Positions 1 through 64,000 of a DNA stretch of 64,000 nucleotides are shown in pieces. The notes below the pieces were generated by a model. It was not told the DNA's origin. It ran no database searches and saw only the letters and a program-made list of their open reading frames with translations. The stretch is from Streptomyces sp. WZ-12 (lineage in GTDB: Bacteria; Actinomycetota; Actinomycetes; Streptomycetales; Streptomycetaceae), in assembly GCF_028898845.1 (NCBI RefSeq), contig NZ_CP118574.1, positions 8,915,001 through 8,979,000 on the forward strand, read 5' to 3'. The translations under genes and the position numbers were made by a program. Positions within the stretch are counted from its first letter, which is position 1. Each line of letters begins with the position of its first letter.

Positions 1-295
1 AGGGGGCGACGGTGATCTGGGCGTAGGCATTGCGTTGGAGGTCCAGACACAGGCGGCCCCGGCGGGCCCGTTTGCTCTGCTCGGTGGTGAGTTTGGTCGG
101 GATGGCGAGCCGCCAGGACCTCGGCGAGCTCGCGGGCGAAGGCACGGACGTCATCGAAGCCGGCACGACAGCCACGGTGCGGTAGTACCCGGCCGGCTCG
201 GCCTTGGTGATGCCGTCCCCGGGGAACAGCACCTTCTCCGGCCGGTAGATCTCCACGGTCCTACCGCCGGCCCGCAGTTTCTCGACGGCGCTCAT
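1..295 (-). pseudogene. Decayed LigD-type DNA polymerase/primase gene (5' part, runs off window)
   Basis: Read from an ATG at 295 (preceded by GGGAGGAGCG), the first ~45 codons match the start of the LigD polymerase domain (motif EIYRPEKVLFPGDGITKA). The next recognisable piece, FDDVRAFARELAEVLAARHPD-like, is in a different frame, and the one after it, LTTEQ then LDLQRNAYAQ, is back in the first frame. The intact domain has well over 100 residues between the first and second pieces, so there is an internal deletion plus frame changes. LigD polymerases act in non-homologous end joining; this copy cannot make a working domain. The gene continues left of the window, so its 3' state is unknown. 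Confidence 0.75.
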
Positions 296-596
296 CGCTC
301 CTCCCTGGGCCAGAACGGTGCCACTGGGCCGCGGCGGCTCGACGGAGCGGGAGAGGGGCCCCGAATTTCAGCGTAGGGGGTGGGGCCGGCGGCGGCCACG
401 TCGACTGCGGAACGGAACGAACCAACCGCGCACCGTACCCCGGCGCCCCCTCGCCCACCGCCACCGATTGGCCGTAAGGAAAGGGAGAAGGGGGTGATAC
501 CGGTGTGGCGTCGGGCCGGTCGCGTCGGCGAGCCGCTACACACGAAAAGCGCTGTCGCGCCGGAGGAAGTCCCGGTCACCGTGCCCCGGAGGAGCC
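296..596. other. Intergenic region upstream of ctaD
   Basis: No gene seen. The region lies between the divergent LigD relic and ctaD and presumably holds the ctaD promoter. I recognise no operator or RNA element. The only clear signal is the GGAGGAG ribosome binding site just before 597. Confidence 0.5.
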
Positions 597-2315
597 ATGT
601 CGCAAGTGGGCCACACCCCTCACCGCGCACCGTTGGATTCGCCCACCAATCCACGGGTCCGCACGGGCGGCCGGATCAGGAAATACTTCACGACCACCGA
701 TCACAAGGCGATCGGCAACATGTATCTGGTCACCGCCTTCGGCTTCTTCCTATTCGCCGGGCTGCTGGCGATGATGATGCGCGCGGAACTGGCGCAGCCC
801 GGAATGCAGTTCTTCAGCCACGAGCAGTACAACCAGCTCTTCACCATCCATGGCACGGTGATGATGCTGCTCTTCGCGACGCCCACGTTCGCCGGATTCG
901 CCAACGCCGTCATGCCGTTGCAGATCGGCGCACCCGATGTCGCCTTTCCCCGACTGAACGCGATGACGTACTGGTTCTTCCTCTTCGGCGGGCTGATGGT
1001 CGTCTCGGGCCTCGTCGTTCCCGGCGGGGCGGCCTCGTTCGGCTGGTTCGCCTACGCCCCGCTGAACCGCGCCGACCACACGCCGGGCGCGGGCGGCGAC
1101 CTGTGGGCGGCCGGGCTGGTGGTGGCCGGCCTCAGCACCGTGCTGGGCGCGGTCAATTTCATCGCCACCATCATCACGCTCCGGGCCCCCGGCATGACGA
1201 TGTTCCGGATGCCGATCTTCACCTGGAACATCCTCTTCACCTCGATCCTGGCCCTGCTCGCCTTTCCGGTCCTGACCGCCGCGCTCCTCGCCCTGCTCGC
1301 GGACCGGAAACTCGGCTCCCACGTCTATGACCCGGCGAACGGCGGGGCGTTGCTCTGGCAGCACCTCTTCTGGTTCTTCGGCCATCCGGAGGTCTATATC
1401 GTCGCCCTGCCGTTCTTCGGGGTGGTGAGCGAGATCATCCCGGTGTTCAGCCGGAAACCCACCTTCGGATACATGGGCATGGTCGGCGCGACGATCGCCA
1501 TCACGATGTTGTCGGCGACGGTGTGGGCGCACCACATGTTCGCCACCGGCGGGGTCCTGCTGCCGTTCTTCTCGCTGATGTCCTTCCTCATCGCGGCACC
1601 GACCGGCGTGAAGTTCTTCAACTGGATCGGCACCATGTGGCAGGGCAGCCTCTCCTTCGAGACGCCGATGCTCTGGTCGATCGGATTCATGGTGACGTTT
1701 CTCTTCGGCGGACTGAGTGGGGTGTTGATCGCCTCACCACCACTCGACTTCCACGTCACCGACAGCTATTTCATCGTCGCGCATCTGCATTACGTCCTGT
1801 TCGGCACCATCGTCTTCGCCACCTTCGGCGGCTTCTACTTCTGGTGGCCGAAGTGGACCGGCAAGATGCTCGACGAACGCCTGGGAAAGGTGCACTTCTG
1901 GATCCTGTTCGTGGGATTCCAGACGACCTTCCTCGTCCAGCACTGGTTGGGCGCGAGCGGCATGCCGCGCCGCTACGCCGACTACCTCCCCGCCGACGGC
2001 TTCACCGTGCTCAACTCCGTCTCCTCCGCCGGCGCGTTCCTGTTGGGCGCCTCCACACTGCCGTTCCTCTACAACGTGTGGCGGACCGCCCGCTACGCGC
2101 CCATGGTGGAGGTGGACGACCCCTGGGGATTCGGCCGCTCCCTGGAGTGGGCGACCTCCTGCCCGCCACCTCGGCACAACTTCGAGGCGCTGCCACGCAT
2201 CCGGTCCGATTCCCCGGCCTTCGACCTGCACCACCCCCACGTGCGCCTGCTGATGGAAGGCGGGCGCGGCACCACCGAACCCACCCCCGACACCCCCGGA
2301 GAGCAGAACCCATGA
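597..2315 (+). CDS. ctaD: Cytochrome c oxidase subunit I
   Basis: Catalytic subunit of an aa3-type cytochrome c oxidase: reduces O2 to water in the cytoplasmic membrane and pumps protons. 572 aa, the usual length. Visible ligands are the heme a histidine in IHGTVMM (residue ~85), the CuB site HPEVY (~263-267, with the cross-link tyrosine), the HH pair in WAHHM (~312) and the heme histidines in VAHLHYV (~394). About twelve hydrophobic segments. The start is set by GGAGGAG seven bases upstream. Its stop overlaps the ctaF start (ATGA), implying translational coupling. No ctaC or ctaE is alongside, so this looks like a second, stand-alone set that would need subunits from elsewhere; that is inference. 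Confidence 0.95.
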
Positions 2316-2701
2316 AGACGGAGGCACTTCTCTTCGCCGGCGTCGCCGCCTTCTTCCTCGTCACCGACGCGATCTACATCTGGCTGGCCCGCGAGCCCGC
2401 CGGCGGCGCCGCGCTCGCCGTCTCCTTCGGCATGGCCTCGGTCATCTCCTTCTTCTGCGCGATGAACTACCGCCGCAAGGGCGCCCGACCGGAGGACCGG
2501 CAGGGCTCGGAGATCCAGGAGCGCGCCGGAGAGCTCGACTTCTTCCCACCCGAGAGCGGATACCCGGCGGCGGTGGCCTTCGGCGTCTCCCTGCTGGCCC
2601 TCGGCCTGGTTTTCGGGCTGTGGGTCTTCCTGATCGGCGTGGGTGTCACCGGCGGCTCGCTCCTCGGGACGGTGTTCCAATTCGCCCGGCGCGACCACTG
2701 A
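2312..2701 (+). CDS. ctaF: Cytochrome c oxidase subunit IV, actinobacterial type
   Basis: 129-aa membrane protein with an N-terminal pair of hydrophobic segments (residues ~5-50), a charged middle with [19 protein letters not shown], and two C-terminal membrane segments. This matches actinobacterial CtaF, the small subunit that accompanies CtaD/CtaC/CtaE. The ATG overlaps the ctaD stop by 4 bp, so the two are one translational unit. Charged cytoplasmic loops ([10 protein letters not shown]) follow the second helix, as in the family. Nothing is broken. Confidence 0.9.
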
Positions 2702-2842
2702 AGAGCCCCGTCGCGGGATGCCGACCAGTGAACTCCGGCCCCGCACACGTCAGTTGACCGGCGTCGAAGCCGTGCGTAGCGCACGATTCAGCAGGTAGCG
2801 GGGGCCGAGGGTGCCTGGCGGGCGCGATGGCAGAATGTGCGG

Positions 2843-3367
2843 ATGACGACGGACCAGTCCTGGGCAGGGCTTCACCGCGACCTGCTGGCGGCGAAGACAC
2901 TCGTGTACGACCCCAGCGGCTTCGCCTGCTCACCGCCGGTGCCCGAGCCGGAGGGCGCAGAGTACGCAGCGCACGGATTCACCATCGACGGGTCGTCGGT
3001 CAGGTTCCGCGTGGCCAAGACCACCCCGACGAAGGTCGGTCAGTTCGTCACCGTGTGGCAGCGATCCGCGGAGGGCCCGATCCGCCCCTTCGACGCCGAG
3101 GACGGGGTCGATCTCTTCGCCATCAGCAGCCGGGACGGTGGCCACTTCGGACAGTTCGTGTTCCCGCGGGAGGTGCTGTGCGAGCGCGGCATCATGTCCA
3201 GGAACCGCTCCGGAGGGAAGCGAGGGTTCCGCGTCTATCCGCCATGGGTGACCACGACCAGCCGCCAGGCGAGCAGCACCCAGGCGTGGCAGATCAACTA
3301 CTTCCTCCATGTCGCGGAGAACGGACCCCTCGACGCGGCGCGCGCCCACGCTCTCTACCATCCGTAG
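2843..3367 (+). CDS. MepB family protein
   Basis: 174 aa, soluble. The sequence fits the MepB family (named after the third gene of the staphylococcal mepRAB operon; molecular function not established): motifs RFRVAKTTPTKVGQFVTVWQ, a central HFGQFVFP block, a basic GGKRGFRVYPPW stretch and the C-terminal TQAWQINYFL. A GTG at 2837 would add two residues; I prefer the ATG at 2843, but neither start has a strong ribosome binding site. It stands alone, and a strong hairpin follows at 3433. No neighbouring efflux gene is present, unlike the staphylococcal operon. Confidence 0.85.
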   Translation: MTTDQSWAGLHRDLLAAKTLVYDPSGFACSPPVPEPEGAEYAAHGFTIDGSSVRFRVAKTTPTKVGQFVTVWQRSAEGPIRPFDAEDGVDLFAISSRDGGHFGQFVFPREVLCERGIMSRNRSGGKRGFRVYPPWVTTTSRQASSTQAWQINYFLHVAENGPLDAARAHALYHP

Positions 3368-3432
3368 GCGCATCCTTCATCAGTCCCGCCTGGCGCCAGG
3401 CGCGACGACGCAGCTCCGTGGGCAACGCCCTT

Positions 3433-3458
3433 GGGGGCGCACTGTTGGGTGCGCCCCC
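3433..3458. terminator. Bidirectional hairpin between convergent genes
   Basis: Perfect 10-bp stem GGGGGCGCAC/GTGCGCCCCC with a 6-base loop, followed by GTTTCG. It sits between the MepB gene (plus) and the secreted-protein gene (minus), so it can end both transcripts. Confidence 0.75.
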
Positions 3459-3513
3459 GTTTCGCCGCACGGTGTGGGGACACCCTCGCCGGGGCTACCG
3501 AGTCACTTGCGGG

Positions 3514-4527
3514 TCACTGGTGGACGGTCCAGTGGTCATTGGCGCCTGCCTGGACGAACTTCAGTGGCGGGCACAGGAAGGCGTTCGGATCGGGGTTGGT
3601 GTCGGTCCACGGTGAGTCGGACGGGCTCGCCGGCTTCCAGGCGCCGTTGCTGCGCAACTGCACGGCCTTGCTGTCGAAGGTGGTGTTCCGTGCCTCCGTG
3701 CAGTAATACCCCTCTTGCGTGGCCGGGTTGACGCTCGCATAGATCTCGAACATGTCCCATCCGTGGTCCAGCCCGCTCTGGTCCGTCCCCGACTGCTGGA
3801 ACAACAGGTCCCAGGCGGCGGTGCGGTAGTTGTAGAGATAGGCCGACCAGCGGTTGGTGGCGGCGTCGTCCTGCACCATCTGCACGCTGTACGCGGCCGG
3901 CTCGCCGCTGCCGGGGGTGTAGTTCTTCAGGAAGTTGTCGTCGATGGGGACGGTCTTGGCCGGACCGATGGTCCCGCACCAGTCCCACGCCCAGATCTCG
4001 TTGCCGGTGTTGGTGTAGGCGGTCACCACTTCCATGCAGGACTTCTGTGCCTTGGTGGTGGGCGCATAGGTGACGTTGTCCGCGTCGGTGACCGTGTAGG
4101 ACGGGTCGACGGTATGGGTGGCCATGATGCCGTCATGCGTGCCTGGCTGGGGGAAGACGCCCCACCAGTTGTGGGTGACTTGGCCCGCCGGAGGAGCCGA
4201 TGTGGCCGGCCGGCTGCCGGGGATCCGGGGGTGGTGCGTCCACGCCGGGCCGGATACGGCACGGCGCCCGGCCAGGAACGTACGGACGGCTTGTGCGCGT
4301 TCCGGGCTGCGGGCCGGTGTGCGCGCTCCGGCGACGACACCGGTGTGCGGGGCCGTGGGGGAGGGCGGTGGAGTGGCCCGGGCGGTGGCCGGGTGGGTGG
4401 TGGCGGTGGCGGGAGCGGCCAGGGGCAGCGTCACCAGGGTGGCGAGGGCGGAGGCGGCGAGGACCAGGGCGGCGAGGGGCGAACGAGGTCTCGCTCTGGA
4501 ACCGGTTCTGGGTCCGGGGCTGTTCAC
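3514..4527 (-). CDS. Secreted protein of unknown function
   Basis: 337 aa. An N-terminal Arg-rich stretch, a hydrophobic core (LAALVLAASALATLVTL, residues ~18-35) and an Ala-rich cleavage zone around APATATT mark a Sec-type signal peptide. A Pro/Thr/Ala-rich linker (~45-100) precedes a globular C-terminal part rich in Trp, Asn and aromatic residues (VTHNWWGVFP; NEIWAWDWCG; four or more Cys that may pair outside the cell). I do not recognise an enzyme motif; a polymer- or carbohydrate-binding role is only a guess from the aromatic content. The GTG start is supported by GGAGG six bases upstream. Confidence 0.75.
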   Translation of the reverse strand: MNSPGPRTGSRARPRSPLAALVLAASALATLVTLPLAAPATATTHPATARATPPPSPTAPHTGVVAGARTPARSPERAQAVRTFLAGRRAVSGPAWTHHPRIPGSRPATSAPPAGQVTHNWWGVFPQPGTHDGIMATHTVDPSYTVTDADNVTYAPTTKAQKSCMEVVTAYTNTGNEIWAWDWCGTIGPAKTVPIDDNFLKNYTPGSGEPAAYSVQMVQDDAATNRWSAYLYNYRTAAWDLLFQQSGTDQSGLDHGWDMFEIYASVNPATQEGYYCTEARNTTFDSKAVQLRSNGAWKPASPSDSPWTDTNPDPNAFLCPPLKFVQAGANDHWTVHQ

Positions 4528-4838
4528 GGTTGACCTCCAGGGCGTGTGGGGGGTTTCCCTGAGCTGATCCGAGCGTGCGCGTACGTGTCCGCGCCGACCT
4601 GAACGTGCCCGTCTTTACCCGTACTTGCCTGAGCGCGTCCGTGCCGGCCTGCTCTGGCCTGGACCAACCAGGGCCTAAGGGAATGTCCATGACGGGGCAT
4701 CGGGTGTCAAGGGATTCGACGGAGCGGCAGTACGACGCCATCCGGCTCCGTGTGGACCTGAAGCCCCCGCCTTCATCTGAGGAGCGGAGGCCGGCAGCCC
4801 GCGTCATCGCACTCCGCACACGATCGCCCGAGCCAGCC
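4528..4838. other. Intergenic region upstream of the secreted-protein gene
   Basis: No gene recognised. It contains the promoter side of the minus-strand secreted-protein gene and ends at the MITE. Short imperfect repeats of CGTGCC/CGTCC type occur at 4570-4660, but I could not define a motif. Confidence 0.4.
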
Positions 4839-4842
4839 CTAG

Positions 4843-4980
4843 GGCGCTTCTGACGGATCTCCGCGGCGTCGCGGCGTTGCCGACATGTCCCCATAGCTCC
4901 GCTATGAAGACATCCCGGCGCCTTGCGATCGCACGCACCAGACGCCGCTCCTTCCTCCACGGAGATCCGTCAGAAGCGCC
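4843..4980. mobile_element. 138-bp MITE with 21-bp terminal inverted repeats and CTAG target duplication
   Basis: Perfect 21-bp inverted repeats begin GGCGCTTCTGAC at 4843 and end GTCAGAAGCGCC at 4980. CTAG flanks both sides (4839-4842 and 4981-4984). The inside (~96 bp) encodes no transposase and holds a small hairpin, CATAGCtccGCTATG. Size, perfect ends and a 4-bp CTAG duplication fit a non-autonomous derivative of an IS5-family element (the IS427-like group often uses such targets; known family behaviour). The right-hand CTAG contains the stop codon of the minus-strand qcrB gene, so the insertion left that reading frame intact. Confidence 0.8.
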
Positions 4981-6624
4981 CTAGCCGTTGCGTTCCGCGC
5001 CGGCGCTGACCTTCGGGCTGGCCACCGTTTCGGCGATCTGGCGGCGCTGTTCGGCGGTGACGGGGAGTTCCACGCGGTCGCGGAAGTACCAGGCGCTGAG
5101 GGCGGCGCGCAGGCGGTCCAGACGGGGGGCCCGGGCGCCGGGGTGCGGCAGGGGTTGGGGGATGTCCCTGGCCAGCATGCGGTAGCGCTCGGTGGTCGGC
5201 ACCGGTTCCTGGGTCTCGCGCAGCCCGCCGTAGACGTTCTGCAGCACGTAGCCCGTTTCGCGGCCCTCCAGGAGGAGTTGGCGTTCGCGGTCCTGGAGGG
5301 CCAGGCAGATGCGCTTGGTGAGGAGGAAGGCGAGGACCGGGCCGAGGACGAACAGCACCCGGAAGATCCAGGTCAGGGTCTCGACCGAGACCCGGAAGAG
5401 GGTGGCGATGACGTCGTTGCCGCCCGCCGCCAGCAGCACGGCGTACCAGACGAGGGCGGCGACGCCGAGCGCCGTGCGGGTGGGGACGTTGCGCGGCCGG
5501 TCGCACAGGTGATGTTCCATCAGGTCGCCGGTCACCCAGCGCTCGAAGAACGGATAGGCGTACAGCAGCATGAAGAGGATGCCGGGCAGGACGATGGCCG
5601 GGAGCAGCACGTTCCACATCAACGTGTGGCCCGCCACGTTGGTCTCCCAGGCCGGCATCAGCCGCAGCGCGCCTTCGAGGAAGCCCACGTACCAGTCGGG
5701 TTGGGCGTCGGTGGAGACGGTGTCGGTGAGGTACGGGCCGTAGGCCCAGACGGGGTTGATCTGGGCCAGCCCGCCGAGCAGGGTCAGCACCGCGAAGACC
5801 ATGAAGAACAGGCCGGAGGACTTGGCGGTGAACTGGGGGAACATCGGCTGTCCGACGGCGTTGCGGTTGGTGCGCCCGCGGGCCGGCCAATGGGTGTGCT
5901 TGAGGTACACGACCAGGAGCAGGTGGAGGCCGATCAGCGCGAGCAGCAGTCCGGGGACCAGGAGGATGTGCACGGTGTAGAGCCGGGACAGCAGGATGTG
6001 GCCGGGGTAGGAGCCGCCCCAGATGAAGTAGCTGAGGTACGTCCCCACCAACGGCAGGGACAGCACGATGGTGTTCGCGGTGCGCAGGCCGGTGCCGGAC
6101 AGCAGGTCGTCGGGGAGCGAGTAGCCGGCGAAGCCCTCCAACATGGCCAGCATGAACAGCGTGACGCCGACCATCCAGTTGACCTCCCGCGGCCGGCGGA
6201 ACGCGCCGGTGAAGAAGACCCGCAGCAGATGCACCCCGAGCGCGGAGACGAAGACCAGGGCCGCCCAGTGGTGGATCTGACGGATCAACAGGCCGCCCCG
6301 GACCTCGAAGCTGATGCGCAACGTCGAGGCGTAGGCGCCCGACATCGACAGCCCCCGCAGCGGGCCGTACGCACCGTCGTAGGTGCGGTGGGCCATGCTC
6401 GGCTCGAAGAACAGCGTCAGATAGACGCCGGTCAGCACCAGGACCAGCAGGCTGTAGAGCGCGATCTCGCCGAGGAGGAAGGACCAGTGGTCCGGGAACG
6501 CCTTGCGCAACAGGGCCCGTCCGGCCTCCGAGGCGGGCAGCCGGCCGTCAGCCGCGCTGAAGGCGGAACGGCCGACCCGACGGGCCCTCGCCACCGTCCC
6601 TTCCGTTGCGTTCCGGAACAGCAT
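4981..6624 (-). CDS. qcrB: Cytochrome b subunit of a bc1-type complex (stand-alone paralogue)
   Basis: 547 aa from the ATG at 6624 (GGAGGGCCGGAG upstream); an ATG 20 codons earlier lacks a good site. Eight or so membrane helices. The four heme-b histidines lie in IRQIHHWAALVF...GVHLLRVF and RLYTVHILL...GLHLLLVVY. The quinol-site motif reads PDWY, normal for actinobacterial QcrB, and the long C-terminal extension is also typical. QcrA and QcrC are not adjacent, so this is probably a second copy outside the main qcrCAB operon. The TAG stop lies within the CTAG flank of the MITE. Confidence 0.9.
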   Translation of the reverse strand: MLFRNATEGTVARARRVGRSAFSAADGRLPASEAGRALLRKAFPDHWSFLLGEIALYSLLVLVLTGVYLTLFFEPSMAHRTYDGAYGPLRGLSMSGAYASTLRISFEVRGGLLIRQIHHWAALVFVSALGVHLLRVFFTGAFRRPREVNWMVGVTLFMLAMLEGFAGYSLPDDLLSGTGLRTANTIVLSLPLVGTYLSYFIWGGSYPGHILLSRLYTVHILLVPGLLLALIGLHLLLVVYLKHTHWPARGRTNRNAVGQPMFPQFTAKSSGLFFMVFAVLTLLGGLAQINPVWAYGPYLTDTVSTDAQPDWYVGFLEGALRLMPAWETNVAGHTLMWNVLLPAIVLPGILFMLLYAYPFFERWVTGDLMEHHLCDRPRNVPTRTALGVAALVWYAVLLAAGGNDVIATLFRVSVETLTWIFRVLFVLGPVLAFLLTKRICLALQDRERQLLLEGRETGYVLQNVYGGLRETQEPVPTTERYRMLARDIPQPLPHPGARAPRLDRLRAALSAWYFRDRVELPVTAEQRRQIAETVASPKVSAGAERNG

Positions 6625-6751
6625 CTCCGGCCCTCCTCGGCGCTGTGGTCCACGCGGGCACCCGTGGTGCCCGCCCCACCGCACCCTGCCTGGCCGATCG
6701 CCGCCCGGCGCGCATTACGCAGATCGGGGGCACCGCCGGGCGGCCGGGGCC

Positions 6752-7528
6752 TCACGCCACGACGCCGACGTCCTGCCGGACCGGTTCACCGGTGAGGTAG
6801 TGGACGTATTCGTCGGCCAACCGGAAGCCGGCGGTCCAGGCGAGCAGGCGACTGGCGCGGTTGTCGCGGGAGCAGGTCCAGCTCGGGGTGTGACCCCGGG
6901 CGGCGATGTCCCGGCACAGGGCGGTGACGCAGGCGAGGGCCAGCCGCTGTCGGCGGTGTTCGGGGAGGGTCACGCAGGCGACGTCCTCGTACCCGGTGCC
7001 GCGGAAGTACGTGCAGGCGACGGCGAGCACCCGGCCCGCGTGGAAGGCGCCCCAGCCGTGCCCGGAGGCGGCCAGGCCCGCCGGGCCGCCCCAACTGGCG
7101 TTGATCCAGGAGGCGTCCGCACCCAGCGCGCCCAACGCCTCGGCGTCCTGGGGCAGCAGGCGGCGCACCTTCACGCCGTGCGGCGGACGCGGGGCGGCGG
7201 TGGACTGGCGGTGCAGGTACACCATGCGCTCCCAGGGCACCAGGAGGTCGAACGAGCTGCCCAACAGGGGCAGGAAGCGGGCGGGCGCCTGGGCGTAGTG
7301 CCCGGCGAAGCCGGCCAGGGAGAGCGGCGCCAGCGCGGTGGGATCGCCGCGGAAGAGCGCGTGGTTGGCGCAGGAGACGACCACGGCGCGGGGCGCGTCG
7401 GGGCGGTCGACCCACCAGCGGCCGTTGCCGGAGATCAGCGCGTGCTGGGTGAGGGCTACCGTGCCGGGCGGACCATCGGCGAACCAGTAGGCGAGGTCCG
7501 GGAGTTGGTGCGGCAGGATTTCGATCAC
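6752..7528 (-). CDS. GNAT-family N-acetyltransferase
   Basis: 258 aa from a GTG at 7528 with AGGAAC upstream; longer starts are possible up to 7615. The C-terminal half carries the GNAT core: a strand around GWGAFHAGRVLAVACTYF, then VACVTLPEHRRQRLALACV as the acetyl-CoA loop (Q/RxxGxG/A-like), then NRASRLLAWTAGFRLADEYVHYL. The N-terminal ~120 residues look like a degenerate second GNAT-like fold, as in many Streptomyces two-domain acetyltransferases. Substrate unknown. It is transcribed toward qcrB but separated from it by about 130 bp. Confidence 0.75.
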   Translation of the reverse strand: MIEILPHQLPDLAYWFADGPPGTVALTQHALISGNGRWWVDRPDAPRAVVVSCANHALFRGDPTALAPLSLAGFAGHYAQAPARFLPLLGSSFDLLVPWERMVYLHRQSTAAPRPPHGVKVRRLLPQDAEALGALGADASWINASWGGPAGLAASGHGWGAFHAGRVLAVACTYFRGTGYEDVACVTLPEHRRQRLALACVTALCRDIAARGHTPSWTCSRDNRASRLLAWTAGFRLADEYVHYLTGEPVRQDVGVVA

Positions 7529-7595
7529 GGCGGTTCCTAGTGGCTGGGTACGCTGGGCCGGCCCTGCGCGGTGCGGGCCTACGGGTACGCGAAGA

Positions 7596-7624
7596 GGGGC
7601 GCCCGGTCGGGTCACGGGCGCCCC
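7596..7624. terminator. Perfect 10-bp GC hairpin downstream of narK
   Basis: GGGGCGCCCG / CGGGCGCCCC with a 9-base loop. It lies in the 377-bp gene-free stretch 7529-7905 between narK and the GNAT gene, both on the minus strand, and most likely ends the nir/nar transcript. The rest of that stretch shows no other recognisable feature. Confidence 0.6.
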
Positions 7625-7905
7625 GGGTGCGGAGACGTGTCAGCGGGCGGTGGACGTCTCCGGGCAGCGCGGCGCGTGACCTCGGCCCGCCGTATGAGGC
7701 GGGTGGGCGAGCACGAGCCGGGCGCTGTTCACGTCCCTATCGAATGCCATGGCGTACCCCGCCGCAAGCGGTGACTGCGCCTCTTTACGTACCCCTGATG
7801 AACTGGGGTTTCGCCGCTTACGGGAGGCTTGCGCGGGTGCGGTCGCGGTCGCGGTCGGGTTCCGCAGCTCCGGCTCCGGGCGGCGCGCCCACGCCCGCCG
7901 TCGGC

Positions 7906-9285
7906 TCACATGCCGGACATCCGTCCGGCGCCGGGGCGGAGGTAGACGGCCCAGGTCACCAGCGAGCAGAGCGCGTAGCCGGCCAGGAACGCCCAGTAGG
8001 CGGCGTTGCCGTCGCCGACCGTCAGGAACGACTGGCGGAAGGCGAAGTTGACCAGGACGCCGCCGAACGCCCCGATGGCGCCCGCGAGTCCGATCAGCGC
8101 CGAGGCGCGGCGCCGCGCGTCCTGCTCCGCGGTGGCCGGATCGGTATCGCCGTCCGCCACCGCCGCCCGCGCCCTGGCGTGGAAGACCGCGGGGATCATC
8201 TTGTACGTGGAGCCGTTGCCCAGACCGCTCAAGGTGAAGAGGGCGACGAAGCCGGCCAGGAACAGCGGCAGCGAACCGGCGCCCGAGGCGACGAGCACGG
8301 TGGCCGTCCCGAGGGCCATCAGCAGGAACGTCAACACGGTGATCCGTGCGCCGCCGTAGCGGTCCGCGAGCCGTCCGCCGACCGGCCGGGCCAGCGAGCC
8401 CAGCAGGGGCCCGAGGAAGGTGAGGTACGCGGCCTTCACGGGAGTGTCGAACTGCTGCTGGAACTGCACCTGGAGGACCTGCCCGAAGGCGAAGCCGAAG
8501 CCGATGAAGCTGCCGAAGGTGCCGATGTAGAGCAGCGAGATGACCCAACTGTGCGGCTCCCGGACGATCTCGCGCAGCGCGCGCCGGTCGTTGCGCAGCG
8601 AGGGGAGGTTGTCCATCCGCAGTGCGGCACCGAGCGCCGCCAGCACGATCAGCGGCAGATAGACCAGCGGCACCAGCCGCGGATGGGCGGCACCGGCGGT
8701 GGCCAGCACGGCCAGGCCGACCAACTGCACCACCGGGACGCCGAGGTTGCCGCCGCCCGCGTTCATGCCCAGGGCCCAGCCCTTGAGGCGCTGCGGGTAG
8801 AAGGCGTTGATGTTCGCCATCGAGGAGGCGAAGTTGCCGCCGCCGACGCCCGCGACGCAGGCGACCGCGAGCAGCGTGCCGTAGGAGACGCCCGGCTCCA
8901 GCACGACCCCGGCCAGCACCGTGGGGAGGAGCAGCAACGAGGCGCTGAAGACCGTCCAGTTGCGGCCGCCGAAGCGCGCCACCGCATGGGTGTAGGGCAG
9001 CCGCAGCGCCGCGCCGAGCGCGGTGGGCAGCGCGGTGAGGGTGAACTTGCCCGCGGGGTCGATGTGGTACTCCGGGCCGAGGAAGAGCACCAGCACCGAC
9101 CACAGGCTCCACACCGAGAAGCCGATGTGCTCGGAGAGGACCGAGTAGACCAGGTTGCGGCGGGCCACTCTGGCGCCTGCCTCGGCCCAGAAGTCCTCGT
9201 CCTCCGGCCGCCAGTCGGTGAGGGTACGGGCCCGGGCCGGGGCCGTTGCGGTGGTGGTTTCGCTGCCGACGGCAGTGCTCGTCAT
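7906..9285 (-). CDS. narK: Nitrate/nitrite transporter (MFS, NNP family)
   Basis: 459 aa with about twelve membrane segments after a 60-residue N-terminal tail. The NNP signature region around GVGGGNFASSMANINAFYP and a second glycine-rich motif, SGLGNGSTYKMIP, are present, together with an arginine in the middle of TM2 (AALRLPYTHA) expected to contact nitrate. It takes up nitrate or nitrite, or exchanges them. The ATG has AGGTG ten bases upstream. It lies 123 bp downstream of nirD on the same strand and is probably the last gene of the nirB-nirD-narK operon. Confidence 0.92.
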   Translation of the reverse strand: MTSTAVGSETTTATAPARARTLTDWRPEDEDFWAEAGARVARRNLVYSVLSEHIGFSVWSLWSVLVLFLGPEYHIDPAGKFTLTALPTALGAALRLPYTHAVARFGGRNWTVFSASLLLLPTVLAGVVLEPGVSYGTLLAVACVAGVGGGNFASSMANINAFYPQRLKGWALGMNAGGGNLGVPVVQLVGLAVLATAGAAHPRLVPLVYLPLIVLAALGAALRMDNLPSLRNDRRALREIVREPHSWVISLLYIGTFGSFIGFGFAFGQVLQVQFQQQFDTPVKAAYLTFLGPLLGSLARPVGGRLADRYGGARITVLTFLLMALGTATVLVASGAGSLPLFLAGFVALFTLSGLGNGSTYKMIPAVFHARARAAVADGDTDPATAEQDARRRASALIGLAGAIGAFGGVLVNFAFRQSFLTVGDGNAAYWAFLAGYALCSLVTWAVYLRPGAGRMSGM

Positions 9286-9408
9286 GACGTGTCACCTGCT
9301 CGGTGAGAGAGGGGGGATCCGGACGGTGGGGGGTGGTGAGGTGACGGTGGGGCGGGGCGTGGTGAGAGGTTACGGCTCGCGCACGTCGGCGTGCGGGCCG
9401 TCGGCGGG

Positions 9409-9807
9409 CTACGACCCGAGGCGCACCGGCCAGATGCGCAGGACCGCGGGCCGCCCGTCGGGGGTGGTCTCCTCGTCGAGGCAGCGGCCGTCGCGCAGGT
9501 CGAACGCCTGCTTGTACATCGGGGAGGCCACCGTCGGCACGCCCGCACGGCTGCCGAGGATGCCGCGGGACAGGACGTAGGCGCCGCTGAACGGATCGCG
9601 GTTGTCGACCGCGTACAGCTCGCCGGCGCGGTCCCGGAAGACCGCGACCTGCTGGCCGCTCGCGCTGAGCACGGCGACGCCGCGCCCGGGCGTCAACTCG
9701 TCGTAGGAGCAGACCCGGGTCCACCTCCGGCCGTCCAGGATCTCGACGGTTCCGATCGCGGTGGACGTCTCGACCGCGGGGCGGGTTTCGAGCGTGGTGT
9801 CGGTCAT
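9409..9807 (-). CDS. nirD: Nitrite reductase (NADH) small subunit
   Basis: 132 aa, a Rieske-fold protein without the cluster-binding Cys/His pairs, as normal for NirD. Motifs: TRVCSYDELTPGRGVAVL, YAVDNRDPFSGAYVLSRGI and SPMYKQAFDLRDGRCLD. It partners NirB in the cytoplasmic six-electron reduction of nitrite to ammonium. The ATG overlaps the nirB stop (ATGA), so the two are translationally coupled. Confidence 0.93.
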   Translation of the reverse strand: MTDTTLETRPAVETSTAIGTVEILDGRRWTRVCSYDELTPGRGVAVLSASGQQVAVFRDRAGELYAVDNRDPFSGAYVLSRGILGSRAGVPTVASPMYKQAFDLRDGRCLDEETTPDGRPAVLRIWPVRLGS

Positions 9808-12422
9808 GCGGTACGCACCTCCAGTTGGGGGCCGGCGATCAGCGCCGGGGTGCCGTGCCCGTCCTCGTCGGGACGGGCGGGTCGGATCTGGCCGCGCTCG
9901 GGGACGAAGGTCACGGCCGGGTCGGGGGTTCCGGGGGCGTTGACGAAGGAGGTGAAGCGGCGCAGCCGTTCGGGGTCGGCGAGCACCGCGGCCCACTCGT
10001 CCTCGTAGCGGTCGATGTGGCGCTCCATCTGCAACTCCAGCTCGGCGCAGATGCCCAGCGAGTCGTCCAGCACCACCTCCCGGACGTGGTCCAGGCCGCC
10101 GTCGATGCGCTCCAGCCAGGTCGAGGTGCGCTCCAGCCGGTCGGCGGTGCGGAGGTAGAACATCAGGAACCGGTCGATCGTCCGGAGCAGGGTCTTCTTG
10201 TCCAGGTCGGCCGCGAGCAGGTCGGCGTGGCGCGGGGTCATGCCGCCGTTGCCGCCGATGTAGAGGTTCCAGCCCGCGGAGGTGGCGATGACGCCGAAGT
10301 CCTTGCCCTGGGCCTCGGCGCACTCGCGGGCGCAGCCGGAGACCGCCGCCTTGATCTTGTGTGGCGAGCGCAACCCCCGGTAGCGCAGCTCCAGTTCGAT
10401 GGCCAGCCCGACCGAGTCCTGTACGCCGTAGCGGCACCAGGTCTCGCCCACACAGGACTTCACCGTGCGCAGCGACTTGCCGTACGCGTGGCCGGACTCG
10501 AAGCCGGCGTCGACGAGGCGGCGCCAGATCCGGGGGAGTTGGTCGACGGTGGCGCCGAACAGGTCGATCCGCTGGCCCCCGGTGATCTTGGTGTAGAGGC
10601 CGTAGTCACGGGCGATCTCACCGATGGTGATCAGGCCCTGCGGGGTGATCTCGCCGCCGGGGACCCGCGGCACGACCGAATAGGAGCCGTTGCGCTGCAA
10701 GTTGGCGAGGAAGTGGTCGTTGGTGTCCTGCAGCGCGCCCTGCTCCCCGTCGAGGACGTGACCGCCGGCCAGGCCGGCCAGGATCGAGGCGACGACCGGC
10801 TTGCAGACCTCGCAGCCCTCACCGCCGCGCCCGTACCGGTCCAGCAGCTCGCCGAAGGAGTCGATCCCGGCCGCCTGGACGATCTCGTAGAGCTCGGCGC
10901 GGGTGTGCCCGAAGTGCTCGCACAGGCTCGTGTCGACGGTGACGCCGCCGGCCGCCAGCTCCTCGGCCACGATCGTGCCGAGCTGCGGCACGCAACTGCC
11001 GCAGCCGGTCCCGGCCTTGGTGCACTTCTTGACGTCGGGGACGGTGGTGCAGCCCTGCTCGGACACGGCCGTGCGGAGGGTGCCCTTGGTGACGTTGTGA
11101 CAGGAGCAGACGACCGCGTCGTCCGGCAGCGCGGTCGACCCGGTGGCCGGCGCGAGCCCGGTGGGCAGCACCAGTTGCTCGGGCGCGGTCGTCAGCGGCT
11201 TGCCGCCGAGCGCGAGCGGGCGCAGAAGGCCGTAGGACTCGGTGTCGCCGACCAACACGCCGCCCAGGAGCTGGCCCTCGCGACCGACGACCAGCTTCTT
11301 GTAGATCCCGGCCCGGCTGTCGCTGTACCGGATGTCGGCCGCGCCCTCGGTGGCGCCGTGCGCGTCGCCGAAGCTCGCGACGTCGACGCCCAGCAGCTTG
11401 AGCTTGGTGGCGGTGTCGGCGCCGGTGAACAGGTGCTCCGCCGCGGGCAGTTGCTCGGACTGGTCGGCGGCCAGCGAGCGGGCGGCGGCCTCGGCCATCG
11501 CATAGCCGGGGGCGACCAGGCCGTAGACCCGGCCGTCGGCGGCCCGCGCGCACTCGCCGATGGCGTGGATGCGCGGGTCGGTGGTGCGGCAGCGCTCGTC
11601 GACGACGATGCCGCCGCGCTCGCCGACCGGCAACCCGCAGTCCCGGGCCAGTTGGTCGCGCGGCCGCACGCCGGCGGAGAACACCACCAGGTCGGCGGGG
11701 AGTTCGCGGCCGTCGGACAGGCCCATGGCGCGGACTCGGCCCTCGCCGTCGGTGACGATCTCCTGGGTGCCGGCCCCGGTGTGCACGCGGACGCCGAGGT
11801 CCTCGATCTTGCGGCGCAGCAGATGCCCACCGCCCTCGTCTATCTGAATCGCCATCAGGCGTGGGGCGAACTCCACGACATGGGTCTCAAGGCCCAGGGC
11901 GGTGAGCGCACCGGCGGCCTCCAGGCCCAGCAGGCCGCCGCCGACCACCACGCCGGTCCGGGTGCGCTCGGCCCGGGCCTCGTCCCGTATCCGTTGCAGG
12001 TCCTCGATGGTGCGGTAGACGTGGCAGCCGGCCGCGTCCCGGCCGGGGACCGGCGGCACGAACGGGACCGAGCCGGTGGCCAGCACCAGCGCGTCGTAGC
12101 GCAGCGTCGCGCCGGAGGCGCAGGTGACGGTCCCGGCGGCGCGGTCGATCGCGGTCGCCGGGTCGGCCAGGCGCAGGTCGATGCCGTGCCCGGCGAGGAA
12201 ACCGGCCGGGGTCAGGGAGAGTTCCTCCGTACTGGTGCCGGAGAACCACGAGGTCAGATGGACCCGGTCGTAGGCGGCGCGGGGTTCCTCGGCGAGCACG
12301 GTGATCCGCCACCGCGCGGCCTCCGGCTGCTCGACGAAGGTCTCCAGGAAGCGCTGGCCGACCATGCCGTGGCCGACCAGGACCAATTCCTTGAGCGGGC
12401 TGTTCGAGGGGCGCTGCGTCAT
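9804..12422 (-). CDS. nirB: Nitrite reductase (NADH) large subunit
   Basis: 872 aa, full family length. Order: FAD/NAD-binding oxidoreductase (GHGMVGQRF at ~17; GVVVGGGLLGLEAAGAL at ~155), a BFD-like [2Fe-2S] segment (VVCSCHNVTKG and CTKAGTGCGSC, ~430-490), then the sulfite/nitrite-reductase half with the 4Fe-4S/siroheme cysteines in SCVGETWC and SGCARECAE (~635-680) and WNLYIGGNGG. It reduces nitrite to ammonium with NADH. The start overlaps the stop of the upstream truncated gene by 4 bp (ATGA), the arrangement expected when a FAD oxidoreductase gene preceded it. The siroheme it needs fits the chelatase gene across the intergenic region. Confidence 0.96.
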   Translation of the reverse strand: MTQRPSNSPLKELVLVGHGMVGQRFLETFVEQPEAARWRITVLAEEPRAAYDRVHLTSWFSGTSTEELSLTPAGFLAGHGIDLRLADPATAIDRAAGTVTCASGATLRYDALVLATGSVPFVPPVPGRDAAGCHVYRTIEDLQRIRDEARAERTRTGVVVGGGLLGLEAAGALTALGLETHVVEFAPRLMAIQIDEGGGHLLRRKIEDLGVRVHTGAGTQEIVTDGEGRVRAMGLSDGRELPADLVVFSAGVRPRDQLARDCGLPVGERGGIVVDERCRTTDPRIHAIGECARAADGRVYGLVAPGYAMAEAAARSLAADQSEQLPAAEHLFTGADTATKLKLLGVDVASFGDAHGATEGAADIRYSDSRAGIYKKLVVGREGQLLGGVLVGDTESYGLLRPLALGGKPLTTAPEQLVLPTGLAPATGSTALPDDAVVCSCHNVTKGTLRTAVSEQGCTTVPDVKKCTKAGTGCGSCVPQLGTIVAEELAAGGVTVDTSLCEHFGHTRAELYEIVQAAGIDSFGELLDRYGRGGEGCEVCKPVVASILAGLAGGHVLDGEQGALQDTNDHFLANLQRNGSYSVVPRVPGGEITPQGLITIGEIARDYGLYTKITGGQRIDLFGATVDQLPRIWRRLVDAGFESGHAYGKSLRTVKSCVGETWCRYGVQDSVGLAIELELRYRGLRSPHKIKAAVSGCARECAEAQGKDFGVIATSAGWNLYIGGNGGMTPRHADLLAADLDKKTLLRTIDRFLMFYLRTADRLERTSTWLERIDGGLDHVREVVLDDSLGICAELELQMERHIDRYEDEWAAVLADPERLRRFTSFVNAPGTPDPAVTFVPERGQIRPARPDEDGHGTPALIAGPQLEVRTA

Positions 12423-12936
12423 GAGGAGGCTCCGAGGGTGGTGAGCAGGTGCAGGGGGTGGTCGGGCAGCGGCTCGTCGTGCTCCGGTGCGCGGGCGAGG
12501 TCGCCGACGGTGGTCGGGTCGCCGAGGAGGATCGCGCCGACCAGGCGGTCCCCAGCGCCACCCGGGCGAACTCGCCGAGTTGGTGGACCTTCTCGTTGGT
12601 CAATCCGCCGCCGACGACACCCACCGCGCCCGCGCCGCGCTCCGCCCGCACCGCGGCGAGGTCGGCCGCCACCCGGTCCGGCGCCACCGGCCAGCTCGTG
12701 GCCGGCAGTTCGCCCCGTTCGCGTACCAACGGCGTCGTCAGCCGCGCACCGGGAGCCAGCAGCCCGGCCGGGCTCCGCCCCTTGCCGCACAACGCACCCC
12801 GGTTGACCGGGAAGTCGGCGCGCTCCCGCACCTCCGGGGGCGTCCCGGCGCTCAGCCGCATGCCGCACCGCAACGCACGGTACGGACAGCGCGTCGCCGT
12901 GGTGGCGGGGGCGGCGGTGGAGACGGTGTCGGTCAT
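12419..12936 (-). pseudogene. nasA': Deletion scar: 5' end of assimilatory nitrate reductase fused to 3' end of a FAD oxidoreductase
   Basis: From the ATG at 12936 the protein starts like NasA-type molybdopterin oxidoreductases: a CPY-x3-CGMRLSAG cluster motif, FPVNRGALCGKG, then GGGLTNEKVHQLGEFARVALGT. At about 12550 the match stops. In a shifted frame the sequence becomes LVGAILLGDPTTVGDLARA...LPDHPLHLLT, which resembles the C-terminus of NAD(P)/FAD-dependent oxidoreductases of nitrite assimilation, and it ends in TGA overlapping the nirB ATG. Roughly 600 residues of NasA and most of the second gene are therefore missing. In the N-terminal 4Fe-4S motif one cysteine is also replaced (CPYR-ALRC instead of CPYC-ALQC). 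Not functional. Confidence 0.8.
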
Positions 12937-13125
12937 GACTCGACCCTGACCGCAGTGCGTTACATCCCCTCACCGCGCGTATTGCGCGGTTGATACGCCT
13001 CGCGCACACCACCATCGCCACGTGGTGCGGTCAGTGACATATGCCGTAACACAACGAACGGTTCGCTAACACCGGTGTGATGGCTGGGCAACCTGCGGGT
13101 AACTTACGCCCCCGACTCTGCCGAC
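12937..13125. promoter_or_regulatory. Divergent promoter region between the nas/nir operon and nnaR
   Basis: The 189-bp divergent region must carry promoters for both sides. It contains several GTAAC-type elements (13046-13050, and another near 13098) and GTTAC on the other strand near 12960. This is the kind of half-site used by GlnR in Streptomyces (known consensus gTnAc-n6-GaAAc), but none matches the full consensus with correct spacing. Regulation by GlnR and NnaR is therefore an expectation from related genomes, not something proven here. Confidence 0.4.
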
Positions 13126-14277
13126 ATGGGAACTGCCGCCGCCTCCAACCCCACCGGCCCCGCCGGTGACGCACACCTCCCGCTGACCGGCTTCACCGTC
13201 GGCGTCACCGCCGCACGCCGCCGCGAGGAGCTCGTCGCCCTGCTGACCAGGCGCGGAGCCCGGGTGATCGAGGCGCCGGCGCTGCGCATCCTCCCGCTGG
13301 AGGACGACCTCGCGCTGCGCCGCGCCACCCAACAGTGCCTGGCGCAACCACTGGACTACGTGGTGGCGACCACCGGCGTCGGGTGGCGCGGCTGGATGAG
13401 CGCCGCCGACGGCTGGGGCCGGGGCGCCGAACTCGCCGCCGCCTGCCGGGACGCGGTCGTACTCACCCGCGGCCCCAAGGCGACCGGCGCGGTCCGGGCC
13501 AGCGGAGTGGGCGAGAGCTGGTCCCCGGACACCGAGGCCACCGACGAACTCCTCACCTGGCTCCTGGCCCGACCGCTCGACGGCCGCCGGATCGCCGTCC
13601 AGGAACACGGCCTGCCGCTGGACGACTTCGCCGCCGCACTGCGCGAACGCGGCGCCGAGGTGATCTCCGTCCCCGTCTACCGCTGGGCACCACCCGAAGA
13701 CCCCGGCCCGGTACGACGACTGGTCGAGCAGACCGCCCGCCGGGAGATCCACGCACTGACCTTCACCAGCGCACCCGCGATCGCCGCCTTCCTGGCCACC
13801 GCCACCGCCGACGGCCTGCACGAGCAGGTGGTGGCCGCGCTGCGCACCGACGTGCTCGCCATCTGCGTCGGCCCCGTCTGCGCCCGCCCGCTCCTCGACG
13901 CCGGCCTCCCGGTCGTCTGGCCCGAACGCGGCCGCCTCGGCGCCCTGGTACGCACCGTCACCGAGGAACTCCCGCCCCGCAGCCGCCGCACGCTCCGCGT
14001 CGACGGCCGCGAACTGGTGCTCCAGGGCAACGCCCTCCTGGTGGACGACGAGAGTTACTGGCTCTCGCCCAAGAGCGCCACGGTGCTGCGCGCCCTCGCC
14101 GAACACCCCGGCTGGGTGCTCAGCCGCGCCGAACTGCTGCGCCGTGCCTGGGCCGGCTCGGACGCCGACGAACACGCCGTCGAGGCCGCCGTCGGCCGGC
14201 TGCGGCACTCGCTCGGCAGGCACGGCGACCTGATCCGCACCGTCCCCAAGCGCGGCTACCGGCTGGCGGCGGGATGA
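13126..14277 (+). CDS. nnaR: NnaR-type regulator: uroporphyrinogen-III synthase-like domain fused to OmpR-type DNA-binding domain
   Basis: 383 aa. Residues ~20-285 resemble HemD (uroporphyrinogen-III synthase), with LTGFTVGVTAARRREELVALL at the start. Residues ~290-383 are a winged-helix OmpR/PhoB-type domain ending in LRHSLGRHGDLIRTVPKRGYRL. This architecture matches Streptomyces NnaR, a co-activator with GlnR of nitrate/nitrite assimilation genes. Whether the HemD part is catalytic is not evident; it may sense a tetrapyrrole-related signal (inference). It diverges from the nir operon and overlaps the chelatase gene by 4 bp (ATGA). Confidence 0.88.
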   Translation: MGTAAASNPTGPAGDAHLPLTGFTVGVTAARRREELVALLTRRGARVIEAPALRILPLEDDLALRRATQQCLAQPLDYVVATTGVGWRGWMSAADGWGRGAELAAACRDAVVLTRGPKATGAVRASGVGESWSPDTEATDELLTWLLARPLDGRRIAVQEHGLPLDDFAAALRERGAEVISVPVYRWAPPEDPGPVRRLVEQTARREIHALTFTSAPAIAAFLATATADGLHEQVVAALRTDVLAICVGPVCARPLLDAGLPVVWPERGRLGALVRTVTEELPPRSRRTLRVDGRELVLQGNALLVDDESYWLSPKSATVLRALAEHPGWVLSRAELLRRAWAGSDADEHAVEAAVGRLRHSLGRHGDLIRTVPKRGYRLAAG

Positions 14278-15059
14278 CCGCCACCCCGACCCTGCTGGCC
14301 GTCGCCCACGGCACCCGCGACCCCCGGGGCGCGGCCGCAACCGAGGCCCTGATCGCCCGCACCCGCGCACTCCATCCCGAAATCCCCGTACGACACTGCT
14401 ACTTGGACCTGCTCGCCCCCTCGCTCCCCGAGGCCCTGGCCGGCCTGACCGGCGAGGTGATCGTGGTCCCCCTCCTGCTCGGCACCGGCTACCACATCCG
14501 CGTCGACATACCCGCCGCCCTCGCCGACGCACCCCACCTGCACACCCGGATCGCCCGCGCCCTCGGCCCGGACCCCCTCCTCGCCGACGTCCTGACGGAC
14601 CGCCTGCACCAGGCCGGCTGGCGCCCCGACGACCACGCGGAGGGCGGCGCCCTCGTCCTGGCCGCCGCCGGCTCCACCGACCCGCGCGCCAACGCCGACA
14701 CCGTGGCCATGGCAGAACTGCTGCGCGCCCGACTCCCGCAGGGCGGCCCCGTGATGCCCGCCTACCTCTGCGCCGCCGGCCCCACCCCCGCCGAGGCGGT
14801 CGCCGCCCTCCGCGCGGCCGGCCACCCCCGCATCGCCCTCGCCGAATACCTCCTGGGCCCCGGCCTCTTCGCCCGCCGTGCGGCCCGCTCCGGCGCCTGC
14901 CTCACCACCGCTCCCCTGGGCACCCACGACGCGGTCGCCCACCTCATCGCGCGGCGCTACGAGGAGGCGGTGGGGGAGCTGGTGGTGGCCGTTTCCGCCC
15001 GGAATCAGGGAATGGCGGCGCGGAGTCGCACTCCTGGCGCACGATCACCGCATACCTGA
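14274..15059 (+). CDS. Sirohydrochlorin chelatase (CbiX/SirB type)
   Basis: 261 aa with two tandem CbiX-like halves: LLAVAHGTRDPRG (residues ~7-19, with the metal-binding His) and LVLAAAGSTDPRANADTVAMA (~130-150). In the second half the His of the first motif is replaced (AAAGST). The family inserts Fe2+ into sirohydrochlorin to make siroheme, the prosthetic group of NirB, which fits the neighbours. Translationally coupled to nnaR by the 4-bp overlap. The last ~25 residues are Arg-rich and may be an extension without function. Confidence 0.85.
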   Translation: MTATPTLLAVAHGTRDPRGAAATEALIARTRALHPEIPVRHCYLDLLAPSLPEALAGLTGEVIVVPLLLGTGYHIRVDIPAALADAPHLHTRIARALGPDPLLADVLTDRLHQAGWRPDDHAEGGALVLAAAGSTDPRANADTVAMAELLRARLPQGGPVMPAYLCAAGPTPAEAVAALRAAGHPRIALAEYLLGPGLFARRAARSGACLTTAPLGTHDAVAHLIARRYEEAVGELVVAVSARNQGMAARSRTPGARSPHT

Positions 15060-15060
15060 C

Positions 15061-15084
15061 ACGCGCCGGCAATATTGGGCGCGT
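15061..15084 (+). terminator. Candidate terminator after the chelatase gene
   Basis: ACGCGCC / GGCGCGT with a 10-base AT-containing loop, immediately after the stop codon. Confidence 0.5.
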
Positions 15085-15927
15085 TGACGCACGCATTGTG
15101 GCCGTCCCGGTCACGGCTCGCCGGGGGAGCCGTGCGACAACTGGGCTGATCCGGCATTGATGTGACGGTTCGTCAGATTCATCTCCGTGCGGAGCCCTCC
15201 TCTTTCCCTCTTCTCTTGCCGGTATGTGTTTTTTTGGTTTCCGGAACATGGCGAGAGAGGGGCGCCGAGGCGACGTGAATCGGGTGCCGGGAAGGGGTTC
15301 TCGGGTGGGTGCGGAAGCCGTGCCGTGACATGCGTAGGTGAATTCCCTTGCGTGGTAAGTGATATGAGGGAGTAAAGGATGCGTCAGGGCGGCGTTTGGG
15401 TCGGGAGTCGCTGCTCAGGGCGGTGGTGCGAGGGCGAAGGGTCTACCCGGCGGTAATTGCCGGCGGGCGAGGGTCGCGTGGGGTGGAGATTGCGCCACGG
15501 GGCCTTTTCCGTGGTTCGCGATGCGTAATACGTGTGAACAGGGTCACGTTGCATCAGGCTGTGTAGCTGCTGCTACGTTGAGTGCGTTGCAGGGCGACCG
15601 AGGGGGCGCACGACCATTTGCCACGTCACTATTTTTGCGGGATCAGGTTCCTGTCGGTGTGGTGAATCTGCTAGCGGGAGAGACCGGAAAGCCGGACGGT
15701 GAGCCGGCGGCAACGACGTGCCACGCCACGTCAGTTGCCAGGGGGACGGGTCTGGTCTGAATGACCGCCCTTCGCCCCTGTCCGCGATCCCAGCACCACG
15801 ACGCCCCATTACTTCACTTCGCATCACTTCAATACCGTTCCACCGCGACGGCGCTCGGGAGACCCCCGCTGCCCGTCGGTTCGTCTGCGCGCCCGACCGG
15901 CGCGCGACGGGAAAGGCCCATCCGTTG
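15085..15927. other. Long leader/intergenic region upstream of the NRPS genes
   Basis: About 840 bp without a convincing gene; a possible 79-codon frame at 15521-15760 has no recognisable product. The sequence is less GC-rich than its surroundings around 15180-15240 and 15530-15640 (for example CACTATTTTTGCGGG), consistent with promoter and untranslated-leader sequence. 15660-15750 is rich in GC stems (GCCGG repeats). I compared it with glycine, cobalamin, TPP, SAM and c-di-GMP riboswitch cores from memory and found no acceptable match. Confidence 0.5.
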
Positions 15928-18900
15928 ATGAACACGGCGCCTGTGCCAGGCACCAGTCAGCAGCCATTACTCGAAGAGCTCTTCCGGGAACAGGTGGCAT
16001 GCCGCCCCGACGCGCCGGCCGTGATCGACGGCGGGACCACGCTGTCGTACCGCGAACTCCACGACCGTGCGGGCCGGGTGGCGGCCGGACTGATCGCGAT
16101 GGGCGTGGGCCGGGAGACGCCGGTGGCCATGGCCTTCCCGCGCTCGGCCGACGCGATCGTGTGCACCGTGGCCATCGTGCTGGCCGGCGGCGCCTACCTC
16201 CCGGTCAACCCCGACTTCCCCGGCGAGCGCCTGGCGCACATGCTGGGCGACAGCGGCGCCCAACTGCTGGTCTGCGCACCAGGACTGGCCGGAGCCCTGG
16301 CCCCCGCGTTACCGCGGACGACCCGGGCCATGACGCTCGGGGCGCTGATCGCCGAAGGGGAGCGCGCCGGGATCTCCCCGCCCACCGAGGCCCTGCCCAG
16401 CGCGGGGGAGCGGTCCCCCCTGGCCTACGTGATGTTCACCTCCGGGTCCACCGGCCGCCCCAAGGGCGTGCTCGTGGAACAGGCCGGCATCGTCCGACTG
16501 GTCAAGGACAACGGCTTCTTCGACTTCTCCGCGGGCGAGCGGCTGCTGCTGACCGGCGCCCTGGAGTTCGACGCGGCGACCTTCGAGATCTGGGGGTGCC
16601 TGCTCAACGGCGCGACGCTGTATGTGACCGGCAAGGAAACGCTGCTGGTCCCCTCCGCCCTCAAGACCTTCCTGCATCACCACGCCATCACCGTGATGTG
16701 GCTGACCGCCCCACTGTTCAGCCAGACCGCGGACGCCGACCCCGCGGTCTTCGCCCGGCTGGGCGCGGTTGTCGTGGGCGGCGATGTGCTCCCCGCCCGC
16801 CAGGCACACGCACTGCGGACCGCGTACCCCGGGTTGCGGATCATCAACGGCTACGGCCCGACCGAGAACACCACCTTCACCACCACCCACGAGGTGCGTG
16901 ACGAGGAGCCGGGCGCGGTGCCCATCGGGCGCCCGCTGAACGGCACGACCGTGCGGGTGTTGGACGACGACGGACGACCGGTGCCCACCGGCACGCCCGG
17001 CGAGCTGTACACCGGCGGGAGCGGACTGGCCCGTGGCTATCTGGGCCGGCCGGACCTGACCGCGGAGCGCTTCGTCATGATCGACGGCGAGCGCTGCTAC
17101 CGCACCGGCGACCGCGTGACGAGGGACGCGGACGGCCTGCTGCACTTCCACGGCAGGATCGACGACCAAGTCAAGATCCGCGGACACCGGGTGGAGGTCA
17201 AGGAGGTCGAGGCGGTCCTGCTGGGCTGCCCCGGTGTCCTGGACGGCTGCGTGACCGTCGCGGCGGACGGGGCCGGCAAACACCTCGTCGGCTACGCGGT
17301 CCTCGACGAGGGCACGGACGCCGCACAGGTCCAGGCGGCACTGGCCGCACGGCTTCCCGACTACCTGCGGCCGGACGACCTGGTGACGCTGGACCGACTC
17401 CCGCTGAACGCCAACGGCAAGGTCGACAAGGCCGCACTTCCCGCGGCGGGGACGGAAGTTGACCACCCGTCGACGGCCGCGGACGCGTACGCCGGGTTGT
17501 CCGACGAGCAGCGGCGGCTCGCCGAGGTGTGGGACGCGGTGCTGCGGTTGAAGGGCCGTGCCGTGCGGCCCGAGGACGACTTCTTCGCGCTGGGCGGCAA
17601 CTCCCTCGCCGCCGGGGCGCTCATCGGGCGACTGGCCGTGCGGGACGGGGTGGCGCTCTCGTACCGGGAGGTCTTCGAGAGCCGCACCCTGGCGCGGATG
17701 ACGGAGGCCGTCGGGCGCGCCGGGCAGACGCCGTCAGCCGGTCTGCCGCCGGTCACGCCGGCTCCGATCGGCGTCCCCACCGCCCTCCACCCGCAGCAGT
17801 ACGGGCTGCACACCCACGCCCAGGTGGCCCCGACCTCGCTGGCCTACCACATCCCGCTCCGCATCGACCTCGACGGACCGGTGACGGCATCGGCGGTCAG
17901 GTCCGCCCTGAGCGAACTGGTGCGCCGGCACGACGCGTTGCGGACCCGCCTCGTCGTCACCGACGAGGGAGTGCGGCAACTGGCGGACCCGCACGCGGTG
18001 GTGGAGATGGTGGGGCCGCCCGACTCCGACGTCTTCGCCGACGAGGACGACCGGTCGCTGCTGGCCTCCTTCGTCCGGCCGTTCGACCTGGAGGGCGGGC
18101 CGCTGTTCCGGGCGCTGCTGATCCGGCTGGACGACAGTTGCCACCGGCTCTACCTCGACGTCCACCACGCGGTGTTCGACGGGGTGTCGTTGCGGATCGT
18201 CGCGGAGGAGCTGACCGAGCTGCTCTCCGGCGGCGTCCTGCCGGAGCCCAAATGGGGCTACGCCGATGCCGCGCAGTGGTACGCCGAGCGGCTCGCCGAA
18301 GGCGCGTTCGCGGCCGACGAGCGGTACTGGACGGAGGTCCTGGCCGATCCGCCGCGGCTGGAGCTGCCCACGGACCACCCCCGCCCGCCCGTGCGCACGG
18401 AGAGCGGAGCGGTGGTGCGGCTGGCGCTGACGCCCGAGCGCGACGCGGCGGTCCGGCGGAGCGCCGAACGGACCGGCAGCACACCGTTCGCCGTGCTGCT
18501 CAGCGCCTACGGCGCAGCGCTGATGCAACTGTCCGGACAGCGCGACGTGGTGGTCGGCAGCCCGATGAGCGGGCGGATCCACCCCGACTTCGAGCCCGTG
18601 GTGGGGATGTTCGTCAACACCGCCCCGCTGCGGCTCACCGTCGACGAACCCGCCACACTCGCCGACCTGTTGGACGCCGCCCACCAACGGCACCAGGAAG
18701 CCCTGGAACACCAGGCGTACCCCTTCGACCGGATCGTCGGGCAGTTGGGGCTGCCCCGGGACACCGCCCGGCTCCCCCTCCTGGACGCCTTCTTCGCCTG
18801 GCAGAACATCGACTTCCACGGCTTCGCCCGCGACGGGCTGCGGGTGGACGTCACCCTGCTGCACCCGGACTCCTGCCGCTTCGACCTGAACCTCCAGGCG

Positions 18901-19095
18901 TACCAGCGGCCCGACGGCACGGTGCTCGAATTGGAGTACAGCACCGCGCTGTTCACCGCGTCCTCGGCGGAATACCTCCTCCACCGCGTGGCCGAGCTGA
19001 TCGACGACCTCGACGCCGCCCCGCACACCCCCCTGTTCGACTCCTCGGCGTCCACGAGCGCGGCCACCCCCGCCTACGCCGATTTCTCTTTCTAG
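15928..19095 (+). CDS. NRPS, one module A-T-C (A domain predicted valine-like)
   Basis: 1055 aa from the ATG at 15928. Domains: adenylation ~11-500 (YVMFTSGSTGRPKG at ~167, NGYGPTEN at ~307, DQVKIRGHR at ~411, NANGKVDK at ~494); carrier ~525-600 (LGGNSL, Ser ~558); condensation ~620-1040 with an intact HHAVFDG (~745). Aligning by hand to GrsA, I read the specificity code as D-A-F-W-V-G-G-T-F-K, one residue from the published valine code DAFWIGGTFK. There is no starter C domain, so this is a loading module whose own C domain faces the next protein. The next gene begins 9 bp after the stop. No MbtH gene is nearby. The peptide product is unknown. Confidence 0.93.
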   Translation: MNTAPVPGTSQQPLLEELFREQVACRPDAPAVIDGGTTLSYRELHDRAGRVAAGLIAMGVGRETPVAMAFPRSADAIVCTVAIVLAGGAYLPVNPDFPGERLAHMLGDSGAQLLVCAPGLAGALAPALPRTTRAMTLGALIAEGERAGISPPTEALPSAGERSPLAYVMFTSGSTGRPKGVLVEQAGIVRLVKDNGFFDFSAGERLLLTGALEFDAATFEIWGCLLNGATLYVTGKETLLVPSALKTFLHHHAITVMWLTAPLFSQTADADPAVFARLGAVVVGGDVLPARQAHALRTAYPGLRIINGYGPTENTTFTTTHEVRDEEPGAVPIGRPLNGTTVRVLDDDGRPVPTGTPGELYTGGSGLARGYLGRPDLTAERFVMIDGERCYRTGDRVTRDADGLLHFHGRIDDQVKIRGHRVEVKEVEAVLLGCPGVLDGCVTVAADGAGKHLVGYAVLDEGTDAAQVQAALAARLPDYLRPDDLVTLDRLPLNANGKVDKAALPAAGTEVDHPSTAADAYAGLSDEQRRLAEVWDAVLRLKGRAVRPEDDFFALGGNSLAAGALIGRLAVRDGVALSYREVFESRTLARMTEAVGRAGQTPSAGLPPVTPAPIGVPTALHPQQYGLHTHAQVAPTSLAYHIPLRIDLDGPVTASAVRSALSELVRRHDALRTRLVVTDEGVRQLADPHAVVEMVGPPDSDVFADEDDRSLLASFVRPFDLEGGPLFRALLIRLDDSCHRLYLDVHHAVFDGVSLRIVAEELTELLSGGVLPEPKWGYADAAQWYAERLAEGAFAADERYWTEVLADPPRLELPTDHPRPPVRTESGAVVRLALTPERDAAVRRSAERTGSTPFAVLLSAYGAALMQLSGQRDVVVGSPMSGRIHPDFEPVVGMFVNTAPLRLTVDEPATLADLLDAAHQRHQEALEHQAYPFDRIVGQLGLPRDTARLPLLDAFFAWQNIDFHGFARDGLRVDVTLLHPDSCRFDLNLQAYQRPDGTVLELEYSTALFTASSAEYLLHRVAELIDDLDAAPHTPLFDSSASTSAATPAYADFSF

Positions 19096-19104
19096 AAGGA
19101 CCCC

Positions 19105-22100
19105 ATGACCAGCGCACTCCAGGTCCAGCAGGCCCTCCGCAACCACCCCGACCAGCAGGAGTTCTGGGAGACCCGCAGCCAGGGCTGGACCGAACCGGTC
19201 CAGGTCATCCGCGACCACCTGCGCCCCGGCGCCGGCGAACACCGCACCACCGACGCCTCGTTGGACGCGGCCACCACGGCCGCCCTGGCGCGGATCACCT
19301 CGGGCGACGCGGTGCTGCTGCGCACCGTCGCCGCCACCGTGCTGGCGCTGCTCGCCGCGCGGACCACCGACCGCGACGACATCGTCGTCCACCTGCCCGT
19401 GCCACCGCAGCACTTCGACGCCCCCAACCGCGCCGTCCCGCTCGACGTGCGCATACCGGCGGGGACCGCGGCCAAGCAGCTCCTCGGCGCCGTCCGCGCC
19501 GGCTACCTCGACGCGGCGGCCCAACTCGACGTGCCCGTACGGCACGTGCTGGAGCGCGCCGGCAGCCGCCCGACCGACTTCATGATCGCGGTCGACGGCG
19601 ACCTCGGCCCTCAGGACGCCGACCAGGCCGGCGCCCCCCTGCTGTTCACCCTGACCACCGGCGCCGACCCGCGCCTGGCCCTGCGCTACGACCCGACGCT
19701 GTTCACCGAGGCCACCGCGGACCGCCTCCTGGACGGCTACCGCACGCTGCTGCACACGCTCACCACCGCGCCGGACACCACCACCGACGCCCTCCGCGCC
19801 CCGTCCGATGACGAACTCGCCCTTCTTGAAGGCGAGTTCAACGACACGGACGCCGACTTCCCGGGCGGGCGGCTGTTGCACAGCTTCCTGGAGGAGCGGG
19901 CCCGCGAGCACGGTGACCGAATCGCCGTAGCCGACGGCAGCGGAACCACCTACGCCCAGCTCAACGCGGACGCCAACCGCCTGGCCCGCACCCTGCGCGC
20001 CCGCGGCGTGAGTGCCGGCAGCATCGTCGGCGTCTGCATCCCGCGCTCCGCCGCGATGCTCACCGCCATCTACGCCGTGCTCAAGGCGGGCGGCGCCTAC
20101 CTCCCGATCGACCCCACCCTGCCCGACAACCGCATCGCCTACCTGCTGGAGCACAGCGGCACCGAACTGGCGCTCACCACCGGCGACACCGCCCACGTCC
20201 TCGGCACGCACCCCACCCTCGACCTCGACGACCCGGCCAACTGGTCGGCCGAGACCGGCGACCTCGACCCCGTCACCGGGCCCGACGACGCCTGCTACGT
20301 CATCTACACCTCCGGCTCCACCGGCCGCCCCAAGGGCGTGGTCGTCGAGCACCGCGCCATCGTCAACCGGCTGTGGTGGATGCAGCGCCAATACCCGCTC
20401 GGCGCCGACGACGTCATCCTGCACAAGACGCCGTTCACCTTCGACGTGTCGGTGTGGGAGATCTTCTGGTGGTCGCTGGCCGGCGCGTCGGTCGCCACCC
20501 TGCCCAACGGCGCGGAGAAGGACCCCGAGCGGATCGCCGAGCGGGTCGCCGAGAGCGGGGCGACCACCCTGCACTTCGTGCCCAGCATGCTGCACGCCTT
20601 CCTCACCTTCACCCGGGCCGCCGGCACCACCTCCCACCTGCGCACCCTGCGGCAGGTCTTCGCCAGCGGCGAGGCGCTCGCCGCGGCCCATGTCGAGCTG
20701 TTCCGCGACGCGTTGCCCGACGCGCGGCTCAGCAACCTCTACGGCCCCACCGAGGCCGCCGTCGACGTCAGCTACTTCGACTGCGAGACCGTCGACACCA
20801 CCCGCTCGGTGCCCATCGGCCGCCCCATCGACAACATCAAGCTGCTGGTGCGCACCCGCAGCGGCGCCCCCGCCCCGATCGGAGTCCCCGGCGAACTGTG
20901 CATCGCCGGCGTCGGCCTGGCCCGCGGCTACCTGCACGCACCGGAACTGACCGCGGAACGCTTCGTCGCCGGCCCGGACGGCTTCGGCCGCCTCTACCGC
21001 ACCGGCGACCTGGCCCGTTGGCTGCCCGGCGGAATCCTGGAATACCTCGGCCGACTCGACACCCAGGTCAAGATCCGCGGCTACCGCATCGAACTGGGCG
21101 AGATCGAGCACCTGGCGAGCGGCGTGGCCGGAGTCGTGGAGTGCGCGGTCGCGGCCGTCGAGGGCGACCGCGGCGAGAAGGCGCTGTGCGCCTACGTCGT
21201 GACCGGACCCGACTTCGACGAGACGGCACTGCGCACCGCGCTCGCCGCCGAACTGCCCTCCTACATGGTCCCGCAGTTCATCGTCACCGTCCCCGCCATC
21301 CCCACCAACCACAACGGCAAGCGCGACCTGGCCGCCCTGCCGCGCCCGGCCCAACAGACCGCCGAAGAACAGCACATCGAGCCGGCCACCGACACCGAGC
21401 GCCTGATCGCCGCGGTGTGGGCGGACGTCCTGGGCGCCGAACGCATCGGCGCACAGGACAGCTTCTTCGCCCTCGGCGGCGACTCCATCCTCGGCATCCG
21501 CGTGGTCGCCGCACTGCGCCAGGCCGGCTACGAGGTCACCGTCGGCGAGGTCTTCGCCCACCAGCGACTGACCGACCTCGCGACCGTGGTGCGCCCGGTC
21601 CAGCAGGAGGCCAGGCCCGAGCCCGCGACCGGGGACACCGGCTCCTGGCCCGCCTCCGCGCTCCAACAGGGCATGATCTACCACAGCAGCGTGGACACCG
21701 ACGTGCCCGTCTACCACGACATCTTCCGCTACCACGTGGACGTCCCCCGCGTCGACGACGACGCCCTGGTGACCGCCTGGCGCCGACTGACGGAACGCCA
21801 CCCCGTCCTGCGCGCCCGCTTCGACCTGGAGACCTTCGACCGGCCCCACATGGTCGTCGAGGACGCCCCGGCGCTGCCGGTGGACGTCATCGACCTGCGC
21901 ACCGCCGCGGACCCGGCCGCCGACGTCACCGCCTGGGCCGAACAGGAGAAGCGCACCCCCATCGACCCGGGCACCGCGCCCGTCTACCGCGTCCGGATCT
22001 TCGTCACCGCCCCCGACCGGGTCACCCTCGGCCTCAGCTTCCACCACGCCCTCCTGGACGGCTGGAGCGTCGCCTCCCTGGTCGAGGAGTGGGTCCGCGG

Positions 22101-25100
22101 CTACGGCGACCTGCTCCAGGGCCGGGACGAGACCCCCGCCCCCGCCGTGACCCTGCAGTCCCAGTACGCCGTCCTGGAACGCCGGGCCGAAGAGGACCCC
22201 GCCCAACGGGACTTCTGGGCCGCCGAACTCGACGGTGCCGACCTGACCGAGGTGCCGCGGCTGGGCACCGACCGCGGCCACGGGGCCACCTCCGAGGTCG
22301 TCATCGCCGCCCGCCCCCTGGACCCCGAACTGCTGGAGACGCTCCGTCACCGCGCCCAGGAATGGTCCGTCCCGCTCAAGAGCGTCTTCCTGGCCGCACA
22401 CCTGCGGGTGCAGGCGTTCGTCGCCAACCGGCGCCAGGTCACCACCGGCCTGGTCGCCAACGGCCGGCCCGAGGTCGACGGCGCCGAGACCGCACTGGGC
22501 ATGTTCCTCAACACCCTGCCGTTCCGGCTCGACCTCGACACCGACCACACCTGGCGCGAACTGGCCGAACGCTGCTTCGCGTTGGAGCAGCGACTGCAAC
22601 CCCACCGCTGGTTCCCGCTGCCGGCCATCCAGAAGCTGCACGGCGGCCCGGTCTTCGACGTGCTGTTCAACTTCACCAACTTCCACGTCCACCAACAGGA
22701 CGCGCAGACCGACGGACCCGCCGTCCGCGCCGTGGACTACTTCGAGCAGACCAACGCACCCCTCGTCGTCTACGTCGGCGCCAACGCCTACGAGGGCGGC
22801 TGGGAATACCGCATCGGCTACGACCCCGGACAGTTCACCGCCGAGCAGATCGACCGCTACCTCGGCTACTACGGCAACTGCTTCGCGGAACTGGCCACCG
22901 CCGGCGAACGCCCCTGGGCCGACACCGTCCCGCTCACCGCCGACGAACGCGCCGTGCTGCTGCCCGCCGTCGCCCACACCACCGTCCCCGAACTCGACGG
23001 CAGCGCCACCCTCGTCGACCGCTTCGCGGCCATGGCCGACAAGCACGGCGAAGCCACCGCCGTCTCCTGCGACGGACGCCGGCTGACCTACCGCGAACTG
23101 GACCGCCGCGCCAACGCGTTGGCACACCACCTGGCCTCCCGCGGCGTCCGCCCCGGAGACCTCGTCGCCCTGGCACTGGAACGCGACGTCGAGATGGTCG
23201 TCAGCATCCTGGCCACCCTCAAGGCCGGCGCGGTGTACGTGCCGATCGACCCCGGCTACCCCGAGGACCGCATCCGCACCACCGTCGAGGACGCCGACGT
23301 CCGCCTGGTCCTGGCCACCGCCGAGGTCTGCGCCCTCTTCCCCGACCGCGCCACCCTCACCGGCACCGCCGACGTCCTGGACGCCCTCATCGGCGAGGGC
23401 GCCGAGCACGGCCCCGGGCACGCACTGAGCGCCGACTCCCCGGCCTACGTCATCTACACCTCAGGCTCCACCGGCCGTCCCAAGGGCGTCCTGGTGACCC
23501 ACGGCAACGTCCTGCGCCTGTTCTCCCGCACCGAGCACTGGTACGGCTTCTCCGAGGACGACACCTGGGCCCTGTTCCACTCCTTCGCCTTCGACTTCTC
23601 CGTCTGGGAGCTGTGGGGCGCCCTGCTGTACGGCGGCCACCTCGTCGTCGTCCCCTACTGGGTCAGCCGGTCCGTCGAGGACTTCGCCGACCTCGTCGTC
23701 ACCGAGGGCGTCACCGTCCTCAACCAGACCCCCTCCGCGTTCGGGCAGGTCAAGCAGGCCCTGATGGACCGCGTCGGCCCCGACGACGTCCGCCTGCGCC
23801 ACGTCGTCTTCGGCGGCGAGGCGCTGGACTTCGCCGGACTCACCGACTGGTTCGACCACTTCGGCGACGCCCGCCCCGAGTTGGTCAACATGTACGGCAT
23901 CACCGAGACCACCGTGCACGTCACCTACCGCCCGGTGCGCACCGCCGACACCCGCGCCCCCGGCAGCATGATCGGCGAACCCATCCCCGACCTCGGCCTC
24001 TACCTCGTCGACGACCTGGGCCGACCGGTGCCCCTGGGCACCCCCGGCGAGATCGCCGTCACCGGCGGCGGCGTCGCCCACGGCTACCTCAACCGGCCCG
24101 AGGAGAACGCCAAGCGCTTCGTCGAACTCGACCTCGGCCACGGCCCGACCCGTGCCTACCGCTCCGGCGACGTGGCCCGCCGACTGCCCGGCGGCGACGT
24201 CGAATACCTCGGCCGCGGCGACGCCCAGGTCAAGATCCAGGGCTACCGCATCGAGACCGGCGACATCGAGTCCGCGCTGGTCGCCCACCCCCGGATCGAC
24301 TCGGCCCTGGTCATCGCCTTCACCCGCCGCACCGGCGGCAAGGCCCTGGCCGGTTACTACGTCCCGCTGCCCGGCGAGACCATCGACCGCCAGGAGTTGC
24401 GCGCCCACCTCACCGACCGGCTGCCCGGCTACATGGTGCCCAGCTTCCTCGTCGAGGTCGCGCGCTGGCCCCTGACCATCAACGGCAAGACCGACCGGCG
24501 CGCGCTGCCGCACCCCGAGGACCACTCCGGCGGCACCGACCGCGCCCACGCCGCGCCGCGCACCGCCACCGAGGCCCGCCTGACCGCCGTCTGGCAGGAC
24601 GTCCTCGGCCTGGAACGGGTCGGCATCGACGACGCCTACTACGACCTGGGCGGCGACTCCCTCCAGGGCATCCGCCTCATCGGCGCCCTCCGGCGCGCCG
24701 GCTACGAGGTGCCGCTGCACGAGCTGTTCCGCCTGCAGACCATCCGCGCCCTGACCGACCAGAACATGATCACCGGCACCGGCGACCCGTCGGCCCAGGC
24801 CCCCGAGAGCCGGCCCTTCGACCTCGTCGACACCGAGGACCGGGACCGCCTCCCGGCGGACGTCGTGGACGCCTACCCCGCCACCCAGCTCCAGCTCGGC
24901 ATGATCTTCCACACCGACCTCGAACCGGCCCAGGCGGTCTTCCACGACCTGATCCGCTACCGCATCGACCTCCCCTTCGACCAGGAGGCCCTGACCGGCC
25001 TGCTGACCGCCATGGTCGACGCCGAAGGCCACGAGATCCTCCGCACCTCCTTCGCCCTGGACGGCCACCGCCGCCCGCTCCAACTGGTCCACCCGCACGG

Positions 25101-26436
25101 CCGGGTCGAGCTCACCGTGCACGACCTCACCCACCTCGACGACGCCCAGCGCACCGCGCACGTCGACGCCTGGTTCGAGGAGGAGAAGAGCACCGGTTTC
25201 GACTGGCACCTGCCGACCCAGATGCGGTTCTTCGCACACCGGGCCACCGACGACTCCTTCTACCTCTCGGTCAGCTTCCACCACGCGATCATCGACGGCT
25301 GGAGCTTCTCCGGCCTGATGGCCCGACTGCTGGGCGACTACCGCAACGCCCTGGCCGGCCGCGCCCCGGCCCTGCACCACCCGGCACCGCTGGCCTACCG
25401 CGACTACGTCGCCCTGGACCAGGCCGCCCAACAGGACACCGCGGCCCGGGACTACTGGACCGACCTGCTGGCCGGCGCCCCCGACACCACGCTGCCCCGC
25501 CTGCCCGAGCCCGGACACCGCTGGGCGGAATCCGAACTCCTGCTGGACGAGGGGCAGTACGGCCGACTGACCGAGCTCGCCGCCCGGCACGGCGTCTCCG
25601 TCAAGCACCTGTGCCTGGCCGCGCACTTCCGCGCCCTGTCACTGATCACCCGCACCACCGACGTGACCACCGGCGTCTTCGGCCACGGCCGCCCCGAACA
25701 CCTGGAAGCCGACCGCATGGTGGGCCTCTTCCTCAACATCGTGCCGCTGCGCGCGGCCACCGACGGCCCGTGGGACGAACTGATCGCCGCCGTCAACCGC
25801 GTCGGCCACGAACACCTCCCGCACCGCCGCTACGCCTACGCCGGCATCCAGCAGGCCACGGGCGGCCGCCGGCTGGTCGAGACCGCCTTCAACTTCGTCA
25901 ACTTCACCGCCTACGCGGACCAGTTGGGCGAGGACGGCGGGCAAGTCATCGGCGACCTGAAGTGGTTCGAGCACGCCGACTTCGCCCTGCTGGTGACCTT
26001 CAGCGCCGACCTGTTCACCCGCCAGATGCGGGTCAACTTCAACGCCGCGGCGCACGTCCTCGGCAGCGAGGCGGTCCGCACCCTCGCCGCCGTCTACCGG
26101 GCCGTCCTCGCCGACCTGCTGGACGAGCCGGCCGAGGAGCCGGACCTCACCGCGCTCCTCGCCCAACTCCCGCCGCCAGCCGACGGCGAGCGTCACCCCT
26201 ACGACCGCCCGGCACCGACCGCGCACCCCGCCGGCCTCGACGCCCTCGACCCGGCGGCCCTCCGTGAGCTGCTGACCGAGCTCCTCGGCGACACCGCCCC
26301 CGACGGCACCGTCCCCGCCCTGGACTCCCTGACCACCCTCCGCCTGGCCCACGCCCTCAACCACCGCCACGGCATCGACATCCCGCTGCCGGAGCTGCTC
26401 GACGGCACCGCCCTGACCAACGCCCTGGGACGGTGA
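19105..26436 (+). CDS. NRPS, (half-C)-A-T-C-A-T-C-T (A domains predicted Ser and Thr)
   Basis: 2443 aa. Residues 1-235 resemble only the C-terminal lobe of a condensation domain; no HHxxxDG is present. A2 ~255-745 (YVIYTSGSTG ~398, NLYGPTEA ~542); T ~760-840 (LGGDSI); C ~846-1285 (HHALLDG ~979); A3 ~1300-1800 (NMYGITET ~1594); T ~1815-1895 (LGGDSL); C ~1920-2360 (HHAIIDG ~2058); a final carrier ~2370-2443 with ALDSLTTLRL. Hand-read codes are DVWHFSLVDK for A2 (the serine code) and DFWNVGMVHK for A3 (threonine code DFWNIGMVHK, one change). The final carrier has no A domain and there is no thioesterase or reductase, so the last building block and the release route are unclear. The stop overlaps the exporter start (GTGA). 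Confidence 0.94.
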   Translation: MTSALQVQQALRNHPDQQEFWETRSQGWTEPVQVIRDHLRPGAGEHRTTDASLDAATTAALARITSGDAVLLRTVAATVLALLAARTTDRDDIVVHLPVPPQHFDAPNRAVPLDVRIPAGTAAKQLLGAVRAGYLDAAAQLDVPVRHVLERAGSRPTDFMIAVDGDLGPQDADQAGAPLLFTLTTGADPRLALRYDPTLFTEATADRLLDGYRTLLHTLTTAPDTTTDALRAPSDDELALLEGEFNDTDADFPGGRLLHSFLEERAREHGDRIAVADGSGTTYAQLNADANRLARTLRARGVSAGSIVGVCIPRSAAMLTAIYAVLKAGGAYLPIDPTLPDNRIAYLLEHSGTELALTTGDTAHVLGTHPTLDLDDPANWSAETGDLDPVTGPDDACYVIYTSGSTGRPKGVVVEHRAIVNRLWWMQRQYPLGADDVILHKTPFTFDVSVWEIFWWSLAGASVATLPNGAEKDPERIAERVAESGATTLHFVPSMLHAFLTFTRAAGTTSHLRTLRQVFASGEALAAAHVELFRDALPDARLSNLYGPTEAAVDVSYFDCETVDTTRSVPIGRPIDNIKLLVRTRSGAPAPIGVPGELCIAGVGLARGYLHAPELTAERFVAGPDGFGRLYRTGDLARWLPGGILEYLGRLDTQVKIRGYRIELGEIEHLASGVAGVVECAVAAVEGDRGEKALCAYVVTGPDFDETALRTALAAELPSYMVPQFIVTVPAIPTNHNGKRDLAALPRPAQQTAEEQHIEPATDTERLIAAVWADVLGAERIGAQDSFFALGGDSILGIRVVAALRQAGYEVTVGEVFAHQRLTDLATVVRPVQQEARPEPATGDTGSWPASALQQGMIYHSSVDTDVPVYHDIFRYHVDVPRVDDDALVTAWRRLTERHPVLRARFDLETFDRPHMVVEDAPALPVDVIDLRTAADPAADVTAWAEQEKRTPIDPGTAPVYRVRIFVTAPDRVTLGLSFHHALLDGWSVASLVEEWVRGYGDLLQGRDETPAPAVTLQSQYAVLERRAEEDPAQRDFWAAELDGADLTEVPRLGTDRGHGATSEVVIAARPLDPELLETLRHRAQEWSVPLKSVFLAAHLRVQAFVANRRQVTTGLVANGRPEVDGAETALGMFLNTLPFRLDLDTDHTWRELAERCFALEQRLQPHRWFPLPAIQKLHGGPVFDVLFNFTNFHVHQQDAQTDGPAVRAVDYFEQTNAPLVVYVGANAYEGGWEYRIGYDPGQFTAEQIDRYLGYYGNCFAELATAGERPWADTVPLTADERAVLLPAVAHTTVPELDGSATLVDRFAAMADKHGEATAVSCDGRRLTYRELDRRANALAHHLASRGVRPGDLVALALERDVEMVVSILATLKAGAVYVPIDPGYPEDRIRTTVEDADVRLVLATAEVCALFPDRATLTGTADVLDALIGEGAEHGPGHALSADSPAYVIYTSGSTGRPKGVLVTHGNVLRLFSRTEHWYGFSEDDTWALFHSFAFDFSVWELWGALLYGGHLVVVPYWVSRSVEDFADLVVTEGVTVLNQTPSAFGQVKQALMDRVGPDDVRLRHVVFGGEALDFAGLTDWFDHFGDARPELVNMYGITETTVHVTYRPVRTADTRAPGSMIGEPIPDLGLYLVDDLGRPVPLGTPGEIAVTGGGVAHGYLNRPEENAKRFVELDLGHGPTRAYRSGDVARRLPGGDVEYLGRGDAQVKIQGYRIETGDIESALVAHPRIDSALVIAFTRRTGGKALAGYYVPLPGETIDRQELRAHLTDRLPGYMVPSFLVEVARWPLTINGKTDRRALPHPEDHSGGTDRAHAAPRTATEARLTAVWQDVLGLERVGIDDAYYDLGGDSLQGIRLIGALRRAGYEVPLHELFRLQTIRALTDQNMITGTGDPSAQAPESRPFDLVDTEDRDRLPADVVDAYPATQLQLGMIFHTDLEPAQAVFHDLIRYRIDLPFDQEALTGLLTAMVDAEGHEILRTSFALDGHRRPLQLVHPHGRVELTVHDLTHLDDAQRTAHVDAWFEEEKSTGFDWHLPTQMRFFAHRATDDSFYLSVSFHHAIIDGWSFSGLMARLLGDYRNALAGRAPALHHPAPLAYRDYVALDQAAQQDTAARDYWTDLLAGAPDTTLPRLPEPGHRWAESELLLDEGQYGRLTELAARHGVSVKHLCLAAHFRALSLITRTTDVTTGVFGHGRPEHLEADRMVGLFLNIVPLRAATDGPWDELIAAVNRVGHEHLPHRRYAYAGIQQATGGRRLVETAFNFVNFTAYADQLGEDGGQVIGDLKWFEHADFALLVTFSADLFTRQMRVNFNAAAHVLGSEAVRTLAAVYRAVLADLLDEPAEEPDLTALLAQLPPPADGERHPYDRPAPTAHPAGLDALDPAALRELLTELLGDTAPDGTVPALDSLTTLRLAHALNHRHGIDIPLPELLDGTALTNALGR

Positions 26437-27632
26437 CCATGAAGGCGACGTTCTCCACCATCCTCCTCAGCTCACTGGGCTCCACGGTCCTGTGGCTGCT
26501 GCTGGTGCCCAACTTCCAGGCACAGACCCACTCCGACGGACTGGTCGGCCTGCTCGGCATGGAACGCCAGGTACTCGGCGTGGTCGGCGCGCTCCTGGTC
26601 GGCGTCTGGGCCGACCGGGGCCGGATCGGCCGGAAGTTCGCCCTGCTCCAGGGCATGCAACTGGCCCTCGCGGTGGTCTTCCTCCTGCTGACCTGGCTCG
26701 GCACCGCAGGACCGGACTTCGTCCTGGTGTGGACCGCGCTGCGGTTCACGCTGGTCGGCGCGAGCTCCGTCCTCGCCTACCGACTGCTCGCCGACGCCGC
26801 CGGCTCCAGCGCCCAGGGCGCGGTGCTCCAGATGGTGACCTCCCCGCAGGGCGCCATGGTCTTCGCCGCCGTCATCTGCGCGGCGGTACCCGCCTGGACC
26901 GCACACACCCTGCTCACCGCGCTGGTCTTCGACATCGTCTCCTCGCTCCTGGTGATCTGGCTGCTGCTGGCCCGCCCGGAGGTAGGCGAGGGCGAGTTCG
27001 GCTTCGAGTGGCGCCACGTCCTGCGGCGCGGCGCCGCCGCCGTGCGCAGCTACTGGCTGCCCGAACTGTGGCCGTGGAACCTCCTCCAACTCGCCTTCCT
27101 GGTCAGCCTCTCCGGCATGATGGTCTACGCCAGCGCGATCGCCGAGGCCCAGACGCTGGTCCCCACCGGCATCGCCTTCTCCGGCGGCTGGTTCTTCTAC
27201 GGCCTGGCCTTCTGGCTGACCGCCCCCCTGCTGCGCGACCCCGAACGGGCCCGCCGCTGGGCCCTGGCCTTCGCCGGCGTCCTCCTCGTCTGCGGCGTAG
27301 TGGGCACCGTGATCGGCCGCTCCGCCTTCCCCGTCCACATGGCCCTCTACGTGGCGCTGACCTTCGTCAACGCCTACTGGATCCACTTCACCAACGCCCG
27401 CATCCTCGAACCGGCCCCCGCCGCCCACCTCGGCCAGATCCGTGCGAGCATGATCTTCTACCTCGGACTGGTCTTCGGCATCGGCGAACAAGTCGTCGGC
27501 CTGTTGCTGGAGTTGAAGACCGGACTGCTGCTGCTCGGCCTGGCCCACGTGGTGGGCGGCATCGCCCTGGCCGGCGCGCTGCTCACCATCCGTGCCCGTA
27601 CCCGCCGCCGCGCCCTCGTGCCGGTCGCCTGA
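26433..27632 (+). CDS. MFS-like membrane exporter
   Basis: 399 aa with about 10-12 hydrophobic segments. GVWADRGRIGRKFALLQGM (residues ~53-70) matches the MFS loop 2-3 motif (G-x3-D-R-x-G-R-[RK]). GTG start overlapping the NRPS stop by 4 bp; an ATG two codons later is the alternative. The tight coupling makes it the likely exporter or self-resistance pump for the peptide made by the two NRPS proteins; substrate inferred from context only. Confidence 0.85.
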   Translation: MTMKATFSTILLSSLGSTVLWLLLVPNFQAQTHSDGLVGLLGMERQVLGVVGALLVGVWADRGRIGRKFALLQGMQLALAVVFLLLTWLGTAGPDFVLVWTALRFTLVGASSVLAYRLLADAAGSSAQGAVLQMVTSPQGAMVFAAVICAAVPAWTAHTLLTALVFDIVSSLLVIWLLLARPEVGEGEFGFEWRHVLRRGAAAVRSYWLPELWPWNLLQLAFLVSLSGMMVYASAIAEAQTLVPTGIAFSGGWFFYGLAFWLTAPLLRDPERARRWALAFAGVLLVCGVVGTVIGRSAFPVHMALYVALTFVNAYWIHFTNARILEPAPAAHLGQIRASMIFYLGLVFGIGEQVVGLLLELKTGLLLLGLAHVVGGIALAGALLTIRARTRRRALVPVA

Positions 27633-27645
27633 CCCAAGGAGTCCC

Positions 27646-27984
27646 ATGACCCCCGAAGAGATCGTCGACGGCCAACTCGCCGCCTACAACGCCCGCGACC
27701 TCGACGCCTTCCTCGGCTATTACGTCGAGGACGTCCCGGTGTACGCCTTCCCCTCCGGCGAGGTGCTCGCCGACCGCTCCGGCCCGGCCTTCCGCGAGCG
27801 CTACCGCGCCCTCTTCGACGGCAGCCCCGACCTGCACGCCAAGCTCGTCTCCCGGGTCACCCACGGCCGCATCGTCATCGACCAGGAGCTGGTCTCCGGC
27901 TTCCAGGGCGACGAGGTCCGCGCCGCCGTCGCCCTCTACGAGGTCGGCGAGGAGCGCATCGAACGCGTCTGGTTCGCCGTCTGA
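27646..27984 (+). CDS. NTF2-like/SnoaL-type small protein
   Basis: 112 aa. The pattern EEIVDGQLAAYNARDLDAFLGYYVEDVPVY at the start and the later strands (GRIVIDQELVSGF; VALYEVGEERIERVWF) are those of the NTF2-like cone fold (steroid isomerase/SnoaL group). It follows the exporter by 13 bp with AAGGAG before the ATG, so it is the last gene of the NRPS operon. NTF2-like proteins in biosynthetic loci act as isomerases, cyclases or dehydratases; no catalytic residues can be assigned here. A part in modification or release of the peptide is possible, since no thioesterase is encoded. Confidence 0.8.
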   Translation: MTPEEIVDGQLAAYNARDLDAFLGYYVEDVPVYAFPSGEVLADRSGPAFRERYRALFDGSPDLHAKLVSRVTHGRIVIDQELVSGFQGDEVRAAVALYEVGEERIERVWFAV

Positions 27985-28029
27985 CACCCCACCCTCACCC
28001 TCACCATGCATGAACCCGCCATGCATGAC

Positions 28030-28070
28030 CTCCCTCTCGCGGACGCCCCGTGCACGGCGTCCGCGGGAGG
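28030..28070. terminator. Terminator after the NRPS operon
   Basis: GCGGACGCC / GGCGTCCGC stem (28039-28047 and 28056-28064) extended by imperfect CTCCC/GGGAG pairing, 8-base loop. It lies between the NRPS operon and the convergent secreted-protein gene. Just before it CCATGCATGA is repeated (28004-28013 and 28019-28028). Confidence 0.75.
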
Positions 28071-28138
28071 CGCGGTTTCCGGGGCAGGCGCCGGCCGGGG
28101 CTCGCGCACGGCGGGCCACCGTTCCCGGCGGCCCGCCG

Positions 28139-28744
28139 TCACACCGTCGGGATGGTGGCGCGGAACTTCTTCGTCAGGTCGGCGCCGCGGATCACCCCGC
28201 CCTTGTGGTATTTCAGCCCCCAGGCATCGATCACCGAGCCGTCCGCGAACATGCAGGCGGACATGGCCTTCGACGGGTCCTTGAGATTCCTGGGGCCCCA
28301 ACCACCGCCGTCCGTAGGTCGGTTGCCGAACATCGCGGTGCCGTTGATCCCCTGGCAGTAGGCGATGGAGGGGTTGCCGGGACTGCTCGGACCGTTGGGC
28401 TTGCGGACGTAGGCGAGCGCGGCCAGCGTCGGCTTGTCCGCGGCCAACGTGTCCGCACCGATCATGATCTGACTGCCGTCGCCGGCGGTGAACAGACACA
28501 TCTCCCGCTCACCACCCAGCGGCGTGATCTTGTTGCCGGTGCTGGTGAAGTAGGGGACGCGGGTCTCCGCCTTGCCGCCCTGCTGCGCACACCAGGCCGC
28601 ATCCGCGGAGACGGAGCGGAGCGCCGGACCGGCGGCCGGGCCACCGCGGGGCGTTCCGGCGGCGCCGGTGGCCGCGTTGGCCGCCACGGCCGTACCGGAG
28701 AGCAGGGCGAGCACGGACACGGCAAGGACATGGGAGCGCTTCAC
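28139..28744 (-). CDS. Secreted protein with two DUF333-like repeats
   Basis: 201 aa, GTG start with GAGGAGGAAGC upstream. A Sec signal peptide is clear: KRSH, a hydrophobic stretch to residue ~20, then AANAAT. The mature part has two related halves, each beginning with Cys and a Gly and ending in a second Cys plus DGS: WCAQQGG...CLFTAGDGSQIMI (~51-95) and AYCQGINGT...ACMFADGSVIDAWG (~128-178). This spacing resembles the DUF333 domain (putative hemolysin-like, function unknown). Probably extracellular, with disulfide bonds inside each half. It faces the NRPS operon convergently and is unlikely to belong to it. Confidence 0.7.
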   Translation of the reverse strand: MKRSHVLAVSVLALLSGTAVAANAATGAAGTPRGGPAAGPALRSVSADAAWCAQQGGKAETRVPYFTSTGNKITPLGGEREMCLFTAGDGSQIMIGADTLAADKPTLAALAYVRKPNGPSSPGNPSIAYCQGINGTAMFGNRPTDGGGWGPRNLKDPSKAMSACMFADGSVIDAWGLKYHKGGVIRGADLTKKFRATIPTV

Positions 28745-28993
28745 GCTTCCTCCTCAGAATGCTGCGCGGAAAGTGGTTGCCGGCCGGCGGGGTGCACACG
28801 CCCATCCTCAGCAACCCCCGTCGCACCGTCAACGCACGTCACCCGGCCTTTCGACAGGCCCGCGGACATTGACGCGATCACGCGGGTGCGCCCCCGACGA
28901 CGTGCCCGGACCGGCGATCGGATCCGGCCAGTAACGGGGCCGTAATTCCCGCGGCTATGAGGCGTGTTGGGGAACGGATAGAGTCTTCGCCTC

Positions 28994-30460
28994 ATGAACG
29001 CCCCACTGCTGCGCATCCGGCTGCTCGGCGGCTTCCGTCTCGCCCGCGAGGACGGCGCACCGCTGGTGGCGCGCTGGTCCCGGCCCGGCGCACGTACCCT
29101 GGTCAAGCTGCTGGCCCTCGCCCCGGACCACGCGCTGCACCGCGAACAGATCATGGCCGTGTGCTGGCCGCACGCCGAACTCCGGACCGCACTGGGCAGC
29201 CTACGGGTGGCACTGCACACCGCGCGGCACGCACTGGAGCCCGAGCTGACACCGCGCGGCACCTCCGCCTATCTCGTCAGCGACGGAGAACTGCTGCGCC
29301 TGGCACCCGACACGGTACGCGTGGACGTCGACGAGGCCCAGACGCGCGCGGCGCGGGCCCTGCGAAGCGGTCGGCGGCGCGAACTGGCCGACGCACTGGA
29401 GGCGTTGGGCGGCGAACTGTTGCCCGAGGACCGCTATGCGCCATGGGCCGAGCCGGCCCGCGAGCGGCTGGCGCGCCGGCGGACCGAGCTGTGCGACGCG
29501 CTCGCCGAGCAGCGCAGGTCCACGCGTCACCGAACGGCGCGGCCCGAGCTGGACGCGGCGCGGGTACGGCTGGACTGGGCACTGCACCTGGACCGCTCGG
29601 GGCAGTACGACGAGGCCGTCACCGTGGTCCGCGAGGCCCTGTACGCGTACGAACGCCAAGGGCTCCGCGACGCCTGCACATTGGCCGCCGCCCGACTGGC
29701 GGAGGTGCTCAGCCGCGGCCGGGGCGCGGCACAGGCGCTGACGGCCCTGGACGCCCACCCGCCCGATCCCGGCGCCCCCGACGCCATCCGGGCCGCGCAC
29801 CACATGGCGCGTTCGGCGGTGCTGTCGTACCGCGGCCGGTACGCGGACGGACTGGCGGCCGCGCGGGCGGCGGAGCGTTGCGCAGGGGCCGCCCGCGGGG
29901 CCGACGGGCCGGTGCTGCTGGCCCGTTCACTGGCCCAACAGACCGTCTGCCTGGGCCTGTCCGGCCTCGCCGAGCAGGCCGCCGGACCCGCCGCCGCGGC
30001 ACTGGCACCGGCCGAGGAGTCCGGCGACCGGGCGCTGCTGGCCACCGTGCTCTCCGTACTCCGGGAAACCGAGCGCCGCGCGGGCCGGCTCGGGGACGCG
30101 CTGGCCCACGGGCACCGCGCCCTCGCCCTGGCCGAACAGGCGGGCCGCCCCACCGCCACCGCCTTCGAACGCGCCAACCTGGCCGAGCTCCATCTCCTGC
30201 GCGACGAACGGGCGGACGCCGAGCGACTGGCCCGCGCCTCGGTCGAACTGGCCGAGCCGTTCGGCGGCACGGCACTGGCCTTCGCCCTGACCGCACTGGC
30301 CCGCGTACGGGGCGGGTCCGCGCCACGGGAGGCCGCACGGCTGCTGACACGGGCCGGGCGCTGCGCGGTGGCCGGCGGGCACTTTCAAGCCATCGAGGAG
30401 GTGCGACTGGCCCGCGCCGAGATGGTCGAGGCCGGTGAGGCGCGGCGGGTGTCGCGGTGA
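28994..30460 (+). CDS. SARP/BTAD-type transcriptional regulator with TPR-like tail
   Basis: 488 aa. The N-terminal ~95 residues form an OmpR-like DNA-binding domain of the SARP kind (IRLLGGFRLAREDG; LLALAPDHALHREQIMAVCWPH; LRTALGSLRVALHTAR). Residues ~100-180 are the bacterial transcriptional activation region (VRVDVDEAQTRAA...LEALGGELLPEDRYAPWAEPARERL). The remaining ~300 residues are Ala/Leu/Arg-rich helical repeats like TPRs. There is no NTPase (Walker) motif, so it is a mid-sized SARP. SARPs activate secondary-metabolite genes by binding direct repeats, so the NRPS locus or the P450 are plausible targets (inference from proximity). The ribosome binding site is weak. Confidence 0.85.
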   Translation: MNAPLLRIRLLGGFRLAREDGAPLVARWSRPGARTLVKLLALAPDHALHREQIMAVCWPHAELRTALGSLRVALHTARHALEPELTPRGTSAYLVSDGELLRLAPDTVRVDVDEAQTRAARALRSGRRRELADALEALGGELLPEDRYAPWAEPARERLARRRTELCDALAEQRRSTRHRTARPELDAARVRLDWALHLDRSGQYDEAVTVVREALYAYERQGLRDACTLAAARLAEVLSRGRGAAQALTALDAHPPDPGAPDAIRAAHHMARSAVLSYRGRYADGLAAARAAERCAGAARGADGPVLLARSLAQQTVCLGLSGLAEQAAGPAAAALAPAEESGDRALLATVLSVLRETERRAGRLGDALAHGHRALALAEQAGRPTATAFERANLAELHLLRDERADAERLARASVELAEPFGGTALAFALTALARVRGGSAPREAARLLTRAGRCAVAGGHFQAIEEVRLARAEMVEAGEARRVSR

Positions 30461-30603
30461 GTCCACGAGCCGTCCGTGCCGGGGCAGTTCAGTCCTGGTC
30501 ACCCGGCACTGCACCCTGGAAGGCCGCCCGAGCGCGGGCGTAGCCTGCCGGCTGACGCGACCACGCCGGCTCGGCCGCGGGCCGGCCAGCGGAAGGAGCC
30601 GCT

Positions 30604-31857
30604 TTGGAAGGCACCAGGCCGTCACCGCCGCCCGCACCACCGCACCGACTCGACGCGACGGGAGCCGGCGGGCACACGGAGGCGGGGCTCCTCCGGGAGC
30701 GCGGGCCGGCCGCTCCGGTACTGCTGCCGGGCGGAGTGCCGGCCGTCGCGGTCACCCGCTACGAGGAGTTGCGGGAGTTCCTCGCCCACCCCGACGTCGC
30801 CAGGGACCCCCGCCATTTCGCGGCCCTCCAACAGGGCGCCGTCCCGGACGACTGGCCACTGACCGTCTTCGCCACCGTCAGCGGCATGGTCACCGCCGAC
30901 GGTCCCGACCACCGCCGTCTGCGCGGCCTGGTCACCCGCGCCTTCACCGCCCGCCGCGTCGAGGCCCTGCGACCGCGCGTCGAGAAGCTGACTGCCGACC
31001 TCCTCGACCGGCTTCCCGAACTGGCGGACCCCGACGGCACCGTGGACCTCCGCACGCACTTCGCCTACCCGCTCCCCATGGAGGTGATCGGCGAACTCCT
31101 CGGCGTCGACGGCGAGCTGAGGGACACCCTCCACCGCTGCTCGCAGACGATCGTCAGCACCTGCGCCACCCCGGAGGAGACCCGTGCCGCCCACCACGAG
31201 ACGGCAGTCACCCTCGAACGCGTCGTCGCGGCCCGCCGTTCCGGGCCCGGCGACGACCTCACCAGCGCCCTGCTCGCCGCCCAAGAGGAGGACGGCGACC
31301 GGCTCACCGCGGGCGAACTGGTCGGCACGCTCCTGCTGTTGATCGTCGCCGGCCACGAGACCACGCTCAACCTCCTCACCAACGCCGTACGGGCACTGTG
31401 CACGCACCCCGACCAACTGGCCCTGGTCCGCGCCGGTCGGGCCGGTTGGGCGGACGTCGTCGAGGAGACCCTGCGCCACGACAGCCCGGTCGGCCACTTC
31501 CCCTTCCGCTACCCCACCCGAGACCTGACGATCGGCGACACCGTCGTCCCGCAGGGCACCGCGGTCCTCGCCTCCTACCTCTCCGCCGGCCGCGACGAAC
31601 GCGCCTACGGCCCGGACGCCGCCCGCTTCGACGTGACCCGCCGCCCCGCACACCGCCACCTCTCCTTCGGCCACGGCCCCCACCACTGCCTCGGGGCGCC
31701 CCTGGCCCGGATGGAGGCGACGATCGCGCTCCGCGCGCTGTTCACCCGCCACCCAGGGCTCACCCTCGCCGTCCCCGACACCGAACTGCCCCGACACCGC
31801 AGCTTCGTCGGCAACAGCACGGACACCCTTCCCGTCCGCCTCGAACCCGCGCGATGA
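30604..31857 (+). CDS. Cytochrome P450
   Basis: 417 aa. Oxygen-binding helix I motif AGHETT (~249), ExxR as EETLR (~288) and heme loop FGHGPHHCLG (~355, Cys ~362) are intact. Soluble bacterial class with no membrane anchor. TTG start strongly supported by GGAAGGAG upstream; there is no closer ATG or GTG in frame that keeps the N-terminus. It lies 143 bp after the SARP gene, same strand. The substrate is unknown; oxidation of the NRPS product is possible but unproven. Redox partners are not adjacent. Confidence 0.95.
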   Translation: MEGTRPSPPPAPPHRLDATGAGGHTEAGLLRERGPAAPVLLPGGVPAVAVTRYEELREFLAHPDVARDPRHFAALQQGAVPDDWPLTVFATVSGMVTADGPDHRRLRGLVTRAFTARRVEALRPRVEKLTADLLDRLPELADPDGTVDLRTHFAYPLPMEVIGELLGVDGELRDTLHRCSQTIVSTCATPEETRAAHHETAVTLERVVAARRSGPGDDLTSALLAAQEEDGDRLTAGELVGTLLLLIVAGHETTLNLLTNAVRALCTHPDQLALVRAGRAGWADVVEETLRHDSPVGHFPFRYPTRDLTIGDTVVPQGTAVLASYLSAGRDERAYGPDAARFDVTRRPAHRHLSFGHGPHHCLGAPLARMEATIALRALFTRHPGLTLAVPDTELPRHRSFVGNSTDTLPVRLEPAR

Positions 31858-31909
31858 GCGTCGCCCGGGACCCTTCCGCGGCGCGTCCCGTACATGACGC
31901 ACACGACCG

Positions 31910-31967
31910 CGGCCGCCGCGATCCACTGACGGATCCGGGACGGATCGCGTCGTGATCGCGGCGGCCG
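31910..31967. terminator. 14-bp inverted repeat between convergent genes
   Basis: CGGCCGCCGCGATC (31910-31923) and its exact complement (31954-31967) flank a 30-base loop. Position between the P450 gene (plus) and the acyl-CoA dehydrogenase operon (minus) suggests a bidirectional terminator; the long loop leaves an operator as an alternative. Confidence 0.5.
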
Positions 31968-32005
31968 AAGTCGCACAGGGGGTCAACCGGAGGGTCGATC
32001 GCGGG

Positions 32006-33133
32006 TCAACTGCCGGTCACCAGGGGCCACAACCGGTCGCCGCCGCCGGCCGCCACCACCCGCCGCCCGATCCTCCGCTGCCAGGCGTGCTCCCCACCGT
32101 CCTCGTCGCGCCAGGACCACATCCGGGTGGTGGCCAGACGCAGCGGGCTGAGCTCGGTGAAACCGATCGCGCCGTGGAGCTGGTGGGCGATGCGGGCGAT
32201 CTCGGCCACCGAGGCGGAAGCCTGCGCGGCCGCGATCCAGGCGGGGAACTCCGCCGCGCCCGGCTCGGCCAGGGCGGCGGTCGCCGCGCCCACGGCCGCG
32301 CCGATCAGCGCCGCCTCCTCGACCAGCTTGGCCTCCTCCTGCTTGACCGCCTGGAAGTGGCTCAACGGGCGGCCGAACTGCACCCGGGACGAGGTGTGGG
32401 CCACGGTCAGCTCGACACAGCGGCGCGCCGCCCCGGCGATCAGCGCGGCCCGCGCCAGACCGGCCCGCCACCGCGCCTCCTCGACCAGCGCCGCCGGAAC
32501 CCGGCGCACCCGCTCGGCGGGCACCGCCACATCGATCAGCACGAGCTCGTCCCGGGGCTCGCCCGCCAGATTGGTGCCCGCGACCTGCCGGCACTGGCCG
32601 GCGTCCAACAGCAGCAGCATCGGCCCGCTGGACGGACCCTCGGTCAGTACCACCACCGCGTCCGCGCCGCGGGCCCACGGCACCCGGCTCAGCGTGCCGC
32701 TGACCCGCACGGCGTCATCGGTGCCGCCGGCGCCCAACGGGCCGACCCGGCTGCCGGTGTCCACGTGGGCGAACCGCACGTCGAGCGGACCGGAGGCGAC
32801 GGTGAGCGGGCCGTCGGGGACGGGGAGTTGGGCCGCGGCCAGCAGTGGGCGGGCGACCAGCAGCGTCTCGGCGAGCGGCGCCGGGGTGGCGCGGCGGCCG
32901 GCCTCGCAGACCAGGTCCACCAGGACGGCCGGGTCGGTGTCGAGCGACGGCAGGGCGTCGGCGGCGCGCAGTGCCCGCCACAGCGAGGGGGCGGACGCCG
33001 CGGGGCGCCCCAGGGCGCCGGTCCCGAAAGTCCCGTCAGTCCCGTCAGCCTTGTTGGTCTCGCTGGTCGCGTCGGTCTCGTCCGCTGCGGCGAGGACGGC
33101 GGCGGCGCGTTCGAAGAGGGATTGCGTGCTCAT
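32006..33133 (-). CDS. Acyl-CoA dehydrogenase family protein, beta-type partner
   Basis: 375 aa, ATG at 33133 overlapping the stop of the upstream dehydrogenase gene (ATGA). The C-terminal half is recognisable (ARAALIAGAARRCVELTVAHTSSRVQFGRPLSHFQAVK; IARIAHQLHGAIGFTELSPLRLATTRMW). The N-terminal half is weakly conserved, Ala-rich, with a Thr/Asp/Gly-rich insertion (~20-45). Such divergent partners form alpha2-beta2 heterotetramers with a neighbouring dehydrogenase in actinobacterial side-chain degradation (mycobacterial ChsE-type enzymes; known). Oxidises an acyl-CoA to the 2-enoyl-CoA together with the next gene product (inferred). Confidence 0.85.
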   Translation of the reverse strand: MSTQSLFERAAAVLAAADETDATSETNKADGTDGTFGTGALGRPAASAPSLWRALRAADALPSLDTDPAVLVDLVCEAGRRATPAPLAETLLVARPLLAAAQLPVPDGPLTVASGPLDVRFAHVDTGSRVGPLGAGGTDDAVRVSGTLSRVPWARGADAVVVLTEGPSSGPMLLLLDAGQCRQVAGTNLAGEPRDELVLIDVAVPAERVRRVPAALVEEARWRAGLARAALIAGAARRCVELTVAHTSSRVQFGRPLSHFQAVKQEEAKLVEEAALIGAAVGAATAALAEPGAAEFPAWIAAAQASASVAEIARIAHQLHGAIGFTELSPLRLATTRMWSWRDEDGGEHAWQRRIGRRVVAAGGGDRLWPLVTGS

Positions 33134-34293
33134 GAGTTCAGCTCCAGACCTCGGGTGATGATGCCGCGCAGGATCTCGTTGGTGCCGCCGCGCAGGGTGT
33201 AGCCGGGGGAGTGCAGGATCGCGGCGGCGAGCAACTCGGGATAGGTGCCGCGGGTCGCGTCGAAGCGGGCGGCGACGGGGAGGACCTCCCGGACCTCGCC
33301 CACGAGCTCGCCCTCGAAGCGCGTGCCGAGGTCCTTGACGAGTGCGGCCTGCACATCGGCCGGGCGCCCGGCCTCCAGGGCGGCGGCCACCCCCAGCGAG
33401 AGCTGCCGGATCGAGGCCAGCCGCGCGGTCAGCCGGCCCACCCGGCCGTGCTGCTCGGGACTGCACGCGGCCCGCTGCAACTGACCGACGAGCGCGGTGA
33501 GCAGCGGCAGCGTGGACAGGAAGCGCTCGGGACCGCTGCGCTCCAGGGCCAGTTCGCCGGTGACCTGCCGCCAGCCGTCACCGGGACGGCCGAGCAGCGC
33601 GTCATCGCCGACCTCGACGCCCTCCAGATGGAAGTAGTTGAAGGTGTGCTCGCCGGTGAGCAGGCGGATCGGCTCGACCCGGATGCGCGGAGCGCGCAGG
33701 TCGACGATGAACTGGCTGAGCCCGGCGTGCCGGTCCTCGGAGTCCTCGGTGCGGGCGAGCACGATCGCGTAGTCGTTGATGTGCGCGCCACCGGTCCACA
33801 TCTTGGTGCCGGTCAACCGCCAGCCACCGGCGGTCCGTTCGGCCCGGGTCTGCACGGAGGCCAGGTCCGAGCCGCTGTTCTGCTCGCTCATGCCGATCGA
33901 GAAGAAGCACTCGCCGGCGGCGATCCGGGGAAGGTAGAACTCCCGCTGATGCTCGGTGCCGTGGCGCAGGATGGAGGGCCCGGCCTGCCGGTCGGCGACC
34001 CAGTGGGCCGAGACCGGGGCGCCGGCGGCCAGCAGTTCCTCGATGACCACATAGCGTTCGAGGTTGCCGCGCCCGCCACCGCCGTACTCCTGCGGCAGGG
34101 CCATGCCGACCCAGCCGCGTTCGGCCAGGCGGCGGGTGAACGCGGGGTCCCAACCGGTCAGCCAGGAGTCGGGCCGGCCCAGGATGGTGCCGGCGGCGCG
34201 TTCCTCGGCGAGGAAGTCGCGCACCTCCTGCCGCAGTTTCCGGGCCTCGACGGGCAGCGTCACGGCCCCGGTGGCAAGGGGGGAGAGAGCCAT
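33130..34293 (-). CDS. Acyl-CoA dehydrogenase, alpha-type partner
   Basis: 387 aa from the ATG at 34293 (GAGGAG seven bases upstream; an ATG five codons earlier is less likely). FAD/acyl-CoA motifs: GMALPQEYGGGG, FFSIGMSEQNSGSDLASVQTRAE, GWRLTGTKMWTGGAHINDYAIVLART, and the C-terminal TLRGGTNEILRGIITRGL. The last motif carries RGGT where classic homotetrameric enzymes have a catalytic Glu (EGT), as in heteromeric actinobacterial FadE pairs. Coupled by a 4-bp overlap to the divergent partner downstream. Confidence 0.92.
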   Translation of the reverse strand: MALSPLATGAVTLPVEARKLRQEVRDFLAEERAAGTILGRPDSWLTGWDPAFTRRLAERGWVGMALPQEYGGGGRGNLERYVVIEELLAAGAPVSAHWVADRQAGPSILRHGTEHQREFYLPRIAAGECFFSIGMSEQNSGSDLASVQTRAERTAGGWRLTGTKMWTGGAHINDYAIVLARTEDSEDRHAGLSQFIVDLRAPRIRVEPIRLLTGEHTFNYFHLEGVEVGDDALLGRPGDGWRQVTGELALERSGPERFLSTLPLLTALVGQLQRAACSPEQHGRVGRLTARLASIRQLSLGVAAALEAGRPADVQAALVKDLGTRFEGELVGEVREVLPVAARFDATRGTYPELLAAAILHSPGYTLRGGTNEILRGIITRGLELNS

Positions 34294-34349
34294 TCGGATA
34301 CTCCTCACGGGTAGGGGTGGTTGGGTAGGGGTGGACCGGAGGTCGGCGG

Positions 34350-35141
34350 TCAGGCACCCGTGAAGTGCGGGCGGCGGCGCTCCTGTTGGGCCCGGACGCC
34401 CTCGCGGAAGTCGTCCGTGGTGGTCGTCACCGGCTGGGCGAGTGCCTCCCAGGCAAGGGCCTGTTCGACGGTGGGTTGCCCCTGGGCCAGGCCGCTCTTG
34501 GTCAGTCGGACCGCCAAGGGGGCCGCCGCGGCGATCTCCTCGGCCACGCCGAGCGCGGTGTCGAGCACCTGGGCGGCGGGGACCGCGGACTGCACCATCC
34601 CCATGGCCGCGGCCTGGGCGCCGCTCACCAGCCGCCCGGTCAGCAGCAGTTCACGGGCCCGCGGCAGCCCGACGGCCTCGGCCAGCGTTGCGGTGGTGGC
34701 CATGCCCGCGTGCAGCCCGAGCCGGACGAACGGCGCACCCAGCTTCGCGTCCTCGGCGGCGTAGCGCAGGTCGCAGGCGAGCGCCAGCGCCAGTCCGGCC
34801 CCCACCGCATGGCCGTTGACCGCCGCGATGGTGGGAACGGGCAGGTCACGGACGGCCAACCAGGTCCGGTAGAAGCCCGACAGGTGGGCCCGCGCGCCGG
34901 CGAGGCCCTGGTCGTGCTGGCCGCCGAGTTCGCCGAGGTCGGCGCCCGAGCAGAACGCGGGTCCGGTGCCGGTGACCACAACGGCGCGCAGGTCGGGGGA
35001 GTCGCGCAGGGACCGGAGGGCGCGCCGCCACTCCTCGGTCAGCCGACTGGTCATCGGGTTGCGCTTGGCGGGATTGTCGAAGGTGAGCACGGTGATGCCG
35101 TGCGGGTGGTGCGCGATGCGCAGCGGTTCCTGCTCGCTCAC
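34350..35141 (-). CDS. Enoyl-CoA hydratase/isomerase family protein
   Basis: 263 aa, GTG start with GAGG upstream. Crotonase-fold motifs: LTFDNPAKRNPMT, AVVVTGTGPAFCSGADLGEL (oxyanion loop) and AAVNGHAVGAGLALALACDLRYAAEDAKLGAPF. One catalytic Glu position is replaced by residues of GLHAGMATTATLAEAVG, so hydratase versus isomerase activity cannot be fixed by eye. It lies 29 bp from the CoA-transferase and 56 bp from the dehydrogenase, in one operon for CoA-thioester breakdown. Confidence 0.9.
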   Translation of the reverse strand: MSEQEPLRIAHHPHGITVLTFDNPAKRNPMTSRLTEEWRRALRSLRDSPDLRAVVVTGTGPAFCSGADLGELGGQHDQGLAGARAHLSGFYRTWLAVRDLPVPTIAAVNGHAVGAGLALALACDLRYAAEDAKLGAPFVRLGLHAGMATTATLAEAVGLPRARELLLTGRLVSGAQAAAMGMVQSAVPAAQVLDTALGVAEEIAAAAPLAVRLTKSGLAQGQPTVEQALAWEALAQPVTTTTDDFREGVRAQQERRRPHFTGA

Positions 35142-35170
35142 GAGGGGCCTCGATTCCGGGAGTTGGGGAC

Positions 35171-36352
35171 TCAGGCGGCCGGGGTGCGGCCGATCTCGGC
35201 GAACACTTCCTCGGTGTGCTCACCGAGCGCCGGGCAGTGCCGGTGCAGACCGGCCGGGGTGGCCCAGTACCGCACGGGCTGCCCGATGAGGTGGTAGCTG
35301 CCCTCGGTGGGGTGCTCGACGGTCTTCAGCAGCTCGCCCTCGACGGCGTAGTCGCTGTTGGCGGCCTCGTCCAGGCTCAACACCGGGGCCGCCGGAATGC
35401 TGGCGGAATCGCAGAACGACTGCCACTCCGTGGTGGTGTGACGGGAGGTCAATTCCCCTACGAACGCGTAGAGTTCGTCGACGTTGCGGGCGCGCTCGGG
35501 GAGCGAGGCGAAGCGCGGCTCGTCGGCCAGTTCCGGGCGGCCGACGAAGGCGAAGAAGTCCCGCCAGTTGCGGTCGCTGTAGGGCAGGATGCACATCCAG
35601 CCGTCCGCCGTGCGGGAGGCGGTGCGCTGCGAACTGAGGGCCCGCCGATAGCCGATGGGGCCCTCCGGCGGATCCAGGGTCGCCGCAGCCAGGTGCTCGA
35701 CCAGGTTGAAGGCCACCATGGTGTCGGCCATCGGAACCTCGACGTGCTGCCCCTGGCCGGTACGGTCGCGGTGGTGCAGCGCGGCAAGTGCCGACTGCAC
35801 GATCACCAGGCCGCAGATCTTGTCCGCGAGGACCGTGGGGACGAAGTACGGGACCCCGCTGACCTGTTCGTTCAGCCACACCAGGCCGGAGGCCGCCTGC
35901 ACGATGTCGTCGTAGGCCGCGTGCCCGCCGAGCGCGGAGTCGCTGCGGAATCCCTGCGCGTTGAGGTAGACCAGGCCGGAGTTGACGGCCGCCACCTCCT
36001 CGTAACCCAGGCCGAGTCGGGCCAGTGCCTGCGGGCGGACGTTGGTGAGGAACACATCCGCGGTCGCGAGCAGATCGAGCAGTGCCTCGCGGCCGCCCGG
36101 TGCCTTGAGATCGACCACCACGCTGCGCTTGTTGCGGTTGAGATTGAGTGTCAGCGCACCCATCCCGGGACTGCGGGTCGGCGGGTAGTGGCGGGTCATG
36201 TCCCCGGCCGGCGGCTCGACCTTGATCACGTCCGCCCCGAGGTCCCCGAGCTGCTGCGCCGCGTACGGAGCCATGATCACGCTGGCCAACTCGACCACCC
36301 GCACCCCGCTCAACGGCCCCACGCCACCGGCCTCTTGCTGCCCTGCCGCCAT
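35171..36352 (-). CDS. CaiB/BaiF-type (family III) CoA-transferase
   Basis: 393 aa from the ATG at 36352 (GGAGGCTTGGC upstream); a start 20 codons earlier is possible. Family III features: GVRVVELASVIMAPYAAQQLGDLGADVIKVEPPAGD at the start with the catalytic Asp region in LNRNKRSVVVDLKAPGG...DVFLTNVRP, and a conserved GYDD-like AAYDDIVQAASGLV. It transfers CoA between carboxylic acids, probably activating the acid that the following dehydrogenases and hydratase degrade. First gene of the minus-strand operon 36352-32006. Confidence 0.92.
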   Translation of the reverse strand: MAAGQQEAGGVGPLSGVRVVELASVIMAPYAAQQLGDLGADVIKVEPPAGDMTRHYPPTRSPGMGALTLNLNRNKRSVVVDLKAPGGREALLDLLATADVFLTNVRPQALARLGLGYEEVAAVNSGLVYLNAQGFRSDSALGGHAAYDDIVQAASGLVWLNEQVSGVPYFVPTVLADKICGLVIVQSALAALHHRDRTGQGQHVEVPMADTMVAFNLVEHLAAATLDPPEGPIGYRRALSSQRTASRTADGWMCILPYSDRNWRDFFAFVGRPELADEPRFASLPERARNVDELYAFVGELTSRHTTTEWQSFCDSASIPAAPVLSLDEAANSDYAVEGELLKTVEHPTEGSYHLIGQPVRYWATPAGLHRHCPALGEHTEEVFAEIGRTPAA

Positions 36353-36527
36353 GCCAAGCCTCCGATCTCCTTCGGAACCGGCGCTGGCTGCCGGCCCGTT
36401 GAGACCAGTCAAAGCCCAGGCAACTCATATCGTCCAATACTTCCTGCTGCCACTTCTCATATGCCCTTCCATATGAAACGGGGTGGGCGCGTCCAACTGC
36501 CCCCTCGCCCCTTCTCCGCGGATGGCC

Positions 36528-36690
36528 GAAGCGAGCGCTGGGTAAGGTGCCTCGTCGTCGAGGGTGAGTTGGCCCTTGAACGGCTCGGTCCGCGGGTCGT
36601 GGCCGATGGCGATGAACGGTCCGGTGACCGGGAGTTCGGAGGTCTGGCCGGTGGTGACGTTGCGCAGCGGCGCCCCCTCGGATGCCGAGC
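36528..36690 (-). pseudogene. trxB': Thioredoxin reductase relic
   Basis: In one minus-strand frame the protein reads RNVTTGQTSELPVTGPFIAIGH then DPRTEPFKGQLTLDDE, a close match to the C-terminal third of TrxB (family: LPVTGLFIAIGHDPRTELFKGQL). Nothing of the FAD or CxxC regions is found beside it, and the match dissolves on both sides. It is thus a fragment of about 50 codons in the 589-bp gene-free stretch 36353-36941. Another frame just upstream (36740-36780) reads SAEEFLAGYAAHLAAAW, which I cannot place and may be part of the same debris. Confidence 0.7.
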
Positions 36691-36941
36691 AGGCGGCCGA
36701 ATATTCCAAGCCGCAGCCAAGTGGGCGGCGTAGCCGGCGAGAAATTCCTCTGCCGAGGTGCGAGCCGGAACGGATGTGCAGGGGCTCGGCGTTGAGGTCA
36801 ACCGGAGCGGTGAGAACGCATCGCACCGGAAGGACGTGTGCTACGGGCGCACGAAGTCATCCGCGCGCCCGAAGTTTTGGCGCACGGTCCCGCACGGCCG
36901 ACCGACGCCACCACCGCCGGCTCCCTCCCCGAGCAGACCGG

Positions 36942-38423
36942 TCACCCGCGGTGCCGGAGCCGAAGCGCCAGGGCCGGGCACTGGCTGACCGCGCGACGGG
37001 CGCCGTGCTCCTGCCAGGAGGCGACCGGCAGGGCCGTGGAGGCGGGGTAGCCGTGCGGGCCGAGACGGACGAGGTCGGGAGCCAACACGGCGCACAGGCC
37101 ATGGCCGGCGCAGCGGGACCAATCCACCTCCAGCCGGGCCCCGTTGGCACGTGGCAGCGGCAGCGCGCCGCGCACGGGACGGCCGCAACCGGGACCGGCG
37201 AGGTGCGCGTCGACGTCCTCGGCGAAGACGTCAAGCGCGGTGAGCACGAAGCGGGCCGTGCCGTCGGGATGCGAGCAGGCGCCGCCGCCCTGGGCCGCCC
37301 CGAGCGCAGACCGGGCGTTCTCCAGTACCGAGGGCTCGGCGGCACCGGCGGCCAGCAGGGCCAGGGCTTCTGCGGCCGCGGGCAGACCGCGCTTGCACGG
37401 CCCGCACTGGCCGGCCGACTCGGCCGCCAGCCAGGCGGCGACCTGGGCGACCTCGCCGAGCGGGCAGGTGTCGTCCGGGAGCGCAACGATCGCGCCCGCG
37501 CCGAGAGTTCCGCCGCGATCGGCCAGTCCGGCCCGGGAGAGCGGCGCGTCGACGACGTCCGCCGACGGCAGCCAGGCACCGTGATAGCCACCCACCAGCA
37601 CCCCGGCGCCCGGCCGGAGCCCACAGGCATCCAGCACCAGACCCAGCCGAATGCCGGCCGGAACCTCGACCACCAGCGGATCGCCGCTCGGTTGATGGAC
37701 GGTGAGCAGGACCGTGCCGCCTTCGGCGGCGGTGCCGACGGCGGCATGGGCGTCGGGGCCGAGCCGGGCCGCAACGGCGAGTTGCGCCCAGGTCTCGGCG
37801 TTGGAGAGCAACGTGGGGCGGCGGCGCACCCCGCCTGTTCCGCCGTCGGCCGCGCGGGACTTCAACGGCGCCGGCACCACGGGCAGACCGTTGACGCCAC
37901 GGATCAGGGCTCCCGACTCACCGGAGGCGAAGCGCTCGGGCAGGCACAACGTCCGCGCCTGGCAGGGGAGTTCACGTTCGGCGAGGGCGGCCGGGACCGA
38001 TACCTCGCCGGGGCTGCCCGCGGTGACCGCGATCACGATCTCCTCCGCGCCGAACGCCACCGCGGCCAGGCAGGCACCGTCCAACACCAGGTGCGGAACG
38101 CGGGTGAGGAGCATCTTGTCCTTGGCGCTGGCCGGTTCGCCCTCGGCGCCGTTGACCACGATCACGGGCGGCGCACCGGTGCGGTCGGCGGCAACGAGCG
38201 CGGCCCGCGCCTTGCGGGCGAACGGGAAGCCGGCACCGCCGCGACCGGGCAGCGCAACGGCGTCAGCCAGTGCGAGCAGACCCTCCCGATCGAGTTGGCG
38301 CAACGGTTGATGGGTCCGCGTGTGCGCGGCGAGATCCAGGCGCTGGTGGCGATCCAGGCCGGCGGTGAGCCGGGCCGATCCCATCCAGCCGACCTCGGGC
38401 AGTTCCAGTGGGGCGTCGTTCAC
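36942..38423 (-). CDS. NuoF-like flavoprotein fused to a ferredoxin
   Basis: 493 aa from a GTG at 38423 (GAGGAG upstream). Residues ~50-230 carry the FMN/NADH-site motifs of complex I subunit NuoF (GRGGAGFPFARK; VNGAEGEPASAKDK). The SLBB-like part follows (GIRLGLVLDACGL), then the cluster region AESAGQCGPCKRG with CSHPDG; one of the four usual cluster Cys is Ala. The last ~65 residues are a separate small ferredoxin (VDWSRCAGHGLCAVLAPDLV...SQCPALAL). Likely moves electrons between NAD(P)H or a carrier and the adjacent membrane protein, with which it overlaps by 4 bp. Confidence 0.85.
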   Translation of the reverse strand: MNDAPLELPEVGWMGSARLTAGLDRHQRLDLAAHTRTHQPLRQLDREGLLALADAVALPGRGGAGFPFARKARAALVAADRTGAPPVIVVNGAEGEPASAKDKMLLTRVPHLVLDGACLAAVAFGAEEIVIAVTAGSPGEVSVPAALAERELPCQARTLCLPERFASGESGALIRGVNGLPVVPAPLKSRAADGGTGGVRRRPTLLSNAETWAQLAVAARLGPDAHAAVGTAAEGGTVLLTVHQPSGDPLVVEVPAGIRLGLVLDACGLRPGAGVLVGGYHGAWLPSADVVDAPLSRAGLADRGGTLGAGAIVALPDDTCPLGEVAQVAAWLAAESAGQCGPCKRGLPAAAEALALLAAGAAEPSVLENARSALGAAQGGGACSHPDGTARFVLTALDVFAEDVDAHLAGPGCGRPVRGALPLPRANGARLEVDWSRCAGHGLCAVLAPDLVRLGPHGYPASTALPVASWQEHGARRAVSQCPALALRLRHRG

Positions 38424-39286
38424 TCGGTGCTCCTCGGTCGGGCCCGCCGGAACGGCCGGTGCCGCGGCCCCGCGGCGTGCCTGGGCTGCCCGGCCGGACC
38501 GACGCTCCGTGCGGACCGCGGAAGGGGCACCGCCGGCGCCGCGGACTCGGCCGCCCAGGCAGTGGGACGGGTGCTCGTCACGGGCCGGGCGGACGGCGTG
38601 GACAAGGCGGCCAACGCGGCCGGGCGGGCGGAAGCGGGCCGATATGCCTTGACGCCTCGCCGCCGGCGGCCCAGGGACCGACGATGCCCCAGGTAGGAAA
38701 GCCCGCGGACCAGCAAGGCCAGCGCCACCAACGCCGCGCACAGGCCGTACCCCCACAGCACCCACACATGTGCCTGGCGCCCCGCCGCCAGCCCGTGCAC
38801 CAACGCGATCGGCCAACAGGCATACGCCGTCGAATGCAGCACCCGCCACAGCCACGGACGGCGACAACCGGCGAACCGCCCCCGGAACACACCGGTGGCC
38901 ATGATCAGGACGAGCAGATCGGCGGCGAGAGTGCCCAGGCTCACCGCGAGGGCGACACGACCGGTGAACGGGACCACCGCGTTCTGCACGGCGGTGTGCC
39001 GCTCGATGACCTTGACGGCGATGTGGATGCCCAGGAAGCCGAGCGCCCCGACGGCGCCCGCCCGATGCACGGACTGCATCGCCACCCGGAGCCTGGGACT
39101 GAGCACCAGCCGGTCGGTGGCGACCAACCCGCACACCACCACGGCGGTCAGCGAGAGCAGGGTGAAGACGCCGGCGAAGTAGTCCAGGAAGGCCATCGTC
39201 CGGCCGGCCAGTGCGGCCGTCGCGGCGCCCGTCGAAGACTGGGCGAGCAGGGCGACGCTGGAAATGGGACACCTTCTTCCGTGCAC
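38420..39286 (-). CDS. Membrane cytochrome b/ferric-reductase-like protein
   Basis: 288 aa if started at the GTG at 39286; the start is uncertain (in-frame ATGs lie upstream near 39343 without a good site, and AGAAGG precedes an in-frame ATT at 39265). Six hydrophobic segments. Paired histidines sit in helices (AMQSVHRAGAVGALGFLGIHIAVKV and WRVLHSTAYACWPIALVHGLAAG), the layout of heme-binding ferric-reductase-type transmembrane domains. The tail after ~220 is Arg/Pro/Ala-rich and disordered. Stop overlaps the GTG of the NuoF-like gene, so the pair probably forms a membrane electron-transfer unit. Confidence 0.75.
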   Translation of the reverse strand: MHGRRCPISSVALLAQSSTGAATAALAGRTMAFLDYFAGVFTLLSLTAVVVCGLVATDRLVLSPRLRVAMQSVHRAGAVGALGFLGIHIAVKVIERHTAVQNAVVPFTGRVALAVSLGTLAADLLVLIMATGVFRGRFAGCRRPWLWRVLHSTAYACWPIALVHGLAAGRQAHVWVLWGYGLCAALVALALLVRGLSYLGHRRSLGRRRRGVKAYRPASARPAALAALSTPSARPVTSTRPTAWAAESAAPAVPLPRSARSVGPAGQPRHAAGPRHRPFRRARPRSTE

Positions 39287-40000
39287 TCGGACCACGCAGC
39301 GAAGACCGCGGCGGGGCCGGATCGAGATCCCCCGCATGCTCATGTCGAGGAGAACACCGGCGGGTGTGACGCAGCCGTCCTGCACGACTCGCACATTGTT
39401 AGCGCGTCCCCAGCCGGTGACAACGAACCCCGCTACGACCCGCGACCGTAGCGAGAACCGACGGAGGCACGGGTTTCCCGGAGCTTCCTCAGGGGCCGCC
39501 CGCGAGTTGGGCACTACTACCGCGCGTAGGAGCGTCGAGACCGATGTGACCGGTCTCACCCGCACCGGGCCGGCTGCGGCACCATGGGCCGCGACGAAAG
39601 CCCGCCCGGGAACCGCCTGGCCGGCTGCACAGGCGCGTACCGGTCGTGATCAATGAGCGGGTTTCTCCCTCGCGTTGATCTTCGATCCGGTCGCCCGTCG
39701 TGCGCGACACCCGCGCAACTACCCGGTGTGGAGCGGAAGTTCGACGATCCGTACCTGTCGATCGGCGCGTCCGGCCCGCATCCGATCCGGAGTGTGCGGC
39801 ACCGGTGCGGTGTCGGCCCCCGAGGTCAGGTGAGGGCGGTGACCAGCACGGCGGAGACGGCGATGATCGCGCCGAAGATCAGCGGCGCTGCGGCGGTGAC
39901 GACGAGGCCGGTGCCGTGGTGGTGCCGTCCGGCGACGGCCCAGACCGGCGTTCCATGACGTGGCGGTGACGATGCGCGCCCGGTCTGCGAGACTGCCCGA
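39287..40000. other. Gene-free stretch, with a possible membrane-protein vestige
   Basis: About 700 bp without a complete gene. On the minus strand around 39829-39960 an open stretch reads HHHGTGLVVTAAAPLIFGAI then IAVSAVLVTALT and stops. That is a single hydrophobic segment with no start codon in reach, most simply the end of a lost membrane protein. The rest probably contains the promoter of the minus-strand electron-transfer pair and of the GNAT gene. Confidence 0.45.
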
Positions 40001-40462
40001 GTGATCGTCAGACTTGCGCGGGAGCAGGACCTCCCCGGCCTTCTTGAGTTGGCCGCTCAGGTCGAGCACTGGTTCGGCCCGATGGTTGAGGATCCGGGAT
40101 TCCACAGCGCCGTGGACAGGCACCTGCGCCGGTCCACGGCGCTCGTCGCCGTCTCGGGTTCGGACGTCGTCGGTGGCCTGTTGTTCGGTGACAACGCCCC
40201 GACCTATCACGTCCATTGGCTCGTCGTCTCGGAGGAGACGCGCGGGGAGGGCGTCGGCCGTGCCCTGGTGGCGGACGCGGTACGCCGGTTCGTACCGGGG
40301 CCGGGCACCATTGAGGTGGTCACCTTCGGGGCCGACCATCCGGGCGCGACCGCCAGCGGCGCCCGCGTCTTCTACGAGCGCCTCGGCTTCAGCCCGGCCG
40401 AGGCCGCCGACCCCGGACCGGAAGGCGGCTCACGGCAGATCTATCGCCTGGCCGTCACGTGA
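40001..40462 (+). CDS. GNAT-family N-acetyltransferase
   Basis: 153 aa, GTG start. Complete GNAT core: MIVRLAREQDLPGLLELA, the central strand HVHWLVVSEETRGEGVGRALVADAVRRF with the acetyl-CoA loop (RGEGVGRA), and SGARVFYERLGF. Substrate unknown. Stand-alone on the plus strand next to a resistance-gene patch; nothing in the sequence ties it to antibiotic acetylation. Confidence 0.88.
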   Translation: MIVRLAREQDLPGLLELAAQVEHWFGPMVEDPGFHSAVDRHLRRSTALVAVSGSDVVGGLLFGDNAPTYHVHWLVVSEETRGEGVGRALVADAVRRFVPGPGTIEVVTFGADHPGATASGARVFYERLGFSPAEAADPGPEGGSRQIYRLAVT

Positions 40463-40493
40463 TACCCCGCACCGTCTTGCGCGTTGACCTCTC

Positions 40494-40660
40494 TCACATA
40501 GCGAACTCGTTGATGAAGTGGGAGTTCTCACCGATCGCGACGACCCGGGCGTCGCCGATGATGGCGCGCAGCGGCGCCAAGTCATCGAGCGGTGCCTCGG
40601 GGTCGAGACGGGCGAGCGGGGCCGCATGGGTTCGGAGCCAGTCGGTGAACGGGGCGGGGA
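40494..40660 (-). pseudogene. Erythromycin-esterase-family relic (N-terminal fragment)
   Basis: The minus-strand reading FTDWLRTHAAPLARLDPEA then PLDDLAPLRAIIGDARVVAIGENSHFINEFAM matches the first ~50 residues of erythromycin esterase-like proteins, including the GE-xx-H motif (GENSH). A TGA stop follows where the family continues for more than 300 residues, and no further homology is seen before the GNAT gene. No credible start codon precedes it. It lies directly downstream of a Vat gene and may once have been part of the same resistance cluster. Confidence 0.7.
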
Positions 40661-40786
40661 CGGGCGAAGCAGCCGTGCTGGCGGCAGCTCGATTCTGCGC
40701 GGGGAAGGGTTGGGGGAGTGGGACGGTGAACCTTGCGTTGACTCTTGGGACGATGGGCCGTGCGTTGACTATTCCGTCTGTGCCGT

Positions 40787-41437
40787 CTACTCCGTGAGCT
40801 CGGCCGCCGCGGCCTCCAAGTCGTCGATGCTGCCGGACATGAGGGTGCGGACGTGTGCGGTGAGGTGCTGGAGCGGCCAGTCCCACCAGGCGAGGGCCAG
40901 GAGGCGCTCGATGTCCGGATCGCTGTAGCGGCGTCGAATGAGGCGGGCGGGGTTGCCGCCGACGATGCCGTAGTCGGGGACGTCGTCGACGACCACGGCG
41001 CCGGAGGCGATGATCGCCCCGTGGCCGATACGGACGCCCGGCATCACCATGGACCGGTAGCCGAACCAGACATCATGGCCCACCACGGTGTCGCCCCGCC
41101 CTTCCAGGCCGGTGATGAGGTCGAAGTGCTCGGCCCAGGAACCGCCCATGATGGGGAAGGGGAACGTGGAGGGGCCGTCCATGCGGTGGTTGGCGCCGTT
41201 CATGATGAACCGCACGCCCTCGCCCAGGGCGCAGAACTTCCCGATGACCAGCTTCTCCGGTCCGTAGTGGTACAGCACGTTGCGGGTCTCGAAGGCGGTC
41301 GGGTCGTCGGGGTCGTCGTAGTAGGAGAAGTCACCGACCTCGATCAGCGGCGAGGTGACCAGCGGCTTGAGCAGCACCACGCGCGGCTGGTCGGGCATCG
41401 GGTGCAGCACGGTGGGGTCGGCGGGAACAGGCGGCAT
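40787..41437 (-). CDS. Vat-type streptogramin A/xenobiotic O-acetyltransferase
   Basis: 216 aa, left-handed beta-helix (hexapeptide repeat) acetyltransferase. It matches Vat proteins along its length: VGDFSYYDDPDD, LYHYGPEKLVIGKFCALG, the active-site block FIMNGANHRMDG (catalytic His), then WFGYRSMVMPGVRIGHGAII and the end WWDWP. Transfers acetyl from acetyl-CoA to a hydroxyl of the antibiotic (known for VatA/D); the exact drug here is inferred. ATG at 41437, GTG one codon earlier also possible. It follows the ABC-F gene by 60 bp on the same strand, suggesting a combined resistance operon. Confidence 0.9.
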   Translation of the reverse strand: MPPVPADPTVLHPMPDQPRVVLLKPLVTSPLIEVGDFSYYDDPDDPTAFETRNVLYHYGPEKLVIGKFCALGEGVRFIMNGANHRMDGPSTFPFPIMGGSWAEHFDLITGLEGRGDTVVGHDVWFGYRSMVMPGVRIGHGAIIASGAVVVDDVPDYGIVGGNPARLIRRRYSDPDIERLLALAWWDWPLQHLTAHVRTLMSGSIDDLEAAAAELTE

Positions 41438-41497
41438 CACGGAGGGCTTCCTTTCTGAAGGGTGTCTGGCTGAGGGATGTCTGCGGGGCCGGAGGGC

Positions 41498-43129
41498 TCA
41501 GCGCCCGGTCGCGGACGCCCCGGTCGCCGGTATGTCCAGGCGGTCGCCCCGCCAGCGCCGTCGCAGCCGTCGGTCGTGGCTGACGATGACGAGGGCGCCG
41601 TCGTACCCGTCCAGTGCGGTTTCCAGGTCCTCGACGAGGGCGGGCGACAGATGGTTGGTGGGTTCGTCGAGCAACAGGGCGTCCGACGGCTCGCTGAGCA
41701 GGCGTGCCAGGGCCAGGCGTTGCAACTGCCCGGTGGACAACCGGCCGACGGGAACGGTGAGTTGCTCGCGGTCGAACAGGCCCAGGGACAGCAGCCGTTC
41801 GGCATGCTCATCGGTCTCCCCGGTCCCGACTCCGGCCCGGCCGCGGACGAAAGCGGTCAGCACGGTCTCGTCCGGTTTTCCCGGGCGCGGCTCCTGGGGG
41901 AGGTGGCCGATCCTGCCGTGGCGGGTGACGCTCCCGCCGTCGGGGGCGACTTCGCCGGCCAGGACGCGGAGCAGGGTGCTCTTGCCCGCTCCGTTCGGCC
42001 CCGTGATGAGTAGGCGCTCGCCCGCCTTGACGGTGAGGCTCGTGCGGTCGAGCCGGTCCGTGACGGTGAGGTCGGCGCCGTCGAGTACGACGCCTTCCAG
42101 GCGGCGGGCCCGCAGGACGGGGGTGAAGCGCAGCGGCTCCGGCGGGGGCGGAACGGGGTCGGCGAGAAGACGGCGCAACCGTTCCTCGGCGTTGCGCACC
42201 CGGCTGGCCAGCGACTGCTGCACCCGACCGCCCGCCCGGTCGTAGGCCATCTTGTTGCCGTCCTTCATCGGGCGGCCGGGGGCCACTTGGCGGGCGGTGG
42301 TCGCCGCGGTCTCGCGGAGCCGGTCGACGTCGGCCCGCCACTGGTCGTGTGCCTGGGCCCAGCGCTGCCGGGCCGCCGCCTTCTCGGCGAGGTAGCCGGC
42401 GTAACCATTGCCGTACCGGACGACGCGGCGCCGATCGGCGTCCACCTCCAACAGGCTGGTGGCGACCCGCTCCAGGAAGGCCCGGTCGTGGGAGACCGCC
42501 ACCGTGGTGCCCCGCCGGGTGCGGAGATGGTCTTCCAACCAGTGCAGGGCGGAGTCGTCGAGGTGGTTGGTGGGCTCGTCCAGCAGCAGCACCTCCGGTG
42601 CGGCCGCCAGGACGGCCGCCAGCCGCAACCTGACGCGTTCGCCGCCGGACAGGCTGCCCACGGTGCGGTCGCGGCCCACCAGTCCCAGGCCGAGACCGTG
42701 CAGGGCGCGTTCCACGCGGGCGTCGGCGTCGTAACCGCCGCGCAGTTCGAAGACGGTCATGAGCTCGCCGTACTCGGTCAGGACCGACTCGTCGCCGTCG
42801 GCCATCGCGGCCTCCAGGCGGCGCATGCGCTCCTCGACGGCGCGCAGATCGCTCAACGCCCGGTCGATGACCTGCTGGACGGTCGCCTGCGGCGCCAGCC
42901 GTTCGTCCTGGGCGAGATAGCCCACGCCGCCGGTGGCCTGGACGACGACCTCGCCCTGATCGGGCCGTTCACGCCCGGCGAGCAGGCGCAGCAGGGTGGT
43001 CTTGCCCGATCCGTTCTCGCCGATGATCCCGGTCCGTTCGCCCGCGGCGAGCGAGCAGGTCACCGAGTCAAGAACGAGCCTGCCCTGGAAGGACTTGCTG
43101 ACGGCGAGCGCGGTGATCTGGGTAGGCAT
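41498..43129 (-). CDS. ABC-F ATPase (ribosome-protection type)
   Basis: 543 aa with two ABC domains and no membrane segments. Domain 1: GENGSGKTT (~37), LSGGERVRLRL, LLLDEPTNHLDD. Charged linker with RPMKDGNKMAYDRAGGRVQQSL. Domain 2: GPNGAGKSTLL, LSTGQLQRLALARLL, LLLDEPTNHLSP. The layout and Streptomyces context resemble TlrC/OleB/LmrC-type proteins that dislodge macrolides, lincosamides or streptogramins from the ribosome (known family). ATG at 43129 with GGAG seven bases upstream; an in-frame ATG six codons earlier is weaker. A 45-codon leader ORF overlaps its start, and a TetR gene diverges from it. Confidence 0.92.
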   Translation of the reverse strand: MPTQITALAVSKSFQGRLVLDSVTCSLAAGERTGIIGENGSGKTTLLRLLAGRERPDQGEVVVQATGGVGYLAQDERLAPQATVQQVIDRALSDLRAVEERMRRLEAAMADGDESVLTEYGELMTVFELRGGYDADARVERALHGLGLGLVGRDRTVGSLSGGERVRLRLAAVLAAAPEVLLLDEPTNHLDDSALHWLEDHLRTRRGTTVAVSHDRAFLERVATSLLEVDADRRRVVRYGNGYAGYLAEKAAARQRWAQAHDQWRADVDRLRETAATTARQVAPGRPMKDGNKMAYDRAGGRVQQSLASRVRNAEERLRRLLADPVPPPPEPLRFTPVLRARRLEGVVLDGADLTVTDRLDRTSLTVKAGERLLITGPNGAGKSTLLRVLAGEVAPDGGSVTRHGRIGHLPQEPRPGKPDETVLTAFVRGRAGVGTGETDEHAERLLSLGLFDREQLTVPVGRLSTGQLQRLALARLLSEPSDALLLDEPTNHLSPALVEDLETALDGYDGALVIVSHDRRLRRRWRGDRLDIPATGASATGR

Positions 43130-43205
43130 AAGAGGACTCCAAAGCATTCGAGAACGAGGCGGTCATCAAGGGCCGCGTGGCCGGGCGAACGCTTTGAAGG
43201 AACAT
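43068..43205 (-). CDS. Candidate leader ORF overlapping the ABC-F start
   Basis: 45 codons from ATG 43205, with GGAGAG eight bases upstream, in a different frame from the ABC-F gene. It reads through the ABC-F ribosome binding site and start and stops 62 nt inside that gene. Leader peptides that control ABC-F and other drug-resistance genes by ribosome stalling are well known. The overlap and the good ribosome binding site are what the sequence shows; function is inference. The peptide start is MFLQSVRPATRPLMT. Confidence 0.4.
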   Translation of the reverse strand: MFLQSVRPATRPLMTASFSNALESSYAYPDHRARRQQVLPGQARS

Positions 43206-43284
43206 CGGTCACTCTCCTAGTGCGACAACTGCTGCTTTAAGATGTTGGCACAGCGCCGCCCCCTGAGCAATCGGATAACCAGTG

Positions 43285-43989
43285 ATGACTCCCACAGGCA
43301 ACACACCACCTCAAGAGCCGCCTCAACAACCAGCCCAACAACCAACCCCCGGACCAGCGTCGGAGCCAGAAGGCGCCCGGACGCCGCCCCGGCGTCGCCC
43401 CGGGGGGCGCACCGCCCGTATTCGCAGGCAGGTGCTTGACGCGGTCCTCGCGGAGCTCGGCGAACACGGCTACGACGGCCTCACCACGGACACCGTCGCC
43501 GCCCGCGCCGGCGTGCACCGCACCACGGTCTACCGGCGCTGGGGAGATGTCGGCGGCCTGCTCGCCGACGTCCTCGACGCGGCGGGCGACGACGACTGGC
43601 AGCCGCCGGACAGCGGCTCACTGGAAGGCGACCTGACGGCGCTGAACGAGGAGATCCAGACGGCCCTCACGGCCCAACCCCCGGTCGTGACCGCGCTGAT
43701 CGCCGCCTCGTTCCGCTCCGAGAAGGCCGCCGAAGCCCAACAGCGGCTCTGGGAGGACCGGTACGCCCGTTGCGAGGTCATCGTCGCCCGGGCCGTCCAA
43801 CGCGGCGAACTCCCAGCCGACACCGACGCCAGGCAACTCCTCCTCGCCGCCACCGCCCCGCCCTACCACCAACTGCTGCTGCTCCGCGTGGCCCCCGACC
43901 CGCAGCTCCCCGGCCGCGCCGCCAGAACCGCGGCCCTCGCCGCAGCGGCCGGCGCCTTCACCAAGCCCCCGCCAACGGGCGGAGCCTGA
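43285..43989 (+). CDS. TetR/AcrR-family regulator
   Basis: 234 aa (ATG 43285; GTG one codon earlier also possible). A disordered Pro/Gln-rich N-terminus (~1-40) precedes a standard TetR DNA-binding domain: ARIRRQVLDAVLAELGEHGYDGLTTDTVAARAGVHRTTVYRRWGDVGGLLADVL (about residues 47-100). The ligand domain is unremarkable. It is divergent from the ABC-F/Vat genes with about 155 bp between start codons and is the obvious candidate repressor of that operon; no operator palindrome was spotted in the gap. Confidence 0.88.
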   Translation: MTPTGNTPPQEPPQQPAQQPTPGPASEPEGARTPPRRRPGGRTARIRRQVLDAVLAELGEHGYDGLTTDTVAARAGVHRTTVYRRWGDVGGLLADVLDAAGDDDWQPPDSGSLEGDLTALNEEIQTALTAQPPVVTALIAASFRSEKAAEAQQRLWEDRYARCEVIVARAVQRGELPADTDARQLLLAATAPPYHQLLLLRVAPDPQLPGRAARTAALAAAAGAFTKPPPTGGA

Positions 43990-44051
43990 GCGGCACTTCA
44001 GCGGATCGATCCCTACGGCTGATGGATCACCGGAGGGGGGCGGGCCGCCGT

Positions 44052-44633
44052 TCAGCCGCGGTCGAGCAGTGCCAACGCCATCTGCTGGAGGGAGCGGACG
44101 AAGCGACCCGGGTCGTCCGCCGGCGTCAGGCGGCGGATCAAGTCGCCGTCGAAGACGGCGAGTAGGGCATGGGCCACGAAGTCGGCGTCGAGGTCGGGGC
44201 GTTCGTCCGCGAACAGGGTGCTGAGATGATGGTGCCAGAACTGGTAGCTGGGATCGCCGTACTTGTCCTCGGCGCAGGCCCGCTCGTGCGCGGAGAGCAG
44301 GGTGGCGTTGCCCTCGGCGATCGCGCCGAGGGCATCGAGGAAGGCGAGCAGCCGTTCGCGGGCCGGCGCTCCGGGGCCCAGGGGCGGCGGCCCGTTGGTG
44401 ACGGCCTCGCGCAGTTCGCGCGACCGCTCTTCCAGCAGCGCTTTGAGCAGGCCGGCGCGACTGCCGAAGCGCCGGAACACGGTGCCCTTCCCGACGCCGG
44501 CGAGCGCGGCCACGCGGTCAAGCGACACGTGATCTCCGCCGCCTTCTGCTAGGAGTTGCTCGGTCGCATGGAGTACCGCGCGACGGTTGCGGGCCGCATC
44601 GGCACGCTCGGTGCGGGCGCGCTCTCCGGTCAT
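44052..44633 (-). CDS. TetR-family repressor of the adjacent oxidoreductase gene
   Basis: 193 aa from ATG 44633 (GAGG upstream). Helix-turn-helix: VSLDRVAALAGVGKGTVFRRFGSRAGLLKALLEERSRE. C-terminal helices end RFVRSLQQMALALLDRG. It is divergent from the medium-chain dehydrogenase gene, and the shared promoter region has two near-identical palindromes (44668-44716) that are almost certainly its operators, giving autoregulation and control of the neighbour. Confidence 0.9.
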   Translation of the reverse strand: MTGERARTERADAARNRRAVLHATEQLLAEGGGDHVSLDRVAALAGVGKGTVFRRFGSRAGLLKALLEERSRELREAVTNGPPPLGPGAPARERLLAFLDALGAIAEGNATLLSAHERACAEDKYGDPSYQFWHHHLSTLFADERPDLDADFVAHALLAVFDGDLIRRLTPADDPGRFVRSLQQMALALLDRG

Positions 44634-44667
44634 CTGCACCTCACAGCTAGAGACAAGACGCACTAGA

Positions 44668-44716
44668 CGGACTGTCAGTCCGGATATTACCGTGCACCAA
44701 ACGGACTGGAAGTCCG
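44668..44716. promoter_or_regulatory. Two TetR operators
   Basis: CGGACT-gtc-AGTCCG (44668-44682) and CGGACT-gga-AGTCCG (44702-44716): identical 6-bp arms, 34 bp centre to centre, in the 113-bp gap between the divergent tetR and dehydrogenase genes. Confidence 0.85.
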
Positions 44717-44746
44717 GATGACGCACGGCTACCGGAGGGCATCTTC

Positions 44747-45673
44747 ATGGGCATGCGCGCACTCGTCGTCGATCCCGACGTTCCCGGGGCTCTGCGCCTC
44801 GGAACGGTCGCGGAACCCCGGCCGGAACCACGCCAGTTGGTGCTCGACGTCCGTCACATCTCCCTCAATCGCGGCGAGGTCGCGTTCGCCGGACGACGGC
44901 CGGCCGGGACCATCCACGGCTACGACGCCGCCGGAGTCGTCGTGCGGGCCGCGGCGGACGGGACCGGACCGACCGTAGGAACCAGAGTCGCGGCGTTCGG
45001 TGCCGGCGCATGGGCCCAGCGGATGGCCGTCGACACCACCGCCGTGGCGGAAGTCCCGGCCCAGGTCGACCTTGCCGACGCGGCCGCGCTGCCGATGGCC
45101 GGCATCACCGCGCTCCGCACGCTGCGCTCCCGTTCCATCCTGGGCCGGCGGGTACTGATCACCGGTGCGGCGGGCGGCGTCGGCCGATACGCCGTCCAAC
45201 TGGCGGCCCTCGGTGGCGCCCACGTGATCGCCTCGGTGGGATCGTCGGCACGCGCCGAGGGCCTGGCCGAACTGGGCGCCCACGAGGTGGTGATCGGCCT
45301 GGAAGGCATCGACCGGCCGGTTGACCTCGTTCTCGACAACGTCGGTGGCCCCCAACTCGCCGCCGCGTGGGAACTCCTCGCGCCGGGCGGGGGAGTGCAG
45401 ACCATCGGCTGGGCTTCCAACGAGCCGGCGGAGTTCGCGCCGTACTCGCTGTTCTTCGTGGGACCGGCCAAGACGATGAGCACGTTCGGCGATGTCCATG
45501 AGGCCGGCCCGGACCTGGCCACCCTGTTGGAGTTCGTGGCGGCCGGCCGGCTCTCTCCGGAGGTCGACCGGCGCGACTCCTGGGAGCGCGTCACCGAGGC
45601 CGCGCAGACGCTGCTGGACCGGCGCGTTGCGGGCAAGGTGGTCCTCGACGTGACGGCGGGGACGGCTGCCTGA
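44747..45673 (+). CDS. Zinc-type alcohol dehydrogenase-like oxidoreductase (quinone-oxidoreductase type)
   Basis: 308 aa medium-chain dehydrogenase/reductase. GroES-like N-terminus (LVLDVRHISLNRGEVAF; HGYDAAGVVV), then the NAD(P)-binding motif VLITGAAGGVGRYAVQLAA (residues ~138-156). Catalytic zinc ligands are absent, as in quinone oxidoreductase-type members. ATG with CGGAGGG upstream. Regulated by the divergent TetR protein through the paired palindromes. TetR-controlled enzymes of this type often reduce toxic enones or quinones; the substrate here is unknown. Confidence 0.9.
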   Translation: MGMRALVVDPDVPGALRLGTVAEPRPEPRQLVLDVRHISLNRGEVAFAGRRPAGTIHGYDAAGVVVRAAADGTGPTVGTRVAAFGAGAWAQRMAVDTTAVAEVPAQVDLADAAALPMAGITALRTLRSRSILGRRVLITGAAGGVGRYAVQLAALGGAHVIASVGSSARAEGLAELGAHEVVIGLEGIDRPVDLVLDNVGGPQLAAAWELLAPGGGVQTIGWASNEPAEFAPYSLFFVGPAKTMSTFGDVHEAGPDLATLLEFVAAGRLSPEVDRRDSWERVTEAAQTLLDRRVAGKVVLDVTAGTAA

Positions 45674-45832
45674 CCCACGGCTGCCCGGCCCGCGTCGACG
45701 GCAGGTGGCCCCGGCCGACCGGCGGGAGTTGGGGTCGGACGGCCCCTGCCGCAGTCCGGGCCGGGGCCCGCACGCTGAAGAGGTCGCAGCCCGTGGCGAC
45801 GGAACAGCGGGTCGCAGGGAGGGGAAGGCACC

Positions 45833-48634
45833 ATGACGGACACGGCCACCGCCGTCCGCACCGGGTGCGCGACGGTCTGCGCGCTGCTCGCCGACGGAAG
45901 CACGGTCCAACTGCGGCCGGCGGACCCGACGGACCGCGAGCACGTGCTGCGCCTCTACGGAGAGATGTCAGCGGACAGCCTGCGCAACCGGTTCTTCATG
46001 GTCAGCCGACGCTCCGGCGAGCGGGCCGCAGACCGGCTCTGCACCCCCGGCGGCCCCGGGCACCGCACCCTCGTCGCCCTGCACGGCGACCGGTTGGTCG
46101 GCGTCGCCGAGTACGAAACCGGCGATGCGCCGATCCCGGCGGAGACCGCCCGGACCGCTGGGGGGAGCGTTCCGGCCACCGTGGAGACGGCCCGGACCAC
46201 CCCTAGCACGTGCACCTCGACCACCGCCGAGATCTCGCTGGCCGTCGCCGACGACTTCCACCGCCGGGGCGTGGGCACCCTGCTGCTGGAACACCTCGTG
46301 CACACCGCCAGGGAGAACGGCGTCACCGCCTTCACCGCCGACGTGCTCGCCGACAACCACCCCATCCACCGCATCCTCGCCGACCTCGGCCTGCACGTCA
46401 CCCGGCGGTACGAGGACACCACCGTGCACGGCGTCATCCGCCTCGAACCGGACGAGAGGTACCGCTCCGCCGTGGACCTGCGGGGCCGCACCGCCGGCAC
46501 CGCGAGTCTGCGCCCGCTGCTTCGGCCCCGTTCGGTCGCCGTCATCGGAGCCGGCACCAAGCCCGGTTCCGTAGGACGGGCCATCCTGCACAACCTGCGC
46601 GAGGGCCACTTCCGCGGACTCCTCCACCCGGTCAACCCGCACGCCCACGCCGTCCTGCACCTCCCGGCGTACGCGTCCGTCGGCGACCTTCCGCACCCGC
46701 CGGACCTCGCCGTCCTGGCGGTGCCGGCCGCCGCCGTCCCCCGGGCCGCCGAAGAGTGCGGTCGGGCCGGGGTGAGGGCCCTGGCGGTGGTGACCGCCGG
46801 CCTCGACGCCGTCCGCACCGCGGAGTTGACGGCGGTCTGCCGCCGGTGGGGCATGCGGATGGCGGGGCCCGACTGCCTGGGCATCGCCAACACCGAACCG
46901 GACGTCAGCCTGGACGCGACCTTCGCCGCGGACCGACCGCTGCCCGGCACGGCCGGCGTCGCCGTCCAGTCGGGCGGCGTCGGCATCGCCCTCCTGGGCG
47001 GACTCTCCCGCCTGGGCATCGGCGTCTCCAGCTTCGTCTCGCTCGGCGACAAGCGGGACGTCAGCGGCAACGACCTCCTCCAGTGGTGGGAGTGCGACGG
47101 CCGGACCGAACTGGCCCTGCTGCACCTGGAGTCGTTCGGCAACCCCCGCGCCTTCTCCCGTACCGCGCGGCGGGTCACCCGGCGGATGCCGGTGCTCACC
47201 GTCGACACGGGACGTTCGGCGGCCGGACGCCGGGCCGCCGCCTCGCACACCGCGGCCGCGGCCGTCCCGACCATGACCCGGCGCGCCCTGTTCCGACAGG
47301 CCGGCATCACCGCCACCGACACCCTCGGCGAACTCCTCGACACCGCGGCCCTGTTGCACTCCCAACCCCTGCCCAACGGCCCGCGCATCGCCGTGCTCTC
47401 CAACGAGGCCGGGATCGGCGTACTGGCCGCCGACGCCTGCACCGACGCCGAACTCGCCGTGCCGGAACTGGCGTTGGCCCTCACGGAGGAACTGCTCGAC
47501 GCGCTCCCGGAAGGCGCCACCGCCGCAAACCCGATCGACGCCACGCCGGCCGTCACCGCGGAGGTGCTGCGCCGATGCCTGGACCGCCTCGCCGCCTCCG
47601 GAGCGGTCGACGCCATCCTGGTCGCGCTGGTCCCCACGGCCCTGACCACTGGGGTGGGCACCGACCCGAACACCGCACTCACCCCCTCCGCCCTCATGCC
47701 CGCTGGCGGCCGCTGCCCGATCCTCGCCGTCCGGCCCGACCAGCCCGAACGCGTCCGACTGCTGCACGCGGACGACGGGCGGGCCGTCCCCTCGTACGGC
47801 GACGCACAGTCGGCGGCCCGCGCGCTACGCCATGCCGTGGCGCGCGCCCAGTGGTTGGCCCGACCGCCGGGGCGCCCCGTGGAACCGGTCGGCGCCGACG
47901 CCACCGGGGCCCGCGCACTGGTCGCCGCATTCCTCGCCGAGGCCCCGACCGGCGGCTGGCTGGACGCCCGCCGGACCGCCCGCCTCCTGGACTGCTACGG
48001 CATCCCCCGCCTTCCCCAGGCATACGTCACCACCGAGGAGGCGGCCGTCGACGCCGCCGCCCGACTGGCCAGCCGCTCCGGCACGGTGGCCCTCAAGGCC
48101 CAGGGACCCGACCTCGTCCACGAGGCCGAGCGGGGCGGCGGGTTCCTCGACCTGCGCGGCCGGCACGCCGTGCGGACCGCCTTCCGTGATCTGGCCGCCC
48201 GCCTCGGCACGGCGATGACCGGCGCACTGGTCCAACCGATGGCGGAACGCGGCGCCGAACTCCTCGCCGGCGTCGTCCAGGACGAGGTCTTCGGCGCCCT
48301 GGTCGTCTTCGGCCCCGGCGGCACCACCAGCGAACTGCTCGCCGACCACGCCGCCCGCCTCGCCCCGCTCGCCGACACCGACGTCCATGACCTGCTCACC
48401 ACGCCCCGCTGCGCTCCGCTCCTCTTCGGCCACCGCGGCGCCCCACCGGCCGATCCGGCCCCCCTCAAGGACCTGTTGGTCCGCCTCTCCCAGATGGCCG
48501 GCGACCTCCCCGAACTGGCCGAGGTCGAGTGCAACCCGGTGATCGCCCGCCCCGACGGCTGCACCGTCGTCGACGCACGCGTCCGCCTCCTGCCGCGCCG
48601 GTCGACCGACCCCTATCTACGCCGCCTCCCGTGA
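45833..48634 (+). CDS. GNAT acetyltransferase fused to ADP-forming acyl-CoA synthetase-like protein
   Basis: 933 aa. Residues ~20-205 are a GNAT domain (VADDFHRRGVGTLLLEHLVHTA) interrupted by a low-complexity Thr/Ala/Glu insertion at ~100-130. ~225-680 are the CoA-binding and ligase segments (SVAVIGAGTKPGSVGRAIL; AVQSGGVGIALLGGLSRLGIGVSSFVSLGDKRDVSGNDLL). ~700-930 are ATP-grasp-like (YGIPRLPQAYVTTEEAAV; ELAEVECNPVIARPDG). Related Pat/YfiQ-type fusions acetylate lysines of acyl-CoA synthetases, with the ligase-like part acting as a sensor (known). Here the GNAT is N-terminal rather than C-terminal as in enterobacterial Pat. Stand-alone gene with GGGAAGG before the ATG. Confidence 0.88.
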   Translation: MTDTATAVRTGCATVCALLADGSTVQLRPADPTDREHVLRLYGEMSADSLRNRFFMVSRRSGERAADRLCTPGGPGHRTLVALHGDRLVGVAEYETGDAPIPAETARTAGGSVPATVETARTTPSTCTSTTAEISLAVADDFHRRGVGTLLLEHLVHTARENGVTAFTADVLADNHPIHRILADLGLHVTRRYEDTTVHGVIRLEPDERYRSAVDLRGRTAGTASLRPLLRPRSVAVIGAGTKPGSVGRAILHNLREGHFRGLLHPVNPHAHAVLHLPAYASVGDLPHPPDLAVLAVPAAAVPRAAEECGRAGVRALAVVTAGLDAVRTAELTAVCRRWGMRMAGPDCLGIANTEPDVSLDATFAADRPLPGTAGVAVQSGGVGIALLGGLSRLGIGVSSFVSLGDKRDVSGNDLLQWWECDGRTELALLHLESFGNPRAFSRTARRVTRRMPVLTVDTGRSAAGRRAAASHTAAAAVPTMTRRALFRQAGITATDTLGELLDTAALLHSQPLPNGPRIAVLSNEAGIGVLAADACTDAELAVPELALALTEELLDALPEGATAANPIDATPAVTAEVLRRCLDRLAASGAVDAILVALVPTALTTGVGTDPNTALTPSALMPAGGRCPILAVRPDQPERVRLLHADDGRAVPSYGDAQSAARALRHAVARAQWLARPPGRPVEPVGADATGARALVAAFLAEAPTGGWLDARRTARLLDCYGIPRLPQAYVTTEEAAVDAAARLASRSGTVALKAQGPDLVHEAERGGGFLDLRGRHAVRTAFRDLAARLGTAMTGALVQPMAERGAELLAGVVQDEVFGALVVFGPGGTTSELLADHAARLAPLADTDVHDLLTTPRCAPLLFGHRGAPPADPAPLKDLLVRLSQMAGDLPELAEVECNPVIARPDGCTVVDARVRLLPRRSTDPYLRRLP

Positions 48635-48953
48635 AGGCGGACGGTGAGTCTTTGAACGCGCCTCGCGGGGAGGGGAGTTGACGCGTTGACTGGCGGAAGG
48701 GGTGTGCGGGTGAGCTGCGCGGGCAGCTGGGCGGAGCGTGGCCGCCGGGTCGAATGGGCGCGCTGGGCGGCCGAGTTCGCCCTTGGACCTCGATCGAGCC
48801 CGATAGGCACCGGCTGTCGTGCGGCGACCGGCTTCTGATGGGAGGAGTTGAGCCGCGCACTGCCGGCCAGGCGGCCCATGCACGCGCGCCCGTCCCACCG
48901 CAATTCCCAGGCACGGCACCGTGGGGGCCGCCCCGCCGTGCGGGCACCGGTCA
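48635..48953. other. Intergenic region before the M-box locus
   Basis: About 320 bp; no gene or RNA recognised. Several short inverted repeats of GC type are scattered, none strong enough to call a terminator for the upstream gene. Confidence 0.4.
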
Positions 48954-48967
48954 AGGTTGAGTCAAAG

Positions 48968-49000
48968 ACTTGCGTACCCACGCAAGTACGAGGGTAGGAT
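48968..49000 (+). promoter_or_regulatory. Promoter with perfect palindrome upstream of the plus-strand M-box
   Basis: ACTTGCGT-accc-ACGCAAGT (48968-48987) is a perfect 8-bp-arm palindrome. TTGCGT inside it can serve as a -35 box, with TAGGAT at 48995-49000 as -10 (19-bp spacer), so a bound repressor would block the promoter. A close relative of the palindrome precedes the second M-box on the other strand. Confidence 0.6.
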
Positions 49001-49025
49001 TTCAGCCGTTCGAAGAGAAGGAATC

Positions 49026-49200
49026 GAGGCACCTCGTTCGGTGAGGCGTCTTCGCGGACACAGGCCACTGACCCCACGACGTCGAGAGACGCCCAGGTTC
49101 AGGACAGGTCTCCCCGACCTAAGGGGTGACCCCAAGTGGCTTCCCCTGTACGGGGATTACGCCGTGGAGTGCCAAAGCTCTGACGAGTTGGGGTGAGCCA
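49026..49200 (+). promoter_or_regulatory. M-box (ykoK-type) magnesium riboswitch
   Basis: The core matches the M-box as I know it from ykoK/mgtE leaders: CTCGTTCGGTGAGGCGTCT near the start, ACGTCGAGAGACGCCCAGG in the middle, and GTGCCAAAGCTCTGACGA near the end, with GC stems between. M-boxes sense Mg2+ and turn downstream genes off when Mg2+ is plentiful. It is followed by a small ORF and an NRAMP-type transporter. A second, almost identical copy is at 53379-53545 on the minus strand. Confidence 0.85.
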
Positions 49201-49280
49201 GTCATCGTGGACTGGTCCGCTCTTTGCCGTGTCCGTTTGGCGCCCGCGTGCGCCCCGGCCGGAAGGAGGCGAGAGACACC

Positions 49281-49370
49281 ATGGACGGCCATTGCAGTAG
49301 TCCGGGCCACAGTCGGCCCCATATGCGTATGTCATCTCCGATGTCTTCTTCGACCTCCGGTACGCAGTAA
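49281..49370 (+). CDS. Small ORF between M-box and transporter (29 aa)
   Basis: ATG at 49281 preceded by GGAAGGAGGCGAGA. The peptide starts MDGHCSSPGHSRPHM and is Ser/Met-rich to its end, with no hydrophobic segment. A homologous small ORF with the same ribosome-binding context follows the second M-box (53198-53296, minus). The shared residues MDG, Cys-Ser-Ser, PGHSR and HM suggest it is truly translated and conserved. It may be a leader peptide coupling translation or Mg2+ state to expression of the transporter, or a small protein in its own right. Not previously known to me. Confidence 0.6.
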   Translation: MDGHCSSPGHSRPHMRMSSPMSSSTSGTQ

Positions 49371-49478
49371 CAACCTCCTGCGCGAGAGCACCCTCCCCCC
49401 ACGCACCCGTGCGGCCACCGGCCGTGCCGGGGCGCTGTGCTGCGCGTTCGCAGGGGGATCGCCGCTGCGTGCCCCAAA

Positions 49479-49502
49479 CCTCCCCCGTTGGGGGACGGGA
49501 GG
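49479..49502 (+). promoter_or_regulatory. Hairpin that can sequester the transporter ribosome binding site
   Basis: CCTCCC (49479-49484) is complementary to GGGAGG (49497-49502), the ribosome binding site of the transporter gene. An alternative CCCCCgttGGGGG pairing overlaps it. Translation of the upstream small ORF or the riboswitch state could shift between these forms (inference). Confidence 0.45.
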
Positions 49503-49507
49503 CTTTC

Positions 49508-51157
49508 ATGACCAACCTGACCACCACCGCCACGCCATCGACTCCGCCGCAGTCCAGCGCGGTGCTCGACGACGCCCACATCGGAGACATCCGCGGTGCG
49601 CTTGGCACCATCAGGGTCGACGACACCGCCCCGCGCCTGGGGCTCTCCGCCAAATTCAAGACGCTGCTCGCGATCGTCGGCCCCGGCCTGATCGTGATGG
49701 TCGGCGACAACGATGCCGGCGCCTTCGCCACCTACGGCCAGGCCGGCCAGAACTACGGCACCAGCCTGCTGTGGACCCTGCTGCTGCTCGTTCCCGTCCT
49801 GTACGTCAACCAGGAGATGGTGCTCCGACTCGGCGCCGTCACCGGGGTCGGGCACGCGCGCCTGATCCTGGAGCGGTTCGGCAAGTTCTGGGGCGCGTTC
49901 TCCGTCATCGACCTGTTCCTGCTCAACGCGCTGACGCTGGTCACGGAGTTCATCGGCATCACCATGGCCGCCGACTACCTGGGCCTGCCCAAGACCGGCT
50001 CGGTGATCCTGGCCGCCGCGATCATCATCGCGTCCGCGTTCACCGGTTCCTTCCGTCGCTTCGAGCGGATCGCCGTCGCGCTGTGCATCGGGTCGCTGCT
50101 CCTGGTCCCGCTCTACTTCATGCTCCACCCCAAGGCGTCGCAGATGGCGCACGGCTTCGTCGTCCCCGTCATCCCCGGCGGCAGCGGCGAGTTGGCCACG
50201 GTCATGCTGCTGATCATCGGCATCGTGGGCACTACGGTGGCGCCCTGGCAGTTGTTCTTCCAGCAGTCCTACGTCATCGACAAGCGCATCACCCCGCGCT
50301 TCATGAAGTACGAGAAGGCCGACCTGTGGATCGGCATCGCCATCGTGATCATCGGCGCCGCCGCCATGATGGGCCTGGTCGCCGCCGCCTTCGCCGGCAC
50401 CAAGGGCTTCGGCAACTTCACCGACACCGCGGGCCTGATCACCGGCATCGAGGCCAAGGCCGGAAAGGTGGCAGGCGTCCTCTTCGCCATCGCCCTGCTG
50501 GACGCGGCGATCATCGGCGCCTTCGCCGTCTCCCTGTCCACCGCCTACGCGATCGGCGACGTGTTCGGGATGAAGCACTCCCTGCACCGGGGCATCAAGG
50601 GAGCCAAGGGCTTCTACGCCGTCTACGCCGGCCTGGTCGCCGCGGCCGCCACCATCGTGCTGATCCCCGGCTCCCCGCTCGGCCTGCTCACCCAGGGCGT
50701 GCAGACCCTCGCCGGCGTGCTCCTGCCCTCCGCCACGGTCTTCCTGCTGCTGCTCTGCAACGACAAGCAGGTCCTCGGACCATGGGTGAACGGGCCCAAG
50801 ACCAACGCCTTCACCGCGGCGGTCGTCGGCGTCCTGGTGTCACTGTCGATCATCCTGACCGCCTCGGTGCTCTTCCCCGACATCAGCGCGAGCATGATCC
50901 TCGACATCATGGCCGGCTGCGGCGTCGCCGGGGTACTGGCCGCCGGCTACGCCTTCACCCGCCGGCGCACCGCCACCAAGGAAGACCCGATCGACCGCAC
51001 CGGCCGCGAGTCATGGCGCATGCCGCCGCTCGTCACGCTGACCCGACCCGCCATGTCCACCGGCCGCAAGCTGGGCATGGGCGCCCTGCGCACCTACCTG
51101 CTGATCGCGATGGTCCTCGTCGTCATCAAGATCGTGCAGGTCGCCCTCGGCAACTGA
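49508..51157 (+). CDS. NRAMP-family divalent metal transporter, probably of the magnesium-transporting (NRMT) branch
   Basis: 549 aa with eleven or so membrane helices after a 60-residue soluble N-terminus. It has the NRAMP fold, but the TM1 metal-site motif is GDNDAGA rather than DPGN, and the TM6 motif is TVAPWQLFFQQS rather than the MPH-type TVMPHNLYLHS. The Met that binds transition metals is thus Ala. These changes are those described for prokaryotic NRAMP-related Mg2+ transporters (known from work on an Eggerthella lenta protein). The M-box upstream supports Mg2+ as substrate. ATG 49508 with GGGAGG upstream. Last part is basic (~490-515) before a final helix. Confidence 0.88.
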   Translation: MTNLTTTATPSTPPQSSAVLDDAHIGDIRGALGTIRVDDTAPRLGLSAKFKTLLAIVGPGLIVMVGDNDAGAFATYGQAGQNYGTSLLWTLLLLVPVLYVNQEMVLRLGAVTGVGHARLILERFGKFWGAFSVIDLFLLNALTLVTEFIGITMAADYLGLPKTGSVILAAAIIIASAFTGSFRRFERIAVALCIGSLLLVPLYFMLHPKASQMAHGFVVPVIPGGSGELATVMLLIIGIVGTTVAPWQLFFQQSYVIDKRITPRFMKYEKADLWIGIAIVIIGAAAMMGLVAAAFAGTKGFGNFTDTAGLITGIEAKAGKVAGVLFAIALLDAAIIGAFAVSLSTAYAIGDVFGMKHSLHRGIKGAKGFYAVYAGLVAAAATIVLIPGSPLGLLTQGVQTLAGVLLPSATVFLLLLCNDKQVLGPWVNGPKTNAFTAAVVGVLVSLSIILTASVLFPDISASMILDIMAGCGVAGVLAAGYAFTRRRTATKEDPIDRTGRESWRMPPLVTLTRPAMSTGRKLGMGALRTYLLIAMVLVVIKIVQVALGN

Positions 51158-51262
51158 CCCACCCGCGCCGGCGCTTGACCATCCCCCGACCGGGGTGGCG
51201 GCGGGACCCCTCCCCACCCGCCGCCACCCCCCACCGCCCCCTCACGGAGGAGGGAGGCCCTC

Positions 51263-51598
51263 ATGCGCCTTCTCCCGCACCTCACCAAGCTCACCGCACC
51301 GGCCCGCCGGCGGCACCACGCCACCGACGACCGACCCGCCCCGCACACCACCCACCACTCTTGCCCACACCTCCAGTTGACCCTGCACGACGGCACCGAG
51401 CGGGACTACCTGCTCGACAGCCCCAACACCTGCCCCAGCCCCACGGGGCCGTGCGCCAGGTACGAACCGCGCATCCACCTTGCCTACCTCCTCGCCCAGC
51501 AAGGCCACGACGCCCACTGGCTCGCCCACTACGCCGACCTGCCGCTATCCGCGGCCGAGCGCATCACCGCCGCCGCCACCACACCCCCGGGCAGATAG
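51263..51598 (+). CDS. Small hypothetical protein downstream of the transporter
   Basis: 111 aa, ATG with CGGAGGAGGGAGG upstream. Basic N-terminus, His-rich stretch (HTTHHSCPHLQ, ~35-45), two further Cys in a CPSPTGPC context, then an amphipathic helix (LAYLLAQQGHDAHWLAHYADL). No family recognised. The His/Cys content could bind a metal (speculation). It lies about 105 bp after the transporter on the same strand and ends at the large terminator, so it belongs to the M-box transcript. Confidence 0.65.
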   Translation: MRLLPHLTKLTAPARRRHHATDDRPAPHTTHHSCPHLQLTLHDGTERDYLLDSPNTCPSPTGPCARYEPRIHLAYLLAQQGHDAHWLAHYADLPLSAAERITAAATTPPGR

Positions 51599-51608
51599 GG
51601 CCGACACA

Positions 51609-51661
51609 GCGAGGCGGTCGGCGACGCGGGCTCTCCGCCCCCGCGTCGCCGACCGCCTCGC
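51609..51661. terminator. 22-bp perfect hairpin between the two convergent M-box operons
   Basis: 51609-51630 and 51640-51661 are exact inverted repeats (GCGAGGCGGTC...), 9-base loop. It can end both the transporter transcript and the minus-strand regulator transcript. Confidence 0.85.
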
Positions 51662-51669
51662 TGCCGTAT

Positions 51670-52071
51670 CTACGCGTGTTGTCGTTCCGCCGCGTGCTCA
51701 ACCGCGCCGACCGGCCCCGTCGGTGCCGGACGGGCCGCCAGGTGCCGGGCGGCGGCGAGCAGCGACGGGAGGTGCGGGTTGGTGGTGCGGTAGAGCACGC
51801 GGTGGCCGCTGCGGCGGACCCCGACCAGGCCCGCGGCCCGCAGGCGCCCGAGGTGCTGGGAGACGGCCGCGTAGGGGGCGCCGACGCATTCCGTCAGCTC
51901 CCCGACGGCGAGCTCCTGGTCATCGGCCAGCGCCTGTAGCAACCGCAGCCGGATGGGGCCGGCCACCGCCTTCAACAACGCCGTCACGGCGGTGATTTCG
52001 GCGACCGTGAGCTCCGTGGTCGTCGTGCGCGCCGGAAGAAGGACAACGTCGGACTCAGTGAGCGCACGCAC
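51670..52071 (-). CDS. ArsR/SmtB-type winged-helix regulator
   Basis: 133 aa from a GTG at 52071. Typical ArsR DNA-binding region: LLKAVAGPIRLRLLQALADDQELAVGEL...GAPYAAVSQHLGRLRAAGLVGVRRSGHRVLYR. A single Cys (ELTECVGAP, the place of the metal-binding ELCVCDL motif of ArsR/SmtB) and a C-terminal His cluster (HLPSLLAAARH; EHAAERQH) could contribute to metal sensing. The start overlaps the upstream ACT-like gene by 17 bp. Candidate binder of the palindromes upstream of both M-boxes (inference). Confidence 0.85.
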   Translation of the reverse strand: MRALTESDVVLLPARTTTTELTVAEITAVTALLKAVAGPIRLRLLQALADDQELAVGELTECVGAPYAAVSQHLGRLRAAGLVGVRRSGHRVLYRTTNPHLPSLLAAARHLAARPAPTGPVGAVEHAAERQHA

Positions 52072-52444
52072 CGGACAACCCCCTCTCCATGGCGGAGGTG
52101 AGGGAACGCGGATCGTCGTGCCGGTCCCGGTGCCAGTGCAGGTCGCGCACGGGCGGCATGCCGGAGAGCATGTCGACGAGTCGGTCCAGCAGGCCGGTCT
52201 CCGTGCCGTCCAGGGTGACCAACATCTGCAGGTGGGTGGTGAACACGTCGGACGGGTCGACGCGCACGGCCTCGACGCGCGCACCGGGCCGGCTCAGGGC
52301 CAGCACGCACAGCGCGCGCACCTGGGTTTCGGCACCCTGGTCGCAATGGACGTGGAGGGTGACCAGCTCGTGGGGCCGGACGGCCGTCGCCTCGGTGCCG
52401 GGGCGCTTGGTCTGCTTGAGGAGGGTACGGGGCAGGAATCGCAT
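52055..52444 (-). CDS. ACT-like domain protein resembling the C-terminal part of MgtC
   Basis: 129 aa (ATG 52444; an ATG seven codons earlier has no ribosome binding site). VTLHVHCDQGAETQVRALCVLALSRPG...VEAVRVDP...LQMLVTLDGTETGLLDRLVDMLSGMPPVRDLHWH has the beta-alpha-beta pattern of ACT domains, and its ending (pairwise conflict with a Trp-containing last strand) recalls the cytoplasmic tail of MgtC/SapB proteins. No membrane segments, so the MgtC channel-like part is missing. Given the M-box context, a soluble regulatory remnant of an MgtC is attractive but uncertain. Confidence 0.6.
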   Translation of the reverse strand: MRFLPRTLLKQTKRPGTEATAVRPHELVTLHVHCDQGAETQVRALCVLALSRPGARVEAVRVDPSDVFTTHLQMLVTLDGTETGLLDRLVDMLSGMPPVRDLHWHRDRHDDPRSLTSAMERGLSGACAH

Positions 52445-52520
52445 GACGGTGGGTATCCCTTGCATGGTCAGCGTGACGGGACGGCGAAGCCCAACGAGCC
52501 GGTCGCCGGGCTTCCTTCAT

Positions 52521-52580
52521 CAGGGGCGGGGCCCTGTCTGTGGCCGACGGTCAGGGGCGGGGCCTGGCCGTGGCCGACGG
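52521..52580. repeat. 31-bp tandem direct repeat at the end of the winged-helix gene
   Basis: CAGGGGCGGGGCC begins both units (52521 and 52552), and both contain GTGGCCGACGG. The right copy is the coding 3' end including the stop of the minus-strand regulator; the left copy lies just beyond the stop. Confidence 0.6.
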
Positions 52581-53003
52581 CTCGAAGGCGTAGCCGACCT
52601 GCCGTACGGTGCGGATCAACGCCCGATGCCCGGGGCCCAGCTTCCGACGCAGACGGGCGATGTGAACGTCGACCGTGCGCATGTCCCCTACGGCGGTCTG
52701 CTGCCACACCAGCGCCATCAGCTGCTCACGGCTGTAGACCCGGCGCCGGTTGGCCATCAGATGGGCCAGCAGCTCGAACTCCATGCAGGTGAGCTTCAGT
52801 TGCTGCCCGCCGACCGAAACCCGTCGGGTCTCGCAGTCGACGATGAGGCCGCGAATGCGGTGGATCGGCGCCCTGGGCAGGTCCGCGGGCTCGTGCGGCG
52901 ACGACAGCGGGCGCGGAACGGTCGTGTGGCGTCGGCGCAGGTTGGAAGTCCGGGCCAGCAAGGCGTGACGGACCGGTCGGTGGTGGAGGTTCAGGAGGTT
53001 CAT
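52551..53003 (-). CDS. OmpR/PhoB-type winged-helix protein without receiver domain
   Basis: 150 aa from ATG 53003 (GAGGGAAGC upstream). A basic N-terminal ~50 residues is followed by a complete OmpR-type DNA-binding domain: LIVDCETRRVSVGGQQLKLTCMEFELLAHLMANRR, YSREQLMALVW, TVDVHIARLRRKLG, IRTVRQVGYAF. There is no phosphoacceptor receiver, so activity would depend on level or other inputs. First larger gene after the minus-strand M-box and small ORF, 194 bp downstream of the latter, hence probably controlled by Mg2+. Confidence 0.85.
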   Translation of the reverse strand: MNLLNLHHRPVRHALLARTSNLRRRHTTVPRPLSSPHEPADLPRAPIHRIRGLIVDCETRRVSVGGQQLKLTCMEFELLAHLMANRRRVYSREQLMALVWQQTAVGDMRTVDVHIARLRRKLGPGHRALIRTVRQVGYAFEPSATARPRP

Positions 53004-53197
53004 GGCTGCTTCCCTCGGATCGGGGTAGTGGTGGCGAAGGCCATGGCGAGACCCCGCCACGTGCCTGGTCTGGGAGAGAGGTTGCGGGCGTGCGGAAGCT
53101 GCCCGCCCTGCGAGCGCGCAGCCCGACCACCCGGGACGGCGAAAGCCGCACGGGTGCTGGCGGGGAGTGTTCGCGAACGCGTCGGGAGCGGGAGTGG

Positions 53198-53296
53198 TTA
53201 CCGCATACCGGAGGCCAAGAAAGTCATATGGGTAAACGACCTACTGTGCCCCGGACCGCCGCAACCATCGCAACTACTGCAACTACTGCCGTCCAT
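53198..53296 (-). CDS. Small Cys-rich ORF after the second M-box (32 aa)
   Basis: ATG at 53296 behind CCGGAAGGAGGCGAGAAAC, TAA at 53198-53200. The peptide begins MDGSSCSSCDGCGGPGHSR and has three Cys spaced CxxCxxC. The plus-strand counterpart (49281-49370) shares MDG, CSS, PGHSR and HM but has only one Cys. Same position relative to the riboswitch and same ribosome binding site. The CxxCxxC could bind metal (speculative). Confidence 0.6.
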   Translation of the reverse strand: MDGSSCSSCDGCGGPGHSRSFTHMTFLASGMR

Positions 53297-53378
53297 GTTT
53301 CTCGCCTCCTTCCGGCCGGGGCGCGCGAGCGCGCCGTACGACTCGGCAGCGAGCGGACCGGCCCGGACGGCCGGTTCA

Positions 53379-53545
53379 CCCCTACTCGTCAGAGCTTTGG
53401 CACTGCACGGCGTAATCCCCGTACGGGGAAGCCACTTGGGGTCACCCCTTAGGTCGGGGAGACCTGTCCTGAACCTGGGCGTCTCTCGACGTCGTGGGGT
53501 CAGTGGCCTGTGTCCGTGCAGACGCCTCACCGAACGAGGTGCCTT
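53379..53545 (-). promoter_or_regulatory. Second M-box magnesium riboswitch (inverted copy)
   Basis: Nearly base-for-base the reverse complement of the plus-strand M-box, differing at a few positions only (for example TCTGCACGG versus TCTTCGCGG, and CCCCGTACGGGG versus CCCCTGTACGGGG). Conserved core blocks are intact. Precedes the Cys-rich small ORF and the winged-helix/ACT/ArsR genes. Convergent with the first M-box operon. Confidence 0.82.
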
Positions 53546-53572
53546 CTTCAAACGTCCACAAGACTGCCTGAT

Positions 53573-53592
53573 ACTTGCACATCAACGCAAGT
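53573..53592. promoter_or_regulatory. Palindrome upstream of the second M-box
   Basis: Read on the minus strand, ACTTGCGT-tgat-GTGCAAGT; the arms match over ACTTGC/GCAAGT. Nearly the same as the perfect palindrome at 48968-48987, and at a comparable distance upstream of the riboswitch. Confidence 0.55.
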
Positions 53593-53649
53593 TGTTGACC
53601 AAGCCTTGACGGTCCCCTTCCGTACCCGACGGTGTGAGGGGCCCCCGGT

Positions 53650-54177
53650 TCAGTCGCCTGCGGCCTGCTCCGCCACCTCATTCACCCCATTCGCCTCGCT
53701 TGCCGTGCCGTCGGAGGGCGTTCCCTCGACGGGCCCGGGTTCCACGCCGACCCGCTCGGCGATCCTGCTCAACAGGGCGTCCTGAGCGGCGAGATGGGCC
53801 TGCATGTGCGCCACCTCGTGAAGGGTCGCGCTCGCATCGTGGAAGGTCGCCGCGGCACGCTTGTCCGCCGCGGCGGCCTGCACGTTCTGGCCGACCATGA
53901 TGACGGACAACAGCACCAACTGCAGGAACGTCTGCGCCACCCAGGACACGATGGCCGACGCCCCGCCCTTGATCGCGTCCGGGAGGCTGATCAGGTCGAA
54001 CAACGCAAACGCGTAGGCACACCACATGCTGCCCACGGCCCGGGTGATCAGGATCGCGATCCGCGTGTTGAACCGGGTGACCGCATTGCCCGCCGGGAGC
54101 TGATCGGTGACCTTCACCGGGCCCTGGGCGTCCCGCGAAGCGATGTGTGGGTGCGGCAGGTGCTCGTAGACCGTCAT
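53650..54177 (-). CDS. DUF1003-like small membrane protein
   Basis: 175 aa from ATG 54177 (GGAGAG upstream). Two hydrophobic segments (ITRAVGSMWCAYAFALFDLISL and VSWVAQTFLQLVLLSVIMVGQNVQ, about residues 45-100) are followed by a charged helix (ADKRAAATFHDASATLHEVAHMQAHLA). This order, with a GQN-x-Q...ADKRA block after TM2, is the pattern of DUF1003 proteins, which in other genomes neighbour MgtE-type magnesium transporters. It is upstream of the second M-box and transcribed away from it; its own regulation is not visible. C-terminal tail acidic and disordered. Confidence 0.65.
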   Translation of the reverse strand: MTVYEHLPHPHIASRDAQGPVKVTDQLPAGNAVTRFNTRIAILITRAVGSMWCAYAFALFDLISLPDAIKGGASAIVSWVAQTFLQLVLLSVIMVGQNVQAAAADKRAAATFHDASATLHEVAHMQAHLAAQDALLSRIAERVGVEPGPVEGTPSDGTASEANGVNEVAEQAAGD

Positions 54178-54718
54178 GCGCTGTCTCTCCGTCAAGGGGC
54201 GCTGCCCCGGCCGATGTTCCGCCATGTGAAATGAGGCCGGCGGTCGAGGCGAGTGACAGAAGAGGGAGGTCTGTCGACACGGGCGCCTCGGCGCTGTCTC
54301 AGCGGGCACACAGCAACCCGGCAACCCAACGGGAACGCCCCCGCCCGCCCGCACTCTGCCCCTTACCCACAACGCCACGCCTTGGAGCGGGAGTTGCGTA
54401 AGGACTGCGCAAGGATTCCGGCAACGGCACTGCTGCGGCCGGCAACGCAACGGTCCCCGGTGCCCGCCTCCCGTCTCCCCTCTGCGCGAGAACGGCCGCA
54501 GCACCCTGATGCGGTGCGCCTTCGACGGTCCGCCCACCTCGTGCGTGTGCACGGCCGCGGAGAGCCGGTCCTGCGCCACCGCCGCTTCCGCTGGCCGCAT
54601 GACGTCCAACGTGGCGCGGCCACCACGGCGTTCTTGCTGGCGGCGCGCAGGGTCGCCGGGTCCGCGCAGTGGAGCGGCCGGATGCGGCGGGCGCCCGCCT
54701 GGTCGGCTGCGGGGCGGG
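54178..54718. other. Gene-free stretch with tandem 11-bp repeats
   Basis: 541 bp; no gene recognised on either strand. At 54395-54416 TGCGTAAGGAC is directly followed by TGCGCAAGGAT, two 11-bp direct repeats, the spacing used by OmpR/PhoB-type regulators (PhoP, KdpE). They lie about 220 bp upstream of the DUF1003-like gene. Confidence 0.4.
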
Positions 54719-55372
54719 TCAGTCCTGTCGTCGGGGTGTCTGGGAACGGAAGGTGTGCCCGAGCTCCGGGCCGAGTCCGTAGTAGTGGCGGAAGTTGTAG
54801 ATCAGTGGGCTCCACGCGGCGGGGTCGACGTGCTGGGAGCCGGGGATGACGATCCGCGGGTCCGCGTGGACCTTCAGTACCTGGGCTTCGACGATGAGGA
54901 ACGTTCCGGAGGCGTCGGCTTGGACGCGGGCGGCGCGGGCCTCCATCTGAAGGGGGCACTCGGCCACTCGGGGCGGCCGGACCAACTCGGAGGGTTCGGG
55001 GAGCAGGCCCGCCGCGGCGAACTTGTCCGGCTCGAAGCGGAAGGCGTCGCGCTTGCGAGCGGGTAGGGGAGTGCGCCCGGTCAGCGGCGCCAGGCGTTCC
55101 ACCGACGGCCACTGAGCGGGCGCGGGCAAGTTGACCACCAGATCGGGGCGGTTGCGGAGATTGTGCGCGGTCTGTGCGTCGGCGCCCACTCCCAGGACGA
55201 TGACGTGGCCCAGTGCCCAGGCCGAGGACATCGGCGCGAGGTTGAAGGTGCCGTTCTCGTTCTCCGTCGACAGCAACACGACCGGCGTCCCGAAGTACAG
55301 GATGCTCGGCGCGATGGTCACGTGGTCGGTTGAGGTGTCATTGCACAGGCCACTGGGCGTTGCGGTGTTCAT
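54719..55372 (-). CDS. Flavin-reductase-like FMN-binding split-barrel protein
   Basis: 217 aa. FMN-binding split-barrel pattern: PSILYFGTPVVLLSTENENGTFNLAPMSSAWALGHVIVLGVG (residues ~22-62), then QTAHNLRNRPDLVVNLP, as in flavin reductase/DIM6 proteins and uncharacterised oxidoreductases. Substrate unknown. The C-terminal part has an HYYGLGPELGHTF motif common in this branch. Stand-alone gene; ATG start without a strong ribosome binding site. Confidence 0.85.
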   Translation of the reverse strand: MNTATPSGLCNDTSTDHVTIAPSILYFGTPVVLLSTENENGTFNLAPMSSAWALGHVIVLGVGADAQTAHNLRNRPDLVVNLPAPAQWPSVERLAPLTGRTPLPARKRDAFRFEPDKFAAAGLLPEPSELVRPPRVAECPLQMEARAARVQADASGTFLIVEAQVLKVHADPRIVIPGSQHVDPAAWSPLIYNFRHYYGLGPELGHTFRSQTPRRQD

Positions 55373-55467
55373 GGGCCGACCGTAGGACGAAGATCATTCG
55401 GTGCCCGCCGTAGGGTTGAGGGCGTAGGACGGGCGGCGGTGACCGGACGCGGCAACTGGGCGTCCCC

Positions 55468-58400
55468 TCAGGTGAGTTCCGCCGCCCTGGTCGTCGCGCA
55501 GTCCTTCATCGCGTCCCAGATGCCCGAGCCCAGGGCCGCGAAGAGCTCCTCCGGGTGGTCCTGGAGATAGCCGACGATGCCGTCCCACGACCGGATGCCG
55601 AAGTCGATGTTGAGGTCGAAGGTGACCAGGTGGACGCCGGCGAGGTAGGCGTCGCAGCCGGCCTCCAGGTGCAGCTGTGCACCGCTGCCGTCGATCGTCA
55701 GGTCGAAGCCGCCGTGTGCCTGGATGTCGACCAGGGTGCCGCCGGGGATGGGGATGCCGCCGAGGAGGACGCCCCGGGGGATGTCGACCCTGAAGTCCAG
55801 GCCGACGTTCGCGCTGGCGTGCAGGCCGCCGTCGGTGTTCAGGGTGCAGCGCAGCTCGCTGGTCAGGATGTCCAGGAGGTGCGCGTCGAGGGTGAACGCG
55901 AAGCCCTTGGCGCCGAGTTCGGCCTCGACGGCGGCGGAGGTGATTCCCAGGAGGTCGATCTTGCCGGAGAGGTAGAAGATCTTCTCCGGCAGGTGGCCTT
56001 CCTTGATGCCCCGGGTGTCGAGGAGGTACTGAGGGCCCTTGGAACCGTCGTGGTTGGAGAAGGTGAACACCCCGCCGAGGGCGAGGGGTTGGGCGACCAC
56101 ACTGCTCGCGTAGATGCCGTCGTTGCCCACGCCGACCTCGAAGCGCCAGTTGTTGCCGAAGAAGTCGATGTCGCCCCTGCCGTAGTAGCCCTGCTCCCAG
56201 TGCTCGCCCAGCGGGCTGTCCCACCCACCGGGGGCCGTCACGGCGCAGAACGTCAGCTCGTGCAGCACGATCGTCTTGAGGAAGTCGAGTGCGGGCGGGG
56301 GAGTGACGACGACGGCCAGGATGTCCCGGACGGAGACGCCCTTGCCCTTGTCGGCGGTGGTGAGGGCGAAGCGGAACACCGTGACGAAGGGCTCCGGTTC
56401 GAGGCCGCCGACGATGTCTAGCTCCAGATGGACCTCGCCGACCCGGATGGAGCCACCCATGCCCAGGGTGAGCCCACTCGTCCCACCGCCGATCTGGGCC
56501 CAGAACGCCTCGACGTCGAAGCCCTCGATGCCGAAGGCGTTCTTCCAGGCGGGTCCGGGCTGCGGGGCGCCGACCTCGGGGGTCGGGCGGCGGGTCGCGT
56601 CGTGCACGATCCGTCCGTCGGGGTCGGTCAGCGGGACCGCCGGGAGGGCCGTACGGCCCGGCTTCTCCAGCGCGAAGGCGTACCGCCCCGGGGCGAGTTG
56701 GCCGGCGATCGTGCCGAGGGCGGGGGCGGCGGGCTTGAGCGTGAGGGAGAGCGAGAAGCCCGCCCGGGAGACCGTTCCGCCGGCCACGAACTGGAGCAGG
56801 GTCTCCGGCGCCGAACCCATCGCCGGCACGGTGAGGTTCCAGGAGGTCGACAGGGTGATGCTGGGGAGGGCCGGTTTGATCTCCACTTCCAGGCCGCCGA
56901 AGCCGGGGCGTAGCTTCTGTTCGGCGATGGATGCCTTGAACACCGAGTTCTTCACCGGCGAGGTCAGGACCGCCTGGAGGTGGACGCCGGTGGCGACGCC
57001 GTCGAACAGGGCCCTGAGCGGATCCAGCGGCCCGGTGAAGCCGATCTCGGTGAAGAAGGTGAGGCCCTTGTCCAGGGTGCCGGGGAGCGTGTCCGGGGGA
57101 GAGGCGGCGTCCAGGGCCACACCGTCGGCGGAGCAGACCGCCAGGCCGGACTTGGCGAAGGTGATGTCGCCGAGGATGCCCAGGGCCTCGGACCAGCCCG
57201 GAATCTGCCGCGGTGACCAGGCCCAGTCCTGCTGCCAGAACGCGGCGGCGAACAGGGTGCCGGAGTCCCCCTTGGCCGCCTTCCCGACCAGGGTCAGGGC
57301 GTGGGCCCCGGCGAACGCGACCGTGCTGGCGACCGCCAGCTCGTAGCCCTGGCCGTCGGCGACCTCTCCCACCCCGGCCCCGCCGAGGCGCAGCCGCACC
57401 GTCGAGTCGCTCAACTCGACCGCGGGCAGGCCGTCTGGCAACGGCACGTCGGCGCGGCAGGCGAGCGCGTCGATGAGGGCGGTGAGGTCGATCTTGGGGA
57501 ATGTGCCGCCGATCTCGAAGGTGCCGGGCAGGTGCCAGGCGGCGTCGAAGAGGATGCCGTCGTTGCCGCCGGAGGCCGGACCGAGCGTTGCCTTCGCGGC
57601 GAGGGTGCCGGTGGTGCTGAGGGACTGCGACTCCGCCGCCCCGGGCTGAGGGCTGCGCCAGGTCTTCCAGACCCCCCGGCGCTTGACGACCTCCTTCTCT
57701 CCTTTCTCCCCCTCCTCCCTCTTGCGGTCCAACTCAAGTGAGGTCTCGGTCAGTTGGAGACGGGACGCGCCGAGGTCGAGGTGCCAGTCCGTGGTGACGG
57801 CGGCCGACAGCCCGTACTCGCCCTGCGTCGGGGTGGCCGTGCCGTGGAACTTCCTCAGCGTCAGATCGGGTACGCCGCTGAGGTCGGTGCCCGGTACGAA
57901 GTGCCGCAGGACGTCCTTGAGTTGCGCCGGCGTCTCGTCGTCCAGCGCGAGTTCGAAGCGGCCGGGCGGGATGGCCGCGGAGGCGTGCAGGGCGACCGCG
58001 CCCGCCACCGTGAAGTCCCCGTATCCGGTGACGGTGGCGGAGCGGCTCTTTTGGAGCGGTGTGGTGACGGTGAGGTGGGCGCCGACGCCGGTCACGGCGA
58101 GGTCGTCGCCGACGATCGGCCAGGAGACCGCGGGCTGCGCGGCGACCTTGACGGCGATCGCGGTCAGGGCCTTGACCAATCCCTTGTCCGGACCCGTGCC
58201 GATCTTCGTCACGTCGATGGTGGCGCTGAGTCCGGTGAGCCGGACGGCGTCCCCGAGAGGGAAGCCGGCCGTGGTGAGTTGCTGTACGGCTAGGCCGGTG
58301 CCGTACCACTCCGCGAGGGCGTCCGTGCCGACGTCGCCCGGCAGCGCGTCCACGGTGAGCGCGATCTCGTTCCCGGGCGCGGGGACCGGGGCGCTGATGG

Positions 58401-59124
58401 TCGCGCCGACGCCGTGCGCCAGCACGAGGTCGGCGGCCAGGCGGAGCCCGTAGGTCAGCGGCGGGGCGTCGCCGCGGGAGCCAGCCCACAGGAAGAAGTC
58501 GCCGCCGAACCCCTGCGGCGGCTCAGGAATAGAGCGCAGCGCGACGTCCGTCACGACCGTCTCGCCGACGGAGCGGCGCTGGACGAGACCGGTCAGCGAG
58601 AGGGACGCGGGCGGGCGACGGACCAGTGCGACCAGGGGGCCGAGGGGCGTCGGGTCCTGGACCTCGGGGGCGTGGAACGTGAGGCCCCGGTCGAGGACGG
58701 GGCGACCGTCGCGGGCGGGGCGGGGCACCGAGGTGAGCAGGAGCTCGGGCCGGCGGTCACCGAAGGTGAGGCCGGAGAGGTCGCTGCCCTCGGTGTCCGG
58801 GAACGAGGTGGCGATGGTCCAACTCGCCGGTGTCGGCAGGGGGATGAAGAGGGTGGGGTCCTGATCGACCGGGTCGAGGCCGAATTCGATGCCGGTGACC
58901 TGGGCGTCGGTGATGCCCAGCGCGCCCAGTTCGCCGTCGACGACGATGGTGTTCGTGTCCGGGTGGTCCGTGCGGTGGAGCGTGCCGAGCGTGAGGGTCT
59001 TGTCGTCGAGCCAGGTGTTGACCAGCGCGGCGGCCGGGCCGTGGCCGAAGTCGGAGCCCGCGAGGGTGAGGGTGCCGCCGGTGGTGTGCCGGTCGAGCAG
59101 TGCTTGGAGATCGGTGAACTGCAT
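55468..59124 (-). CDS. Very large beta-rich protein of unknown function (1218 aa)
   Basis: 1218 aa, GGAAGG before the ATG. No signal peptide, membrane helix or catalytic motif. The whole chain alternates short beta-strand-like stretches with turns, many ending in D/N-G (ISAPVPAPGNEIALTVDALPG; VTGYGDFTVAGAVALHASAAIP; LGGVFTFSNHDGSKGP). One strongly charged segment (~475-500, KREEGEKGEKEVVKRR) interrupts it. It resembles large DUF6603-type beta proteins of Streptomyces, but I cannot confirm the family. Last gene of an operon whose other members are also beta-rich. A structural or lipid-binding role is the simplest reading; unknown. Confidence 0.8.
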   Translation of the reverse strand: MQFTDLQALLDRHTTGGTLTLAGSDFGHGPAAALVNTWLDDKTLTLGTLHRTDHPDTNTIVVDGELGALGITDAQVTGIEFGLDPVDQDPTLFIPLPTPASWTIATSFPDTEGSDLSGLTFGDRRPELLLTSVPRPARDGRPVLDRGLTFHAPEVQDPTPLGPLVALVRRPPASLSLTGLVQRRSVGETVVTDVALRSIPEPPQGFGGDFFLWAGSRGDAPPLTYGLRLAADLVLAHGVGATISAPVPAPGNEIALTVDALPGDVGTDALAEWYGTGLAVQQLTTAGFPLGDAVRLTGLSATIDVTKIGTGPDKGLVKALTAIAVKVAAQPAVSWPIVGDDLAVTGVGAHLTVTTPLQKSRSATVTGYGDFTVAGAVALHASAAIPPGRFELALDDETPAQLKDVLRHFVPGTDLSGVPDLTLRKFHGTATPTQGEYGLSAAVTTDWHLDLGASRLQLTETSLELDRKREEGEKGEKEVVKRRGVWKTWRSPQPGAAESQSLSTTGTLAAKATLGPASGGNDGILFDAAWHLPGTFEIGGTFPKIDLTALIDALACRADVPLPDGLPAVELSDSTVRLRLGGAGVGEVADGQGYELAVASTVAFAGAHALTLVGKAAKGDSGTLFAAAFWQQDWAWSPRQIPGWSEALGILGDITFAKSGLAVCSADGVALDAASPPDTLPGTLDKGLTFFTEIGFTGPLDPLRALFDGVATGVHLQAVLTSPVKNSVFKASIAEQKLRPGFGGLEVEIKPALPSITLSTSWNLTVPAMGSAPETLLQFVAGGTVSRAGFSLSLTLKPAAPALGTIAGQLAPGRYAFALEKPGRTALPAVPLTDPDGRIVHDATRRPTPEVGAPQPGPAWKNAFGIEGFDVEAFWAQIGGGTSGLTLGMGGSIRVGEVHLELDIVGGLEPEPFVTVFRFALTTADKGKGVSVRDILAVVVTPPPALDFLKTIVLHELTFCAVTAPGGWDSPLGEHWEQGYYGRGDIDFFGNNWRFEVGVGNDGIYASSVVAQPLALGGVFTFSNHDGSKGPQYLLDTRGIKEGHLPEKIFYLSGKIDLLGITSAAVEAELGAKGFAFTLDAHLLDILTSELRCTLNTDGGLHASANVGLDFRVDIPRGVLLGGIPIPGGTLVDIQAHGGFDLTIDGSGAQLHLEAGCDAYLAGVHLVTFDLNIDFGIRSWDGIVGYLQDHPEELFAALGSGIWDAMKDCATTRAAELT

Positions 59125-59227
59125 GCGGGGCCTTCCGGGCGGGCGGGGACGGGCGGTCGTACGGCAGCGGGTGTGCGGGAGCGGTCGCGCGGGACGGCTG
59201 GCGTCCGGGCCCGCTCCCGCGCGACGG

Positions 59228-60892
59228 TCAGCCCGTCAACTTCTCGGCGATCACCTTGCGGGCGTTGTCCGTCAGGGCCTTGGCGATGTCGTCCCTGCGC
59301 TGGTCGGCGCCGTCCTGGACGCCCTTGATGAAGGCGTCCTTGACCTGTGAGGCGTTGAGGATCGTGTGCAGCGCGTCATCGGGCAGGCCGTCGACGTGCA
59401 CCTTGATGTCGAGGTTGTTCGGATCGACGTCGACGGCGAGCGAGTGCAGGCCGATGGTGAGGTGGTCGGCATCGGGTCCGTCGAAGGACAACCCGAGGGC
59501 CACGGAGGGCTGTTGCACGGTGGTGTTCATGGTGCCGTCGATCTCGTCCCCGCTCTTCACGAAGGTCACCACGACCGCGGCGGCGATGGTGATCGGTGTC
59601 CCGGAGACGCGGCCGAACCGCGGGGTCGCGTCGACGCCCTCGGCCACCAACGAGGCGTCCTCGGTGGGGATGAGCACGTCCGCGATACCGCCGATCGTGA
59701 CGTCGTTGAGGGTGAAGTGGACGGGTTGGCCGAGCAGTTGCTGCTCTCCGAGGTCGATGGAGTCGATCGACAGCGGGTCGAGCACCGGATCGGTGGACGA
59801 GCGGACCACGGTCGGCGGGTAGAAGCCGGAGCCCGTGTCGTTGAGCGAGGCCCGCACCCGGTCGAAGAGGTAGACCCCCAACGGGCCGTCGCCCGGCGGG
59901 GGTTGGATGCCGTCGGCCGGGAGCGGGCCGGCGCCGAGGGCGCCGTCGAGCGCCTTGGCGAGCTGGTCGGTCACCGCGCCGGAGAACTGGGTGCGGAAGT
60001 CCTCCGCGTTCAGGGCGTCACCGAGCCTGTCGGTGAGCGCCTTGGCCGCGTCGGGACTGTTGAAGGCCATGACCGCCGAGGTCATCCATACCTTCTTGGT
60101 GTCCTCGGTGACCGTGTCACCCTCGATCGTCAGGTGATCCGGATCGAGCGTGAACTCCGGCCGGGTGGCAACGGTGACGTGCTCCACGGTCGCCTGCGCC
60201 GTGCGCCCGGCCCCGGTACCGGACGCCTCGATGCTCACCTGCACATCGAACGCGAGGTTCCTGACGGCGAACAGGAACTTCCCGCGCCCGTCGATCGCCT
60301 GGGACGGCCACTCCACCCCATAGGCGTCCAGGCCCTTGAGCGCGACGCTCGTCGGTGGCTTGAGGTCGGCCGTCCGAGGGGCGTCGATCACGACGACGTG
60401 CTGGACGAGCTGGTAGTCCCCGTCGATCGTGATCTGCGGCTGATAGCCGTGCGAGTCGTAGGCGGCCGCCGTGACCCGTACGGTGCCGCGATAGCCGTTC
60501 TCGGTGGGGGTGAGACCCGTCAGGTCGGCTATGGACGCGTTCGGCAGACCGCTGATGGTCAGGCCGGTCAACGTCAGTGCGGGGTACTGGTCCGCACGGT
60601 CCGGTTGGCTGATGAACGCGTTGAGGTTGGGCGGCAGATCGGGGACACCGGCGTCCTTCGCCTTCTTGAAGGCCCTCCGCACGAACAGCCACCAGGCATC
60701 GGCGATGGTGCCGGCGATCTCCCCCTCCGGGAGCGACCCGAGCGTCCACTCGTCCACCGTCAACGGCGACAGCGTGTGCCCATCCGGTGTCTGGATCTTC
60801 TCCAGGACCTTCGGCAACCAGTACGGGCTGTCCGGGTTGTTGATCCGCTTCTCCATGGTGGCGTAGACGAAGTTGACCAGGGCTGCGGTCAT
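59228..60892 (-). CDS. Beta-rich protein of unknown function (554 aa)
   Basis: 554 aa, GAGGAGGAACACC before the ATG. The N-terminal ~90 residues are helical (WLFVRRAFKKAKDAG). Then come repeated strands of the type ALTLTGLTISGLPNASIADL, HFTLNDVTIGGIADVLIP and HLTIGLHSLAVDVDPNN, and a C-terminal amphipathic helical tail (DAFIKGVQDGADQRRDDIAKAL). Such strand-plus-helix composition resembles TULIP/LEA-like lipid-binding folds; that is an impression from pattern only. No secretion signal. It sits between the 1218-aa gene and the polyprenyl synthase gene. Confidence 0.78.
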   Translation of the reverse strand: MTAALVNFVYATMEKRINNPDSPYWLPKVLEKIQTPDGHTLSPLTVDEWTLGSLPEGEIAGTIADAWWLFVRRAFKKAKDAGVPDLPPNLNAFISQPDRADQYPALTLTGLTISGLPNASIADLTGLTPTENGYRGTVRVTAAAYDSHGYQPQITIDGDYQLVQHVVVIDAPRTADLKPPTSVALKGLDAYGVEWPSQAIDGRGKFLFAVRNLAFDVQVSIEASGTGAGRTAQATVEHVTVATRPEFTLDPDHLTIEGDTVTEDTKKVWMTSAVMAFNSPDAAKALTDRLGDALNAEDFRTQFSGAVTDQLAKALDGALGAGPLPADGIQPPPGDGPLGVYLFDRVRASLNDTGSGFYPPTVVRSSTDPVLDPLSIDSIDLGEQQLLGQPVHFTLNDVTIGGIADVLIPTEDASLVAEGVDATPRFGRVSGTPITIAAAVVVTFVKSGDEIDGTMNTTVQQPSVALGLSFDGPDADHLTIGLHSLAVDVDPNNLDIKVHVDGLPDDALHTILNASQVKDAFIKGVQDGADQRRDDIAKALTDNARKVIAEKLTG

Positions 60893-60963
60893 GGCGGTGT
60901 TCCTCCTCGGGGCGGTACACGGTGATGGTGGGGTGCCCGCACGGGGGCGGGGCCGCAGCCCGG

Positions 60964-61992
60964 TCAGGGCCTCCGGTCGACGATGTGCAGCGCCAGGTCC
61001 TCCAGGGCATGGCGGTAGCGGTTCGCCGGGAAGGGGCGCAGTAGCTCGATCGCCTCCAGTGCCTGAGCGCGCGCGTCGGCGTAGGCGCGGGCGAAGCCGG
61101 TGGTGCCCCGCACCTCGGCGACGCAGCGCTCCAGGCCCGCGGCGTCCAGGGGCTCCCCGCGCATCACGCGGCTCACCCGGTGCCGCGGCCCCAACTCCTC
61201 CATCGCGTACACCAGGGGGAGCGAGGCGCGGCGGCGCAGCAGGTCCATGCCCTGCGGTTTACCGGAGCCGAACTCGTCCTGGGCCAGGTCGAAGAGGTCG
61301 TCCATGACCTGGAGGGCCCGCCCGAGCCGGCGCCCGACGAAGCCGGCGCGGCGGGCATCACTGGTGCGCCCGCCGGCGAGCGTGACACCGGCCTCCGCGG
61401 CCAGGCCGAAGAGGACGGCGGTCTTGCGGTCGGCGGTCCGCCAGTAGTGCTGCACCAGGCGTGCCGGTTCCTGGCTCAAGTCGGTCTGCAACTCGTCCAG
61501 TTCACCGCAGCCGATCTGGAACGCGGTGTCCAGGACCAGCTCGATCAGCGCCATGTCCCGGTCCCGGTCGATGGTCCGCACGAACCCGCGGATGGCCTGC
61601 ACGAACTGGAGGTCGCCGACGAGCACGGCGGCCTCCCTGCCCCGCGCGGCATTGACCGACGGCAGCCCGCGCCGAAGCGCCGAGTCGTCGATGACGTCGT
61701 CGTGGATCAACGTCGCCACATGCAGCATTTCCAGGGAGACGGCCCCTTGCAGCACCTTGCGGGGGAGCGGCGCGGAGCCGAAGACCGTGCGGGCGGCGAG
61801 CAGCAGGACGGCCGGCCGGAGCCGTTTCCCCTGCCGGTAGAGGGCGTGCTCGGTGACGCTGAGGTAGTCCTGCTGCGGGGCGAGCGCCTCGTCGAGGATC
61901 GTCTCGAAGTGCGGTAGGTCGTCGGCCAGGAGTTCGGCCCAGATGTCGGGACTGGCACTCTCGACGGGAGCGCTCGGGTCGAGGGTGAGCAC
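60964..61992 (-). CDS. Trans-polyprenyl diphosphate synthase
   Basis: 342 aa. Both Asp-rich motifs are intact: HDDVIDDSALRRG (~98-110, first DDxxD) and VMDDLFDLAQDEFG (~232-245, second DDxxD), plus GKRLRPAVLLLAA. Condenses allylic diphosphates with isopentenyl diphosphate. The residues four and five before the first motif are small (Thr, Ala), as in long-chain (octaprenyl/heptaprenyl-type) rather than short-chain synthases, so a long product is likely (inference). GTG start 3 bp after the stop of the upstream 440-aa gene. Its place inside an operon of beta-rich proteins is unusual. Confidence 0.92.
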   Translation of the reverse strand: MLTLDPSAPVESASPDIWAELLADDLPHFETILDEALAPQQDYLSVTEHALYRQGKRLRPAVLLLAARTVFGSAPLPRKVLQGAVSLEMLHVATLIHDDVIDDSALRRGLPSVNAARGREAAVLVGDLQFVQAIRGFVRTIDRDRDMALIELVLDTAFQIGCGELDELQTDLSQEPARLVQHYWRTADRKTAVLFGLAAEAGVTLAGGRTSDARRAGFVGRRLGRALQVMDDLFDLAQDEFGSGKPQGMDLLRRRASLPLVYAMEELGPRHRVSRVMRGEPLDAAGLERCVAEVRGTTGFARAYADARAQALEAIELLRPFPANRYRHALEDLALHIVDRRP

Positions 61993-61995
61993 CGG

Positions 61996-63318
61996 TCAGG
62001 ACCGCCCGTCTCGGGGCAGCGCGTAGCCCGCGATGCCGGTGAGGGCCGCGTGCCGCACGGTCTCCGCCAGCGCGTCGCGGAGCAACTCCTGGACGAACCC
62101 CATCGTCCGGAGCCGCTCCCGCGCCACCTCGCCGACCGGCCCCTGCCAGTTCTCGTCGTCGATGTGCAGGGTGAGTTCAGGCAGCGTCACGGTGGCGTTG
62201 GGGCGGTCGGGGTCCACGGTGATGCGCACGTCGGCGAGGCGTGCGGAGCAGTCGCCGACGTGGAGCGTGTCGGTCGCCGGCGGTTGCCGATGTGCCTTGC
62301 GGCGGTAGACGCCCTTGCCGAACTCGCGGATGCCGGAGCGCTGTTCGCCGGAGAGCGGCAGCCAGTCCTCGGGTTCGTCCTCCGCGGCCAGGGCGTAGGT
62401 GCCCTGCGCCAACGCGGTGTAGCGGGCGAGCTCCTCGTCCGAGGTGGTCGGTAGCTCGCCGGAGTGCCGGTCAATGGCCGCGTAGACGTCCTGCTGGGAC
62501 ATCGGGGGGCCGGCCACCTCCGTTTGGCCCGCGTCGCTCTGGACCGTCTTGGCGAAGTTCTGCGCTGCCTTGGCGGCATCGGTGTACTTCTGCCGCTGGT
62601 CGGGATCCGTCGCGTCCTCCGCCATGAAGGTGAGGGTGGTGGCGATGTTGTTCTGCTGCCTGAACGCGTGCTTGTTGTACGTAACGTCGGTGTCCGGATC
62701 ACGCCAGTCATTGATCGCGGGCTGGGCGTTGAGCGACGCCCCCGGGTCCGTCGCGGTGTAGGTGTGCTCCGAGGCCCGTCGGGTGACGCCGCCCTCGCTC
62801 CACACCTGCCGGAGCCCGTAGGTGTCGTCCGGATCGTCGAACGCGGCGTAGTAACTCTCGTTGTGCTGTCCGTACTGGATGAGCAACTGCTGCCCGTTCT
62901 CGCTCCGCATCAGTTGGTCGCGGTGCCGGTCGGCTCGGTCGCGCCACTTGCCAAGGGTGTCCGGGTCCGGCGGGTCGTGCGGGGCGGGCGCGCGACTGGC
63001 GGCGGGGAGGGTCGGCCGCCTGGCCTCCTCGGAGAGCGGGCGCAGGTTGCCGGCGGTGTCGAGGTCGCGGATCTCGTCGGGACGGGCGTCGAGCGCGTAC
63101 CGGCCGGTGAGGACGAGCGCCGGTATGCGGTACGTGCCCTGCCGCCCGTCGACGGCCTCCGGCCGCCCCTCGGCCTGGACTTGGAGCGCGCCGAAACGGA
63201 TGCTGAGGGAGCCGGTGGGGTAGTCGACGGTGTCTGGCATCCGCACGGTGCGGGCGAGCGGATAGCCGGGGGTGTCGGCGAGATACAGGGGTTGGGCTTC
63301 GGGGTGCGGGGAGCTCAC
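61996..63318 (-). CDS. Protein of unknown function (440 aa), co-operonic with polyprenyl synthase
   Basis: 440 aa, GTG start with AGGAG upstream. N-terminal ~100 residues beta-rich (GSLSIRFGALQVQAEG; YRIPALVLTGRYALDA). The middle is helical and hydrophilic, with a WRDRADRHRDQLMRSENGQQLLIQYGQHNESYYAAFDDPD segment. The C-terminus returns to strands (DVRITVDPDRPNATVTLPEL; TLHIDDENWQGPV) and ends in amphipathic helices. No known motif. Shares with its neighbours the lack of signal peptide and the strand-then-helix style. Confidence 0.78.
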   Translation of the reverse strand: MSSPHPEAQPLYLADTPGYPLARTVRMPDTVDYPTGSLSIRFGALQVQAEGRPEAVDGRQGTYRIPALVLTGRYALDARPDEIRDLDTAGNLRPLSEEARRPTLPAASRAPAPHDPPDPDTLGKWRDRADRHRDQLMRSENGQQLLIQYGQHNESYYAAFDDPDDTYGLRQVWSEGGVTRRASEHTYTATDPGASLNAQPAINDWRDPDTDVTYNKHAFRQQNNIATTLTFMAEDATDPDQRQKYTDAAKAAQNFAKTVQSDAGQTEVAGPPMSQQDVYAAIDRHSGELPTTSDEELARYTALAQGTYALAAEDEPEDWLPLSGEQRSGIREFGKGVYRRKAHRQPPATDTLHVGDCSARLADVRITVDPDRPNATVTLPELTLHIDDENWQGPVGEVARERLRTMGFVQELLRDALAETVRHAALTGIAGYALPRDGRS

Positions 63319-63363
63319 GGTCGTCTCCTGCGGTGAGTCGGGCCGGTGGATGGCGCGGGCGGG

Positions 63364-63732
63364 TCAGGAGACGTCTGCGGTCCCGCTGATCAGGAGCATG
63401 TCGTCGTGGGCGCCCAACTCCGGTGATGTCAGGCGGACATGAACCGTCGCCTCGCCGATCGGGATGTCACAGCCGATCGGCTGGTCGAGAGGGATGTCCG
63501 GGGTCAGGCCCTTGACCTTGTCCTTGACGATGCCTGGGGCCGCCAGGGCCAGGCCGTTGACCAGGCCCGCCAGTACGTCGGAGAGCGCCGTTTGCGGATG
63601 GAAGATGACGCTGTTCAGTTCGAGGTCCGTCACCTTCACGGTGAGGGCGGCGTCCGTGAGGCCGGTTGCCTGGACCGTGACCACGGGCGAAGGCGGGTCG
63701 TAGCTGACGTCGAACTCGATGGGGGCGGACAT
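63364..63732 (-). CDS. Small beta-rich protein (122 aa)
   Basis: 122 aa, AGGAG before the ATG. VVTVQATGLTDAALTVKVTDLEL forms strands, then an amphipathic helical middle (DVLAGLVNGLALAAPGIVKDKVKG) and further strands (EATVHVRLTSPELGAHDDMLL). Looks like a short version of the same kind of module seen in the 554-aa and 440-aa proteins. Function unknown. 45 bp upstream of the 440-aa gene. Confidence 0.78.
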   Translation of the reverse strand: MSAPIEFDVSYDPPSPVVTVQATGLTDAALTVKVTDLELNSVIFHPQTALSDVLAGLVNGLALAAPGIVKDKVKGLTPDIPLDQPIGCDIPIGEATVHVRLTSPELGAHDDMLLISGTADVS

Positions 63733-63898
63733 GCAGGTGCTTCTCCTGAGTGGTTGGCCAAGTGACGGGGCGAAGCCATCGACTGGGTGGCCGACTGGCT
63801 GATCGATCGACCGCCCGACTGAGAACGGCCGGGGGAATGACCGGGCGGGTGACCGAGTGAGGTGAGGCGACGAGCCCGGTGACGAGGGCGCGCACCGG

Positions 63899-64000
63899 TC
63901 AGGACTCGTGCCCCGCCTTGGACAGGGCGCAACCGCCGCTGCCGTCCGGGGAGATGGGAACGAGGTCGAGTTCGGCGTGCCAGTCGATGTCGACCCCGGC
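63899..64000 (-). CDS. C-terminal end of a further gene in the operon (partial)
   Basis: 34 codons from the window edge to the TGA at 63899-63901: AGVDIDWHAELDLVPISPDG and a short Gly/Ser tail. Too little to classify; strand-like DWHAELDLVPI fits the beta-rich style of the following genes. The 166 bp between it and the next start hold only GC-rich spacer with GACTG/GACCG-type short repeats. Confidence 0.65.
   Translation of the reverse strand, partial: AGVDIDWHAELDLVPISPDGSGGCALSKAGHES

Follow-up and report, generated by a model that had tools for sequence, protein, structure and literature searches.

A conserved, translated-looking small ORF accompanies M-box riboswitches in many actinobacteria

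In many actinobacteria, M-box riboswitches are accompanied by a conserved small ORF that, judged from its sequence, looks translated and is under selection. The 64-kb stretch of DNA that we analyzed (the window) holds two copies of this arrangement. The preliminary description of the window had proposed an undescribed family of leader peptides or small proteins, which was too strong: the type of system is already known from the M-box and uORF2 of Mycobacterium tuberculosis, where a translational M-box controls the conserved uORF2 (Rv1805A; D'Halluin et al., RNA, February 2026; PMC12810186). New to us are a bias toward AGU serine codons, the position of the ORF before several unrelated Mg2+ gene families, and the finding that 12 of 36 Streptomyces matches to the ORF core lie in places where no M-box is detectable.

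The window contains only two RF00380 matches above the Rfam cut-offs, both spanning model positions 1-169: M-box copy 1 at 49026-49199 (+; cmscan, 131.7 bits) and copy 2 at 53373-53545 (-; 138.9 bits), against a curated cut-off of 44 bits. Downstream of each lies a small ORF, as had been described: ORF 1 at 49281-49370 (+; 29 codons and TAA, MDGHCSSPGHSRPHMRMSSPMSSSTSGTQ) and ORF 2 at 53296-53198 (-; 32 codons and TAA, MDGSSCSSCDGCGGPGHSRSFTHMTFLASGMR). Both are preceded by GGAAGGAGGCGAGA, and their Shine-Dalgarno (SD) sites, AAGGAGG, are at 49263-49269 (+) and 53305-53311 (-). Anti-SD stretches are found at 49214-49229 (+; GGTCCGCTCTTTGCCG) and 53344-53359 (-; GGTCCGCTCGCTGCCG). In copy 1, this stretch is able to pair either with the 3' end of the M-box, whose last ten bases (GGGGTGAGCC, 49190-49199, +) also begin the 5' arm of the anti-sequestor helix, or with the SD site of the ORF. 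The two copies are identical at 167/173 positions in the M-box, 61/76 in the spacer, and 69/85 in the ORF. The encoded peptides are related, as claimed; the "HM" pairing included in their supposed common pattern is no feature of the family. The CxxCxxC motif is real, but it sits in an insert of ORF 2 and occurs in only one of 22 aligned peptides, and we rejected it as a family motif. Codons 8-13 of ORF 1 form a stem-loop, GGGCC-ACAGTC-GGCCC (49304-49319, +), which is weaker in ORF 2 (GGGGC..GGTCG).

The small peptide had been placed between a Mg2+ riboswitch and a transporter, which holds for copy 1 and not for copy 2. ORF 1 is followed by an Nramp-family transporter (49508-51157, +; PF01566, E 4.6e-76), whose nearest solved structure is 7qia (E 3.6e-46; best MntH, 1.8e-12), placing it closer to NRMT than to MntH; we take 7qia to be the NRMT of Eggerthella lenta. 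The first gene 3' of ORF 2 encodes a stand-alone OmpR-type (response-regulator) DNA-binding domain (52551-53003, -; PF00486, E 6.6e-26), and further genes there encode a protein with only the C-terminal domain of MgtC/SapB (52055-52465, -; PF21770, E 1.8e-6, 28.8 bits against a cut-off of 27) and an ArsR-type regulator.

Homologues behind other actinobacterial M-boxes were found, and the proposed tie between the ORF family and these riboswitches was borne out. ORFs were picked by a motif-agnostic rule, and relatedness was then judged by a motif regex that was composed after the sequences had been seen, the picking rule being independent of it. In a collection of 140 M-box loci from throughout Actinomycetota, 93 had a related ORF: 91/114 in the class to which the window belongs and 2/26 outside it, where the other 24 loci lacked one. 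Dinucleotide shuffles yielded a related ORF in 2 of 2760 cases (any ORF, 161/2760), and other genomic stretches in 4 of 546. No related ORF was seen at loci L026 and L027, L004 and L023 were weak, and four M-box loci of family f6 gave no pick under the motif-agnostic rule. The rates from our larger RF00380 scans are lower bounds, because only 6-9 candidates per genome were scored (up to 24 in one scan). ORFs of this type precede genes for Nramp, MgtE, MgtC, CorA, and P-type ATPases, and this variety of unrelated Mg2+ gene families favors action in cis over a single protein partner. Public annotation had no feature at the match in two plasmid records, one of which is hardly annotated and has an incomplete gene table. 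Eight uORF candidates are counted in a noncoding-RNA survey, and none of those named in the part consulted is the present ORF (PMC11109978).

We aligned 73 of 78 leaders (alignment A1; without L106, L108, L112, L116, and L151) and a smaller set of 35 of the 78 (A2). On A1, the helix between the anti-anti-SD and anti-SD sequences (the ON helix) was paired in 91.1% of cells, compared with at most 53.9% when slid, and six of its pairs showed two-sided changes, in 50 cells. None of 500 shuffles was as high in paired cells, changed cells, or score, and 4/500 were as high in the number of such pairs. The alternative anti-SD/SD helix (the OFF helix) was paired in 92.5% of cells (at most 62.0% when slid). 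It showed almost no covariation, with two-sided changes at one pair (481/500 shuffles reach one) and in 6 cells (37/500); the remaining shuffle counts were 371/500 for pair types, 18/500 for paired cells, and 26/500 for score. An invariant SD site would explain this scarcity, but the OFF helix is no independent proof. With an anti-sequestor helix that covaries and a possible sequestor covering the SD site, the M-box probably controls translation of the ORF. A consensus fold of the stretch from the ORF stop to the Nramp start found nothing (energy -1.6, covariation term 0.29), so we do not propose a further hairpin where Nramp begins.

We consider it somewhat more probable than its negation that each window copy is a cis-acting leader ORF serving as the output of a translational M-box, in a scheme that includes a Rho step and a role for the first codons. 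When Mg2+ is bound, GGGGUG would be held in the closing stem of the aptamer, CGCUCCUU would pair with the SD site, and the ORF would stay untranslated. At low Mg2+, GGGGUGARCCGGYC would instead pair with GRCCGGU-C-CGCUCC and expose the SD site. Translation of the ORF would then prevent termination of the leader transcript, allowing transcription of the Mg2+ gene that follows. The opening codons of the ORF, S-P-G-[H/D]-S-[R/P] with AGU serines, may have an effect in cis on the ribosome that translates them, and may outlast the loss of the aptamer. We infer the direction of switching, the involvement of Rho (from M. tuberculosis), and what the codon block does. It counts against this explanation that termination in M. 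tuberculosis occurs mainly at a site upstream of the uORF (PMC12810186).

The reading frame of the ORF is conserved. Seven distances occur between the start and the nucleotide motif, and at 87 of 90 loci the distance is a multiple of three; from the motif to the Gly-Thr-Arg-stop there are five distances, with a multiple of three at 62 of 62. Spacing within the ORF thus varies by whole codons. In the three exceptions (L043, L044, and L114), the start chosen by the script lay five bases 5' of an in-frame ATG. The comparison of synonymous and non-synonymous changes that the preliminary description had called for gave a divided answer: pN (0.145) is below pS (0.26) in the core, but behind it pN is 0.46 against a pS of 0.41. 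Synonymous constraint on the ORF is also strong. Of the 200 serine codons that f1 ORFs carry within their first 18, AGU accounts for 130 (65%), compared with 2.7% of 888 in neighboring ORFs; in f6 ORFs it accounts for 67/169, against a background of 4.7%. The serine codon after His is AGT in 65 of 94 cases, AGC in none, and TCT in one, with 28 non-synonymous, so that the serine residue is not what is held. The stem-loop in the Streptomyces-type ORF (GGGCC-N6-GGCCC) was paired in 94.8% of cells (73 sequences; 52/500 shuffles as high), with two-sided changes at two pairs, in 3 cells (9/500 and 4/500). We rejected it as a shared feature of the family, given z-scores for the folding of codons 2-18 relative to synonymous variants of -0.68 in the Streptomyces type, +0.81 in mycobacteria, and +0.43 in f3. 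Selection for the peptide, as had been proposed, is therefore only part of the account: frame and core are under selection, but serine codons and, in the Streptomyces type, the stem-loop are held at the nucleotide level too. We propose that the first codons, with their AGU serines, constitute a separate conserved element.

The most serious alternative, although we think it unlikely, is that the ORF encodes a small trans-acting protein, with a transporter, the membrane, or Mg2+ homeostasis as its target, whose peptide is conserved while the M-box merely switches its gene. Such a protein would account for the kept frame, the low pN of the core, and the presence of the ORF in places without an M-box. 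It would also fit a C-terminal G[T/M/A][R/Q]-stop found at 73/78 Nramp-type and 0/16 MgtE-type loci, and the M. tuberculosis paralogue Rv0115A, which is independent of an M-box, together with the role around PE20-PPE31 proposed by the authors of that study (PMC12810186). A trans-acting product is harder to reconcile with genome G191, in which each of six M-boxes has its own ORF copy, or with the unrelated transporters downstream, the pN behind the core, which does not fall below pS, the codon choice after His, and the Mg2+ gene that still follows in 10 of the 12 places without an M-box.

Those 12 places, in turn, could be decaying relics, with a block that serves no purpose independent of the riboswitch, a reading that we regard as improbable. 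Inspection by eye showed large internal deletions in L302 and L303, with part of the aptamer 5' half still present in L294 and L301, so the losses may be recent. Moreover, the places were found through the conserved core, and as codons 3-10 of that ORF type belong to the search pattern, some of the identity of codons 2-10 among them follows from the search itself. However, 12/12 retain a start preceded by GGAGG as well as an open frame, neither of them demanded by the search. In L274/L279 and L279/L286, SD site and start (15/17 and 17/18 identical) and the remainder of the ORF (44/57 and 42/57), all outside the search pattern, can be set against leaders at 49/76 and 47/71. As the ORF persists in some genomes from which the switch has gone, it may serve a regulatory function in its own right. 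The genome of the window has no recognizable copy without an M-box: of nine core matches with at most three mismatches, three were at M-boxes, the reversed control gave 31, and sensitivity was partial, as the remaining three ORFs behind its M-boxes escaped the search. To assess retention free of the bias of the core search, mgtE genes of 40 genomes of the genus (its own included) were taken and gave 42 listed matches, 23-36% identical and thus other MgtE paralogues; the best core score in 30 loci scanned from these distant paralogues was at most 15/18. A recurrent three-mismatch match, AGTAGTCCTTGCCGTAGTCGGCCC, was put aside; one example, L275, shows no such leader.

Least credible of all is that the ORF is a by-product of a conserved RNA piece of the expression platform and its translation irrelevant, for although synonymous constraint and the paired, two-sidedly changing stem-loop would fit, whole-codon spacing, the intact SD site, start, and frame at all 12 places without an M-box, the absence of the stem-loop from mycobacteria, and the translation of the mycobacterial counterpart speak against it.

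Beyond the cis-acting leader ORF that we prefer, a bolder and rather doubtful idea is that actinomycete leaders stack two Mg2+ sensors, the M-box and an ORF whose AGU-coded first codons would, by way of their translation, respond to Mg2+ or to the state of the ribosome, in the manner of MgtL but with another code, and that the ORF alone would regulate mgtE or mgtC in Streptomyces lines that lost the aptamer. Leaders in which the ORF remains and no riboswitch is detectable amount to natural experiments for telling ORF function apart from aptamer function, recoding has a concrete target in the fixed AGU codons, and Streptomyces offer harmless laboratory hosts for probing the role of the ORF.

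The closest known system is the pe20 M-box of M. tuberculosis, where translation of uORF2/Rv1805A has been demonstrated by reporters and ribosome profiling (PMC12810186). It shares with the window leaders an M-box, an anti-anti-SD sequence at the aptamer end, an anti-SD sequence, a strong SD site, a short conserved ORF, and a Mg2+-related operon thereafter; both also have M-box-independent copies, Rv0115A in the one and the Streptomyces places without an M-box in the other. They differ in their downstream genes, in the Streptomyces-type stem-loop, which mycobacteria do not share, and in the N-terminus (MD..SSPGHSRP here, MSPGDSP in uORF2); Pro7 occurs in 23/31 mycobacterial picks, whereas positions 8 and 15 hold the prolines of the window peptides. 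At 29/35 mycobacterial loci, the best match to the 18-base core from Streptomyces falls within the ORF and in frame. By family, the best match was in frame in the ORF at 49/52 loci in f1, 11/15 in f3, 29/35 in f6, 4/4 in f19, 3/3 in f20, 3/3 in f21, and 1/26 outside the class, and scores exceeded the 99% shuffle level at 47/52, 9/15, 14/35, 1/4, 3/3, 0/3, and 0/26, respectively. An hhalign comparison of 22 Streptomyces with 15 mycobacterial peptides of our choosing found no similarity (probability 0.3), leaving peptide homology by profile unsupported. DNA core, frame, and position thus argue for a lineage wider than mycobacteria, and the peptide profiles do not. The former evidence speaks against the statement that the uORF2 peptide is mycobacteria-specific (PMC12810186), and would make what seemed peculiar to mycobacteria a feature of Mg2+ control throughout the class.

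Two further systems are more distant. The MgtL/CorL leaders of Salmonella and E. coli likewise place a short ORF before a Mg2+ transporter gene; proline or acidic residues are important and Rho is involved, and the part of the account consulted names no M-box (PMC11552253). Sequence likeness to the window ORFs, judged by eye only, was not seen. Efficient mgtL translation represses the transporter (PMC11552253), whereas translation of the M-box ORF is predicted to accompany expression. The NrmT leaders resemble window copy 1 in having an M-box before an Nramp-related gene, the window protein being nearest to 7qia. These cases are mostly from Clostridia and Deltaproteobacteria, and in the part of their description consulted the model has an intrinsic terminator and no leader ORF is mentioned (PMC4072509).

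The small leader ORF that follows M-boxes is real and widespread in Actinomycetes. We scanned for RF00380 in overlapping sets of genomes from the genus (101 and 392), the order (293), the class (394) and the phylum (396), with the resulting rates being lower bounds, and gathered 140 M-box loci, excluding a partial match in genome G1254 (locus L261) and one locus under the cut-off. The ORF was picked blind to its motif, as the ORF of 12-60 codons with the strongest Shine-Dalgarno site 15-180 nt past the M-box, and the motif regex was applied afterwards. Related ORFs were found at 93 of 140 loci, as against 2/2760 shuffles and 4/546 other genomic stretches, which bears out the preliminary description's view that the small ORFs behind both M-boxes of the window are conserved. 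These relatives lie behind 91 of the 114 actinobacterial M-boxes within the window's class (45/53 in the window's own family, f1; 28/35 in f6, taken as Mycobacteriaceae; 3/4 in f20, taken as Frankia and kin; 12/15 in f3, 3/4 in f19 and 0/3 in f21) and behind 2 of the 26 beyond it. Two loci beyond the class (L208 and L213, from one family) have a 44-codon ORF beginning MESDPGHRC or MESDPGSRC, whose likeness to SPGHS may be chance; by eye, a Nramp-like protein follows that of L208. Five f1 misses have related-looking peptides (L003, L004, L023, L032 and L235), one (L020) is masked, and behind the M-boxes of the other two (L026 and L027) there is no related ORF. Scanning named genomes for the exact pattern yielded at least 120 stretches; among the matches listed were Streptomyces, Kitasatospora, Streptacidiphilus, Streptantibioticus, Actinacidiphila, Actinoallomurus, Streptosporangiaceae, Frankia, Protofrankia and Mycobacterium, while Kutzneria has forms that are more distant.

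The reading frame of this ORF is kept. In 87 of 90 loci, the distance from the start behind GGAGG to the nucleotide motif CCGGGCCAY was 12, 15, 18, 21, 24, 39 or 42 nt; at the other three (L043, L044 and L114) the script chose a TTG or GTG five bases ahead of an in-frame ATG. From the motif to a Gly-Thr-Arg-stop end, the distance was divisible by three in 62/62. Selection for a peptide, suggested in the preliminary description, shows more in the core than in what follows: among 94 distinct Streptomyces-type ORFs, pS was 0.26 and pN 0.145 in the core, and 0.41 and 0.46 in the next 12 codons. The core peptide is thus moderately constrained and the tail mostly hardly. A G[T/M/A][R/Q]-stop C-terminus was present at 73/78 Nramp-type loci and 0/16 MgtE-type loci.

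Serine codon choice is strongly skewed within the first 18 codons. AGT made up 130/200 serine codons in f1, 67/169 in f6 and 26/45 in f3, compared with 2.7% of 888, 4.7% of 788 and 6% of 268 in neighbouring long ORFs. At the serine after histidine in the Streptomyces type, we found AGT in 65/94, AGC in none, TCT in one and non-synonymous codons in 28 (mostly CAT, AAA and CAA); the equivalent f6 site was AGT in 27/29, and the site chosen by the script in f21 was TCA in 3/3. The Streptomyces-type core could form GGGCC-N6-GGCCC (94.8% of cells paired; two-sided changes at two pairs, 3 cells). A single stem-loop was rejected as the shared feature, since, relative to synonymous variants, the Streptomyces type folds better (z -0.68) and the mycobacterial and f3 types worse (+0.81 and +0.43). 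What the ORF types have in common is AGU codons and frame. The codon block most likely acts in cis.

We then considered the genes that the ORF precedes. In a scan of 26 downstream or adjoining proteins, ORFs that clearly belong to the group were followed by Nramp (L005), MgtE (L017, L194), MgtC (L069), CorA (L074, L135), a P-type ATPase (L098), PE (L064) and PPE (L087); an ABC permease (L128) lies behind a distant ORF form only. The small proteins of the L061 type had no Pfam match and would be Rv1535-like, going by PMC12810186. That the same leader ORF precedes such a range of unrelated proteins speaks against a role as one transporter's subunit. The ORF was found at 0/30 scanned loci of distantly related MgtE paralogues of the genus.

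The window has two M-box leaders, which are divergent. On the plus strand, the M-box (49026-49199) and ORF (49281-49370) are followed by a Nramp-family gene, whose product is nearest to 7qia (E 3.6e-46; best MntH 1.8e-12). On the minus strand, one M-box (53373-53545) and its ORF (53296-53198) precede an OmpR-type DNA-binding domain lacking a receiver domain (52551-53003), an MgtC C-terminal-domain protein lacking the membrane part (52055-52465) and an ArsR-type regulator (51670-52086). A riboswitch-peptide-transporter arrangement, as first described, therefore applies to the former copy and not to the latter. The first genes at L009 and L030 resemble these stand-alone OmpR/MgtC-domain genes. 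Adjoining the Nramp gene on the plus strand is a 111-aa protein (51263-51598; CPH..TLHDGTERDYLLDSP..YLLAQQGHDAHWLAHYADLP) with neither a Pfam nor an NCBIfam match; by eye, similar small proteins are encoded first after the ORF at L058, L077 (second M-box), L090, L106 and L149. Behind each of the six M-boxes in the 9.5-Mb host genome comes a start codon that has a Shine-Dalgarno-like site. The peptides of L001, L002, L005 and L006 plainly form one family, and L003 (MSPWHSPDP.., TTG start) and L004 (MVPDGHTRPH..) are diverged.

A 16-bp palindrome, TTGC-N8-GCAA, lies in the promoter region of both leaders (48970-48985 and 53575-53590), with no further copy in the 64 kb at spacers of 6-10. It precedes 34/53 f1 M-boxes (1.1% in mononucleotide shuffles), 2/35 in f6, 0/14 in f3, 0/4 in f19 and 0/4 in f20. 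It looks like an operator, for which the ArsR-type regulator would be a candidate.

In an alignment of 73 leaders, the aptamer 3' end (GGGGUG-A-RCCGGYC) can pair with GRCCGGU-C-CGCUCC. This ON helix had 91.1% of cells paired versus 86.5% in shuffles (0/500 as high), with two-sided changes at 6 pairs (4/500 as high) and in 50 cells (0/500); slid out of register, pairing was at most 53.9%. A putative OFF helix of CGCUCCUU-G-CCG with CGG-AAGGAG would cover the Shine-Dalgarno site (92.5% of cells paired, at most 62.0% out of register) and hardly covaries. Because GGGGUG also belongs to the M-box closing stem in the M-box alignment, Mg2+ binding should free the anti-Shine-Dalgarno stretch and close the ORF; we infer that its translation is under M-box control.

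Is the ORF ever found without its riboswitch? A 24-base core pattern, allowing two mismatches, matched 36 places in 382 genus genomes. Twenty-four were behind M-boxes; the other 12, in 10 genomes, had no M-box at Rfam's cut-off (the sole match at L289 is on the opposite strand), and the 11 of these scanned at E 0.05, all but L289, had no Rfam match at that level either. All 12 retain a GGAGG-preceded start and open frame. The next gene, typed for all but L289 and L306 by likeness to the downstream proteins scanned, is MgtE-like in 8/12, Nramp at L302 and MgtC at L304, whose leader carries the palindrome. By eye, L302 and L303 have large deletions inside the aptamer, and part of its 5' half remains at L294 and L301. 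L289 is the divergent neighbour of L026, where a Nramp-like reading frame follows the M-box; L289 has the ORF and an anti-Shine-Dalgarno-like stretch on its own, M-box-free strand. Between L274 and L279, identity was 49/76 in the leader, 15/17 in the Shine-Dalgarno site and start, 25/27 in codons 2-10 and 44/57 in the remaining ORF (L279 versus L286: 47/71, 17/18, 27/27 and 42/57). Identity in codons 3-10 is partly built in, since these are the search pattern; the Shine-Dalgarno site, start, frame and remaining ORF lie outside it. We count this as evidence of moderate weight, short of decisive, that the ORF is retained without the riboswitch.

Finally, we considered how the ORF relates to Rv1805A, a peptide stated to be mycobacteria-specific in PMC12810186; the mycobacterial side was represented by f6 loci. 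A peptide-only profile comparison of the Streptomyces and mycobacterial sets gave nothing (probability 0.3). When the Streptomyces 18-base core was sought in the 200 nt behind each M-box, the best match was in frame within the ORF in 29/35 f6, 3/3 f20, 4/4 f19, 3/3 f21 and 11/15 f3 loci, and in 1/26 beyond the class; scores exceeded the 99% shuffle level at 14, 3, 1, 0, 9 and 0 loci, respectively. Frankia ORFs (MSPGHSPRLSW) look intermediate. Given the null profile and the in-frame matches, our claim of one leader-ORF lineage is limited to position, frame and DNA core, and is not one of a profile-proven peptide family. Titles and abstract starts of open-licence PMC literature, among the matches listed, included no such ORF outside mycobacteria. 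The family is not undescribed, its kind being known as Rv1805A from PMC12810186; against the literature listed, its spread, the AGU constraint and its occurrence without an aptamer appear to be new. The leader ORF is of the same kind as Rv1805A, and, according to PMC12810186, reporter assays support for the M. tuberculosis pe20 M-box the ON/OFF architecture that we propose from sequence for the aligned leaders.
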